From the NCBI GenBank assembly GCA_903867985.1, contig CAIPTO010000101.1, positions 1-48,185 of the forward strand: 48,185 nt of DNA, in the 5' to 3' direction. The notes below the pieces were generated by a model. The model did not search any database. It was not told where the DNA came from and saw nothing but the letters and a program-made list of their open reading frames with translations. How positions within the stretch are numbered: the first letter of the stretch is position 1; each line of letters starts with the position of its first letter. This stretch comes from an uncultured Elusimicrobia bacterium. GTDB taxonomy: Bacteria > Elusimicrobiota > Elusimicrobia > Elusimicrobiales > UBA9959. Below are positions 1-48,185 of this stretch, piece by piece. The position numbers and the translations under genes are program-made.

Positions 1-555
1 AAAGTGGATTCCGTTACAGCCCTTGCGTTCGTAAACACAGACGTTGCGGCCTCGTTCGCCGCGATTACCTGGCTTACGGTAGCCTGGATACTTGAGAAGA
101 AGCCCAAATTCGTGGGGCTTCTTACCGGTTCCATAGCGGGACTCGCCACTATAACGCCCGCCGCAGGCTATGTAACGACCAAATCTGCGGTTTTTATCGG
201 AATTGCGTCAAGTCTGGTCTGTTACATGGCGGTTAACCTTAAGAATAAGCTGGGCTGGGACGACGCGCTTGATGTTTGGGGCGTACACGGAGTTGGAGGA
301 GTGCTTGGCGTGATACTCCTTGGCGTATTCGCCACCACAGCGGTTAACGCCGCCGGGGCGAACGGCCTGTACCACGGTGATCCGGTATTTTTCTTCAAGC
401 AGTTGATCGCTGTGACCGGAACCGCAGTTTACGCCTTTATATTCAGTTACGCAATGTTGTTCCTGATAAACAAGGTCACTCCCGTAAAGACCTCATCGGA
501 AACCGAGGAAATGGGGCTTGACGAGGCGCAACACGGAGAAACTGCCTATCTATAA
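1..555 (+). CDS. amtB: Ammonium transporter AmtB, C-terminal part (5' truncated by window edge)
   Basis: Frame open from base 1; contains WDDALDVWGVHGVGGVLGVILLGVFA, typical of the Amt C-terminal region. Confidence 0.93.
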   Translation, partial: KVDSVTALAFVNTDVAASFAAITWLTVAWILEKKPKFVGLLTGSIAGLATITPAAGYVTTKSAVFIGIASSLVCYMAVNLKNKLGWDDALDVWGVHGVGGVLGVILLGVFATTAVNAAGANGLYHGDPVFFFKQLIAVTGTAVYAFIFSYAMLFLINKVTPVKTSSETEEMGLDEAQHGETAYL

Positions 556-573
556 AAGTTAAAGTTCAAAAAC

Positions 574-604
574 AAAGCCCGTCAGCCTACGGCTGACGGG
601 CTTT
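574..604 (+). terminator. Hairpin terminator after amtB
   Basis: Perfect 14-bp stem AAAGCCCGTCAGCC-TAC-GGCTGACGGGCTTT. Confidence 0.8.
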
Positions 605-710
605 ATAACAGGTATACAAAAAGCTGAAAATATTACCCTTACAATGGGACTAGCGCTTTGTTTTGGGACCCGAACCTGCAAGTTGCAATTGCAACCAGAT
701 TAAAGAACGG

Positions 711-1214
711 CTATTTAAATTTATCTATCAAAAAGCTCCCGGCAAAATGGCTTCCTATTATTACCAGTGCGGCAAGACCCATATGCACCAATGCCTCATA
801 GAACGGGTTCTTTTTGCTTTTGTGCTGTATAGCATAGCTCATGCCGGCCAGGACGGCAAAGCCCCATATAATCGAACATAAAACTGCAGTTCTTATCGGG
901 AGAAAAACTATCAGTAGCACAAAGCTTAAGGAAACTCCCAGCCGCGACAGGTAGTTTGTCAGAGTGGCAAGCCACACCTCTTTTCCTGCAATATGCTCCG
1001 ACTCAAGATAGAGATGTATTCCCATAGAATCGGATAAATTGTCAGCTAGTGCTATCACCAATATGCTACCGATGATGCTTGATTTAGGGTGAGCTATACT
1101 GTCCAGCCCGGTAATAAGCGCCAGACTGGTAATGACCGCTGATGTGACCCCGAAAGAGACCTTGGTCTGATAAGGCCGCGCTACCGCATTAACATCGGAG
1201 TTTTTATTTTCCAT
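711..1214 (-). CDS. Multi-spanning membrane protein, VIT1/CCC1-like
   Basis: ORF with several TM stretches and VIT-like FGVTSAVITSLALITGLDS; start MENKNSD chosen over the longer ORF start at 1283. Confidence 0.55.
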   Translation of the reverse strand: MENKNSDVNAVARPYQTKVSFGVTSAVITSLALITGLDSIAHPKSSIIGSILVIALADNLSDSMGIHLYLESEHIAGKEVWLATLTNYLSRLGVSLSFVLLIVFLPIRTAVLCSIIWGFAVLAGMSYAIQHKSKKNPFYEALVHMGLAALVIIGSHFAGSFLIDKFK

Positions 1215-1309
1215 AATAAAAGAATATTCTGCATTTTTGGGCCCGGATACGGGACTCGGACCGGGTGACTTTGCGGTTCGCAACCTTAAATTTTATTCCG
1301 GCGTTACCT

Positions 1310-3397
1310 TTACTGCTGCAGCTGGGACAAGTCCGCGACATCCTCGAAAAGGCTGACCAGCGAGCCGATAAGGCGGAGCCGGTTTTCCTTCACTTTTGGA
1401 TCCTCAACCATCACCATGACTTTATCAAAAAAACTATCCAGCGCTCCCTTGATGACGACAGTCTCCATCAGGCTTTTTTCATACTCCCGGTTGGCGATAT
1501 GGCCTTTCAACTTGCCTGAAAGGGCTTTGATACCGGAGTAAAGAGCGCGCTCCTCGTCTTTTTCAAAAACCGTTTCGTCCGGACCGGCTGCGGCGGAGTG
1601 TTTGGCCTGTCGGAGGATGTTCTTGGCTCTCTTGAAGGCCATAGCCAGCGCTTCAAAGTCTGGGTTTTTACGCACGACATGCAGGTCATTTATGCGGCGG
1701 CGGCAGTCCAGCAGGTCAGCGTTTTTAATAAAAAATTCCTTAACCGCCTTAACCTCGTCAAAGCGGAAGCCTTTTTCCTCGAACAGAGTTTCGGCCCGCT
1801 GCCAGGTAAAATCCAGCAGCGCGGCAGTGGTCTTTTCTCTGTCAAAACCAGCGGCCTTCGCCGGCAGAAGTTCAAGTGCGCGGCTAAAAGCCTCTTTAAG
1901 CGGCAGCTCCAGGTCATTCTCAAGGATAATTCTGGCCAGACCAAGCGCCTGCCTCCTGAGAGCATGGGGATCTTCGCTGCCGGAAGGAATTAATCCGATC
2001 GCGAAGTCGGCCGCCAGTGTGTCAAGTTTGCCGGCGATGGAAACCACCGAACTTTCTCTGGTGGAGGGGAGCGGCGACTTGGCGCTCATGGGCCAGTAGA
2101 ATTCTCCCACGGCCTTCGCGGCGGTTTCGCTCAAACCGGCATTTTTGGCGTAATAATGGCCCATTACGCCCTGGAGCTCGGTGAACTCACGAACAACATT
2201 GCTTGAAAGATCGGCATAAACCATACGGGAAGCCTTCCTGACCGACTCCGTATCCAGGCCGTGGACCGCAGACGCCAGCCAGCCCGCGAGAGCCTCGACC
2301 CGGCCGGCCTTGTCGAACATTGAACCCAGCTTTTCCTGGAAGGTAACGGTCTTCAGGACGTTCAGCATGTTTTCCATCGGCTCCGTCAGATCGCGCTCAT
2401 AAAAGAATATCGCATCCCTGAAACGCGCTTCCAGAACATTCCGGAAACCCTCTTCCACGTTCTTCTGGCCCTTTGAAACTCCGTCCCGGATACCGACAAA
2501 ATATGGCTGGAGCTTTTTTTTAGAATCGCTGACCGTAAAGAACTTGAGCTGCTTCTTCATCACAAGATGCACCAGCTCCCTGGGAAGTTTGAGAAATTCC
2601 TGGTCGTAAGTTCCGACTACACAGACCGGATATTCCACCAGATAAAGGTTCTCATTGAACAGCTCGGCGTCAGTTTCTACTTCCAGTTTTGTCCTTTTGG
2701 AAACCTGTTCTATCTCCGTTGCCAGAGCCTTGGCGCGCTCCGTATCTTTAACCAGCACATTTGCGTTCTCAAGTATCCGCAGATACTTCTCAGCCGAAGG
2801 AATATTTATAACCCGCGACCCCTTGGCGCTCAGGCCCACGGTAAAACGCCCGGTCTTTATGCCGGCAAAAGAGAAGGCAACTATCTTTTCGCCGTAAAGA
2901 GCCGCCAGACTCCTTATGGGCCGGGCAAAACGCACGCGCGTTTCCTCCCAGACCATGGTCTTGGGAAATTCCAGCGCGCCGATAAGCCTGGGGAATATTT
3001 CTGCCAGAACCTTTGCCGCGGGCCTGGCGGAAATTACCTTAATAGCCACCAGAACTTCGCCTTTTGGAGCGGTCTCAACGGTAAGTTTGTCGGGGGTCGT
3101 CCCCTGTCCTTTCGCGAACCCGGCGCTCTGGGGGGTATAAGCGCCCCCTTCGTCCTTCCAGAATTTTGCCAGCGGCCCCATGACTTTTACTGTCCGTTCC
3201 TCGGATTTTCCCGGCAGGCCGATTATATGGAGAACCAGTCTTTTATAAGTGCCGTAGGCCTTAAGAGTTTCAAAAGGCAGATTTGCTGCGGCCAGAAGTT
3301 CTCGGGCTCCGGCCTCCAACTGCGCTTCGGCGGAAGTTATAAAGCGGGCTGGGATATTCTCGATGCGGATCTCAAGCAAAGCGTCTCGTTTAATCAT
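1310..3397 (-). CDS. glyS: Glycine--tRNA ligase beta subunit
   Basis: LLEIRIENIPARFITSAEAQLEAGARELL..., VMGPLAKFWKDEGGAYTPQSAGFAKGQG; next to glyQ. Confidence 0.95.
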   Translation of the reverse strand: MIKRDALLEIRIENIPARFITSAEAQLEAGARELLAAANLPFETLKAYGTYKRLVLHIIGLPGKSEERTVKVMGPLAKFWKDEGGAYTPQSAGFAKGQGTTPDKLTVETAPKGEVLVAIKVISARPAAKVLAEIFPRLIGALEFPKTMVWEETRVRFARPIRSLAALYGEKIVAFSFAGIKTGRFTVGLSAKGSRVINIPSAEKYLRILENANVLVKDTERAKALATEIEQVSKRTKLEVETDAELFNENLYLVEYPVCVVGTYDQEFLKLPRELVHLVMKKQLKFFTVSDSKKKLQPYFVGIRDGVSKGQKNVEEGFRNVLEARFRDAIFFYERDLTEPMENMLNVLKTVTFQEKLGSMFDKAGRVEALAGWLASAVHGLDTESVRKASRMVYADLSSNVVREFTELQGVMGHYYAKNAGLSETAAKAVGEFYWPMSAKSPLPSTRESSVVSIAGKLDTLAADFAIGLIPSGSEDPHALRRQALGLARIILENDLELPLKEAFSRALELLPAKAAGFDREKTTAALLDFTWQRAETLFEEKGFRFDEVKAVKEFFIKNADLLDCRRRINDLHVVRKNPDFEALAMAFKRAKNILRQAKHSAAAGPDETVFEKDEERALYSGIKALSGKLKGHIANREYEKSLMETVVIKGALDSFFDKVMVMVEDPKVKENRLRLIGSLVSLFEDVADLSQLQQ

Positions 3398-3454
3398 TAT
3401 CCATCTCCATTTAAATTAGGTGAACTCCGCGACAAACAATCTGCCGCTTGTTAC

Positions 3455-4333
3455 TTATGCCTGAGTGGCACCTGCCGCACTTATATTCACCGGCTCATTA
3501 GCTTTCACGTGCGCGGCGGCGCAGGCCTTGGCGATATCGCGTATCCTTTTGATCATGCCGACCCTCTCAGAAACGGAAACGGCGCCCCGCGCGTCCATCA
3601 GATTGAACGAGTGAGAGCATTTCATCACCAGGTCGTACGCCGGCAGATAGTGGCCGTTCTTTATCAGTACGAAAATCTCGCGTTCGTAGTCGTCAAAATT
3701 CCTGCGCAGGTTGGGGACATCCGCGTATTCAAAATTATAATGCGAGAACTGCTTTTCCTGGGTCCGGTACATCTCGCCGTAGGTTAGCCGGTCGTTCCAC
3801 ATAAGGTCATAAACGCTTTTTTTCTTCTGCACGAACATCGCCAGACGCTCCAGACCGTACGTGATCTCTACGCTTATCGGATTAAGTTCGAAAGAAGCCA
3901 TCTGCTGGAAATAAGTAAACTGCGTCACCTCCATCCCGTCCAGCCAGACTTCCCAACCTACGCCGGAGGCGCCCAGGGTCGGAGATTCCCAGTCGTCCTC
4001 TATCCAGCGGATATCGTGTTCATCAGCGTTGATGCCGACGGCCTTGAGGGATTTCAGATATATCTGCTGTATGTCTTTTGACGGCGGCTTAATTATTACC
4101 TGGTACTGATAATATTTACCTAATCGGTTGGGGTTCTCTCCGAAGCGCCCGTCTCCGGGCCGACGGCAGGGTTCGACGTAGGCCACACGATTAGGCTTAG
4201 AGGTGAGCGAACCGAAAAAAGTGGCTGGGTTAAAAGTGCCGGCGCCTTTTTCCAGATCGTAAGGCTGTATTATGGCGCAGCCCTGCTTGGCCCAATACTG
4301 GTCAAATTTGAGTATGATGTCCTGAAAATTCAC
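3455..4333 (-). CDS. glyQ: Glycine--tRNA ligase alpha subunit
   Basis: [43 protein letters not shown]... Confidence 0.97.
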
Positions 4334-4414
4334 GATTATAACCTCCGCAACGAAATTATTACAGGTATATTATACCGAAAACTGCGCCCGGAATGATAAA
4401 GCCGTGAAACTGGC

Positions 4415-4454
4415 ACCGCCGCGCTGTCTTGCTGTCGTACTGCCGCGCTAAACA
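4415..4454. repeat. Array A: period-8 degenerate tandem repeat
   Basis: ACCGCCGC GCTGTCTT GCTGTCGT ACTGCCGC GCTAAACA; the recO stop codon lies in the last unit. Confidence 0.7.
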
Positions 4455-5155
4455 AATTCAAGCGTTTTAAGCTGCTGATTGAGCTGTTCCGAAAAAAATC
4501 TTTTCAGGAGATTATCGAGGTAATCCATTGCCTGTGGCTGCGCCGCCAGGGCATGGACATCGGACCATGTTCCGTCATGCAAGGTTTCCCAGAGCCTGGA
4601 GTCCAACCCTACCGAACTGTGCTTAAACCCGAAGCCCGCGGTCTCCAGTGCGCGCAGAGTGAAGGCCCGGCGCATCCATGGGGATATTCCGGCTAATTTT
4701 GGTTCGCAACTGACGCCAATTGGCGCAAGGGCAGCGCCCGGGTATTCTGTTCCGCGGCCAAAAGAGCAGGCCGGAACGCCATCCAGATTTTGAAGCGCCC
4801 CCAACAAAAGTTCGTATTTCTCCGGACTGGGCTGATGGGAGGGGGTAAGCTTGTTAACAACTTCACAGAAATATAAAGCGGTGAACAGGCTATCAGTATT
4901 CAGCCGGATGCTGGGGAAGACGGAAAGGGAACTGCCGCCCGTACAGACGGGGAAATTGGATCCGTTCTTAAGATAAAAGCGATAGTCGCCCCAGCTGACC
5001 GGCTCCGAAAGAGCCCGGAGCTTCCCCTTGGAAAGGCGCACGCTTTTGAAATTGACTTCAAGCTTACCCCTGTCCTTGGTGAAAACAGTTACTATGCGGT
5101 CGTTCTCGCGCAGCGGCCTGCGCCACAAAACAATGCCGTAATCACAGAAAATCAT
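4448..5155 (-). CDS. recO: DNA repair protein RecO
   Basis: DYGIVLWRRPLRENDRIVTVFTKDRGKLEVNFKSVRLSKGKL... matches RecO N-terminal OB domain pattern. Confidence 0.8.
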   Translation of the reverse strand: MIFCDYGIVLWRRPLRENDRIVTVFTKDRGKLEVNFKSVRLSKGKLRALSEPVSWGDYRFYLKNGSNFPVCTGGSSLSVFPSIRLNTDSLFTALYFCEVVNKLTPSHQPSPEKYELLLGALQNLDGVPACSFGRGTEYPGAALAPIGVSCEPKLAGISPWMRRAFTLRALETAGFGFKHSSVGLDSRLWETLHDGTWSDVHALAAQPQAMDYLDNLLKRFFSEQLNQQLKTLEFV

Positions 5156-5190
5156 AATGATATATTAGCAATTTACCTTACGGCAAATCG

Positions 5191-5316
5191 CGCGACAGCA
5201 GATAGCGCTACACTGCAAATAAGCAATTTTTACAAATTTTCCCTGCTGTTATGTATTCGGTTTCTTCTGCTGTCCCGCTGCCGCGCTGTCTTGCTATCTG
5301 CCACTTGCCCTTTGTC
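5191..5316. repeat. Array B: period-8 repeat, inverted halves, in the recO/rpmH divergent gap
   Basis: Right half GCTGTCCC GCTGCCGC GCTGTCTT GCTATCTG CCACTTGC CCTTTGTC (5269-5316); left half 5191-5225 carries the same words inverted (GCAGATAGC 5198-5206 vs GCTATCTGC 5293-5301). Confidence 0.7.
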
Positions 5317-5340
5317 TTTTGTATATTTATTTAATATAAT
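5312..5340 (+). promoter_or_regulatory. Sigma70-like promoter for rpmH
   Basis: TTGTCT-N17-TATAAT, ending 9 nt before the rpmH ATG. Confidence 0.6.
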
Positions 5341-5349
5341 TAACACACT

Positions 5350-5487
5350 ATGCTACCTACATACAGACCAAATGTCAGAAGAAGAAAAAAGACTCTCGGT
5401 TTTCGCGCAAAAATGAAAACCGCGGGCGGAAGAAAAACTTTAGCTAGAAGACGCGCGAAAGGGCGATGGCATCTCATTCCCGACTAG
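5350..5487 (+). CDS. rpmH: 50S ribosomal protein L34
   Basis: Not in ORF track (45 aa); translates to [45 protein letters not shown]. Confidence 0.95.
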
Positions 5488-5515
5488 ACGCTTGCGCGTT
5501 TATCGGCGTCGTTGA

Positions 5516-5914
5516 ATGAAAAAGTTTTCTTTTACCAGGAACGCACGCCTGCGCTGCCGGAAAATCTTTGATTTCGTATTTAGCGAAGGGGAAAAATCCT
5601 CCACGCGCGACTTAGTGATGTGGGCCTGCGTGCCGGGCCTGAATAAAGCCGGGGCAAAAGCGCCAGGCCTTATCGCAAACGGCGGCAGAAGATTAGGCCT
5701 CGTCATCAGCAAAAAGACCGGCGGCGCGGTACAGCGCAACAGACTTAAGAGGCTTCTGCGGGAAGCCTACAGGCTGTCAAAGTACGATCTGCTGGACGGA
5801 GCGCACATAATAGTATATCCGAAAGCCGGATGCGCTATAAACAACCTTTTAGAGGCCCGGAAAGCGCTGAGCGCGATCTGGGCAAGAGCGAAGATAAAAA
5901 ATGCGGAGCGATAA
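5516..5914 (+). CDS. rnpA: Ribonuclease P protein component
   Basis: [28 protein letters not shown] motif; between rpmH and yidD. Confidence 0.93.
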
Positions 5915-6191
5915 AAACGCCCTAGGAAAGGCCGCGGACGCGGCTCAGACAGCGTACAGACTTTTCAGACCACTACTGGGGCCTCGCGCCTGCAGATTTC
6001 ACCCGACCTGTTCCGAATATAGTTTCCAATCCTTTAAAACGCATGGCTTGTTCAGGGGCGCTTTTTTAAGCGCCGCGAGAATCCTCCGTTGCCATCCGTG
6101 GAATCCGGGCGGATATGACCCCGTGCCGTCGTTATCACAACATACGTCCGCCGCAGACTTAAATATCGCAAATATCAGGGAGACAAATTAA
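5901..6191 (+). CDS. yidD: Membrane protein insertion efficiency factor YidD
   Basis: [19 protein letters not shown]...[17 protein letters not shown]. Confidence 0.95.
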
Positions 6192-7765
6192 TGCAGAAGA
6201 ACCTCGTGCTGGCAGTCGTGCTGTCCTCAGCGGTGTATATAGCATGGTACTCCTATATAGGAAAGCGGCCGATGCTCAATCCAGCCTCCGCGTCCACGGC
6301 ACAGTCGCAGCAAAGCGCCCCTGCGACGTCCGCCGCCACAGCCCTCAATGTTTCAGGGCAATCAACGGCGGCCGCAGCCTCCGGCCCGCTGGAAGCTGAC
6401 TGGGCTAAACGCTCCGTGGAACTCAGCCTTAATAAGGCCACCTACGCCTTCCACCCGGCCGGCGCCTCAATAAAGAGCGTGGTTTATCAGGGGCCTGTGT
6501 CCCCTGTCGAACTTGTAAAAGATCCCTCTCCGGGCTTTCTCAGCTCTTTTGACGACCTCACCTTCACCCTCAAAAGCAAAACCACCGACAGCGTAACCTT
6601 CGAAGCCCGCGCCGCCAACGGCGTAACTATAATCAAGAAATTTATCCTTAACGGAGAGGATAAGATAAATCTGCTTGAGATAACAGCGGTGAACCCTTCC
6701 GCCGCCCCTGCAGTATTCGCGGCTTGGAACCTTAAGCTGGGCCCCGGACTCGGCACTGTCAAAAGCGAAGAAAAAGAAAACCCCTCTCTTTGGAAGGCTC
6801 AATACACGTTTCAGGAAGAGGGTAAAAAGTTCCCGACCATAAAAACCATCAAGGAGAACCAGAAGGCCGGGTCCTGGATCTGGGCCGGCGTGGATAACAG
6901 GTACTTCCTGGCCGCCGTGCTGGGAGGGGACCTGAAACGCGACGCTCTTAATATCTCCATGCCGGAGATCGGAGGAAAGAAAGCGCCCCTCTTGTCTATG
7001 CCATTCGAAGCGGAACTGCTGGCGCCCCGGGAAACCCGCGTCTGGCGCGTGGAGTTTTATATTGGGCCCAAGGACTATAAACTGCTCCAGGCGTTAGGGC
7101 ACGGCCTTGACCGCTCCGTGAATTTCGGTTTTTTCTCCCCGCTTGCAAAAATAGCCAATTCGGCACTGGACTATTTCCACAAACTAACCGGGAATTACGG
7201 CGTTGCCATCGTCATAATAAGCGTTCTCCTGCAGATACTTATTTTTCCGCTGAGCTGGAAATCCTACAAAGCCATGGCCGTCATGAAAAAAATCCAGCCG
7301 GAGATGCAGGCCATCCAGGCCCGCTACAAGGCGGACCCCAAGCGCATGAACACGGAAGTCATGGAACTTTACAAGCGGCACGGCACCAACCCGCTGGGCG
7401 GTTGTCTGCCGATGCTCCTGCAAATCCCCATTTTCTTCTCGCTTTTCACGGCGCTGCGCAATTCATGGCCTCTGCACGGCGCGCCCTTTATCTTCTGGAT
7501 AAAGGACCTGTCGGCAAAAGATCCGTACTATATCCTGCCGCTTGTCATGGGCGGCATCATGTTCCTGCAGCAGCATCTGAACCCGCAAACAGGCGGCGAC
7601 CCCGCTCAGGCGGCCATGATGAAGTGGATGCCGGTTGTATTCACCTTTATGTTCCTGACCTTTCCGTCGGGACTGGTGCTTTATTGGCTGATAAACAGCA
7701 TCTGGGGCTTCGCGCAGACTATGATTTTACAGAAACAACAGGCGTTGAAAGATAAAGCCTATTAG
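6191..7765 (+). CDS. yidC: Membrane protein insertase YidC
   Basis: Periplasmic domain plus C-terminal 60KD_IMP domain (NYGVAIVIISVLLQILIFPLSWKSYKAMAVMKKIQPEMQAI). Confidence 0.95.
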   Translation: MQKNLVLAVVLSSAVYIAWYSYIGKRPMLNPASASTAQSQQSAPATSAATALNVSGQSTAAAASGPLEADWAKRSVELSLNKATYAFHPAGASIKSVVYQGPVSPVELVKDPSPGFLSSFDDLTFTLKSKTTDSVTFEARAANGVTIIKKFILNGEDKINLLEITAVNPSAAPAVFAAWNLKLGPGLGTVKSEEKENPSLWKAQYTFQEEGKKFPTIKTIKENQKAGSWIWAGVDNRYFLAAVLGGDLKRDALNISMPEIGGKKAPLLSMPFEAELLAPRETRVWRVEFYIGPKDYKLLQALGHGLDRSVNFGFFSPLAKIANSALDYFHKLTGNYGVAIVIISVLLQILIFPLSWKSYKAMAVMKKIQPEMQAIQARYKADPKRMNTEVMELYKRHGTNPLGGCLPMLLQIPIFFSLFTALRNSWPLHGAPFIFWIKDLSAKDPYYILPLVMGGIMFLQQHLNPQTGGDPAQAAMMKWMPVVFTFMFLTFPSGLVLYWLINSIWGFAQTMILQKQQALKDKAY

Positions 7766-7805
7766 AACAGGCTGAATTTTACACACAGTATCGGAGGAAC
7801 AAAAA

Positions 7806-8708
7806 ATGAAAGAAACAAAAGTAGAAGCTAAGACCATACAGGACGCCGTCGAGATAGGCCTCATAGAACTGGGCCTCAGACGCGATCAGGTTGAAGTTGT
7901 AGTAGTGAGCGAGGGAACAAAAGGTTTCCTCGGTTTAGGCGCGAAAAAAGCCTGCGTAATGCTGCGCGAGAAAAAATGGACCGGAGGCGGTCATCATGAA
8001 GAGCGCGACACCCGTCGCGAACGCCCCTCCTCTGGCCGCGGCAGAAGCGACGGCCCCCGCCGCGACGGAGGTCCCAGACGCGACAGATATGACGCAAGAC
8101 CCCGCCCCGCGCGAACGCCCCAGGACAGGCCTTACCAGGAGAGACGCCCCGACGCCGGTTACGCGAGACGGCCCGACGCTGTCTACCAGGATATCAGCCT
8201 GGCCATGGAAGCCGTGCAGGCGCCGGAAGATCCCATGGAACACGCGAAGTTGGCGCTGACAACAACCCTTAAACTAATGGGCCTTGAAGCCAGCATCACT
8301 GACACCAGGCACGACGCCGCGGAGGGGATCATATCCATGAAGTTCGACTCTCCTGACGCGACCGTATTCACCGCCGAGAACGCCAGAGGCCTGCAGTCCC
8401 TCCAGTTCCTTATCAACTCCATAATCAACAAAAACCGCAAGAACCGGATATCTGTCAGGATAGATACCGCCGACTACTGGAACAAAAAGGAAGAGGAACT
8501 CGCGCTGAAAATGGAAGCGGTCGTAAAGGATGTTATCGGAACCGCCCGCCCCTACCGTCTGGAGCCGATGTCCGCGCCTTTGCGCAAATTCGTGCACAGC
8601 CTGATAAAGGCCAAGTATCCGGAAGTGGAGACGCTTTCGGAAGGCGAAGGCAAATGGCGTAAGGTCGTAATACGGCCGGTTACGCAGAAAGAAACCGCGC
8701 AGCAATAA
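7806..8708 (+). CDS. jag: Jag/KhpB RNA-binding protein (Jag_N, R/G-rich linker, KH, R3H)
   Basis: N-terminal EVVVVSEGTKGFLGLGAKKACV, linker rich in R/D/G/P, C-terminal RKFVHSLIKAKYPEVETLSEGEGKWRKVVI. Confidence 0.9.
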   Translation: MKETKVEAKTIQDAVEIGLIELGLRRDQVEVVVVSEGTKGFLGLGAKKACVMLREKKWTGGGHHEERDTRRERPSSGRGRSDGPRRDGGPRRDRYDARPRPARTPQDRPYQERRPDAGYARRPDAVYQDISLAMEAVQAPEDPMEHAKLALTTTLKLMGLEASITDTRHDAAEGIISMKFDSPDATVFTAENARGLQSLQFLINSIINKNRKNRISVRIDTADYWNKKEEELALKMEAVVKDVIGTARPYRLEPMSAPLRKFVHSLIKAKYPEVETLSEGEGKWRKVVIRPVTQKETAQQ

Positions 8709-8711
8709 TCG

Positions 8712-8842
8712 GGATAGTGACTGGTGCAAAGCACAATTCGGTGAACAAGCGGATAGTGCAGAGTTGAGAGTGCAGAGTAAACAGCGCAGGGTGCCGGTAC
8801 CCTCCTTATAAACTCGCCACTAGCCACTCGCACTATCCGCTT
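8712..8842. repeat. Array C: period-7 repeat with inverted halves upstream of mnmE
   Basis: GTGCAGA GTTGAGA GTGCAGA GTAAACA GCGCAGG (8756-8790) and inverse ACTCGCC ACTAGCC ACTCGCA (8812-8832); 13-bp IR AAGCGGATAGTGC 8747-8759 / GCACTATCCGCTT 8830-8842. Confidence 0.7.
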
Positions 8843-8855
8843 TTTTATATTTACT

Positions 8856-10241
8856 ATGATCATCCCAGACACCACCCAGACCATAGTGGCGCCGGCATCG
8901 GCTCCGGGCCTCGGCGCTATAGCGGTGGTACGCCTTTCCGGGCCGGAAGCGCATAATATAGCGTCCGCCTTCCTCAAACCACTCTCCGCTTTTAAAAAAC
9001 CGCGGCCGGGAACGTCTTATCTGCTGAAGGCCGAGGAAAACGGCCGTCTCCTGGACAAAATCGTAGTCATCTTCTACCGCGCGCCGAAGAGTTATACAGG
9101 AGACGATATGGTGGAAATATTCTGCCACGGTTCGCCCTATATAATCTCCAGGCTGCTGCGTCTCTCAATAGCCAACGGGGCCCGCGAGGCCGCGCCCGGA
9201 GAATTCACGCTGCGGGCCTTTATGAACGGCAAGCTCGACCTGACCCAGGCCGAAGCCGTGAACGATCTCATAATCTCGGAAAGCGCAGCTTCGCACCGGG
9301 CGGCGATCACGCAGGTGGAGGGGGAAGTTTCCTCCCGCATCAGGAAACTGCGCGGGCGCCTTGTGGACCTCCTGAGCGAATTGGAGGTCAGGCTGGACGA
9401 CGCCTACGGCGAACTCCCGGCATTGGACTCCGAAGCTTTCGCCGGGCGGACGGCCGCGGCCGCGGCTGGAATAAAAACCCTGGCTGATAGTTTTGAGCAT
9501 GGGCGGCATTTAAAACACGGTCTTCGCGTGACGATCGCGGGGGCGCCCAACTCCGGCAAGTCGTCGCTCTTAAACAGGGTCGCGGACAGCGACCGCGCCA
9601 TCGTCTCGCCAAAAGCCGGAACCACCCGGGACACAATAGAAGAAAGGATAAATCTCTCCGGATTTACCGTAATTTTTACCGATACCGCCGGGATAAGCCC
9701 CGCTGCCGAAGACGCCGTGGAGCGCGAAGGGATGCGCCGCTCGATCAAGGCGCTTAAGGCTGCCGATATCATACTCTGGGTCCGCGATATTTCTAAAAGA
9801 GACTCCTCAGCAGACCGCAGAGTGGCTGCGGCCATCAAGCGCGCCGCCGCGCCCGGAACCGAACTAATAAAGGTATTTAATAAAAGCGACCTGCCCCCGG
9901 CGAGAGGGCCGGGGGAAACGGCGGAAGGGATCAGTATTTCATGCAGGACAGGCAGGGGTGTAGACGCGTTAAAAGATCTGCTGGTCGGTGAGGAAAGAAA
10001 GATGTTCTCGGCTGAGTCCTCTTCGGTGATAACTTCGGCCAGGCACTATTCCGCGCTGCTCGGCGCTCACGGAGAACTGACGCGGATCGGGGGCCTGGTG
10101 GGACACGGGCCGGAATTTCCTCTGGAACTGGCCGCGGAGCATCTCAGAGGCGCGCTCAACGCCCTGGCCGATATTCTGGGTGAAACGACACCGGAGGAGA
10201 TTTTGGGCAGAATTTTTGAGAAATTTTGCGTCGGAAAATAA
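8856..10241 (+). CDS. mnmE: tRNA modification GTPase MnmE
   Basis: TIVAPASAPGLGAIAVVRLSG, G1 GAPNSGKSS, C-terminal FEKFCVGK. Confidence 0.96.
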   Translation: MIIPDTTQTIVAPASAPGLGAIAVVRLSGPEAHNIASAFLKPLSAFKKPRPGTSYLLKAEENGRLLDKIVVIFYRAPKSYTGDDMVEIFCHGSPYIISRLLRLSIANGAREAAPGEFTLRAFMNGKLDLTQAEAVNDLIISESAASHRAAITQVEGEVSSRIRKLRGRLVDLLSELEVRLDDAYGELPALDSEAFAGRTAAAAAGIKTLADSFEHGRHLKHGLRVTIAGAPNSGKSSLLNRVADSDRAIVSPKAGTTRDTIEERINLSGFTVIFTDTAGISPAAEDAVEREGMRRSIKALKAADIILWVRDISKRDSSADRRVAAAIKRAAAPGTELIKVFNKSDLPPARGPGETAEGISISCRTGRGVDALKDLLVGEERKMFSAESSSVITSARHYSALLGAHGELTRIGGLVGHGPEFPLELAAEHLRGALNALADILGETTPEEILGRIFEKFCVGK

Positions 10242-10265
10242 GGCGCGATACGAATTGCGATTACC

Positions 10266-11033
10266 ATGAAAAGATTTAAAAGTGTTTTATTGCTTGCGAA
10301 AAAGGTACTGACGGACCCGGCCGGGGCGGCCGCGGATTTTATGACCCCCGGCGCGGGATTCGGCGGCCCGCTGGCCGTCTATTTTGTATATTGCGCGGCC
10401 TACGCCCTATTCCTTTATATCAAACCCACAGACTTCCCGGCCGAGTTTTCTGAAACTGCCGGGGAATTCTCCGGCAAGTCCTACGCTTGGCTCTTAGGCG
10501 TTCACTCTTTTCTTGATTTAGCCTTCAGCTGCGCCTTGTGCGCCTTATTCGCGGCGTTTGCAGGCTTCATTAACAAAGGCAGGCTGATTTTCAGGTTATT
10601 ATGCGGATGCGCCGCCTGCGGCGCTTACGCGGCGGCCGCCTTCTATTACAAAGCCGAACCGGTGTACGCATTGCCTTTTCTGGCAGCCACGGGCGTCGCG
10701 GCTTACGCCGGGATCCGCGCCAAAAAAACAGGAGCATTAGCTTTTCTTCGCTTCTCACTCGCCGCAAACGCCGCTATGGTTATCTGCCTGCCGGCGTCCC
10801 TGCTGGCGGCGTTCACGCGCAACGAAACGCTATACACGGCGGCAGAATTCGCCGGAGGGATATGGCTGATGGTCCTGATCATAAAAGCCGCTAAAACTAT
10901 TTTCGGGGGGACAATGGTGCGCTCAACCCTGACCCTCCTATTCTCCATGATAGCGGCTGTATTATCTTTTTATATGCTGAAGAACCTCGGGATCATCCCG
11001 GCCTCAGTTTTCAGATTCATGATGTTCATGTGA
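10266..11033 (+). CDS. Hypothetical multi-pass membrane protein (Yip1-like topology)
   Basis: Long hydrophobic segments; between mnmE and mnmG on the same strand. Confidence 0.6.
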   Translation: MKRFKSVLLLAKKVLTDPAGAAADFMTPGAGFGGPLAVYFVYCAAYALFLYIKPTDFPAEFSETAGEFSGKSYAWLLGVHSFLDLAFSCALCALFAAFAGFINKGRLIFRLLCGCAACGAYAAAAFYYKAEPVYALPFLAATGVAAYAGIRAKKTGALAFLRFSLAANAAMVICLPASLLAAFTRNETLYTAAEFAGGIWLMVLIIKAAKTIFGGTMVRSTLTLLFSMIAAVLSFYMLKNLGIIPASVFRFMMFM

Positions 11034-11037
11034 ACTT

Positions 11038-12879
11038 ATGGCTTATTTCGACTATCCCGGTAATTTTGACGTCATAATCGTCGGCGGCGGACACGCCGGC
11101 TGCGAGGCCGCTTTAGCCGCCTCCGGTATGGGGATGAAGACATTAATGATTACCCATGACCTGGACACTATAGCTCTGATGTCATGCAACCCCTCAATAG
11201 GCGGCGTGGGTAAAGGCCAGATAGTCAGAGAGCTGGACGCGCTGGGCGGACACATGGCCCGCGTCACGGATTTTTCCACTCTGAGCGCGCGTATGCTCAA
11301 CACTTCGCGCGGGGCGGCCGTCCACTCACCAAGAGCTCAGTGCGATAAAAAATTATACCAGTCTGCCATGAAGCACGCCCTTGAGCTGGCCGATAACCTG
11401 GCCCTGATTCAGGACGAGGCGGCACAGATCTGGACCGAAGGCTCCAGGCTCCGCGGAGTAATTACCGCGCGCAACACGCGTTACACAGCCGGATGCGTCA
11501 TCCTTACCACCGGCACGTTCCTGAACGGCGTAGTGCACATCGGCGCCTCCTCTTTCCGGGGCGGGCGCTATAACCATCCGCCGTCCGACGGCCTGTCTCC
11601 GTCACTGGTGGCGCTTGGGTTTAAACTCGGGCGGCTTAAGACCGGAACTCCGATGCGCCTGAACGGACGGACCATAGATTTCTCTGAGTGCGAAGAGCAG
11701 AAGCCAGACGAACCGCCGGCGCTTTTCTCACACTTCACAGGACGGACGCAGCGAAAACTCCTGTCATGCTGGATAACGCGCACCGGTTCACGTGCCGCCG
11801 CCGTAGTCAGGGCCAACCTTAACAAATCCCCGCTTTACTCGGGACGCATAAAGTCCGCCGGGCCGAGATACTGTCCCTCAATCGAAGACAAAATAGTCAA
11901 ATTCCCTCACCATCCCGAACACATCCTGTTCCTTGAGCCGGAAGGGTTCGACACCGAGGAATACTATGTTAACGGACTGTCCACCAGCCTGCCGGAAGAA
12001 GTGCAGCTGGAACTGGTGCGCTCGATAAAAGGGCTGGAGCGCGCCGAGCTTATGCGCGCGGCCTACGCTATCGAGTATGACTATTGTCCGCCGCAGCAGC
12101 TGGATTATAATCTCGAATCCAGGATGCTGCCGGGGCTCTTCATGGCGGGGCAGATAAACGGCACAACAGGATACGAAGAAGCCGCGGCGCAGGGACTTAT
12201 GGCCGGGATAAATGCAGCCCTGAAACTCAAAAATCTTGCGCCCCTTATTCTCGGCAGGGACGAATCCTACATAGGCGTGATGATAGACGATCTGATCTCC
12301 AAGGGCGTGGATGAGCCCTACCGCATTTATACCGCCCGCGCGGAATACCGCCTGCTTCTTCGCCAGGACAACGCGGATTTGAGGCTCATGCCGCACGGCT
12401 TCCGGATCGGTCTGGTGCCTGAAAGATTTAAAACTGGTTTTGACCTTTACAAAAACACCGTGGAACTCTTCAGGTCCCGCGATAAAAGATCCATCTCCTG
12501 GTCAAAGGCCTGTGCCCGTAAAACACCCCCCGATCATCAGGAGACCGACGGTGCTATGGCCCCCTGGACCCGGGCTAAAGCCGAAGCAACGGCCAAAATT
12601 GAAAAAGAATACGCTTCCTATATCGCGCTCAATCTGCGCGAGGCTGAAAAGATGAAACGTTTTGAACACGTGATTATACCGGAGAGGCTGGACCTGGCCG
12701 CCATTACCGGCCTCTGTCTGGAGTCCAAACAAAAACTGCTCAAGGTCCGTCCCGGGACTCTGGCCCAGGCCGCGAGGATCCCCGGAATAACACCGACCGA
12801 TATACAGCTTTTATGGGTACATGTAAGCCGAATGACGAAAACAAATACCAAAATATCGGATCGGGGCGGACGAACTTAA
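11038..12879 (+). CDS. mnmG: tRNA uridine-5-carboxymethylaminomethyl(34) synthesis enzyme MnmG
   Basis: FDVIIVGGGHAGCEAALAASGMG, CNPSIGGVGKGQIVRELDALGG, GLFMAGQINGTTGYEEAAAQGL. Confidence 0.97.
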   Translation: MAYFDYPGNFDVIIVGGGHAGCEAALAASGMGMKTLMITHDLDTIALMSCNPSIGGVGKGQIVRELDALGGHMARVTDFSTLSARMLNTSRGAAVHSPRAQCDKKLYQSAMKHALELADNLALIQDEAAQIWTEGSRLRGVITARNTRYTAGCVILTTGTFLNGVVHIGASSFRGGRYNHPPSDGLSPSLVALGFKLGRLKTGTPMRLNGRTIDFSECEEQKPDEPPALFSHFTGRTQRKLLSCWITRTGSRAAAVVRANLNKSPLYSGRIKSAGPRYCPSIEDKIVKFPHHPEHILFLEPEGFDTEEYYVNGLSTSLPEEVQLELVRSIKGLERAELMRAAYAIEYDYCPPQQLDYNLESRMLPGLFMAGQINGTTGYEEAAAQGLMAGINAALKLKNLAPLILGRDESYIGVMIDDLISKGVDEPYRIYTARAEYRLLLRQDNADLRLMPHGFRIGLVPERFKTGFDLYKNTVELFRSRDKRSISWSKACARKTPPDHQETDGAMAPWTRAKAEATAKIEKEYASYIALNLREAEKMKRFEHVIIPERLDLAAITGLCLESKQKLLKVRPGTLAQAARIPGITPTDIQLLWVHVSRMTKTNTKISDRGGRT

Positions 12880-13535
12880 TGGACGCGATAATCAAAGAGA
12901 CCCTGCTGAAATGGAATCTGGCCCTGACAGAAGAACAGACTTCCAAACTCGAACTTTTTAAAGAGGAGCTGTTGGAAAAGAACTCGCGCTTTAATCTGGT
13001 TTCTCAAAATGACGCCGGGGATCTCTGGCCGCGTCACATATTGGACGCTCTGGCCGGCGCCCCGCTACTTGCAAGGCTGCTCAAGCCGGGCGACCGCGTT
13101 GCCGACGCGGGGGCCGGAGCCGGCTTCCCGGGCATACCGCTTGCCGTCGCTCTGGAACCGATAGCTTTCGACTTTTGGGATTCCAGTCTCAAACGCTCAA
13201 TGTTTCTTACCTGCGCGGCCTCCCGTCTGAAGCTAAAAACCGTCCGCGCCCTGCATCTGCGCATAGGACAGAGCGGCCCGGCCGAAACCGGGAAATACGG
13301 CGCTGTGGTGGAACGGGCCATGGGAAAACTTGAAAACATACTGCCTCAATGCTTAAATATGGTGAAAGGCGGCGGGGTCTTCCTGGCCTGGCAAACCGCC
13401 GCGCAGTTGGCCCAGGAACGGCCGGCCGCCCAAGAAGCCGCGCGCAAAGCCGGGGCCGAACTGGCCGAAACAGTATCGTACAGGCTGCCGGGAGAAAAAG
13501 AAGACAGATCAATACTGGTGTTCAGAAAGGTATGA
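12879..13535 (+). CDS. rsmG: 16S rRNA (guanine(527)-N(7))-methyltransferase RsmG
   Basis: VADAGAGAGFPGIPLAV motif; ATG at 12879 overlaps mnmG stop as TAATG (the ORF track starts upstream at 12813). Confidence 0.92.
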   Translation: MDAIIKETLLKWNLALTEEQTSKLELFKEELLEKNSRFNLVSQNDAGDLWPRHILDALAGAPLLARLLKPGDRVADAGAGAGFPGIPLAVALEPIAFDFWDSSLKRSMFLTCAASRLKLKTVRALHLRIGQSGPAETGKYGAVVERAMGKLENILPQCLNMVKGGGVFLAWQTAAQLAQERPAAQEAARKAGAELAETVSYRLPGEKEDRSILVFRKV

Positions 13536-13643
13536 TAAACACATAAGCGGATAGACCGTCCGCGGTAAAGTGAACAGGGCCGTAACGCTGATCTTGATAC
13601 TCCTTTTTGATTTTTATTCGTCGTTTCATTACTTCGCCGCCAT

Positions 13644-14753
13644 ATGGATATTCTAGGTAAACTAAGGGTAATTTTCTGGGGCCTTGTTGTAGGGCTTTGG
13701 GGACTTTTCATGTACCAGTACATAAGCGACGACCTGGCCCCGATCCCTAAAATACAGATTACTAAAAACCCGTTCTACGGCAGACCGATGGCAGACAGGG
13801 TGATTAAAACCACCCCGGAGTACGCGCCCGATATCCGGTCCGCGACTGCGGTTCAACCCGCACAACCCGGTTCACACCTGATCAGCCCTTTGGCGGGGGG
13901 GTTGGACATAAAGGAAATAGGCGCGGATCCGGAAATGATGCCGGAGCATTCCGCGCAAGAAAAAGCTACGGTTACCCAAAGCGTGTCGGACAGGGCAGAG
14001 GCCCCGCCGCAGGCCCCGCCCGGCTTCGCAATGAAAGAGACGCGCAATTTTGTAATCTACGAAGAGGGCGCGGAAGTGTCAAAAGATCTGCTTAAAAACA
14101 TGGAAAGCCTGCACGGCAATATCATGCTGGACCTGATAGCTTTTTCGCCGTGGACCAGGGACAGAAAAGTCTTCGTGTATTTCACCAACAGCCAGGATAC
14201 ATACAAACGCCTGACCGGCCGCCCGGCCTGGTCAGGCGGCGTGGCATCTTTAAGCGAGCGGAAAATATATCTTTTTAAGAGCGAGGAAGCGTTCGGAATA
14301 CTGGCGCATGAACTCACGCATATTTATTTTGACAGTTTTTTCCCGTCTGACCGCCAAAGTCCGCTGTGGCTGAGCGAAGGAATGGCGACTTATGTGCAGT
14401 CGGAAAGAGGCCATTCCACTCCTCGCTGGCTATCGCAAAATCTGGCGTTGTTGGGCAAAGGCGAGGGGTTCAAGCTGGCCGATATGGTGCGCATAGAAAA
14501 CATGCAGGGAGCTGACGAAGACAGCGTACGGCTCTGGTATGCGCAGTCCTACAGCATAGTACGATTCCTTACCAGGATGCGGGCGGGCGAGGCTTTTTAT
14601 CTGTTTTGTAAAGGCTTAAGGGACGGAACGCCGGTGTCCCAAGCTCTTTTTCAGGCTTACGGCATGCCTTACAATAAGCTTTCTTCGCTGGAATACGCCT
14701 GGCGCTATGATCTGAAGACCGGTAAAATTTCCGGCGCGACCCCTAGTCAATAA
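13644..14753 (+). CDS. Membrane-anchored gluzincin-type metallopeptidase
   Basis: N-terminal TM segment; HELTH zinc motif in FGILAHELTHIYFDSFF followed by WLSEGMATYVQ. Confidence 0.8.
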   Translation: MDILGKLRVIFWGLVVGLWGLFMYQYISDDLAPIPKIQITKNPFYGRPMADRVIKTTPEYAPDIRSATAVQPAQPGSHLISPLAGGLDIKEIGADPEMMPEHSAQEKATVTQSVSDRAEAPPQAPPGFAMKETRNFVIYEEGAEVSKDLLKNMESLHGNIMLDLIAFSPWTRDRKVFVYFTNSQDTYKRLTGRPAWSGGVASLSERKIYLFKSEEAFGILAHELTHIYFDSFFPSDRQSPLWLSEGMATYVQSERGHSTPRWLSQNLALLGKGEGFKLADMVRIENMQGADEDSVRLWYAQSYSIVRFLTRMRAGEAFYLFCKGLRDGTPVSQALFQAYGMPYNKLSSLEYAWRYDLKTGKISGATPSQ

Positions 14754-14768
14754 TTGAGTTCCTTTACA

Positions 14769-14824
14769 CCCTCTAATCCTCTAGTCCTAAAGTCCTCTGT
14801 TGCTCCGATTCTCCAATCCCTCGT
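14769..14824. repeat. Array D: period-8 degenerate tandem repeat
   Basis: CCCTCTAA TCCTCTAG TCCTAAAG TCCTCTGT TGCTCCGA TTCTCCAA TCCCTCGT. Confidence 0.75.
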
Positions 14825-14847
14825 CTATTTTCACGACCTTTTGGATT

Positions 14848-14877
14848 AAAAAAACGTTATATATTAACGCTTTTTTT
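14848..14877 (+). terminator. AT-rich hairpin between peptidase gene and mraZ promoter
   Basis: AAAAAAACGTTA-TATA-TTAACGCTTTTTTT, near-perfect inverted repeat ending in T7. Confidence 0.55.
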
Positions 14878-14886
14878 AATTTGGCA

Positions 14887-14915
14887 TTGACAACCACCAA
14901 AGCATTCACTATACT
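14887..14915 (+). promoter_or_regulatory. Sigma70-like promoter of mraZ/dcw cluster
   Basis: TTGACA-N17-TATACT. Confidence 0.85.
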
Positions 14916-14922
14916 CTAAGTC

Positions 14923-14980
14923 CAGTGGTTTAAAGTGGTGGATAATGTTAGTAAGTGGTTTATAATGTTGTAAAATGTAA
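14923..14980 (+). promoter_or_regulatory. MraZ-box-like 10-bp phased direct repeats
   Basis: CAGTGGTT 14923, AAGTGGTG 14933, AAGTGGTT 14953, with degenerate TAATGTTA 14943, TAATGTTG 14963, AAATGTAA 14973; all on a 10-bp step. Confidence 0.7.
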
Positions 14981-15009
14981 CCATTGATCACCCGGCTAAC
15001 GCTAATTTT

Positions 15010-15459
15010 ATGAGCACTCTTTACGGCGAATATTCCTACGTGATGGATTCAAAAAACCGCATGTTCATTCCCGCGCGGTTTAGGGAAGAGCTCCGCAAAG
15101 AAGATAAGAACTACTTCATGCTTTCTATAGGACTTGACCGCTGCCTCTACCTCTTTATGCCGTCGAAGTGGGAAGAACTTATAGCCAATAATATGGAAAT
15201 TTTTAAATCGGAAAATAAGGAAGAGGAACGCGCCTTTAAAAGATTTTTCTTCGGCAACGCGGCCGACGCCCAGTTGGACGAGCAGGGCAGGATACTTGTG
15301 CCGCAGAATCAAAAAACCTACGCCGCCCTTAAAAAGGACATCGTAATACGGGGCGTTGGGAATAAGGCGGAAATATGGGATGCGCAGAACTGGGTGAAGT
15401 ACAAAAAAGACGTGATGGAACCCTCGTTCAAAAAATTCAGCAAGATTTTCGATTTATAA
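15010..15459 (+). CDS. mraZ: Transcriptional regulator MraZ
   Basis: Two AbrB-like repeats with DSKNR and DEQGR; first gene of dcw cluster. Confidence 0.93.
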   Translation: MSTLYGEYSYVMDSKNRMFIPARFREELRKEDKNYFMLSIGLDRCLYLFMPSKWEELIANNMEIFKSENKEEERAFKRFFFGNAADAQLDEQGRILVPQNQKTYAALKKDIVIRGVGNKAEIWDAQNWVKYKKDVMEPSFKKFSKIFDL

Positions 15460-15506
15460 ACAGACGGGTATTGCCGCCCGCCCGGGCACTTAAAGGACAA
15501 AATTCA

Positions 15507-16394
15507 ATGGATGGGAATTACACGCACCTTCCGGTGCTTTTGGAAGAAACAACGCAGCTGTTGATAACTGACAAATCCGGGATTTATATCGACGCTACAC
15601 TGGGACTCGGCGGCCACGCAATAAAGATGCTCGCTATCCTGGACGATAAGGCAAAGGTGATCGGCGTAGACTGGGATCCGGAAATGGCGGCTCTTGCCGC
15701 AAAAAATCTTGAGCCATACGGAACACGGGCGAAAGTAATCCAGGGGAACTTCGCCAACATTGATGAGATCCTTAAACGCGAGGACCTGGCCGGGGTAACA
15801 GGCATATTGTTCGACTTGGGGATCTCCTCGCTTCATTTTGACAAGCCGTCGCGGGGATTCAGCCTTAAGCACGAAGGCCCGCTGGATATGCGCATAAATC
15901 CCGGCAACCCTCTGACGGCGTACAGCATAATCAACCACTGGCCTTACGAGCAGATAGAACATCTGATCCGCGTCTGCGGCGAACGCCATTCAAACAAGAT
16001 AGCCCGCGCCATAGTGGACAAGCGGTCTGCCAAGCCCATGGAGACCACGGCCGAGCTGAGGGACCTGATAGAAAGAGTTGTTCCTTTCAGAGGCGAAAAG
16101 ATTCACCCGGCCACCAAAACATTTCTGGCTCTGAGAGTAGCGGTAAACTACGAGTTTGACAATCTTACCAGGGGCATACAAAAGGCGATGCCTTTCCTGA
16201 CCAAAGGCGCCAGAATGGGGATAATAACCTTTCACTCTCTTGAAGACAGGATAGTTAAAGAGACCTTTAAGATCATGGCTGACATGGGCGAATGGAAGAT
16301 GGTGACCAGGAAGCCGATCATCCCTTCCGAAGCGGAAGTGACCTTAAACAAAAGAGCCCGAAGCGCAAAGCTGCGAGTCATAGAAAAAGCGTAG
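15507..16394 (+). CDS. rsmH: 16S rRNA (cytosine(1402)-N(4))-methyltransferase RsmH
   Basis: HLPVLLEETTQLL...DATLGLGGHA, GISSLHFDKPSRGFS, GIITFHSLEDRIVK; start taken at MDGNYTHLP rather than 15375. Confidence 0.96.
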   Translation: MDGNYTHLPVLLEETTQLLITDKSGIYIDATLGLGGHAIKMLAILDDKAKVIGVDWDPEMAALAAKNLEPYGTRAKVIQGNFANIDEILKREDLAGVTGILFDLGISSLHFDKPSRGFSLKHEGPLDMRINPGNPLTAYSIINHWPYEQIEHLIRVCGERHSNKIARAIVDKRSAKPMETTAELRDLIERVVPFRGEKIHPATKTFLALRVAVNYEFDNLTRGIQKAMPFLTKGARMGIITFHSLEDRIVKETFKIMADMGEWKMVTRKPIIPSEAEVTLNKRARSAKLRVIEKA

Positions 16395-16462
16395 TCGTAC
16401 AAACCCGACGCTTAATCCGTACAAAGCATTAAGCGAGGGGGGGACAGTGAGGGAGGAAAGAT

Positions 16463-16633
16463 ATGAATCCGGAAAACATCCTTAGGACTGGTTCAAAAAT
16501 TGGCAAGTTCCTCAGCGGCCGGGCCGCTAAATCCAAACTTAGCGGGCTAAAAGCCGCCGTTTGTCCGACCAAGATATTCTACCTCTGGGAAAAGCACGGC
16601 ATCAAAAGAATAGAACTCTTCAGCATGGAATAA
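16463..16633 (+). CDS. Hypothetical 56-aa protein in dcw cluster
   Basis: Not in ORF track; GGGAGGAAAG SD just upstream; MNPENILRTGSKIGKFLSGRAAKSKLSGLKAAVCPTKIFYLWEKHGIKRIELFSME. Confidence 0.65.
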   Translation: MNPENILRTGSKIGKFLSGRAAKSKLSGLKAAVCPTKIFYLWEKHGIKRIELFSME

Positions 16634-16679
16634 GACCGGCTGACAGTTGCAGCCGTACCGCAGACCCTGCGGAACCGTT

Positions 16680-17012
16680 ATGAAAAAAACAAGGACCATA
16701 AAATTGTCAATATTGGCCGCGGCCGGAGCCGTATTCTTCCTCTTCGCGTGGGAGAATGTGCAGGCGACAAGGCTCGGCTACAACATCGAAGGGCTCCGCA
16801 GAGAGATAAAAGACCTTGAAAACAGCAACAACTATCTTAAAAAAGAGATCCGCACATCATTGTCTCCCGAAAAACTCCAGACCGAAGCTCTGAAGATCGG
16901 CCTTGTCTATCCTGAACCGGACGCGCTGGTCCTGCTGGATGACGCCGACGGAAATAAACCTTCTAGAGGTTGGCTGGCTAAGCTCCTGCGCCTGGGCAGT
17001 TCTGAAATATAA
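16680..17012 (+). CDS. ftsL: FtsL-like cell division protein
   Basis: Single N-terminal TM, coiled coil GLRREIKDLENSNNYLKKEI, position between rsmH and ftsI. Confidence 0.75.
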   Translation: MKKTRTIKLSILAAAGAVFFLFAWENVQATRLGYNIEGLRREIKDLENSNNYLKKEIRTSLSPEKLQTEALKIGLVYPEPDALVLLDDADGNKPSRGWLAKLLRLGSSEI

Positions 17013-17112
17013 ACATCACCACAAAGGGCATATATCGCGCGGGGTGCGCCTTGGGTGGAGCGGAGCGATACAGACTTAAGTTTAAGACCCTTCCGCCTTA
17101 CTCCCTTTTCTA

Positions 17113-18804
17113 ATGACCGCAAAAACCTTAAGAACAAGAATTCAGGCCTGCTTATTTATAGCCGCTCTGCCCGCAATTCCCATAGCGTTTAGACTCTTCT
17201 ACCTCCAGACGATAAAACACGCGAATCTTTCAGCGACAGCCGGCCGCGAATTTAACAGAACGGTTTCTGAAACCGGGCCCCGGGGCAGGATATTCGATTC
17301 CCAGGGAAACATCCTGGCGGAATCAATAATCACATGGAATTGCAGCCTGTTCAAGAAAGAATTACAAGACCCGCCCGGCGCCCTTTCAGCTCTGGCCTCT
17401 GCCCTCGCTATTCCCAAAAAGGATCTGCAGTCCAAATTCCGTAAAAGTAAAAGCTTCGTAAGCGTGAAAAAGGACCTCGACCGCGTCCAAGCCGAAGCGG
17501 TAAAGGCCCTGAACCTTAAAGGAGTTCTGCTGGAAGCCGGGCAGAGCCGCTATTATCCCTCCGGGAACCTCGCCAGGAATATCCTGGGAGTTGTGGGCTC
17601 GGACAAGGGACTCACTGGAATTGAGGCACTGTATGACAAAGTGCTCACAGGACAGGTCCTGCGCAGAGAGGTTGTGCGCGACAATAGCGGCAAGATTATC
17701 TACAAGAACGAATCGGAAGGCGAGGCCGCCCCGATGGATATATACCTGACGATAGACAAGAATATACAGTTTTTCGCTCAGGAGGCCATCAAAAAATATG
17801 CCGAAAAAAACCGCTCCGACCTCGCCATGGTACTGGTCCAGGACCCCAATACCGGCCGCATCCTGGCCATGGCTACCTATCCTGAGGCTCTGGAGAAAAT
17901 AGAACCGGTGGAATGGGTGTATGAACCAGGGTCCACTTTCAAAACCGTCACGGTATCCGCCGCCCTGGAAAAAAATGTCGTAACGACCGGAGACACCTTC
18001 TACTGCGAGAACGGCGCCTGGGCATTCAACAACAAAGTTACGATCCACGATCATGAACCGGAAAAGACGTTAACGCTGTCAGGAGTTATGGAGCGGTCAT
18101 CCAACATCGGCGCGGCTAAGATAGGCATCAAGCTGGGGTTGGAGAACTATTACCTTTACACGAAAGCCTTCGGCTTCGGCACCAAGACCGGGCTGGGCTT
18201 TCCCGGAGAATCCGCCGGCATCCTGCGGCCTATAGAAAAATACCGGACCGTGGATCTCGCGGTCGGTTCTTACGGACATGGAATAGCGGCCACGCCTCTG
18301 CAGGTGGTCAACGCCTATTCCGCGGTGGCCAACGGGGGGGAATTGCTGGAAACGCGCCTGGTTGACAGAATTACGGATACCGGCGGCACGATAAAATTTA
18401 AAAACGAGACATCGGTTATACGGCGGGTCATTTCCAGCAGGACTTACAACACGATAAAGGATATACTGGTAAACGTGGTGGACTCCGGAACCGGCAAAAA
18501 CGCCGGCGTGCCCGGCTACCTGGTGGCCGGCAAAACCGGCACGTCTAAAAAAATAGATCCCAGAACCGGTGAATATATTACCAACAAAAATGTCGCTTCT
18601 TTCTGCGGTTTTTTTCCGGCCGACAAACCGCAGTATACGATTCTGGTGATTCTTGACAACCCTAAACTCTTTCATTACGGCGGCGAAACGGCCGCCCCCG
18701 CCTTTCAGGATATAGTCAAAAAAATAATCACCCTTAAAGGAATCAGGCCCGACAAAACCCTGTTGGAGCGCAAGCTACCGCCCGCCACCCATGTGACAGA
18801 TTAG
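17113..18804 (+). CDS. ftsI: Peptidoglycan transpeptidase (class B PBP) FtsI
   Basis: YEPGSTFKTVT (SxxK), SSN, AGKTGTSKK (KTG); TM anchor. Confidence 0.93.
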   Translation: MTAKTLRTRIQACLFIAALPAIPIAFRLFYLQTIKHANLSATAGREFNRTVSETGPRGRIFDSQGNILAESIITWNCSLFKKELQDPPGALSALASALAIPKKDLQSKFRKSKSFVSVKKDLDRVQAEAVKALNLKGVLLEAGQSRYYPSGNLARNILGVVGSDKGLTGIEALYDKVLTGQVLRREVVRDNSGKIIYKNESEGEAAPMDIYLTIDKNIQFFAQEAIKKYAEKNRSDLAMVLVQDPNTGRILAMATYPEALEKIEPVEWVYEPGSTFKTVTVSAALEKNVVTTGDTFYCENGAWAFNNKVTIHDHEPEKTLTLSGVMERSSNIGAAKIGIKLGLENYYLYTKAFGFGTKTGLGFPGESAGILRPIEKYRTVDLAVGSYGHGIAATPLQVVNAYSAVANGGELLETRLVDRITDTGGTIKFKNETSVIRRVISSRTYNTIKDILVNVVDSGTGKNAGVPGYLVAGKTGTSKKIDPRTGEYITNKNVASFCGFFPADKPQYTILVILDNPKLFHYGGETAAPAFQDIVKKIITLKGIRPDKTLLERKLPPATHVTD

Positions 18805-18866
18805 GATAACCGCTCTCCGGGATCGTTTTCCAACTATCCCTAAATTTTCTATCATATAGTTAATAT

Positions 18867-20372
18867 ATGCGACTCAAAGAAATTTTAAAGGGGGTTCCCG
18901 AAGCCCTGATAACCGCAGACGCCGAGATACTCTGTATAACCAATGATTCCCGAAAAGTACAAAAAGGCTGCCTATTCTTCGCGGTGACCGGAATAAATGA
19001 AGACGGCAATACATACATCCGGTCGGCAATAATGGGCGGGGCAGCCGCAGTCGTAACGGGCAGACCCGTCCCCCCGGAACTGGCTGGCGCTCATCCCCGA
19101 ATCTCCTGGGTATCCGTAACCGACGTCCTCGGAACATTTTCTAAGGCCGCCTCACAGTTTTATGAACATCCTTCGCGCCGCTTTAAGCTGATCGGCGTCA
19201 CCGGGACCAACGGCAAGACCACCACGGCCTATCTGCTTGAGAATATTTACGCACTGGCCGGCGCGTTTCCCGGAGTCATCGGCACCATTGATTACCGCGT
19301 GGGAGGGAAAGTCATATCTAAAGCGGCCAATACCACACCGTTAGCCGGCGAGCTGCACTCGCTTTTCAGAATGATGGCCGACGCCGGAGCCGCGGCCGTG
19401 GTAATGGAAGTGTCATCGCACGCTCTGGCGTTGAAGCGCGCGGACGAAGCCGCCTTTGATGTCGCCGTTTTCACCAATCTCCAACGCGATCACCTGGACT
19501 TCCATAAGGATCGTGAAACCTATTTCAAGGCTAAACTCAGATTATTTGAGCTGCTCGCGGCCTCGCCGAAAAAAAACAAGAGCGCCGTAGTGAACGCGGA
19601 TGAAGACAGGGCGGGGGAGATACTTTCCGCGCTCAGCGACAACCTGACCCCTGTGACCTACGGCATAGACAAACCCGCTGACTTCAGGGCTGAAAACGCG
19701 GAGATATTGCAGGACCGCACAGTGTTTGAACTCAGCGCCCGCGGGACGCGCCGCCGGGTGACTCTGCGCCTCCTGGGCCGATATAATATTTATAACGCCC
19801 TCGCCGCCGTCGCCGCATCGGTTTCCGCCGGCGTTCCGCTTGAGACGGCCGTCAGAGGCGTAGAAACCCTGACGACCGTTCCGGGAAGGCTTGAGCGGGT
19901 GGAACTCGGCCAGCCTTTCGGAGTATTCGTGGATTACGCCCACACCGACGCCGCGCTGGACAATGTGCTTTCCAACCTCCGTAAGATGCCGCACGGCAGG
20001 ATCATCACGGTCTTCGGCTGCGGCGGAGACCGGGACCGTACCAAGCGCGCCCCGATGGGAAAAGCGGCAGCCTCGCTGAGCGATTACGCCATAATAACCA
20101 GCGACAATCCGCGCGGGGAGGATCCTGACCGCATCTTCGCGGACATACAGGACGGGCTCAAGGACGCCTTCACAAACTTCACCCTGATACCGGACCGCAA
20201 ATCAGCCATCACAAAAGCCGTGGAAATGGCTCAGGCCGGCGATATAGTCCTGATAGCCGGTAAAGGACACGAGGATTACCAGATACTCAGCGACCGCACC
20301 ATACATTTTGACGACAGAGAAGCAGCAGCCGAAGCGATCAGAAATAAGGTTCCTTATGAGCCAAACCTCTGA
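18867..20372 (+). CDS. murE: UDP-N-acetylmuramyl-tripeptide synthetase MurE (probable meso-DAP type)
   Basis: GVTGTNGKTTTAYLLENI; DNPRGEDP motif. Confidence 0.95.
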   Translation: MRLKEILKGVPEALITADAEILCITNDSRKVQKGCLFFAVTGINEDGNTYIRSAIMGGAAAVVTGRPVPPELAGAHPRISWVSVTDVLGTFSKAASQFYEHPSRRFKLIGVTGTNGKTTTAYLLENIYALAGAFPGVIGTIDYRVGGKVISKAANTTPLAGELHSLFRMMADAGAAAVVMEVSSHALALKRADEAAFDVAVFTNLQRDHLDFHKDRETYFKAKLRLFELLAASPKKNKSAVVNADEDRAGEILSALSDNLTPVTYGIDKPADFRAENAEILQDRTVFELSARGTRRRVTLRLLGRYNIYNALAAVAASVSAGVPLETAVRGVETLTTVPGRLERVELGQPFGVFVDYAHTDAALDNVLSNLRKMPHGRIITVFGCGGDRDRTKRAPMGKAAASLSDYAIITSDNPRGEDPDRIFADIQDGLKDAFTNFTLIPDRKSAITKAVEMAQAGDIVLIAGKGHEDYQILSDRTIHFDDREAAAEAIRNKVPYEPNL

Positions 20373-20389
20373 TCATTCAATCCTCTTCT

Positions 20390-21745
20390 ATGAATCTTAG
20401 AACTAATATTGAAACGTTGGCTAAAGTTGTGAACGGACGCGTACTCAAAGGGAGCCTTGGCGCCGCTTTCAACAGTTTCGAAACTGATACGCGTAAGTTG
20501 AAAGGCGGAGAATTCTTCTTTGCGTTGAAGGGGGAAGAGCACGACGCTCATGTTTTTCTGGAGGAGACGCTGGCCAAAGGCGTAAAAGGCTGGCTGGTAG
20601 AGGACAACAAGATCGGCCGGTTCAAGAATTTCCCAGAATTCGTGATCGGCGTCTGGGATACTCTGAAAGCCCTGCACCGCCTGGCCGCCTGGCACCGCGG
20701 CCGGTTCAAAATTCCCATAACAGCTATCACCGGCTCCAACGGCAAGAGCACGACTAAAGAAATGCTCAGATCAATTTTCGAAAAAGCCGGCCCGACCTGT
20801 TCCAACGCCGGCAACTTAAACAACCATTTTGGCCTCCCGCTCTCTCTTCTGGAATTGCGCGAGGAACACAAATTCGGCGTATTTGAGTTAGGGGCCTCTA
20901 AAAAGGGCGATATCTTCGAAATAGGCGCTCTCGCCAGACCCAGTATCGCGGTCATTACCAATATCGGCCCATCCCATCTGGAATATTTCGGAGACCTGGA
21001 AACCGTTTTCCGGACCAAGTCGGAAATCGTCGACTGCCTTGAGCCGGGCGGCACGCTGATATATAATGCTGACGATAAATACCTCGCTCCGCTGAAAGAC
21101 AGAAAGGTGAATAAACTGAGCTTTGGCTATTACGGCGCCGACATAGGAATTTCCGAAGTCGGCGGCGCGCTCAAACTGAGCTATAAAAACGAGGTTGCAG
21201 AAATCCGCCTGCCATCCTCCGTCCGGCATAATTATCGCAATGCCGCCGCGGCGGCCGGCGCGGCCATCGCATCCGGTCTTAGCCTGACCGCGGTGAAGGA
21301 CGGGCTGGAATCATTCACGCCGCCGCCCATGCGGATGCAGATACTTAATATCAACGGCTCCACCGTCATACTGGACGCCTACAACGCAAACCCCGCTTCT
21401 ATGCGAGCCGCGCTGGAGACAGCTTTCAGCTCCTCTTTCCCAAAACCTTTTTACCTGGCGCTGGGAGACATGAAAGAGTTGGGCCGGCACTCGATGCGAT
21501 ACCATACCGAGCTGGGTGAATATCTGGCAACTCTGGACGCGGATACGGTCTTCCTGGCCGGCCCGGAGATGAAAGCCGCGGCCGAAGAAATGGATAAAAA
21601 AGGTAAAAGCGCGAAAGTCGTATACGCCGAATCATGCGAAGCCTGGGCGGAAGATCTGCGGGCCGCGATACGAACCGGCAAGGGGACGTTCCTGTTAAAG
21701 GCTTCCCGGGCGATGAAATTTGAGAAACTGATAGAAGGATTGTAA
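20390..21745 (+). CDS. murF: UDP-N-acetylmuramoyl-tripeptide--D-alanyl-D-alanine ligase MurF
   Basis: AITGSNGKSTTKEMLRSIF, DAYNANPASMRAAL, LGDMKELG. Confidence 0.95.
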   Translation: MNLRTNIETLAKVVNGRVLKGSLGAAFNSFETDTRKLKGGEFFFALKGEEHDAHVFLEETLAKGVKGWLVEDNKIGRFKNFPEFVIGVWDTLKALHRLAAWHRGRFKIPITAITGSNGKSTTKEMLRSIFEKAGPTCSNAGNLNNHFGLPLSLLELREEHKFGVFELGASKKGDIFEIGALARPSIAVITNIGPSHLEYFGDLETVFRTKSEIVDCLEPGGTLIYNADDKYLAPLKDRKVNKLSFGYYGADIGISEVGGALKLSYKNEVAEIRLPSSVRHNYRNAAAAAGAAIASGLSLTAVKDGLESFTPPPMRMQILNINGSTVILDAYNANPASMRAALETAFSSSFPKPFYLALGDMKELGRHSMRYHTELGEYLATLDADTVFLAGPEMKAAAEEMDKKGKSAKVVYAESCEAWAEDLRAAIRTGKGTFLLKASRAMKFEKLIEGL

Positions 21746-21787
21746 GCTACAAGCAAGTTTATTCAGCACTATACTCAGGAGACATTA

Positions 21788-22873
21788 ATGCTCTATTACA
21801 TTCACTATTTTAAGGACATCTTCACCCCGCTCAATGTGTTTCAGTACATAACGTTCAGGATCGGGGGAGCGATTATGACTTCCTTTTTCCTGAGCCTTCT
21901 GATAGGACCGGCGCTCATTGCCAAACTGCGCTCCTTCAAAATAGGCCAGATTCAGCGCGTCGACGGCCCCAAAAGCCACCTCTCAAAAGAGGGCACTACG
22001 ACCATGGGCGGCCTGCTTATATTCCTGACATTGATACTCAGCACATTGTTGTGGGCAAGACTGGACAACCGTTTCATTCTGCTGCTTATTTTCACGACCG
22101 TCATACTCGCCTTCACCGGCTGGATGGATGATTACACGAAACTGGTGAAGAGGAACCCAAAAGGGGCGTCTTCGAAGTTTAAATTCCTTCTGCAGGTTTG
22201 CACAGCCACAGTTGTGGTCGGATATCTGGCAGTGGACCCGCCTAACGCCGCCTACGCAACCAGTGTTTCCGTACCCTACACAAAAGAGCTTTACCTTAAC
22301 TTGGGCTTTCTTTACGCCGCGCTTGCAATGTTTATGATAATAGGTTCGTCCAACGCGGTCAATCTGACCGACGGCCTCGACGGCCTGGCCGCCGGCACCA
22401 TCGTTTTCGCGGCGTTAACCTTCGCTATCCTGGCGTACTCGGCCGGGAACGTGAAGCTGGCCGCATATTTTAAGATTATACATGTGGCTGGCGCGGGCGA
22501 GATCGCTGTTTTTCTGGCCGCGCTGATCGGGTCCTGCCTGGGGTTCCTTTGGTTTAACGCCTATCCGGCGGAGATTTTTATGGGCGACACCAGTTCACTG
22601 TTCCTGGGCGGAGCGATAGGCGTTTCGGCCATAGCGGTAAAGCAGGAACTCATTCTGCCGATAGCGGGGGGGATTTTCCTGCTTGAAACGCTTTCGGTCA
22701 TATTGCAGATGGGATCCTACAAACTGCGCGGAAAGAAAAAGCTTTTTCTGATGGCTCCGTTACATCATCACTACGAGATAAAAGGCATAGCCGAATCAAA
22801 AGTGACGGTGCGTTTCTGGATAATAGGCATCATGCTGATGCTGGCGGCGTTATCGTCGCTTAAAATAAGATAG
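21788..22873 (+). CDS. mraY: Phospho-N-acetylmuramoyl-pentapeptide-transferase MraY
   Basis: KEGTTTMGGLLI, NAVNLTDGLDGLAAG, APLHHHYEIKG. Confidence 0.97.
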   Translation: MLYYIHYFKDIFTPLNVFQYITFRIGGAIMTSFFLSLLIGPALIAKLRSFKIGQIQRVDGPKSHLSKEGTTTMGGLLIFLTLILSTLLWARLDNRFILLLIFTTVILAFTGWMDDYTKLVKRNPKGASSKFKFLLQVCTATVVVGYLAVDPPNAAYATSVSVPYTKELYLNLGFLYAALAMFMIIGSSNAVNLTDGLDGLAAGTIVFAALTFAILAYSAGNVKLAAYFKIIHVAGAGEIAVFLAALIGSCLGFLWFNAYPAEIFMGDTSSLFLGGAIGVSAIAVKQELILPIAGGIFLLETLSVILQMGSYKLRGKKKLFLMAPLHHHYEIKGIAESKVTVRFWIIGIMLMLAALSSLKIR

Positions 22874-22876
22874 AGA

Positions 22877-22959
22877 ACCAGAGGACTAGAAGATCAGAGG
22901 ATCAGCAGTATCCGGAAAAATCACATTGATTCTTCAGTCCTCCAATACTCTGATCCTCC
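22877..22959. repeat. Array E: period-8 repeat with inverted halves between mraY and murD
   Basis: ACCAGAGG ACTAGAAG ATCAGAGG ATCAGCAG (22877-22908); GATTCTTC AGTCCTCC AATACTCT GATCCTCC (22928-22959). Confidence 0.75.
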
Positions 22960-22964
22960 CAATT

Positions 22965-24350
22965 ATGTTCATACCTGAAAAATTTAAAGGCAAAAAAGGT
23001 CTAGTGATCGGCGCGGGTAAATCCGGGGTCGCCTGCGCTAACCTCCTGACTTACGGCGGATTTAAAGTTCTGCTGAGCGACACCTTACCTCTGGATAAAC
23101 TTAAAGAGCGGCTCAAAACGTTAGACGGAAAGGTGGAAATTGAGGTCGGCGGCCACACCAGCAAAGCGACGGAATGCGGTTTCGCGGTTAAAAGCCCCGG
23201 TCTGCCCCATTCAAATCCTCTTATAGTAAAACTTAAAAAAAACCGGATCCCGATCTTTAGCGAAATTGAAACGGCGCTCGCCTTCTCCGAAACAGCTGAT
23301 TTTTTGGCCGTCACCGGCACCAACGGTAAAACAACCACTACGGTCCTGCTCGGGGAAATAATGAAGCGCGCCCTTAAAACCCGTGGCTCAAAAGCATGGA
23401 TCTGCGGCAATGTGGGCACCCCCGCCTCCATGGTCGCGGGAAAAGCCGCCGCCGGCGACACGATAGTAATGGAGGTCTCCAGCTACCAACTGGAAGACAG
23501 CTCGTGCCTGCGCCCGCTTACAGCCTGCGTGCTCAATATCACTCCGGACCACCTGGACCATCACGGGACTATGGAAAATTATATCTCGGCCAAAACGAAG
23601 GTGTTCCGTTTTCAGAAAAAAAACGATGCCTGTGTTTTTAACGCCGATGACGCGTATTGCCGCCAAATAGCCGGGCGCTGCCCTTCAAGAAAGTTTTTTT
23701 TCTCATCCTCCCGAAAAGGCGGACGCCTTAACGCCTGGGTGGAGGGTGGGCGTCTGGTTTTCAGTCTGGACGGAGAGCGGCATGTGCTTACCGCCCCGGC
23801 TCTCCCCGGCCGCCACAATCTGGAAAATGCCATGTGCGCCGGGCTAATGGCCCTCACGCGCGGCGTTGACCGCGCGGATATACAGAAAACTTTTTCAGCT
23901 TTCAAAGGAGTGGAGCACCGCATAGAGCCGGCCGGGAAAAAGAGGGGCATAGCTTTTATTAACGATTCAAAGGCGACAAATGTTGATTCCACACTGGTAG
24001 CGCTGAGGGCCTTAGGAAAGAGGCGCAGAAATATCTGGCTGATACTGGGTGGCCTGGATAAGGGCAACCCCTACTTTCCTTTGGCGCCGCTTATCAGTAA
24101 ATCAGTGAAAGCGGTACTGACCATCGGCGCTGCGTCGGTTAAAATCGGGAATGAACTCAAGGACGCGGCTCCGATCATCAGCGCGGGAACAATGGCCAAA
24201 GCCGTAGCCGTGGCGCTGCATCGGGGGGAAAAGGGAGATATCGTCCTGTTTTCTCCGGCATGCGCCTCTTTCGACCAGTTCAGGGATTTCGAAGACCGGG
24301 GCCGGAAATTCAAGGCTTTGGTGAAAAAAATTCAAGCGGACCGGACATAG
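22965..24350 (+). CDS. murD: UDP-N-acetylmuramoylalanine--D-glutamate ligase MurD
   Basis: VTGTNGKTTTTVLLGEI, NITPDHLDHHGTMENYISAK; start taken at MFIPEKF. Confidence 0.94.
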   Translation: MFIPEKFKGKKGLVIGAGKSGVACANLLTYGGFKVLLSDTLPLDKLKERLKTLDGKVEIEVGGHTSKATECGFAVKSPGLPHSNPLIVKLKKNRIPIFSEIETALAFSETADFLAVTGTNGKTTTTVLLGEIMKRALKTRGSKAWICGNVGTPASMVAGKAAAGDTIVMEVSSYQLEDSSCLRPLTACVLNITPDHLDHHGTMENYISAKTKVFRFQKKNDACVFNADDAYCRQIAGRCPSRKFFFSSSRKGGRLNAWVEGGRLVFSLDGERHVLTAPALPGRHNLENAMCAGLMALTRGVDRADIQKTFSAFKGVEHRIEPAGKKRGIAFINDSKATNVDSTLVALRALGKRRRNIWLILGGLDKGNPYFPLAPLISKSVKAVLTIGAASVKIGNELKDAAPIISAGTMAKAVAVALHRGEKGDIVLFSPACASFDQFRDFEDRGRKFKALVKKIQADRT

Positions 24351-24353
24351 ACC

Positions 24354-24394
24354 ACGGCGTATGGCGTGTATCCGATGCCTTATAGCGATCAGCG
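24354..24394. repeat. Array F: period-7 degenerate repeat before ftsW
   Basis: ACGGCGT ATGGCGT GTATCCG ATGCCTT ATAGCG ATCAGCG. Confidence 0.5.
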
Positions 24395-24414
24395 ATTTTG
24401 GAGCTTAACTCACT

Positions 24415-25554
24415 ATGGACTTTTCATCCCGTCGGGCGAGACCCGCTTATAACACCATAAAGAACAGGAGTCTGAAGTACATGGACTTTTCCCTTTTCTT
24501 CATAGTCCTTACCCTGCTGGGCCTGGGCCTTATCTCGCTTTTCTCAGCCAGCGCCATCTACGCGGCGAATAAAGGGATGGATTCTCTCTTCTACGTTAAG
24601 CGTCAGGCTTTATGGATGCTTATCGGCCTTGGCCTCACCGCCGTCATAGCCAGGGTTGACCTTGAAAAGATACGCGAATTTATAAAACCGGCCGTAATCT
24701 TAACCGCCATCCTCCTGCTGGTTACTCTTTTTATGCCTCCCGTGGCCCACGTTAAGCGCTGGATACCGCTGGGACTTATGAAGCTGCAGATGAGCGAATT
24801 CACGAAGATAGTTTTGGTCCTCTACCTGGCCGATTTTTTTGACCGCAACCTGAGCCACATCGCCTCGGACACCAGACAACTGCTGAAACCACTGGGCGCC
24901 ATGGCCGTGATGCTGATCCTGATCGCTCTTGAGCCTGACCTCGGCACGCCCAGTCTGATATTCGGCGCCGCTCTTATGATGTTCTTCGCGGCGGGGGTTA
25001 AACTCCGTTTCATTTTTATACCTATCGCCGCCATGATTCCAGTTTTCATTCTGGAGCTTTTCCGCCACCCCTATCGCCTGGCCCGCCTAAAGGCCTTTAT
25101 GTCGCCCTGGGATAACGCGGCGGGCACAGGGTACCAACTGGTCCAATCGCTGCTGGCAGTGGGTTCCGGCGGATGGCTCGGCAAAGGCCTGGGCGCTTCC
25201 CAGCTCAAACTGTATATCCCGGAACCGTATACCGATTTTATTTTCCCGGTGATAGCCGAAGAGATAGGCTTCATCGGAAGCATGTTCATTGTGTTGCTTT
25301 TCCTGGCGCTGCTTATAAAAGGCGTACGGATAGCAAGAAACGCTCCCAGCTTTTATACCACGCTGACAGCGCTTGGTCTGACGCTGATGATAGTTTTGCA
25401 GGCTTTTTTCAACTTGGCTATGGCTACAGGTCTTATCCCGACGAAAGGCATACCGCTGCCCTTTTTCTCCTACGGGGGATCATCCATTCTCACCACAATG
25501 ATAGCCATCGGTATAATTCTTAATATCTCGGCCCACAGGAACCAGGCAGGATGA
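24415..25554 (+). CDS. ftsW: Peptidoglycan glycosyltransferase FtsW (SEDS)
   Basis: SEDS signature PEPYTDFIFPVIAEEIGFIG, LPFFSYGGSS. Confidence 0.95.
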   Translation: MDFSSRRARPAYNTIKNRSLKYMDFSLFFIVLTLLGLGLISLFSASAIYAANKGMDSLFYVKRQALWMLIGLGLTAVIARVDLEKIREFIKPAVILTAILLLVTLFMPPVAHVKRWIPLGLMKLQMSEFTKIVLVLYLADFFDRNLSHIASDTRQLLKPLGAMAVMLILIALEPDLGTPSLIFGAALMMFFAAGVKLRFIFIPIAAMIPVFILELFRHPYRLARLKAFMSPWDNAAGTGYQLVQSLLAVGSGGWLGKGLGASQLKLYIPEPYTDFIFPVIAEEIGFIGSMFIVLLFLALLIKGVRIARNAPSFYTTLTALGLTLMIVLQAFFNLAMATGLIPTKGIPLPFFSYGGSSILTTMIAIGIILNISAHRNQAG

Positions 25555-26687
25555 CAAACCTCCATACAAAACGAATACTGATAGCCTCCGGCGGCACCGG
25601 GGGGCATTTCTACCCGGGCCTTGCGCTGGCGAACGCTCTCCGCGCCAGGGGCGGATGGGAGCCGGTGTTTCTTGTCAAAAAAGGCGACATTTCTATCGGC
25701 GCCCTCAGGGAGAACTATTACGCATACGCCGAGATAGACATGACCTCGCTGCCGCGCTCGCTAAACCCTATCGCACACTTGTCTTTCGCTTATAAATTCG
25801 CGTCCTCGCTGGCGACATGCCTGCGCGTCCTGAAAGATTTTAAACCAGTTTTAGTCTTCGGCACAGGCAGCTATATTTCCTTTCCCGCGATTCTGGCCGC
25901 TTATCTTAAAGGAACGCCGTCCCTTATACACGAGTCAAACGCCAAATTCGGCCTTGGCAACAGATTATGCGCCCGCTTCGCCTCCGCAACCACCCTGGGC
26001 CTGCCGGTTAAAGACAACCCCTTCAAAGCCAAATCTGAACTGACCGGGACTCCGATACGCGAGGTTTTCTCGACCCACGCGGACCCGGCCGAAGCGCGCG
26101 CCCGCCTGGGATTAAAAGAAGGCGGACCCGTTCTCCTTATCTTTGGCGGCAGCCAGGGCGCAAGGCGGTTGAATCGCGCCGCGGCCGCGGCTGTGAAAAA
26201 GATGAGGGAAAAAGGTCTGACCTTCCAGATCCTGCACCTTGCCGGGAAAAAGGACCACGCCGGCACTCTGGCCTTCTACGCGGAATTAGGCATCTCGGGA
26301 GAGCCGTCACTCAAGGTGCTGGATTACTGCGAGGATATGAACCTGCTCTACGCGGCGGCGGACATCGTATGCTGCCGCGCAGGGGCCAGCACCGCCGCTG
26401 AGCTGATTTATCTTAAAAAGCCCGCCGTACTGGTCCCGCTGCCCACTTCCGCAGGCGGCCACCAGCTTGCTAACGCTAGAATTTTAAGCGATGCCGGCGC
26501 CGCGGTAACACTGGAGGAATCACCGGATTTTGACGAACGTCTGGCGATACATCTTGACCGCCTGCTCGGCTCACCGGAGGAATTAAAACGTATGCGCTCC
26601 TCTTTCGCGGGACTTAAGCATCTGCCGAGTCCGATGAGAGCGCCGGAAAATATAATCAGCGCAATTGAAAAACTTTTATCCCGCTGA
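25551..26687 (+). CDS. murG: MurG glycosyltransferase
   Basis: IASGGTGGHFYPGLALA, FGGSQGARRLN, CRAGASTAAELIYLKKPAVLVPLP. Confidence 0.96.
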   Translation: MTNLHTKRILIASGGTGGHFYPGLALANALRARGGWEPVFLVKKGDISIGALRENYYAYAEIDMTSLPRSLNPIAHLSFAYKFASSLATCLRVLKDFKPVLVFGTGSYISFPAILAAYLKGTPSLIHESNAKFGLGNRLCARFASATTLGLPVKDNPFKAKSELTGTPIREVFSTHADPAEARARLGLKEGGPVLLIFGGSQGARRLNRAAAAAVKKMREKGLTFQILHLAGKKDHAGTLAFYAELGISGEPSLKVLDYCEDMNLLYAAADIVCCRAGASTAAELIYLKKPAVLVPLPTSAGGHQLANARILSDAGAAVTLEESPDFDERLAIHLDRLLGSPEELKRMRSSFAGLKHLPSPMRAPENIISAIEKLLSR

Positions 26688-26750
26688 GAATTATAGTGTT
26701 ACGAACGCCGTTTATCGGCAGCCGAATACACCTGATAATGGAGGCCATAG

Positions 26751-27722
26751 ATGCTTGAAGACGCGAAAGCAAAATTTCTTATTTATACCGGAATATTCCT
26801 GGCCTTTATCGGCGCCACAGGCAACGCTTTTGAAGTCGAGCCGATACATAATCTTTTTTATATTTTCGCCTGGTGGGCCTATATCTTAATCATCGACGCG
26901 GTAATATACAGAATAAAAGGCGATTCGCTCATCGTTTCCAGGATGGATGAATTCTGGTTCCTCTCCGCTTGGTCGGTCTTCATCTGGTCTCTATTCGAAC
27001 TGGCCAACCTGCGCCTTCAAAATTGGCAATACATGTTCATCCCGTCCGATAAATCTCTGCGGTGGACCGGCTACTTCCTCGCCTATGCCACCGTCCTGCC
27101 GGGACTGTTCGAAACCACGGAACTTCTGGCCTCGACCGGGCTGGCCAGCCGCGCGAAAAGTTTCTCCCTGCGCGTGACCCCGGGACTCCTCAAAAAAATA
27201 TACCTGGCCGGGGCCGCGGCCCTCATCCTGCCTATGATCCTGCCGCGGTATTTCTTCGCCCTTATCTGGGTAGCGTTCACCTTACTGCTTGAGCCGATAA
27301 ACTATCGCCTCGGACTTCGCTCCCTTTTACGCGACCTGGAGAGAGGTACCCCGGGCAAACTCTATCAATTGCTCGCCGGAGGCTTTATCTGCGGATTACT
27401 CTGGGAATTCTGGAATTTCAAAGCTGGCGCCAAATGGATATACACCGTACCGCTGGCGGGGAATTTAAAGCTTTTTGAGATGCCGGTAGCAGGTTATATC
27501 GGCTTCCCGCTCTTTGCCGTGGAATGCTACGCCATGTACAACTTTATCTCCTGCCTGCGGAGGGGAAAAACCTGGGAGCAGGACGCGCAGGAAGCCAATA
27601 CCGGACCTAAAGCCCCTCTATGGCTGCTTGTTGGAGCGGCCGTATTGTCGCTAACAACCTTTTATACTGCCGCCAAGATCATAGACGCTCATACTGTCCG
27701 TCTGTACATCGCATATTTATAA
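26751..27722 (+). CDS. Conserved-looking polytopic membrane protein, function unknown
   Basis: About 8-9 hydrophobic segments; SD GGAGG before ATG; C-terminal FEMPVAGYIGFPLFAVECYAMYNF. Confidence 0.75.
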   Translation: MLEDAKAKFLIYTGIFLAFIGATGNAFEVEPIHNLFYIFAWWAYILIIDAVIYRIKGDSLIVSRMDEFWFLSAWSVFIWSLFELANLRLQNWQYMFIPSDKSLRWTGYFLAYATVLPGLFETTELLASTGLASRAKSFSLRVTPGLLKKIYLAGAAALILPMILPRYFFALIWVAFTLLLEPINYRLGLRSLLRDLERGTPGKLYQLLAGGFICGLLWEFWNFKAGAKWIYTVPLAGNLKLFEMPVAGYIGFPLFAVECYAMYNFISCLRRGKTWEQDAQEANTGPKAPLWLLVGAAVLSLTTFYTAAKIIDAHTVRLYIAYL

Positions 27723-27860
27723 GCGGCCTCTATCATGCGCATTTATCCGTGAGTTATATGTTTTTCAGTAACTACCCTCTAATTTTTAATCATAACAGCG
27801 TCTTACATCCGTCAGTCAAAGGGGGCCTTTGGGCCTATCTTTGATTGGGTCTGACGACTA

Positions 27861-27889
27861 TTGACATTTCTCAGGCCGGGGTGTATAAC
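27861..27889 (+). promoter_or_regulatory. Sigma70-like promoter of serine protease gene
   Basis: TTGACA-N17-TATAAC. Confidence 0.8.
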
Positions 27890-27931
27890 ATACCTGTCAG
27901 GCAGCTAAAATAAAATGGGCTCGAGGAATTT

Positions 27932-28954
27932 ATGAAAAGAACGCTGAAAGCCGCACTTGCTCTGTCTGTGATCTCCACTATATTCTCAACTATATCTTTC
28001 GCGTACGACAAAAGCATATACGGAAACGACGACCGCGTGGAGCTTTTCTCCGCCGCTCCTAAGATAGCCGCGCTGGCGGATTCCGTGGTTTCCTTCTGGA
28101 ACTCGGCCAGAGTGCAGTATGACTCTGCCTCTAAAACCTTCTCCCTTAAAACGGTAAATTTCGGCGACGCGTACAAACTCTGCCCCGAAGAAAAGTTCCG
28201 CGAGCAACCCATGGGCGCTTTCTGTTCCGGCTCCCTGGTGGGCGATGATCTGGTTATGACCGCCGGGCACTGCATAACCAACCAGGCCAAGTGCGACGAT
28301 ACCAAGATCGTCTTCGGTTTCGCTCTCAAGGACGCAAACGGCGAAGCCACGACCAAAATGGAGCAGGATGCCGTCTACACCTGTAAAAAAATAATCACGC
28401 GCTTCCTGGGCAGTGAACCCGGCTCCGTAAACCCCGACGGACAGCGCCTCGGCCCCGATTACGCGCTTATCCAGCTTGACCGGAAAGTCATTGGCCACAA
28501 GCCCTTGGCAGTAAACAGGAAACAGAATCTTAAAAAAGGTGCCAAGATGATGGTCATCGGCCACCCCGTGGGCCTGCCACTTAAGATCGCGGCCAGCGCC
28601 TCTGTCAGAGACGCTTCCCCGGCAGGGTATTTTGTCGCGGATCTCGACACCTTCGGCGGAAACTCCGGCTCGCCGGTTTTCAATGCGGCTACAAACCTTA
28701 TAGAGGGCATACTGGTCCGCGGCGATGAGGATTTCCAGTCCACCCCGGCCGGTTGCACAACTGTGGCCGTCTACCCCCAGAATGGCGGCCGCGGCGAGGA
28801 TGTGACCAAAGTCTCCGCACTGGAGTCCTTTATACCGACGCCCGGAAAGAAGAGCGGATCCACTGAAACTATTTCCCGGGATATGAAAACGGTTATTGAA
28901 GCACCTGAGGGGCAGGAAGACTTCAACAGGCGTTTCGAAGCGAATTTCCAGTAA
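27932..28954 (+). CDS. Secreted trypsin-like serine protease (S1/V8-type)
   Basis: Signal peptide; triad motifs MTAGHC, DYALIQLD, GNSGSPVF. Confidence 0.9.
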   Translation: MKRTLKAALALSVISTIFSTISFAYDKSIYGNDDRVELFSAAPKIAALADSVVSFWNSARVQYDSASKTFSLKTVNFGDAYKLCPEEKFREQPMGAFCSGSLVGDDLVMTAGHCITNQAKCDDTKIVFGFALKDANGEATTKMEQDAVYTCKKIITRFLGSEPGSVNPDGQRLGPDYALIQLDRKVIGHKPLAVNRKQNLKKGAKMMVIGHPVGLPLKIAASASVRDASPAGYFVADLDTFGGNSGSPVFNAATNLIEGILVRGDEDFQSTPAGCTTVAVYPQNGGRGEDVTKVSALESFIPTPGKKSGSTETISRDMKTVIEAPEGQEDFNRRFEANFQ

Positions 28955-28963
28955 GATTTAAAG

Positions 28964-29038
28964 GCGCCATAGGCCTTAAGCCGTACGCTATTAGGGGTTC
29001 CCTTCTATAGCCTATCGGAATATGCCTGTGGCGTTTTG
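28964..29038 (+). terminator. Candidate branched terminator after protease gene
   Basis: GCGCCATAGGC (28964-28974) pairs with GCCTGTGGCGT (29024-29034) with G-U pairs, followed by TTTTG. Confidence 0.4.
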
Positions 29039-29085
29039 TGTTTAATAACGCCGCACCGCCATACCGTACGGTTATGACCTAAAAG

Positions 29086-29094
29086 TGATATAAT
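29086..29094 (+). promoter_or_regulatory. Extended -10 promoter element
   Basis: TGATATAAT 31 nt before the 29125 ATG. Confidence 0.45.
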
Positions 29095-29124
29095 TATTTT
29101 CTAAAACAAAGCTAAGAGGGGAAT

Positions 29125-29670
29125 ATGAAAACAATATTAACCGCAATTATATTTTTAGGCTTGACCTCCGGCTTCTCCATGGCTGGGGACAGAAAAACCA
29201 CAGAATGCCCCATGACGGCTAAAAGTAAAAAATGCGCGGTCTGCCCGGAGAAATTGAAAGGCGTGCGAACCGTAAGCCGGAACACGGCGAATGGCGTGGA
29301 AATAACCATGTCCGCCGTGGACAAAGAACTCGCCGCGAGGATTCAGGAAATGGCTCTGGTCCACTACAACGCTAAAGACACCCTGGACGCCAACTGCCCG
29401 GGCCGCGTGGAAGGCGCCCGAACGAACATAATAAACACTGAAACCGGAGCAAAAGTGGAAATTACCGGCACGACTCCGGAAATGATCAAGAAGATCCAGG
29501 AAGCTTCCGTGAAAGGGCATGGGATGTCAATCTCCGCCGGGGAAATAAAAAAAGGCCCTGTCAAAAAATCTGAGCGATCGGTTAGATATATCTGTCCCAT
29601 GGGTTGCGCGACCTCGGACAAACCGGGCAAGTGCCCGAAATGCGGGATGCAGATGCAGGAGAAGAAGTAA
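29125..29670 (+). CDS. Secreted Cys-rich protein with C-terminal heavy-metal-binding-type domain and two internal repeats
   Basis: Signal peptide; two CP..x..G.RT..xNT.xG modules; C-terminal YICPMGCATSDKPGKCPKCGMQMQ. Confidence 0.75.
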   Translation: MKTILTAIIFLGLTSGFSMAGDRKTTECPMTAKSKKCAVCPEKLKGVRTVSRNTANGVEITMSAVDKELAARIQEMALVHYNAKDTLDANCPGRVEGARTNIINTETGAKVEITGTTPEMIKKIQEASVKGHGMSISAGEIKKGPVKKSERSVRYICPMGCATSDKPGKCPKCGMQMQEKK

Positions 29671-29677
29671 AAACGCC

Positions 29678-30349
29678 ATGGTTACGAAAATGCTCCGCAA
29701 AGTTTGCTTTTTTAAAACCCTGACGCCGAGGGAAATAAACCAGATCCTGTCCATCGCCAGGCTTAAGCGTTACAAAAGCGGCGATCTGGTATTCATGAAG
29801 GAAGATATCGGCAACAATTTTTTCATAGTGAAGTCAGGGCGGATAAAGATTTACACCTCCATAGGATCGGAGAAAAAAAAGACATTCGCTTTTCTTAAAA
29901 AAGGGGACTTCTTCGGAGAGATGTCGCTGTTGGGCGGCAAAGTCCGCTCAGCCTCCGCCCGGGCCGTGGAAGAAAGCGAACTCCTGGTAATATCAAAGAA
30001 TAACTTCAAGGAGCTTATCCGTCAGAGTCCGGATTTTACCCTAAAACTGCTTTACACGCTGGCGAACCGCCTTAATAAGACCGACAAAGAAATAGAGTCA
30101 ATGCTGTTCCATAACATTCTGGGCCGTCTGGCCGAAGCTATAATAGATTTAACCAAGGACAACCACGCCAAAATCATAAAGATAGCCATAGACCAGAACG
30201 AACTGGCGGAATACATGGGAACCACCCGCGTACCGGTCTGCAGGGCCATAAATACGCTCAAGCGCAGCGGAGTAATAGAATACCGTAGGGGAGAACTCAC
30301 GGTATTGAGCATGGATAAGCTCCGCTCGATTTCCGGCAACGCCGTATGA
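29678..30349 (+). CDS. Crp/Fnr family transcriptional regulator
   Basis: cNMP-binding fold GDFFGEMSLLGG..RSASARAVEESELLVI and HTH IDQNELAEYMGTTRVPVCRAINTLKRSGVI. Confidence 0.92.
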   Translation: MVTKMLRKVCFFKTLTPREINQILSIARLKRYKSGDLVFMKEDIGNNFFIVKSGRIKIYTSIGSEKKKTFAFLKKGDFFGEMSLLGGKVRSASARAVEESELLVISKNNFKELIRQSPDFTLKLLYTLANRLNKTDKEIESMLFHNILGRLAEAIIDLTKDNHAKIIKIAIDQNELAEYMGTTRVPVCRAINTLKRSGVIEYRRGELTVLSMDKLRSISGNAV

Positions 30350-31605
30350 ACATACACTCCCTCAGGGGTTTTAGAGATTTATTACCGCCCGAATCGACCC
30401 TGTTCGCGTGCATAGAGGCCTCGGCCCGGGAGGTCTTCGCGCTTTACGGATACCAGGAGATACGGATCCCCACCATAGAATCCAAAGAATTATTCGTCAA
30501 ATCCACCGGAGACACCACCGATATCGTTGAAAAAGAAATGTACGCCTTCACCGACCAGGGAGGCAGGGAGGTTGCGGTGCGCCCCGAGGGCACTCCTGGC
30601 GTAGTCCGCGCTTACATAGAGCAAAACCTGAGCCAGAGCGGCAGGAACGGAAAATATTTTTATATAGGCAACATGTTCAGAGCAGAGCGCCCCCAGGCCG
30701 GCCGCTACCGCGAGTTCACGCAAATAGGGGCCGAATATATCGGCAACGCGTCCCCATTTGCCGACGCTGAAACCATCACCCTGCTGGTGAGGCTGCTGGA
30801 AAAAGCCGGCTTGCCCGGACTTTCCGTGGAGATAAATTCTCTCGGCTGCGGAGAGTGCCGCAAGAGCTACCGCGAAATCCTGTTAAATCATCTCAAGGCC
30901 AACATCGCCACACTCTGCGAGCCGTGTAAAAATCGGATAGACCGCAATCCGCTCCGGGCTCTGGATTGCAAGATAGACGGCCCCGCCCTGGCTGAAAAAG
31001 CCCCGAAACTTACCCTATGCGCGCCCTGCGCCGAACATTTTGACAGGACCCGGACACTGCTGAAATCTTCGGGAGTGGAATTCACGGTTAACCTGAATAT
31101 GGTCCGCGGCCTGGATTATTACACCCGCACCGTGTTTGAAGTTAAGAGTTCGGCGCTGGGAAGCCAGGACGCCGTTGCCGGCGGCGGACGTTACGACGAT
31201 CTTGTCAAATCCATGGGCGGCCCGCAGGCCCCGGCCATCGGCTGGGCCATGGGCGTGGACCGCGTGGCCATGCTGTTGAAGGACAAAGCTCCGGCAACGG
31301 CTCCGGCCGTGTTCGTGATTGCGGCCTCCAAAGAAGCTCAGGACGCGGCCTTTAAAATCCTGGGCGAACTGCGCGCGCAGAATATAAGCGCCGATTTCTC
31401 AAATTTAGAGCTGAGCCTTAAATCCCAGCTCCGCTCCGCCGACAGATCAGGCGCCGTCATCGCCGTCCTTCTTGGCGAGGAAGAAGTACGGAATTCCGTC
31501 TGCGCCATAAAGTTCCTCAAGGAAAAGCGCGAACAGCAGATAGTGCCGGCAGCCGGACTTATCACCGAATTGAAACAAATTCTCGGCAACGCCCCGACGC
31601 CGTAA
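30346..31605 (+). CDS. hisS: Histidine--tRNA ligase
   Basis: LRGFRDLLPPES, motif 2 MFRAERPQAGRYREFTQIGAE, GLDYYTRTVFEV; ATGA overlap with the Crp gene. Confidence 0.96.
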   Translation: MNIHSLRGFRDLLPPESTLFACIEASAREVFALYGYQEIRIPTIESKELFVKSTGDTTDIVEKEMYAFTDQGGREVAVRPEGTPGVVRAYIEQNLSQSGRNGKYFYIGNMFRAERPQAGRYREFTQIGAEYIGNASPFADAETITLLVRLLEKAGLPGLSVEINSLGCGECRKSYREILLNHLKANIATLCEPCKNRIDRNPLRALDCKIDGPALAEKAPKLTLCAPCAEHFDRTRTLLKSSGVEFTVNLNMVRGLDYYTRTVFEVKSSALGSQDAVAGGGRYDDLVKSMGGPQAPAIGWAMGVDRVAMLLKDKAPATAPAVFVIAASKEAQDAAFKILGELRAQNISADFSNLELSLKSQLRSADRSGAVIAVLLGEEEVRNSVCAIKFLKEKREQQIVPAAGLITELKQILGNAPTP

Positions 31606-31616
31606 CCAGGAGTTAT

Positions 31617-33383
31617 ATGTCAATCACTACCACAACATTCCGCACTCATAACTGCGGGGAACTTACCGCGAACAACATCGGGCAGACCGTCACGCTGTGC
31701 GGCTGGATGGATGTAAAGCGCAACCACGGAGGCGTCATATTCGTGAATCTGCGGGACCTCTACGGCGTCACGCAGGTGGTGGTCAAGCCGGAAAATCCGG
31801 TTTTCAAGTCAGCCGAAGACCTCAAGAGCGAATATGTCCTGAAAGTTACCGGTAAAGTTTCGGCCCGGCCCGGCGCGAACGCCAACAAAGGCATGCCCAC
31901 CGGAGAAATAGAGGTGGAGGCCGGGTCCCTCGATGTGCTGAACGTCTCCCAGCCCCTGCCATTTGAGCTGAGCGAGCACGCCGGGGTCAACGAGGACACC
32001 CGCCTCACCTACCGTTTTCTCGATCTGCGCATGCCCCGCATGGCAAAGAACCTGGTATTAAGGAGCCGTCTCTCACAGGTGGTCCGCAATTACCTCTACG
32101 CCCTCGACTTTAACGAGATAGAAACTCCTATGCTGACCCGCTCTACGCCCGAAGGCGCGCGCGACTTCGTGGTTCCGTCCCGCAACAACCCCGGAAGGTT
32201 CTACGCTCTCCCGCAGTCGCCACAACAGTTCAAGCAGGTGCTGATGATGTCCGGCATGGACCGCTACTTCCAGCTGGCCCGCAATTTCCGCGACGAGGAA
32301 TTACGCTCCGACCGCCAGCCCGAGCACACACAGATAGATCTGGAGATGTCGTTCGTGGATGAGCAGGATATCGCCCACGTGGTCGAAGGCATGATGCAGG
32401 CTGTTTTCGCCCATATAAGCGAAGAGATCTCCGGCCCGTTCCCAGAGATGGAATTTTCAGATGTTATGCTGAAATACGGCTCCGACAAGCCTGATCTGCG
32501 CTACGGCCTTGAGATAAAGGATTGTTCCGATATTTTCAAAACTTCCGCCTTCAAGGTTTTTTCTGAAACCCTGGCGGGGGGCGGCGTCATACGCGCGATA
32601 AAGGGGGAGAAAGGCGCCTCCTTCAGCCGCGGCGACATGGACAAACTGACAGACCTCGCAAAGAAGCACGGCGCCAAAGGCCTGGTCTGGCTGCGCTTTA
32701 AAGATGGAAAATTCGAATCCCCTACGCTTAAATTCATGACGGAAGTCGAACTTGCCGCGCTTAAAGCCATGCTTTCGGTGGGGGAAGGCGACGCGGTATT
32801 CATGGCCGCCGATAAACCCGCAGCGGCTGCGTCCTGCCTCGGAGCGCTGCGCAATGAACTTATTTCCCGCCTGAAACCCGCGCAGATAAAAAAGTGGGCT
32901 TTCCTGTGGGTGCGGCATTTTCCTCTGCTGGAAAAGGACGCTGAGTCCGGCAATTGGACTTTCACGCACAATCCATTTACCGCGCCCATGCCGGAAGAGC
33001 TCCACAAACTGGACACGGACCCCGGTAACGTCCGCTCATGCCAGTACGATCTGGTCCTTAACGGCGTGGAACTTGGCTCCGGTTCGGTCAGGAACCACAC
33101 CCGCGCCCTGCAGGAAAAGATCTTCGCCCTGATGGGTTACGACAAGGAGCAGGTGCAGCGCCGCTTCGGCATGATAGTCAACGCCATGGACTACGGCGCG
33201 CCGCCTCACGGCGGCATAGGCATAGGCTACGACCGGCTAATCGGCATAATCTGCGGCACCGACTCTATCAGGGATGTAATAGCGTTCCCTAAAACCACCA
33301 GCGGCGCCTGCCTGATGAGCGAAGCCCCATCAACGCTGGACGAGAGACAGCTCAAAGAATTGCATCTCAAGATAGAGGCGTAG
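31617..33383 (+). CDS. aspS: Aspartate--tRNA ligase (bacterial type with GAD domain)
   Basis: HNCGELTANNIGQTVTLCGWMDVKRNHGGVIFVNLRD, FRDEELRSDRQPEHTQIDLEMSF, GIGYDRLIGIICGTDSIRDVIAFPKT. Confidence 0.97.
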   Translation: MSITTTTFRTHNCGELTANNIGQTVTLCGWMDVKRNHGGVIFVNLRDLYGVTQVVVKPENPVFKSAEDLKSEYVLKVTGKVSARPGANANKGMPTGEIEVEAGSLDVLNVSQPLPFELSEHAGVNEDTRLTYRFLDLRMPRMAKNLVLRSRLSQVVRNYLYALDFNEIETPMLTRSTPEGARDFVVPSRNNPGRFYALPQSPQQFKQVLMMSGMDRYFQLARNFRDEELRSDRQPEHTQIDLEMSFVDEQDIAHVVEGMMQAVFAHISEEISGPFPEMEFSDVMLKYGSDKPDLRYGLEIKDCSDIFKTSAFKVFSETLAGGGVIRAIKGEKGASFSRGDMDKLTDLAKKHGAKGLVWLRFKDGKFESPTLKFMTEVELAALKAMLSVGEGDAVFMAADKPAAAASCLGALRNELISRLKPAQIKKWAFLWVRHFPLLEKDAESGNWTFTHNPFTAPMPEELHKLDTDPGNVRSCQYDLVLNGVELGSGSVRNHTRALQEKIFALMGYDKEQVQRRFGMIVNAMDYGAPPHGGIGIGYDRLIGIICGTDSIRDVIAFPKTTSGACLMSEAPSTLDERQLKELHLKIEA

Positions 33384-33390
33384 CAAGCCG

Positions 33391-33558
33391 GATGCAAAAC
33401 CGTCTAGCGGCAAAGCAGTTTGGATGTAAAGCGATCTAGACAAATCACTGAATCGCTATGCCTCTAAGTTGCTAGACGGCTTTGCATCTAAATCGCTGAT
33501 TGGCTGTGCCTCTAAGCTGCTAGATTGCTTTGCGTCTAAATTGCTGATTTGCTATGAC
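33391..33558. repeat. Array G: period-8 repeat with 24-nt higher-order unit and inverted left half, ending on the lipA start codon
   Basis: 33455-33558 reads GCTATGCC TCTAAGTT GCTAGACG GCTTTGCA TCTAAATC GCTGATTG GCTGTGCC TCTAAGCT GCTAGATT GCTTTGCG TCTAAATT GCTGATTT GCTATGAC; IR 33391-33408 vs 33471-33488 (17/18). Confidence 0.9.
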
Positions 33559-34441
33559 ATATCCAGATTGGATCCTTGAAGAGGTAAAAAGGAGCAAGGC
33601 CGGCCTGCGGGACAGTTCTTCGCGCAATACAATAGGGGACCTTGCCAACGCCCGCCTGCACACTGTCTGCGACGAGGCCCTATGCCCTAACAAGGGCAAA
33701 TGCTTCTCGCAGGGAGAGGCGACCTTCCTTATCCTAGGCGACATCTGCACCAGGTCCTGCCGCTTTTGCGCCGTTTCAAAAGCAACACCCGAGCCGCCGG
33801 ACGCCGGCGAACCGCGCCGCGTCGGGGAACTGTCTAAAAAATGGAAACTGAACTATGTCGTCTTCACCTCACCGACACGCGACGACCTGCCCGACGGGGG
33901 GGCCGCGCACTTCGCCGAAACTGTGCGCGAACTGCGCAAAGCCGACCCCGCCATAAAAACGGAACCGCTCATCCCGGATCTTAAGGGCGATATGAAAGCT
34001 CTTGCGACGATACTGGCATCCGGACCGGATGTTTTAGGGCACAACGTGGAAACCGTCCCGGCGCTTTACGCCAAAGTGCGCGCTGGCGCCGATTATAAGC
34101 GTTCTCTGGGGATAATCAAAGCCGCGCGCCGCATGCGCCCGAATATCCTGACCAAATCGGGACTGATGCTGGGTTTGGGGGAAAGCGAAAATGAGATAGA
34201 TAACGCCCTCGCGGATCTGCGGGAGAACGGCTGCGACCTTCTGACTTTAGGGCAGTATCTCGCGCCGTCCAGAAATCATCTGCCTGTTGAACGATATCTA
34301 GCTCCGGAGGAATTCTTATTTTGGGAAGAAAGGGCTGAAAAATTGGGTTTTAAAGCAGCACTTTGCGGACCGCTGGTCAGAAGTTCTTATCGCGCCGGAA
34401 CCCTCTACCGGAAAGCAAGACGGAAGATGGACAGTATTTAA
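33554..34441 (+). CDS. lipA: Lipoyl synthase
   Basis: CDEALCPNKGKCFSQGEATFLILGDICTRSCRFCAV double-cluster motifs. Confidence 0.95.
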   Translation: MTYPDWILEEVKRSKAGLRDSSSRNTIGDLANARLHTVCDEALCPNKGKCFSQGEATFLILGDICTRSCRFCAVSKATPEPPDAGEPRRVGELSKKWKLNYVVFTSPTRDDLPDGGAAHFAETVRELRKADPAIKTEPLIPDLKGDMKALATILASGPDVLGHNVETVPALYAKVRAGADYKRSLGIIKAARRMRPNILTKSGLMLGLGESENEIDNALADLRENGCDLLTLGQYLAPSRNHLPVERYLAPEEFLFWEERAEKLGFKAALCGPLVRSSYRAGTLYRKARRKMDSI

Positions 34442-34447
34442 TATTTC

Positions 34448-35149
34448 ATGAAAGACGACAGAACAATAACTTTTATATGGATGAAAACGAGCTGGGACTT
34501 CTGCCTGGATAACTATTTTTGCATCCTGCCGGCCATATTGGCTTTCCAGATAATAGCCGTTATGCCCTCGCTTCTGATCTGGAAATATTTTGATAACCGA
34601 TGGTACGCCCTGCCCTGGGAAGTAATGATAGGCGCCCCGATGACAGTGGGAATAAATCTGTTCTTCATAAATCTGAACCGCAATGGGCAGGCGGACTACG
34701 CAGATCTTTTCCGCGGCTTTTCCATTTTTCCGGCCGCCGTGTCAGTTTCCTTCGCTTACGGACTGATTGTTACCGCCGGACTGGTAATGCTGGTTATCCC
34801 CGGAGTAATCTGGGGCCTCAAGTATATTTTCTCCCAATATTCTGTTATTTACAAAAGGACAGGTTTTAAAGCCTCTTTCTTGCACAGCTCACTTATCACC
34901 AACGGTTTTAAAGAGAGACTTCTGCCTGTAGCTCTGCTGTGGGTTACGCTGGAAACACTCACCCCTGGCATTATGAAGGCCGAAGGCTCAATAACCAGCA
35001 TGCGGCTGGTCCTTGATCTTAAGCCGTGGGCCGTGACAGCATTTACATTAAAGACTCTGGTCTTCCTGCCCTGGCTTGATATGGTGCTGGTCAGAGCCTA
35101 CCTCGACCTGGTAAAACACAATGAACGACAAGTGATTCGCGGCGAGTGA
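34448..35149 (+). CDS. Hypothetical multi-pass membrane protein
   Basis: Hydrophobic segments, e.g. AYGLIVTAGLVMLVIPGVIWGLKYIFSQYSVIYK; same strand as lipA. Confidence 0.65.
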   Translation: MKDDRTITFIWMKTSWDFCLDNYFCILPAILAFQIIAVMPSLLIWKYFDNRWYALPWEVMIGAPMTVGINLFFINLNRNGQADYADLFRGFSIFPAAVSVSFAYGLIVTAGLVMLVIPGVIWGLKYIFSQYSVIYKRTGFKASFLHSSLITNGFKERLLPVALLWVTLETLTPGIMKAEGSITSMRLVLDLKPWAVTAFTLKTLVFLPWLDMVLVRAYLDLVKHNERQVIRGE

Positions 35150-35161
35150 TTTATAATCGGC

Positions 35162-35201
35162 GCTGCCGCGCTGTCTTCCTGCCGCTCTGCCGCGCTAATC
35201 T
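35162..35201. repeat. Array H: period-8 repeat directly abutting a start codon
   Basis: GCTGCCGC GCTGTCTT CCTGCCGC TCTGCCGC GCTAATCT then ATG. Confidence 0.75.
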
Positions 35202-36422
35202 ATGCGGGAACTTGATTTAATTTTCTACTATACAAAGGAAAACCGATATAGCTTCAACGCATTGGGCGGAGCGCTTGAAAGCTCCGGTCTGATTGGCGTA
35301 GATATTCTCCTCCCGAAAACCGAAAAAACTCTCGTAGAAGACGTCAGCGCCTCTTTGGAAAAGGGGCGCGCGACGGCGATAGCCTTATCTTTTTTTACCG
35401 CTCAGGCTCCGCATACGGCAATGCTGATCAAGCGTCTGCGCGGGCGCTTCGGCAGCCGGGTGTTTATATTGGCGGGCGGCCCGCACCCCAGCGGGGCACC
35501 GGAAGCGGTCAGAGCCATGGGGGTTGATTACGTTATAAAGGGGGAAGGTGAAAAAGCCATAATTGATCTCTCTCGCGCGCTACTGAAAGGCGAGGCGCCC
35601 GTAGAGACGATCATCACGACCCCCCGGGATCTGATAATGGACGATTATCTTCCATTTTCGCCGAAGTGGCATATGTTCGGCTCAATAGAAATAACGCGCG
35701 GCTGCCCTTTCGGTTGCTCCTACTGTCAAACCGCCTATCTTTTCGGAGCCAGGCAGCGTCACCGGAGTCTTGACAATATCCTATCCATAGTCGGCCTGAT
35801 GAACGCCGAGGGGCTGACCGATATCCGTTTTCTCTCTCCGGACGCCTTCGCCTACGGATCAAAAGACGGCCGCACTCTGGCTTTGGGCAAAGTGGAAGCG
35901 CTTCTGAAGGGCACACGCGAGATAATAGGCTCTAAGGGAAAGATATTTTTCGGCACCTTTCCTTCCGAAGTCAGACCCGATCACGTGACCTTGGAAACGC
36001 TGGAACTCACCTGCCGCTACGCAAGCAATAAGCGTCTGGTCATAGGCGCCCAAAGCGGCAGCCCGCGCATGCTGGAGACAATACGCCGCGGGCACACCGT
36101 TTACGATATCTACCGTGCGGCGGAGCTGGCCGCCGCCGCCGGATTCGACGCTAATATCGACTTCATCTTCGGCCTCCCGGGCGAAACCGAACATGACGCT
36201 GAGCTGACCATAAAAGTTATAACGGACCTGGTAAAAATTGGCGCCAGGATACACGCGCACACATTTATGCCGTTGCCGCAGACCCCGTTCGCCAGGGAAT
36301 CTCCCGTCCCGCTAAGCGCCAGAACCGAAAAATTACTCAGGACTCTGTGCTCACGCGGTCACGCCTTCGGCCAGTGGGAACGCCAAAGAGTGACCGGGGG
36401 GGCGGGGAGAAAAACAATTTAA
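35202..36422 (+). CDS. B12-binding domain / radical SAM protein
   Basis: N-terminal cobalamin-binding-like GSRVFILAGGPHPSGAPEAV...DYVIKGEGE and radical SAM GCPFGCSYCQT. Confidence 0.88.
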   Translation: MRELDLIFYYTKENRYSFNALGGALESSGLIGVDILLPKTEKTLVEDVSASLEKGRATAIALSFFTAQAPHTAMLIKRLRGRFGSRVFILAGGPHPSGAPEAVRAMGVDYVIKGEGEKAIIDLSRALLKGEAPVETIITTPRDLIMDDYLPFSPKWHMFGSIEITRGCPFGCSYCQTAYLFGARQRHRSLDNILSIVGLMNAEGLTDIRFLSPDAFAYGSKDGRTLALGKVEALLKGTREIIGSKGKIFFGTFPSEVRPDHVTLETLELTCRYASNKRLVIGAQSGSPRMLETIRRGHTVYDIYRAAELAAAAGFDANIDFIFGLPGETEHDAELTIKVITDLVKIGARIHAHTFMPLPQTPFARESPVPLSARTEKLLRTLCSRGHAFGQWERQRVTGGAGRKTI

Positions 36423-36503
36423 AGACACGGCCCGAGGGCCGCCATAGGCCTTTGGGCCCAAATGTTCTTGGGTATAAGGCCACTCGAAGCACAAGAGAAC
36501 GAA

Positions 36504-36512
36504 TGGTATAAT
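36504..36512 (+). promoter_or_regulatory. Extended -10 promoter element
   Basis: TGGTATAAT upstream of the 36539 ORF. Confidence 0.45.
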
Positions 36513-36538
36513 ATTTGTGCGTTATAATTTCAATATGA

Positions 36539-37441
36539 GTGCGGGGTATGATGAAAAAAATAAATATAGTCTCTGTTTTCTCACTTATCTTCGCGGCAGT
36601 TGCATATGCCGGCGCTGAAGATATAAAAGTAAATTTTGACGGCAAGAAGTCTGCCGATAATGTAAAAATGGATTTTGTCCTGCCGGCGACACCCGCGCCC
36701 GCAGCCGAAGGGGCATCCGATCTTAAATGCGGACACGTCTCCGGCGAGATAACAAAGTTGCATCTTCTGGCACAGACCTCAAAAAGCGCACTTTTCACCT
36801 ACGCCGACACCGAACCGCTTTTCAAAGAGTTTGTGGACATGTGGACGCCTATACTTGAAAAATTCAATCTCAAACCCGCCGGCGTTGAATATAAAAACGA
36901 CCTGGGCACGCTTAAATATGAATCTGCCAACGGCATGGTAGTCCGCGATTTTATGGCCGAAAAGCTTCATTATAACGCTTTAGACGCGGCGGACATGGGG
37001 AAACTCCAGCACGAACTGCTTGAGCCGCTGGAAAAATCGGGCATGACGCCGGTGGCTTCTTTTAATATCAAAAATGATATCTTCCGCCCGACCTTCAACA
37101 TCTATTATCTGACGAAACCCAATGATAACCCGGACCACGAGGTCCGCCTGCGCCAGCTCATGAATGGCGACGACATTGACTTTGACATTGTTGCCGGAGC
37201 CGTGCAGGTCGTGAAGAAAGACGCATCTTTCTCCCTGGTTTACATCGGCAAACAGCTTGGTTTTAAAACCAAGTGGTCCTCCACTGAAGAAGGCGTAAAG
37301 ACCAAACTTGAGGAGTACAAAAAGTTCCTTGTAGAAAACAACAAGGAATTCATCGGTTCAAAAATCGTGAAGCTGGATCAGCCCTATACCGCCGGCGATA
37401 TGGTCATCAATTACGTAGTCAATATGTACTTTTTTCAGTAA
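36539..37441 (+). CDS. Hypothetical exported protein
   Basis: Signal peptide MMKKINIVSVFSLIFAAVAYAGA; no recognised domain; real start may be the ATG at 36548 or 36551. Confidence 0.7.
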   Translation: MRGMMKKINIVSVFSLIFAAVAYAGAEDIKVNFDGKKSADNVKMDFVLPATPAPAAEGASDLKCGHVSGEITKLHLLAQTSKSALFTYADTEPLFKEFVDMWTPILEKFNLKPAGVEYKNDLGTLKYESANGMVVRDFMAEKLHYNALDAADMGKLQHELLEPLEKSGMTPVASFNIKNDIFRPTFNIYYLTKPNDNPDHEVRLRQLMNGDDIDFDIVAGAVQVVKKDASFSLVYIGKQLGFKTKWSSTEEGVKTKLEEYKKFLVENNKEFIGSKIVKLDQPYTAGDMVINYVVNMYFFQ

Positions 37442-37472
37442 TAGCGGCACGCGCTAAAAGCAGAATATAAAT

Positions 37473-37518
37473 GAAGCCGGACGCTGTGGGGAGGATTCTC
37501 CTTACAGCGTCCGGCTTC
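37473..37518 (+). terminator. Strong hairpin after the 36539 ORF
   Basis: 15-bp perfect stem GAAGCCGGACGCTGT / ACAGCGTCCGGCTTC; no clear U-tract on this strand. Confidence 0.55.
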
Positions 37519-37563
37519 AAGCGGTATGCGGAGGCTAACCTGAAAACTTTAGTTAAAGTTTTC

Positions 37564-37660
37564 CGCCCGCATAGCGGGCGCCATTCGGGAGGCATACACC
37601 TCTTCGGGCCGGGCGCGCATAGCGCTGGGCCCTCAGCCCGCTCTGCGGGGAATCCTGCAG
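37564..37660. repeat. Cluster of short GC-rich hairpins (REP-like)
   Basis: CGCCCGC-ATA-GCGGGCG (37564-37580), GCGC-ATA-GCGC (37615-37625), GCCCGCTCTGCGGGG near 37637-37650. Confidence 0.55.
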
Positions 37661-37717
37661 AATAATTATGTTCCCTTGTCTATCCAATGAGAACTACTCT
37701 GAACTGCAGGATTCAGG

Positions 37718-39121
37718 CTAAAACTCGGCGGAACCGGGAACTCTGGGAAAAGCGGTAACATCGCGGATATTGGAGATGCCTGTCACCAGCATCATCATCC
37801 TCTCAAAACCCATTCCGAACCCCGAATGGGGAACTGAACCGAAACGCCTTAGATCAAGATACCACCAGTAACCCTCAGGGGTTATTTTAAAATCGGCCAT
37901 CTTCTTCTCAAGAACATCCAGGCGATTCTCACGCTCGCTGCCGCCGATCAGCTCGCCAATGCGGGGAACAAGCAGGTCCATGCCCCGCACGGTTTTACCG
38001 TCGTCGTTAAGCTTCATGTAGAAAGAACCCACTTCTTTGGGCTTGTTATAAAGTATAGTCGGCTTTTTAAAATAGTTTTCTACAAGAAAACGCTCATGTT
38101 CAGAAGCCAAATCCACACCCCAGCTCACTTTCGCCTCAAAGCGGGCGTTCTCGGGCTCAAGGATCTTTACCGCGTCGGTATAGGCCAGGCGCTCATAGTT
38201 ACTGTCAGTAACATTTTTAAGGGTAGCCATGAGGTCCGTATCCACAAATCTGGAAAACAGATCCATATCCGACTGGCAGTTCTCCAAGACATGCCTGGTA
38301 ATGCTCTTTACAAAATCCTCGGCCAGCGCCATATTATCCTGGAGCTCATAAAAAGCCATCTCGGGCTCGATCTGCCAAAACTCCGCGCAATGGCGGTAGG
38401 TGTTGGAGTTCTCGGCCCTGAACGTCGGGCCAAACGTGTATATCTTACCCAGGGCCAAGGCCATAGTTTCGCCTTCCAACTGGCCGGAAACCGTCAGATA
38501 GGTTTTCTTGCCGAACAGATCCTTTGAGAAATCAATCTCTCCTTTATCCGTTTTGGGCAAAGCAGCCATATTGCCGAGGTCCAGGCTCGTGGCCGTGAAC
38601 ATCTGCCCCGCGCCTTCGCAATCTGAGGCGGTGAGTATCGGGGTGTGAACATAGAAAAAACCGTTGTCGCGGAAATACTTATGAACGGCGAAGGATAGTT
38701 CGGAACGTATACGGAGCATGGCTGAGTACTTATTTGTGCGGGGCCGCAGGTGCGCCACCGTGCGCAAAAATTCATCGGAGGTCTGTTTCTTCTGGATAGG
38801 GAACTTTTCAGGATCGCAGCCGCCGTATACTTCAACTTTTCTGGCGTGCAATTCCACTTTTTGCCTGGCGCCGGCCGGAGCCTCCCGCAGATCCCCGGTA
38901 ATGGCGACTGAAACTCCGGTGACCAGCGTGGGCAGTACGGCTGTAAAATCCCCGTCCTTCGCTTCAAAGATTATCTGCAGATTCTCCCGTGAGGAACCGT
39001 CGTTGACTTCCGCGAAAGAGAAGGTCTTGGAATCGCGTCTGGTCTTTATCCAGCCCTTGACCACTATATTCTCGCGCGCGGCGGCGCTCTTAAGCAGTTC
39101 TTTCACGGTCATGGTTGCCAT
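37718..39121 (-). CDS. asnS: Asparagine--tRNA ligase
   Basis: VKGWIKTRRDSKTFSFAEVNDGSSRENLQII, FRAENSNTYRHCAEFWQIEPEMAF, TGISNIRDVTAFPRVPGSAEF. Confidence 0.96.
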   Translation of the reverse strand: MATMTVKELLKSAAARENIVVKGWIKTRRDSKTFSFAEVNDGSSRENLQIIFEAKDGDFTAVLPTLVTGVSVAITGDLREAPAGARQKVELHARKVEVYGGCDPEKFPIQKKQTSDEFLRTVAHLRPRTNKYSAMLRIRSELSFAVHKYFRDNGFFYVHTPILTASDCEGAGQMFTATSLDLGNMAALPKTDKGEIDFSKDLFGKKTYLTVSGQLEGETMALALGKIYTFGPTFRAENSNTYRHCAEFWQIEPEMAFYELQDNMALAEDFVKSITRHVLENCQSDMDLFSRFVDTDLMATLKNVTDSNYERLAYTDAVKILEPENARFEAKVSWGVDLASEHERFLVENYFKKPTILYNKPKEVGSFYMKLNDDGKTVRGMDLLVPRIGELIGGSERENRLDVLEKKMADFKITPEGYWWYLDLRRFGSVPHSGFGMGFERMMMLVTGISNIRDVTAFPRVPGSAEF

Positions 39122-39146
39122 TTAGAGACTCCAATCAGAGGGGAAA

Positions 39147-39677
39147 CTATTTTTTCTTTTTGACCGGGGGCGGAGGTATCTTTCCCACGGAAACAAGCTC
39201 CAATTCGCAGGTCTTGTCCTCACCGGTATATTCCTCAAGGATATAGCCTACGCCGGGAGCGTAGTAGCGCACGGATTTGCCGGCGTCTCCGCCCGCAAGT
39301 TTAGTCACAACTTTCATGCAGTTCTGAAATTTGCCGGCCTTGATGGAAACTTTGTCGGACATGGAAACTATCTCATTAGCGTCCGGGGCTTCATTCCAGG
39401 TGAAGCCCTCTTTGGGGGGGAGCGGGAACTCCCTGCGCCCTCCGACCATGACGCCGTCCGCTGTGGTCAGCCACTTGGCGTCCCGGGTAATGGTATATTC
39501 GTCGGTGTGCGTATCGCGCAGCTCAAATATCATCTCAACCTGGGCCACGGTCTTACCGGGCTTCTTAACGACCTTGACGATATCAATGAATACTTTGGCA
39601 ATCCCTTCAAATTCCGTGCTCTTATATTTGTATTCGAATCTGGTGCCCTCTTTTAAAGGGAAATATTCCGATGCCAT
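39147..39677 (-). CDS. Hypothetical protein (extracytoplasmic-type beta domain, no recognised family)
   Basis: FPLKEGTRFEYKYKSTEFEG ... VRYYAPGVGYILEEYTG; start taken at MASEYFPL. Confidence 0.65.
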   Translation of the reverse strand: MASEYFPLKEGTRFEYKYKSTEFEGIAKVFIDIVKVVKKPGKTVAQVEMIFELRDTHTDEYTITRDAKWLTTADGVMVGGRREFPLPPKEGFTWNEAPDANEIVSMSDKVSIKAGKFQNCMKVVTKLAGGDAGKSVRYYAPGVGYILEEYTGEDKTCELELVSVGKIPPPPVKKKK

Positions 39678-39842
39678 TTTTTCTCCCGACTTATAAACTT
39701 TTAGCCGCTGCGGCAAACTTCCGGCTGCGCAACTTTAAAATCTGGCGGACGCGAGGACCGCTCGTGAGCAATCATGCTTTGCGCGGTCCGCAAGGGCGCA
39801 GACGATTTTTTGCTTCTCTCTAATCGCCGAGCCGGGGTCGCG

Positions 39843-39860
39843 AAAAACCGCTATGCGGTT
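39843..39860 (-). terminator. Terminator downstream of tRNA-Ala and its fragment
   Basis: On - strand AACCGC-ATA-GCGGTT-TTT. Confidence 0.65.
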
Positions 39861-39900
39861 GATTCGTGACACAGGGATCGAACCTGCTACCTCCACGTTC
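39861..39900 (-). pseudogene. Decayed 3'-half copy of tRNA-Ala
   Basis: - strand AACGTGGAGGTAGCAGGTTCGATCCCTGT vs tRNA AACGAGGAGGTCGCAGGTTCGATCCCTGT (27/29), offset 72 nt. Confidence 0.75.
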
Positions 39901-39931
39901 CGGCAACACACGCGAAGAACGCTTTTAAATC

Positions 39932-40007
39932 TGGTGGACGTGACAGGGATCGAACCTGCGACCTCCTCGTTGCGAACGAGGCGCTCTCCCAACTGAGCTA
40001 CACGCCC
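39932..40007 (-). tRNA. tRNA-Ala (anticodon CGC), CCA encoded
   Basis: GGGCGTGTAGCTCAGTTGGGAGAGCGCCTCGTTCGCAACGAGGAGGTCGCAGGTTCGATCCCTGTCACGTCCACCA; cloverleaf, G3:U70 identity pair. Confidence 0.97.
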
Positions 40008-40040
40008 ATAACAACTACGACGGATTTGAATGCTATCTGT

Positions 40041-41012
40041 TCACTGACCATTTTCCAGCGCCGCTTGCTTAACCCGGTTCTTGGCCTTAAGATGCTCGCT
40101 GAACCGTATATTAAAGATATGTTTGCCTTTTCTGTCAGCCACAAAATACAGCGCGTCTATTCCTGCCGGATTCATTACCGCGTTGACCGAATCGGCGCCC
40201 GGATTGCAAATAGGCCCCGGAGGAAGACCGCCTACCGCGTATGTATTATAGGCGGATTTAAATTTCAGATCTTTATAAGTCAGACCTTTTTTCCAATAAG
40301 TCTGCCCCTTATCCCAGTAACCCAGAGCGTACTGCACGGTCGGGTCGGCTTCCAGCGGCATGCCCTTATAATACCTTTTCAGGTAGACCGCAGCTATTAA
40401 CGGGCGCTCGCTGGCTATCGCCGCCTCTCGCTCCACGATGGAGGCGAGTACGAGGACTTTTTTTTCATCCAGCCCATCCGGAAAACCTTTAGAGAACATC
40501 GGTCTTACCTGTCTGTCAAACTCCAATTTTAGCAAATTTATCACTTCCTGGGCAGGGGTGTTTTTTTTAAACTGATAAGTGGACGGGAACAGGTAGCCCT
40601 CAAGCCGGTCTTTTCGCGCCAACGCCTCAAATTCAGCCCTGTCCGTCACCCCGTTGGCCGCCAAGCGCTCCGCTATCTGCTCCAGGCGCCAGCCTTCGGG
40701 TATCACAATTTTGATGTTATTTATATAGGTATTGTGCAGAATGCGCCACAAAGCCTCTTCCGACGACATATATTTGCGAAAAGAATATTCTCCGGGCATA
40801 ATTTTCTTGCCCGTGCCGGTAACTTTAACCAGCACCCTGAACCAGGTGGCGCTGAAGATCACATCGTTGTTTTTAAGAATAGAAGCCACCTGCCCGGCGG
40901 TAGCTCCCTCGGGGATGACCGCCTGCACTTTCCCGCCAGGCCAGAAAAAATATCCGGAAACCGGGATCGTCAGCAGTATCAGGATGATAAGAATTTTGTT
41001 AATCTTTTTCAT
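40041..41012 (-). CDS. mltG: Endolytic murein transglycosylase MltG (YceG-like)
   Basis: VLASIVEREAAIASERPLIAAVYLKRYYKGMPLEADPTVQYALG. Confidence 0.95.
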   Translation of the reverse strand: MKKINKILIILILLTIPVSGYFFWPGGKVQAVIPEGATAGQVASILKNNDVIFSATWFRVLVKVTGTGKKIMPGEYSFRKYMSSEEALWRILHNTYINNIKIVIPEGWRLEQIAERLAANGVTDRAEFEALARKDRLEGYLFPSTYQFKKNTPAQEVINLLKLEFDRQVRPMFSKGFPDGLDEKKVLVLASIVEREAAIASERPLIAAVYLKRYYKGMPLEADPTVQYALGYWDKGQTYWKKGLTYKDLKFKSAYNTYAVGGLPPGPICNPGADSVNAVMNPAGIDALYFVADRKGKHIFNIRFSEHLKAKNRVKQAALENGQ

Positions 41013-41656
41013 ATCAGTTCTTTGTGATACAGCATCTGATATCGGGGGCCCGCGCTTGTGAGCCGGCTCTCCATCAGGTCCAGGGATGCCACGATATCGG
41101 ATGCATTCAACTCTTGCGCCTTCCCGGCCAGCAAGGCCAGCGCGGCGCTGTCCGGACCAGTTTTCAAATCGCTCTTTTGGCCGCGGCTTAATAAACTTTT
41201 ACCACCGGTCTCAGGTAAAACCCCGATCGTTGCGTCCTGAACCGAACGGGAGGGGTTCACGCGGGCAATCGTTATATGGGCTGAGAACTCGTGCCCGAAA
41301 ACAAACCCTACCGCCGTCAAATCTCCGCAAATCTTTACCGCTATATCCTTAAGTGCGTCACGGCCTTCCTCAAACCCCAGCCACAACACGCGCGGGCGTT
41401 CAAATGAGGGGAACGCTCCTAATCCGCCCAGAGTTACCCGTGTCCGCCCGAAGGTTTCAGCAGCCGCATCAATGCTCTTCATTATCGCCGGAAGCGAAGT
41501 TTGCGGAACATCGCCAAGAAAAGCGTAGGTCAGGTGGATATTACCCGGTTCCACCCATTTTACCGCATTTCCCAGAAGCGGCTTGGCGAATTCCTGCAGA
41601 TCTCGTATCCCGGCAAGAACCGGCGCGGAAAACCCGGAGGCAATGAAAAGGCGCAT
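41009..41656 (-). CDS. thpR: RNA 2',3'-cyclic phosphodiesterase
   Basis: Two HxTx motifs: HLTYAFLGDVP and HITIARV. Confidence 0.88.
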   Translation of the reverse strand: MRLFIASGFSAPVLAGIRDLQEFAKPLLGNAVKWVEPGNIHLTYAFLGDVPQTSLPAIMKSIDAAAETFGRTRVTLGGLGAFPSFERPRVLWLGFEEGRDALKDIAVKICGDLTAVGFVFGHEFSAHITIARVNPSRSVQDATIGVLPETGGKSLLSRGQKSDLKTGPDSAALALLAGKAQELNASDIVASLDLMESRLTSAGPRYQMLYHKELI

Positions 41657-41737
41657 ATTTAAAAAGCCGTTAAGGCCGCGGGATATCAGTCAACTGACAT
41701 GCGTTCATGTTCTTTACCCGCATCCAGCCCGCCGCAT

Positions 41738-42664
41738 TTACTTTTGTTCCTCATCCGGGGCCGCTGCGGCTTTCTTGTTAGCTTTAATTTTAAGCGTCTT
41801 TTTCAAGCGCATCGTCCTCTTGCCCTTTTTATTAACTCTGACGGGCTTATCTATCACCCGCCGTATAATATTGCGCTTGAAAACCCTGTCCCGTACGGCT
41901 GTTTTCCGGGAGTCACTGGCCGGCTTCCAGCTCTTCTTTAGAACATTCAAGCGGGCGCGCATAACAATAATAGACGTCTTATAACGGCTCATGCGGGATA
42001 GCGGCACCGGCCGAAAACGTTTCTGGGATAGGGCGAAAGTCAGTTCGGTGTTTTTTTCCACCAGATATTCTGTCTGGGTCTCGCCATTCCCGACCAGGGG
42101 ACTCACCGCCAACCGGCCCTCGTCAAAAACCGCAACCCCGGTATCCTTGCCCAGCTGAGAATACTCTACGGCGAATTCGGTTCCGCGCACCGCGCAGACG
42201 GCCGAAGGTGTGCGCACCTGCATTTTCAGCTTTTCATCAAGGAAATGCTGTATCTTAGCCGCTATATTCCCGAACTTCAGCGTGAATGCTGCATCGCTCT
42301 TCTTAAGCGAGGATATTGTCAGCTCAGTATTCCTGCCGACCGTGACGACACCCTTATCGTCCAAATAAACCTCGGCCACTCCGTCCGCGGTCTTTATCGA
42401 GTCGTCGGAATCCAGCGGCATCTCGCCTTCCAGAGCGGACCATTCCTCGCTTCCCAAAGCCTTGACCCGCACATTGCCGGATATTTTTTTCAGCCGCGCG
42501 TCCCAGTCCTCATCCTGGCCCTGATTGTATTTGCCGGACTTCATGGCTTCCTGAAGCACCGCCTGATAATCTACCGTCCTGGAAGCGTTCTGGGCGTTAA
42601 TCCCGCCAGGGACTAACACAAAACACAACGCCCAGAGCAATAGGAACAGTTTTTGCATTTGCAT
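41738..42664 (-). CDS. Secreted FecR-domain protein with basic C-terminal tail
   Basis: Signal peptide; DGVAEVYLDDKGVVTVGRNTELTI, VRTPSAVCAVRGTEFAVEY typical of FecR. Confidence 0.8.
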   Translation of the reverse strand: MQMQKLFLLLWALCFVLVPGGINAQNASRTVDYQAVLQEAMKSGKYNQGQDEDWDARLKKISGNVRVKALGSEEWSALEGEMPLDSDDSIKTADGVAEVYLDDKGVVTVGRNTELTISSLKKSDAAFTLKFGNIAAKIQHFLDEKLKMQVRTPSAVCAVRGTEFAVEYSQLGKDTGVAVFDEGRLAVSPLVGNGETQTEYLVEKNTELTFALSQKRFRPVPLSRMSRYKTSIIVMRARLNVLKKSWKPASDSRKTAVRDRVFKRNIIRRVIDKPVRVNKKGKRTMRLKKTLKIKANKKAAAAPDEEQK

Positions 42665-42679
42665 TGCGAACCTTTAAAA

Positions 42680-43852
42680 TTACGCCGTCAGCTTTTTAAA
42701 CTGCCTGCGGCCTACCTGCACCACGCAGTCTTTGGGCTCAAAAATAATATCATCGGAAACTTTCTCTCCGTCCAGTCGCACCGCTCCCTGGGTGATCTGA
42801 CGACGAGCTTCATTCATGCCCTTGCACAGCCCGGAAGCAACCAGGATATAGGAAAGTTTGCCGGCGCGCTCAACCCGGAATGTTTCAATATCGGCAGGGA
42901 TCTCCTTTCTGGAGAAGATCTGCTCAAAGTTTTGGCGCGACAGCTGGGCGTCTTCGGAACGGTGATATTTCTCCACCATCAGCATGGCCAGGCGCTTTTT
43001 TGCTTCCATCGGATGCGCCTTCTTTACTTCTTCCAGGTTCTCTGAGGTGAGCAGCTCATAATACTTATACATCAGCTCGTCGGAAACTGACATCATCTTG
43101 CCGAACATTTCCTGCGGCTCATCGTTCAGGGCCACATAATTCCCATAGGACTTGGACATTTTTTTAACGCCGTCGGTGCCCACCAGAAGAGGCATAGTCA
43201 TCACGACCTGCGGCTCCTGCGAGTAGATTTTCTGCAGGTCGCGGCCCATCAACAGGTTGAAGATCTGATCGGCCCCGCCTAGTTCGATGTCGGCCTTAAC
43301 GGCCACGGAATCGTAGCCCTGAAAAACCGGATAAAGTATCTCAAGCAGGCTGACGGGAGTCCCGGCGGCCATACGGGTCTTAAAATCTTCACGTTCAAGG
43401 AGCCGGGAAATGGTGACGCTCTTGGCCACATTTATAAAATCGGAAACGCCCTTTGACTGATCGCCGGTAAAAGCTTTAAGCCATTCGCTGTTAAAGCGTA
43501 TCTCAGTCTTTTCTTTGTCCAGAACTTTAAAAGCCTGCTGAGTGTAGGTCTCAGCGTTCCTGGCCACAGTCTCGTGGTCTATCATGGGGCGGGTGGAGTC
43601 ACGACCGGAGGGATCGCCTACCTGCGCGGTGAAGTCGCCTATTATCAGCACCACAGTGTGGCCGAGATCCTGGAATTGGCGCAGCTTGGAAAGAACCACG
43701 CTATGGCCTATGTGAAGGTCGCGGCTTGTGGGATCCGCACCGAATTTAACACGGAGTTTTTTGCCTGAAGAGAGTTTTTTAAGCAGATCCTCGCGGCTTA
43801 CGATATCCACTACTCCTCTTGAAAGTTCCGCAAGCGCATTTTCATTGTTCAT
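42680..43852 (-). CDS. tyrS: Tyrosine--tRNA ligase
   Basis: RVKFGADPTSRDLHIGHSVVLSKLRQFQDLGH, KMSKSYGNYV; C-terminal S4 domain. Confidence 0.96.
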   Translation of the reverse strand: MNNENALAELSRGVVDIVSREDLLKKLSSGKKLRVKFGADPTSRDLHIGHSVVLSKLRQFQDLGHTVVLIIGDFTAQVGDPSGRDSTRPMIDHETVARNAETYTQQAFKVLDKEKTEIRFNSEWLKAFTGDQSKGVSDFINVAKSVTISRLLEREDFKTRMAAGTPVSLLEILYPVFQGYDSVAVKADIELGGADQIFNLLMGRDLQKIYSQEPQVVMTMPLLVGTDGVKKMSKSYGNYVALNDEPQEMFGKMMSVSDELMYKYYELLTSENLEEVKKAHPMEAKKRLAMLMVEKYHRSEDAQLSRQNFEQIFSRKEIPADIETFRVERAGKLSYILVASGLCKGMNEARRQITQGAVRLDGEKVSDDIIFEPKDCVVQVGRRQFKKLTA

Positions 43853-44181
43853 AATTCACCCTGTTTTTATAGCGACAATCCCAACACTCTATGATGAGTT
43901 AATATTTTATTAATTTAAAGCCCCCAGTAACAGAAAAATAACAAGGAAATGCCGGTTTGTAGGCTAAAGAACCATCAAGTGCGTTAGCTTTATTGGAGGA
44001 GGCGGCGAGGACATGGGTCGGCGGGCCTTTGCGCAGGGCGAGGCTTAAGATATAAGCGCCGAGCCAGAGCAGGAGCGCGGCCACGGTGTGGCCGATAGCG
44101 TGCCCGACGGGCCCATGCCCTCGCCGCCTACGACTTTACATCTCGCGGTTCTAACTCCAAAGCTAACCAGCCAGGCATTAC

Positions 44182-46206
44182 CTATTTGAAGCTGTAAGGA
44201 TCGGCGGTTATTTTGAATTTTACGGTTTTGGGGGCTTTGAGGGTGCGCAAGCGGCCAAGACACCAGGCCAGGGATTTCTGGTCGGCCAGCTTTATCAGAT
44301 AGTATTCCCTTACCACCTTCGTCTTCTTCGGGTCGTTAAAAGTCATCGGCCCCAGTATCTCCGCGGTCGGCGCGTCCGCCTCATCTCCGGCGGGAGCATC
44401 CAGCGCGGCCAGCACTACCTCCGAAAAATCCGTCATCGCCTTTAAGTCGAAAGAGGCGAAACTTATCCGCACCAACTCGGAAAAGGGGGGATAGAAAAAA
44501 TCTTTGCGCGCCGTCAGCTCGTTTTTGGCGAACTTCAGATAATCCAGCTCCGGCAGGACGGAAAAAATATAATGACTCGGCTGGCGCGTCTGAACGATAA
44601 ACTCCGGGTCCGGCGCCTGCGTCTCGAACAGCGCCGAACCAGCCTCGAACAAAGTTTGAAAGATCTTTTCCGAAGCCCGAAAATCGGCCGCTGAAAGTCC
44701 GGCGTCGCTGTCAACCACTCCGATAACGCTAAGATTGGGGAAATCATGGCCGCGCGCCAGCAGCCGCGTCCCGACCAACACGTCTATTTCGCCCTTCTTA
44801 AATTCCTCATACACCGCCCGCGCGTCTTTTACCGACTTCTTCAGCACATCCCCGTCAAAACGCGCGACCCGTGCCCCAGGTAAAAGTTTCTTAAGATAAG
44901 CCTCTACCTTTTGCGTGCCGGCGCCATTCTCACGAAACACCTTGCCGGCGCATGTGGGACAAACCTCCGGCATCGGTTCCTGTCTTCCGCAGCGCCAGCA
45001 GACGAACCGGCTGACATCGCCTTCCTTTTTAGTGCCCATGGGAACGCGGCAGCGACCGCACCGCTTTATCCAGCCACAGTTGGCGCAGACGGCCAGAGAC
45101 GCATAACCTTTTCTGCCAGCCAGCACCAACGCCTGCCTTTTCCCGTCAACGGCGTTTTTAATCTTATCACCTAGCGGACCGGAGATCATCTCCCAGCGGC
45201 GCGACTGCATGTCTATAATGGTAACCTTCGGGCGGTTTAGAGTCGGGCGCGGAAGATCGGTCCAGGTAAAGCGTCCGGCCTCCACTCCGGCATAGGCTTC
45301 CATCGAAGGCGCAGCGCTGGCCAATATCACGCAGGTCCCGTGGTAAAGTGCGCGCCTCATGACAAGATCACGGGCGTGAAAATTAGGTTCCTGCTCCTCC
45401 GCCTTATATATATCATCCTGCTCCTCATCTATCAGGGCCAGTGAAAGCTGTTTAAAAGGCAGGAAGGCGGCCGAGCGCGCGCCCACCACCACCCTTACCG
45501 CGCCGGTCCGTACGCCATGCCAGGCTTCACGGCGCTGCTTGGGAGTAAGGCGGCTGTGCCAGAGAGCCAGGGCCTCGGGCTTAAATATAGTGCGCAGGCG
45601 CTCTTCAAAAGGGGCGATCAGGTTCAGATCAGGAACCAGACAAAGGACCTGTCCGCCTCCGGAAACGGCCTTTCTGACCAGTTCAAGGTAAATATCGTAG
45701 CGCCCATTTTGCGGCGGGCCTACGAGCAAATGAGCGGCGCCGGTTTTATCAGGCGCGCCCACGAAGCCGGAAAGTTTAGCGGTTATATCTACCAGCGAAG
45801 CGCTTAAAAGCGGGAGCTGTACATCCGTCAGAAAGGCGCCCGGCCGGGCATCCTGCGACGCTGAGGCCGGGGGGAAAGCTTCAGCCATAAACTGCCCGAA
45901 AAAATTCTCTACGGCCAATCCTATCGGGGCGTTCCAGCGATCCTGCATCCAGGCAGCGATCGCAGGGATGTCGTCTTTAAAAACCGGCGCGCTGTCCAAA
46001 AGAGTCTCCGCGCTTTTTATCGCTTTAAAACCGGACAGGTCGACGGCGGAATCATCGTGAAGCCTGATGATCATGCCGATAATCTTTCTGGGACCGAACG
46101 AAGCTAAAACGCGCGCGCCCGGCCGCGCGGCGCCGAGCATTTCTTCTTTAACGCGGTAATAGAAAGTGCGTCTGAGCGGGACCGGGAAGGCTATTTCTGC
46201 GATCAT
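44182..46206 (-). CDS. priA: Primosomal protein N' (PriA) with degenerate ATPase motifs
   Basis: PriA zinc-binding Cys set CANCGW..CGRC..CWRCG..CPTC, GTRLLARGHDFPNLSVIGVVDSDAGLSAADFRASE. Confidence 0.9.
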   Translation of the reverse strand: MIAEIAFPVPLRRTFYYRVKEEMLGAARPGARVLASFGPRKIIGMIIRLHDDSAVDLSGFKAIKSAETLLDSAPVFKDDIPAIAAWMQDRWNAPIGLAVENFFGQFMAEAFPPASASQDARPGAFLTDVQLPLLSASLVDITAKLSGFVGAPDKTGAAHLLVGPPQNGRYDIYLELVRKAVSGGGQVLCLVPDLNLIAPFEERLRTIFKPEALALWHSRLTPKQRREAWHGVRTGAVRVVVGARSAAFLPFKQLSLALIDEEQDDIYKAEEQEPNFHARDLVMRRALYHGTCVILASAAPSMEAYAGVEAGRFTWTDLPRPTLNRPKVTIIDMQSRRWEMISGPLGDKIKNAVDGKRQALVLAGRKGYASLAVCANCGWIKRCGRCRVPMGTKKEGDVSRFVCWRCGRQEPMPEVCPTCAGKVFRENGAGTQKVEAYLKKLLPGARVARFDGDVLKKSVKDARAVYEEFKKGEIDVLVGTRLLARGHDFPNLSVIGVVDSDAGLSAADFRASEKIFQTLFEAGSALFETQAPDPEFIVQTRQPSHYIFSVLPELDYLKFAKNELTARKDFFYPPFSELVRISFASFDLKAMTDFSEVVLAALDAPAGDEADAPTAEILGPMTFNDPKKTKVVREYYLIKLADQKSLAWCLGRLRTLKAPKTVKFKITADPYSFK

Positions 46207-46212
46207 AAGATC

Positions 46213-46246
46213 AGGGTATAGGGGTCAAGGTTAGGGTTTAGGGTTA
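46213..46246. repeat. Array I: period-7 repeat upstream of priA (telomere-like text)
   Basis: AGGGTAT AGGGGTC AAGGTT AGGGTTT AGGGTTA. Confidence 0.65.
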
Positions 46247-46276
46247 ATATTTACAGAGCCGGTTGCCGTCAACCCT

Positions 46277-47062
46277 CTACCCTTTTACTTCTTTCTCAAG
46301 AAATAGTTTAAGCATCTTCATATCTTCCCAGGTGTCGCGCTTCAAATTGGAGTTCCGGAGAAGCGCCGCGGGATGGTAAGTGGGCAGGACCTTAATAGGA
46401 TGTCCGGGGCCGAAAAGTTCAACGGGATAATCGTACCATTTGCCGCGCACGAAACTTATACCCTGGGTTACACCCAGCAGGACCTTGGTGGCCACGGAGC
46501 CCAGCGTCACTATGCATCTGGGTTTTATCAGCATCAGCTGGCGGTCAAGGTAAGGACGACAGGCGGAAATCTCTTCAGGAGTGGGCGGACGGTCGTTACC
46601 GTGGGCTTCCGGATTCTCCGGATTTATCATGGGATGACACTTTACGATATTGGCTATATAAACATCTTCACGCTTTAAACCGAGCACTGTATCCAGAATC
46701 TTATCCAACAACTGGCCCGAACGGCCCACAAAAGGCTCGCCCTTGTGATCTTCCTGAAAACCCGGTCCCTCTCCGACAAACACCACTTTGGCGCGCGGAT
46801 TTCCCACGCCTACTACGGCATTTATCCGGGAGTTGCCAAGCTGGCACTTGTGGCATTTTCCAATCTCCGCAGCCAGAGTGTCCATTTCGCCCGGCTCGCG
46901 GCCGGTTACCGGTGCGGCAACTGTCTTGCTTTCTTGCTGTCTTGCTGTCGTACTGTCTTGCTTTCCCGTTGTCTTGCTTGTCACGGACATATAGGTATCC
47001 TCATCCAGAGCCTTAACATAGGCGGCCAGATCTCCGGCCAGGGCTTTAAATTCGTTTCTCAT
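46277..47062 (-). CDS. Uracil-DNA glycosylase, family 4 (Fe-S type)
   Basis: CHKCQLGNSRINAVVGVGNPRAKVVFVGEGPG, NIVKCHPM, CRPYLDRQL, LPTYHPAALLR. Confidence 0.92.
   Translation of the reverse strand: MRNEFKALAGDLAAYVKALDEDTYMSVTSKTTGKQDSTTARQQESKTVAAPVTGREPGEMDTLAAEIGKCHKCQLGNSRINAVVGVGNPRAKVVFVGEGPGFQEDHKGEPFVGRSGQLLDKILDTVLGLKREDVYIANIVKCHPMINPENPEAHGNDRPPTPEEISACRPYLDRQLMLIKPRCIVTLGSVATKVLLGVTQGISFVRGKWYDYPVELFGPGHPIKVLPTYHPAALLRNSNLKRDTWEDMKMLKLFLEKEVKG
46920..46983. repeat. Array J: period-8 repeat inside the UDG coding sequence
   Basis: ACTGTCTT GCTTTCTT GCTGTCTT GCTGTCGT ACTGTCTT GCTTTCCC GTTGTCTT GCTTGTCA. Confidence 0.9.
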
Positions 47063-47108
47063 ATTATAAACCGACGTACGGCTCAGGCCGGGCGTAAAAT
47101 TCTAAAGA

Positions 47109-47139
47109 AAAGCCCGTCCGCTTAAAGCGGACGGGCCCT
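47109..47139 (-). terminator. Terminator after the rpoZ-like gene
   Basis: GCCCGTCCGC-TTAAA-GCGGACGGGC (10-bp stem) with T-run on - strand (TTTTCTTT). Confidence 0.75.
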
Positions 47140-47151
47140 TTAAGTCAGAGT

Positions 47152-47502
47152 CTATTCCTTCTCGGCCTTAATTTTCTTCTCTTTTTTTTCCTTCTTCGGC
47201 TCGTCGTCATTTTTGCCGGCCTTCTTTTCGGCTGGAGCTTTCTCTTCGGTCTTCGCGGGGGCGACGGGACCTGAGCCGATTGCCTTCAGGATCTGCTCGG
47301 AGGTGACCTGGCCGCTTATAACTTCAAGCATGGCCTTCTCTATCATCTCAGCCATGGGCAGCTGGCGGTATTGTTCCTGGCCTCTCAAGTGCCGGGCCCA
47401 TTCCATAGCCCACACGATATCCTGGTATTTGGTGGGACCGTAGTCGGAAATAAGTTTATCCAGCAGTTCGCTTTCACGCATTTTAATTTCAGCAGTGGTC
47501 AT
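47152..47502 (-). CDS. rpoZ: Probable divergent RNA polymerase omega subunit
   Basis: Directly downstream of gmk; TKYQDIVWAMEWARHL..IEKAMLEVISGQVTSEQI resembles omega KY.LV..A.RAR.L...KALEEI..G pattern; K/E-rich tail. Confidence 0.55.
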   Translation of the reverse strand: MTTAEIKMRESELLDKLISDYGPTKYQDIVWAMEWARHLRGQEQYRQLPMAEMIEKAMLEVISGQVTSEQILKAIGSGPVAPAKTEEKAPAEKKAGKNDDEPKKEKKEKKIKAEKE

Positions 47503-47569
47503 ATAAAACCTCCGTTAACATTTCAACACTTTCGCATGTACCATCCAAGGTACAGTGTCCATCAAACTG

Positions 47570-48185
47570 TCAAAGTCTGAATTTTAAAAGTTCAAAGCCG
47601 AACCGTTGTATCTCCGCCTGTTTGCGGGATATCTTCATGCATTCTATATCGGCTATATCCCGAATATCTCCGACCGCTTCGGTCAGCCTGTCGTTGATAA
47701 CCAGATAATCAAAAAAAGCGGCTTCTTTTATTTCTTTTTTCGCGGTCTCAAGTCTTACCCGGATATTCGCCGCCGGTTCGCGTCTTTTCCGCAAGCGGTC
47801 CACCAGCGTCTTAAGTCCGGGAGGCAGCAGAAACACCGTCACTGTCTCCGGGAATATTTTTTTTACCGATCTGGCGCCTTTGACATCAATGGTCATCACC
47901 GGAATAAGACCCTTTTCAAGGAGCGTCATAACGGATTTGACCGGCGTACCGTACATGTTGCCGTGAACGCCGGCCCATTCCAGCAGTTTCCCGCCGTCGC
48001 GCAGGCGCCTGAACTCTTTAAGCGTCACGAAATAATAATCTTTGCCGTCCACTTCGCCCGGGCGCATGGGCCGGGTGGTGCAAGTCACGCTGAAGCGGAA
48101 CCGCTTGTCCCGCTTCAGCAGTTTTCCACGAATGGTGGTCTTTCCGCCTCCGGAGGGGGCGGAAATCACCATCGGGAAATAAGCG
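47570..48185 (-). CDS. gmk: Guanylate kinase (may extend beyond the window; frame open to the edge)
   Basis: VISAPSGGGKTTIRGKLL, TCTTRPMRPGEVDGKDYYFV. Confidence 0.94.
   Translation of the reverse strand, partial: AYFPMVISAPSGGGKTTIRGKLLKRDKRFRFSVTCTTRPMRPGEVDGKDYYFVTLKEFRRLRDGGKLLEWAGVHGNMYGTPVKSVMTLLEKGLIPVMTIDVKGARSVKKIFPETVTVFLLPPGLKTLVDRLRKRREPAANIRVRLETAKKEIKEAAFFDYLVINDRLTEAVGDIRDIADIECMKISRKQAEIQRFGFELLKFRL

Follow-up and report, generated by a model that had tools for sequence, protein, structure and literature searches.

The locus considered here raises a simple question: why is the gap between aspS and lipA in an Elusimicrobia genome filled by a regular array of octamers that runs into the lipA start codon, and does the array serve lipA at all? 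The window, by which we mean the whole stretch of DNA analysed, is contig 101 (48,185 nt) of a 2.6-Mb MAG in 147 contigs, and its 170-nt aspS-lipA gap consists almost wholly of one element. The parts of this region are as follows.

31617 to 33383, plus strand: aspS, aspartate--tRNA ligase (NCBIfam NF001750, E 2e-237), the gene 5' of the element
33384 to 33438, no strand: left arm of the palindrome, built of inverted words (sequence, inverted repeats I1-I4 and fold)
33391 to 33408, plus strand: left copy of the 18-nt inverted repeat I3, GATGCAAAACCGTCTAGC, 94% complementary to the right copy
33431 to 33448, no strand: approximate centre or loop of the palindrome (best ungapped pairing)
33439 to 33454, plus strand: two degenerate octamers, GACAAATC ACTGAATC, continuing the register of the right arm leftwards (sequence)
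33455 to 33558, plus strand: right arm, 13 octamers in register with a 24-/48-nt superperiod (octamer parse and TRF)
33471 to 33488, plus strand: right copy of I3, GCTAGACGGCTTTGCATC
33554 to 34441, plus strand: lipA, lipoyl synthase (NCBIfam TIGR00510/NF004019), its ATG inside the last octamer, GCTATGAC

The aspS stop codon (TAG, 33381-33383) directly abuts the element. Read from 33455, octamers 1-7 are GCTATGCC TCTAAGTT GCTAGACG GCTTTGCA TCTAAATC GCTGATTG GCTGTGCC and octamers 8-13 are TCTAAGCT GCTAGATT GCTTTGCG TCTAAATT GCTGATTT GCTATGAC; the direct repeats D1/D2 begin at 33442. A preliminary description of this DNA had proposed exactly this parse with its 24- and 48-nt periods, and it is borne out by the self-matches of the right arm (53/80 at lag 24, 47/56 at lag 48) and by TRF, which returns a period of 24 and one of 48 (score 160), the top tandem repeat of the window; octamers 1-6 and 7-12 are identical at 41 of 48 positions. 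The left half had been described as carrying the same words inverted, with a 17/18 match. The match stands, but the left half is more than that, being the second arm of a long hairpin: its reverse complement (33384-33438) reads ..GATC GCTTTACA TCCAAACT GCTTTGCC GCTAGACG GTTTTGCA TCCGGCTT. The RNA folding that the same description had called for gives a strong structure, with 33384-33560 folding at -65.7 kcal/mol as compared to -45.7 +/- 3.9 for dinucleotide shuffles (z -5.1). In an Rfam scan of the window with covariance models at the gathering score only a tRNA was found, and the element matches no model. A protein-coding array was also considered and rejected; the right arm is open in one frame, which is not that of lipA, and its words put stops in the other two.

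The placement of the lipA ATG within the last octamer and the lack of an upstream Shine-Dalgarno (SD) sequence, both noted before, held up on inspection. Two things make the start codon credible: LipA proteins of relatives align from residue 1-3, and the product is a complete lipoyl synthase, the closest named relatives of which come from Elusimicrobia MAGs. An SD-like word precedes about 42% of the well-bounded starts of this genome, as compared to 12-14% of control windows, and some 58% have none. By base-pair probabilities the A and the G of the lipA AUG are predicted to pair with 33404-33405 (P 0.7-0.98), at the foot of the hairpin, and this, with the ATG lying in the last unit, is what might commend a 5' regulatory element specific to lipA, acting as a translational switch at the start codon. 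We find such a switch scarcely credible, and the comparison with relatives has already largely refuted it. The aspS-lipA gap is about 28 nt in the sister species G002, and in G003 it likewise has no array; both keep the same SD-less lipA start codon. The array is therefore not the reason why lipA lacks an SD, contrary to what had been suggested. Moreover, the same family recurs at 17 or more unrelated gene pairs.

This recurrence answers the second half of our question. The aspS-lipA array belongs to a family of intergenic repeats dispersed over the genome, here named O1 (octamer mirror-image hairpin), and is therefore a genome-wide repeat rather than a lipA-specific switch; we found at least 18 copies in this MAG, at unrelated genes, so that the specific role in lipA expression hinted at earlier falls away. 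The core-word pattern occurs in 15 clusters in 414 kb of the genome and in none after shuffling, and the aspS-lipA array is therefore not unique. A blastn search of the array against its own genome gave 51 matches at about 25 places, the best cross-locus identity being 79% over 95 nt; as identity over a long stretch does not exceed this value, the aspS-lipA element has no recent duplicate. Searches of the open-access literature on octamer repeats and Elusimicrobia palindromes turned up no account of O1.

O1 copies follow a loose plan, approximately (GCTTTRCN-TCYARNYT)n with additional GCTNNNNN octamers, over about 80-260 nt, with free variation in the number of units and the length of the arms. 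The 15 clusters are either inverted-then-direct or single-armed, the opposite order never being seen, and all copies with words on both sides are imperfect palindromes that read as inverted words (e.g., AGAGGCAAAGCAGTTTAGATGTAAAGCAATTTAGC) on the left followed by direct words (e.g., TAAATTGCTTTGCATCTAAATTGC) on the right. Core words are spaced 16, 24, 28 or 32 nt apart across copies, and the 24-nt superperiod, correct for aspS-lipA, is therefore a feature of that copy and not of O1 as a family. Adjacent units are unlike one another, and identical variants recur at different loci.

Most copies fold better than their shuffles (z -2 to -7), while those at L109 and L100:18100 hardly do so. The median fold z is -4.2 for array-bearing gaps versus -0.9 for other gaps, and large hairpins are therefore a regular outcome. 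Whether each individual hairpin is maintained is a different matter. By ungapped pair counts a copy's own arms pair at 24.8/40 positions, against 24.1/40 for arms taken from different loci and 16.5/40 for shuffled arms (p 0.15), and by duplex energy there was likewise no excess of own-arm pairing as a sign of locus-level co-variation (p 0.82). Own arms thus pair no better than cross-locus arms, which points to no detectable selection on the individual hairpin, and the hairpin belongs to the word family rather than to locus-level selection.

Most O1 copies, 15 of 18, are flanked by tandem genes; convergent genes flank 2 and divergent genes 1. For all 7- and 8-mer arrays in the sampled part of the genome the tandem share is 36/38 versus 135/184 for other gaps (p 0.003). 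The corresponding gaps in sister species are often short and without an array: 9 and 21 nt for dnaJ-rsmE, 5 nt for ligA-purH, about 6 nt for rfbA-rfbC, 0 nt for a FAD-oxidoreductase pair and, in G001, 0 nt for an ABC pair. Where sister species have 0-30 nt, O1 has either moved in or expanded. It can also take over the 3' end of a gene, stop codon included: the C-terminus of one oxidoreductase is overwritten here (..AAEYLGGKAL-stop versus ..AAEYLKKVLSNQRRDL-stop in G001), and two further genes have array-encoded C-termini, ..EARQSGCKAI-stop and ..EAKQFRCKAV-stop. Two G001 junctions hold apparent remnants of O1 words, and the orthologous gaps have diverged too far to reveal target-site duplications.

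Strong hairpins directly 3' of stop codons that are depleted between divergent genes might be bidirectional transcription terminators, and one hairpin of another family in the window, at 8709-8855, does end in TTTTTT. It is a heptamer palindrome of GTGCAGA/GTTGAGA words with an inverted CACTCGC arm, and resembles an intrinsic terminator. For O1 itself we consider termination highly unlikely. None of the tandem copies is followed by a T-run of 5 or more, so the U-tract of an intrinsic terminator is missing and O1 was rejected as a member of that class; the convergent copy L090 has a separate hairpin and poly-T of its own downstream; and O1 sits within gene pairs (dnaJ-rsmE, ligA-purH, rfbA-rfbC and aspS-lipA) whose members nearly abut in sister species and look operonic there.

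Alternatively, O1 might be a non-autonomous mobile element of the REPIN/MITE kind, moved by a tyrosine (Y1/RAYT) transposase. REP, BIME and REPIN sequences are dispersed intergenic palindromes that follow coding regions, between genes that are unidirectional or convergent, and are probably transcribed as RNA hairpins (PMC3733652; PMC3116915). A REP unit measures 20-40 bp and carries an unpaired tag, GTAG or CGTC, and the GTAG types go with RAYT transposases (PMC3733652; PMC3116915), whereas no RAYT is known for the CGTC type (PMC3733652). O1 resembles these in being a many-copy dispersed intergenic palindrome (15 clusters in 414 kb; 18 loci examined), the MAG has two Y1_Tnp genes, and O1 words occur in another genus (G021). 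Nevertheless, we rate this origin very unlikely: no O1 word was found in the sequence examined around either Y1 gene (L113 and L150), no pair of copies exceeds 79% identity across the element, the number of units and the length of the arms are not fixed, and on reading the copies no shared tetranucleotide foot was seen, neither GTAG nor CGTC. O1 is thus not a REP, because it is untagged, much longer and octamer-built, and its words are not found around the two Y1 genes. One of these genes (L150:1200-2700, in C96 of the MAG) lies amid repeated AAAAAGGTAGCGTCTACCTTTTT palindromes, likely a true RAYT-type repeat association that has nothing to do with O1.

The closest parallels are the short tandem repeats (STRR) made of heptamers. 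The GGGNATC arrays of Xanthomonas and Nostoc consist of 7-nt words spread through intergenic regions and differ in occurrence from lineage to lineage; they favour aligned ORFs, sit near stop codons and avoid divergent ORFs, and such heptamers have been reported to be transcribed, with their function left open (PMC4692102). The TAACTGA heptamers of Beggiatoaceae and Cyanobacteria are likewise intergenic and patchily distributed; their translation into stop codons restricts the possible sites, and most of them sit shortly before a start codon (PMC4679880), in which they differ from O1. In common with the STRR/heptamer repeats O1 is a tandem, intergenic and dispersed word of short fixed length (13 units in register, with a genome-wide signal at lags 8/16/24), and it shares with GGGNATC the preference for aligned genes, the avoidance of divergent ones and the adjacency to stops. 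In contrast, the O1 unit is 8 nt and not 7, true 7-nt families being present beside it; O1 has 16-/24-nt superperiods, degenerate units and a regular palindromic layout; it coexists with several heptamer and octamer families; and it has no quadruplex-type G-tracts.

O1 is not alone in this lineage, which has several word families of 7 or 8 nt. Intergenic autocorrelation in the MAG peaks at 7/14/21 and 8/16/24, with no peak at 9, 10 or 11, and at a strict threshold 224 gaps yielded 24 7-mer and 14 8-mer arrays, where about 0 were expected and neighbouring periods gave 0-2. The octamer families include CCTCTAAT and CTGTCTTG/CTGCCGCG, the heptamer families AGTGAAT, CGTAAAG, GCCATAG and CCCTAAA, and several of these unrelated families have a common architecture. 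Within the window CTGTCTTG/CTGCCGCG occupies 4334-4447, 5156-5515, 35150-35201 and 46921-46979, the last of these within an ORF call (46277-47062) that may be over-extended, and CCTCTAAT / ATCCTCTG occupies 14754-15009 and 22874-22925 and recurs widely elsewhere in the genome. At 46207-46276 lie degenerate heptamers resembling TTTAGGG (AGGGTTTAGGGTTA), whose sequence is like that of telomeres, and similar arrays are found at L108:1700 and L094:13792. A gap that holds no array (37442-37717) contains several perfect and very stable hairpins, with an MFE of -142 kcal/mol in 276 nt, and these are another kind of intergenic inverted repeat.

Across the phylum the distribution is patchy, even between congeners. 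Both periods, 7 and 8, are present in G013 and G021 (another genus), and G002, G024 and G014 show little besides the codon period of 3. The strict O1 pattern was found in 2 of 150 phylum genomes, this MAG and G021, both G021 copies being palindromic, and the heptamer array (TATTCGC)3 in 6 of 150 from four genera and three families (0 for the reversed-pattern control in each case). In G021 other words, either GCTGGTAG octamers or GCCATAG heptamers, build a strong palindrome at each of aspS-lipA, dnaJ-rsmE and ligA-purH, and G013 has heptamer palindromes at the first two. All six orthologous G021 gaps examined bear arrays; however, so do about 60% of G021 tandem gaps of similar size, and because of this background the excess is weak, proneness of particular junctions is not established and the hot-spot idea was set aside. 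Several heptamer palindromes (L109:11515-11961, L151:1338-1487 and gaps in G021 and G013) have a centre like AAGGAGTTCCTT, as if a common core were used by different word families.

What, then, is O1? It is an octamer-built, palindromic form of the already known intergenic short-word repeats, and with moderate confidence we take it to be an intercistronic hairpin repeat, REP/BIME-like in behaviour and STRR/heptamer-like in build, whose effects, if any, would be those of an mRNA hairpin. Since the flanking genes are near-contiguous in congeners, we infer that O1 lies in transcripts. It would thus be transcribed within polycistronic mRNA and fold into a strong hairpin between the cistrons, without ending transcription. 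If active at all, this hairpin might shield the upstream message from 3' exonucleases, as REP/BIME elements do, and loosen coupling to the downstream start, which at lipA is the codon predicted to pair at the hairpin foot. In E. coli, RNA structures protect parts of operon transcripts from decay, although mostly from inside coding regions (PMC5927463). The copies themselves presumably arose by word-level slippage and copying. In the main they probably persist because such sequence is tolerated behind stop codons, rather than because they serve as dedicated regulators.

A neutral account ranks close behind the intercistronic hairpin, and we give it a lesser but appreciable chance: 7- and 8-nt words would expand by polymerase slippage and template switching in tolerant gaps, their hairpins being a functionless by-product. 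Slippage at the scale of the polymerase active site has been proposed for heptamers (PMC4692102), and the architecture shared by unrelated word families, the cross-locus pairing that equals own-arm pairing, the patchiness and the congeners that manage without arrays at equivalent junctions would all fit. Simple tandem slippage, however, would not yield the inverted-then-direct order at many loci, and the far better folding of array gaps and the recurrence across loci of variants that differ from their neighbours also argue against it. One might further speculate, improbable as we judge it, that throughout the Elusimicrobiota some process, perhaps one with machinery of its own, assembles palindromes of 7-/8-nt words right after stops, with one junction able to hold different word families in different genera and one family able to turn up in distant genera but not in sister species. 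These would be spreading "hairpin words" distinct from both REPs and simple slippage repeats.

Short-word intergenic repeats have been familiar chiefly as heptamers of Cyanobacteria, Xanthomonas and Beggiatoaceae. They are thus also abundant in some Elusimicrobiota, where they have 7- and 8-nt periods only and can form large hairpins between operonic genes. For annotation this carries a warning, as an array can run over the end of a gene and provide its stop codon. That only periods of 7 and 8 occur, and that one junction has different words in different genera, offers a handle both on the origin of such repeats and on whether selection or tolerance accounts for the hairpins at gene ends.

Follow-up and report, generated by a model that had tools for sequence, protein, structure and literature searches.

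The window analysed here is a stretch of 48,185 nt from an Elusimicrobiota MAG (2.62 Mb, 147 contigs; relatives include GWA2_56_46 and NC_groundwater_1548). It raises the question of how a tandem array of octamers came to encode part of a uracil-DNA glycosylase (UDG), and how this array is related to similar ones between genes. The UDG gene (46277..47062, minus strand) encodes 261 amino acids, and its product matches the profiles PF03167 (1.9e-39) and TIGR00758 of family 4 (1.1e-58). The protein consists of an N-terminal helix, a repeat-coded linker and the catalytic domain. A class A octamer array at 46921..46978, of CTGTCTTG-type on the plus strand and AGCAAGAC-type on the sense strand, encodes linker residues ~28-48. 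From 46921 its units read CTGTCTTG CTTTCTTG CTGTCTTG CTGTCGTA CTGTCTTG CTTTCCCG TTGTCTTG, followed by CTTGTCAC. The eight perfect octamers reported by the initial annotation are a slight overstatement, as seven good units without indel are found and the eighth is marginal, while the linker peptide TSKTTGKQDSTTARQQESKT is encoded as had been claimed. A short heptamer-like remnant, GGCCGGTTACCGG, adjoins the octamers at 46900..46912 (+). It is of the type of the heptamer linkers in the genomes G001 and G015 (GGTWACY family).

TRF assigns a period of 8/16 to the array. Its lag-8 identity is 31/40, whereas 40 surrogates of the window from a first-order Markov model reach 24 at most, and no lag in the window other than the multiples of 8 exceeds 25. 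CTN6 runs of at least five units are observed four times in the window and never in the surrogates. A CRISPR array is ruled out, since the 8-nt units stand head-to-tail without spacers. No clear inverted partner is seen for the UDG array.

The array lies outside the conserved part of the enzyme. Solved family-4 UDGs can be aligned to the query from residue 60 onward only. In the AF2 model pLDDT is below 50 at residues 23-54, the array-coded stretch included, and the remainder matches family-4 UDG structures (4zbx/1ui0). Residues 23-54 are predicted to form a disordered linker. Cys70 and Cys73 are invariant in 22 orthologs. CHKC, by which the catalytic domain had been named, is its first cysteine pair and is not a catalytic motif by itself. 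The conserved cysteines and the modelled fold place the protein in family 4, with a predicted UDG activity.

An array in coding DNA could be a by-product of selection at the protein level, where a Ser/Thr/Gln/Lys linker is favoured and the DNA repeat arises by chance or from codon bias. In line with this, a variable low-complexity linker is present at this place in all orthologs of the family. However, when the amino acids were fixed and the codons resampled by genome usage, the mean lag-8 score was 14.9 versus 26 observed, and none of 5000 synonymous resamplings reached the observed score (P<2e-4). The linker is written in codons that this genome uses rarely (z=-4.4), and the DNA units of the array are also found in non-coding DNA. 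We regard selection for the peptide as a scarcely credible source of the repeat. In the orthologs, resampling is likewise significant at lag 8 for the loci L035 and L037 and at lag 7 for G015 and G001; the short heptamer part of L037 taken alone does not reach significance (P 0.07). The initial annotation asked whether orthologs would show the same residues with unrelated codons, and those sharing residues were found to share codons too. These data support the linker as a DNA-repeat product.

The kinship between coding and intergenic arrays is seen directly in the 20-mer GCTGTCTTGCTGTCGTACTG, which is exact at 4423-4442 and at 46936, as had been noticed before. A third exact copy is found elsewhere in the genome (G000:C30:1292), and by an arithmetic estimate ~0.002 exact 20-mer pairs are expected by chance per 48 kb of random sequence. 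The sharing reflects the few unit variants used by all class A arrays and does not prove direct copying between sites 4423 and 46936. The earlier proposal of one dispersed repeat family is borne out, with units common to coding and intergenic arrays.

Besides the UDG copy, three class A arrays (all features here are given for the plus strand) lie between genes of the window. The array at 4416..4450 in the recO-glyQ spacer carries the shared 20-mer and has the recO stop codon at its edge, the one at 5262..5303 has an inverted partner upstream near 5190-5210, and the one at 35163..35202 fills a 52-nt spacer of co-directional genes. A class B octamer stem-loop fills the aspS-lipA spacer (33384..33556; right arm CTN6 x14). 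Class C octamers form an inverted pair between two mur-cluster genes (22872..22963; AGN6 x5 facing CTN6 x4) and an intergenic single arm of CTCTAATC-type at 14771..14818. A heptamer inverted pair makes a hairpin in the spacer upstream of an mnmE-like gene (8746..8842). At two of these places the unit family is replaced in G001: its aspS-lipA spacer holds another octamer family, and its spacer orthologous to 35150-35201 holds an inverted heptamer array instead. Two ~20-bp repeats of AAGTGGTGGATAATGTT-type at 14933-14973, directly upstream of an mraZ-like gene (15010), may be ordinary MraZ-box repeats.

A survey of ~869 kb, one third of the 2.62 Mb genome, extends this picture. Among the lags not divisible by 3, the signal is prominent at 7, at 8 and at multiples of these; multiples of 3 are attributed to coding bias because such segments are almost all coding. 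By the assignment of a home-made gene finder on this third of the genome, 22/33 of the octamer and 35/47 of the heptamer arrays (57/80) lie between genes, though coding sequence makes up 88% of the DNA sampled. An inverted partner is present in the flanks of 57/113 arrays, versus 13 when the flanks of other arrays are used. The octamers fall into class A (CTGTCTTG/CTGCCGCG/CTGTCGTA), class B (CTAAATTG/CTTTGCCT) and class C (CTCCAGTC/CTCTAATC), and the heptamer families include AGGGTTY, CGTAAAG, GCCATA and GGTWACY. Between units there are 469 transitions versus 671 transversions, by which a transition-only variation is ruled out. With head-to-tail units in the 5-11 nt range that exceed chance expectation and recur at many dispersed, mostly intergenic sites, the arrays are of the STRR/LSSR kind. 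The density of arrays per Mb (lags 7+8) is 54+38 in G000, 107+12 in G001, 118+26 in G014 and 356+99 in G015; it is 12+8 and 0+0 in the array-poor G002 and G041. Genomes with array linkers in UDG are array-rich. G015, the most array-rich genome sampled, also contains a long TAAGGGTT/C octamer array of ~20 units (L173, 14203-14368).

UDG is not the only gene that hosts such DNA. The class A in-frame peptide (GSKTARQQDSAA-like) occurs in nine genes in the AG sense: UDG, a MobA-like NTP transferase, an XdhC-family protein, a UvrD-type helicase, a 4'-phosphopantetheinyl transferase, a ketoreductase-like protein (no Pfam hit), PdxA, MiaB and TsaB. The sole CT-sense class A run in genes is an inverted arm in the helicase gene, and a further coding call (L190) is taken as chance. 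The coding copies stand at the C-terminus in XdhC and PdxA and between domains in MiaB; others fall in loops. An AddB-like nuclease gene, an aldolase-II gene and an MFS transporter, the last in its central loop, contain class C or heptamer copies. The sister-genome orthologs of MiaB, TsaB and the MFS transporter have a shorter loop without the insert or other sequence there; the MiaB loop of G001 is YPVSGNRYPVTTNSLPVTGYR, which we read as GGTTACC-type heptamers. In this MFS gene (L148 15311-16558) a whole heptamer stem-loop, with AGGGTT arm, loop and AACCCT arm, lies in frame (arrays 15903-16010), and the G002 ortholog, 86% identical, is without it.

The history of the UDG linker was followed by a lag scan of UDG orthologs at 109 loci. 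Significance at lag 8 is confined to our own locus, L035/L115 and L037/L124, and at lag 7 to G001 (L032/L036), G015 (L071/L116), L064 and L078; the control lags give at most two matches in the same scan. The octamer tract starts at one common codon in our locus, L035 and L037, the last from another genus. In L037 the octamers are followed by heptamer-like sequence, and our linker keeps the short GGCCGGTTACCGG beside its octamers. The UDG linkers of the sister genomes G001 and G015 hold heptamers only, and those of G002 and G041 are non-repeat. The linker lengths of the three octamer-bearing orthologs between fixed anchors are 34, 38 and 55 amino acids; the differences are not multiples of 24 nt, the unit of change suggested earlier, among only three genomes that are too diverged for single-unit changes to be followed. 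Relatives without repeats carry a linker of similar length. The single lineage-specific insertion that had been envisaged is thus too simple, since a non-repeat linker, octamers and heptamers are found at one site; a permissive site with repeat turnover describes it better. In the bin-3311 genome (G057) UDG is present twice, with 85% and 72% identity to the query (L035/L115, contig CAIXBR010000073). The closer copy, on a contig of 2.6 kb, may have entered the bin as contamination from a relative of our species.

The unit type in the linker is discordant with the UDG tree, several forks of which are weakly supported, and in most cases it tracks the genome-wide abundance of the unit. GGTWACY has 199 matches in G015, 32 in G001, 5 in our genome and 0 in G002. 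The class A triplet pattern is found 38 times in our genome and 0 times in a reversed control, 0 times in G001-G003, and with 5 matches at two places in G014. Beyond our genome and G014 it is confined to genus g9, giving 5/296 genomes of the phylum. G014 is an exception: it has an octameric UDG linker, yet only one other class A place in the genome. An old relic fits this better than a recent spread.

Taken as a whole, we estimate a probability of about three in four that the array in UDG represents one member of a dispersed family of short tandem repeats specific to the lineage. Several families of degenerate units, 7 or 8 nt long, would spread through the genome and settle chiefly in spacers of co-directional genes, often as hairpin-forming inverted pairs. 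Inside genes, survival would be limited to arrays whose in-frame reading is free of stops, hydrophilic and placed in a loop, a linker or a tail; selection would remove the copies that add stops or hydrophobic peptide, and the orientation bias of the coding arrays supports such selection. In UDG the arrays would occupy a pre-existing disordered linker between the N-terminal helix and an intact catalytic domain, and the array-coded peptide, probably near-neutral, may act as a spacer. At a given site the resident unit family, 8-mer or 7-mer, would be replaced over time by the family active in the lineage. We infer that the arrays spread by copying from one to another, through slippage, template switching or ectopic recombination of their units. 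For both spread and turnover we favour general processes of recombination and replication, which would act on the short units that arrays have in common. That a dedicated machinery writes and rewrites arrays at fixed sites, with a template unit of 7 or 8 nt switching between species so that spacers and loops are re-coded in concert, appears to us very unlikely.

The array DNA could instead be a MITE-, REP- or RPE-like element, moved in trans by a transposase such as a RAYT and inserted as a unit into spacers and genes. Copies in at least nine unrelated genes and in many spacers, hairpins from inverted arms, and two Y1_Tnp (RAYT-like) genes in our genome speak for such an element. However, the arrays have no fixed termini or length, and unit number and order vary. 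No 7/8-mer array was found around L258, one of the Y1_Tnp genes, and the true arm partner is the best match in only 7/14 pairs. Both Y1_Tnp genes are flanked by other palindromes (AAAAGGTAGCGTCTACCTTTTT and similar), which speaks against RAYT mobilisation. A transposase-moved element is unlikely on these grounds. As the true partner tops the other arms of its family in only 7 of 14 pairs, arm-specific complementarity was rejected as well. The RAYT-like genes of our genome (L258, C71:3235; L260, C96:1827) and of G001 (L259) are flanked by short palindromes of their own, such as AAAAGGTAGCGTCTACCTTTTT and AAAAGGTGCCTGGCACCTTTT.

The nearest precedent for the coding copies is the Rickettsia palindromic elements, RPEs (Ogata 2000/2002, reviewed in PMC10969869, PMC2229807). 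In both cases repeat DNA lies in frame in unrelated conserved genes and gives a recurrent peptide at tolerated positions. RPEs are ~100-150 bp palindromes with terminal inverted repeats, whereas our repeat is an octamer array of variable unit number, with a shared in-frame peptide in conserved genes and no palindrome of defined length. In UDG, as in most coding copies, the array has a single arm and a variable number of units, so it works like an RPE insert and is not an RPE.

The arrays might also be selected as binding sites (a regulator, IHF/HU) or as RNA structures such as intercistronic hairpins, with the UDG copy as a regulatory site within coding DNA. Folding is indeed better in the hairpin spacers (mean z -3.7 versus -1.2 in the others); these spacers have long stems and mostly lie between co-directional genes. 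Paired octamers of Geobacter have been proposed as sites of a global regulator (PMC2700814). Against this, the energies of sense and antisense do not differ in the hairpin spacers (p=0.28), sister species carry a different unit sequence in corresponding spacers, array-poor relatives do without arrays, and a clear inverted partner is missing for the copy in UDG. We consider a regulatory or RNA role quite unlikely. Selection for pairing at the RNA level was rejected on the lack of sense/antisense asymmetry (p=0.28). Geobacter metallireducens has octamer (GTTGCTYN) and heptamer (MTYCTGA) arrays paired on opposite strands, a GGGACCG heptamer element within and between genes, and a sister species with another multicopy sequence in the proBA spacer (PMC2700814). 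Our arrays share with these the paired 7-/8-mers, the genic copies and the differing repeats in a sister's spacer; the Geobacter arrays differ in their unit sequences and in being read as regulator sites, and the text consulted describes no peptides in conserved proteins.

Reading the UDG array as a member of a dispersed tandem repeat family is consistent with other bacteria. The degenerate heptamer arrays of Xanthomonas, GGGAATC/(GGGANTN)n, and Nostoc, GGGGA(C/T)T (Rehm 2015, PMC4692102), likewise have short degenerate tandem units that are dispersed, mainly intergenic and in a minority intragenic, and in Xanthomonas many inverted pairs. Those arrays are G-rich quadruplex formers with one unit family studied per genome, whereas our genome has many 7-/8-nt families that are in general not G-rich, and the period switches at orthologous sites. 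The TAACTGA heptamer repeats of Beggiatoaceae, Cyanobacteria and Bacteroidetes (MacGregor 2015, PMC4679880) are also dispersed and mostly intergenic, tolerated in ORFs in a stop-free orientation and favoured at the protein periphery, but their heptamer is a single invariant one and mostly lies immediately upstream of a start codon. In open-access PMC papers we did not find a description of many 7-/8-nt families per genome, period switching at one protein linker and in-frame use in many core genes. Here dispersed non-coding repeat DNA supplies linker or loop sequence to core enzymes (UDG, MiaB, TsaB, PdxA), a case of coding repeats outside Rickettsia with non-palindromic 8-mers. One loop with different repeats in sister species is a natural series on array spread and protein tolerance. 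To be noted, a low-complexity linker encoded by such a genome can reflect read-through of a genomic repeat instead of a selected protein feature.

One heptamer family is telomere-like (CCCTAAA/CCCTGAA), with inverted pairs in spacers (L155 15336-15401, L148 15955-16010). A telomerase-like origin from a reverse transcriptase was rejected: PF00078 (RVT_1) is absent in the heptamer-rich G001, G013 and G024 and present in the array-poor G002 and G041.
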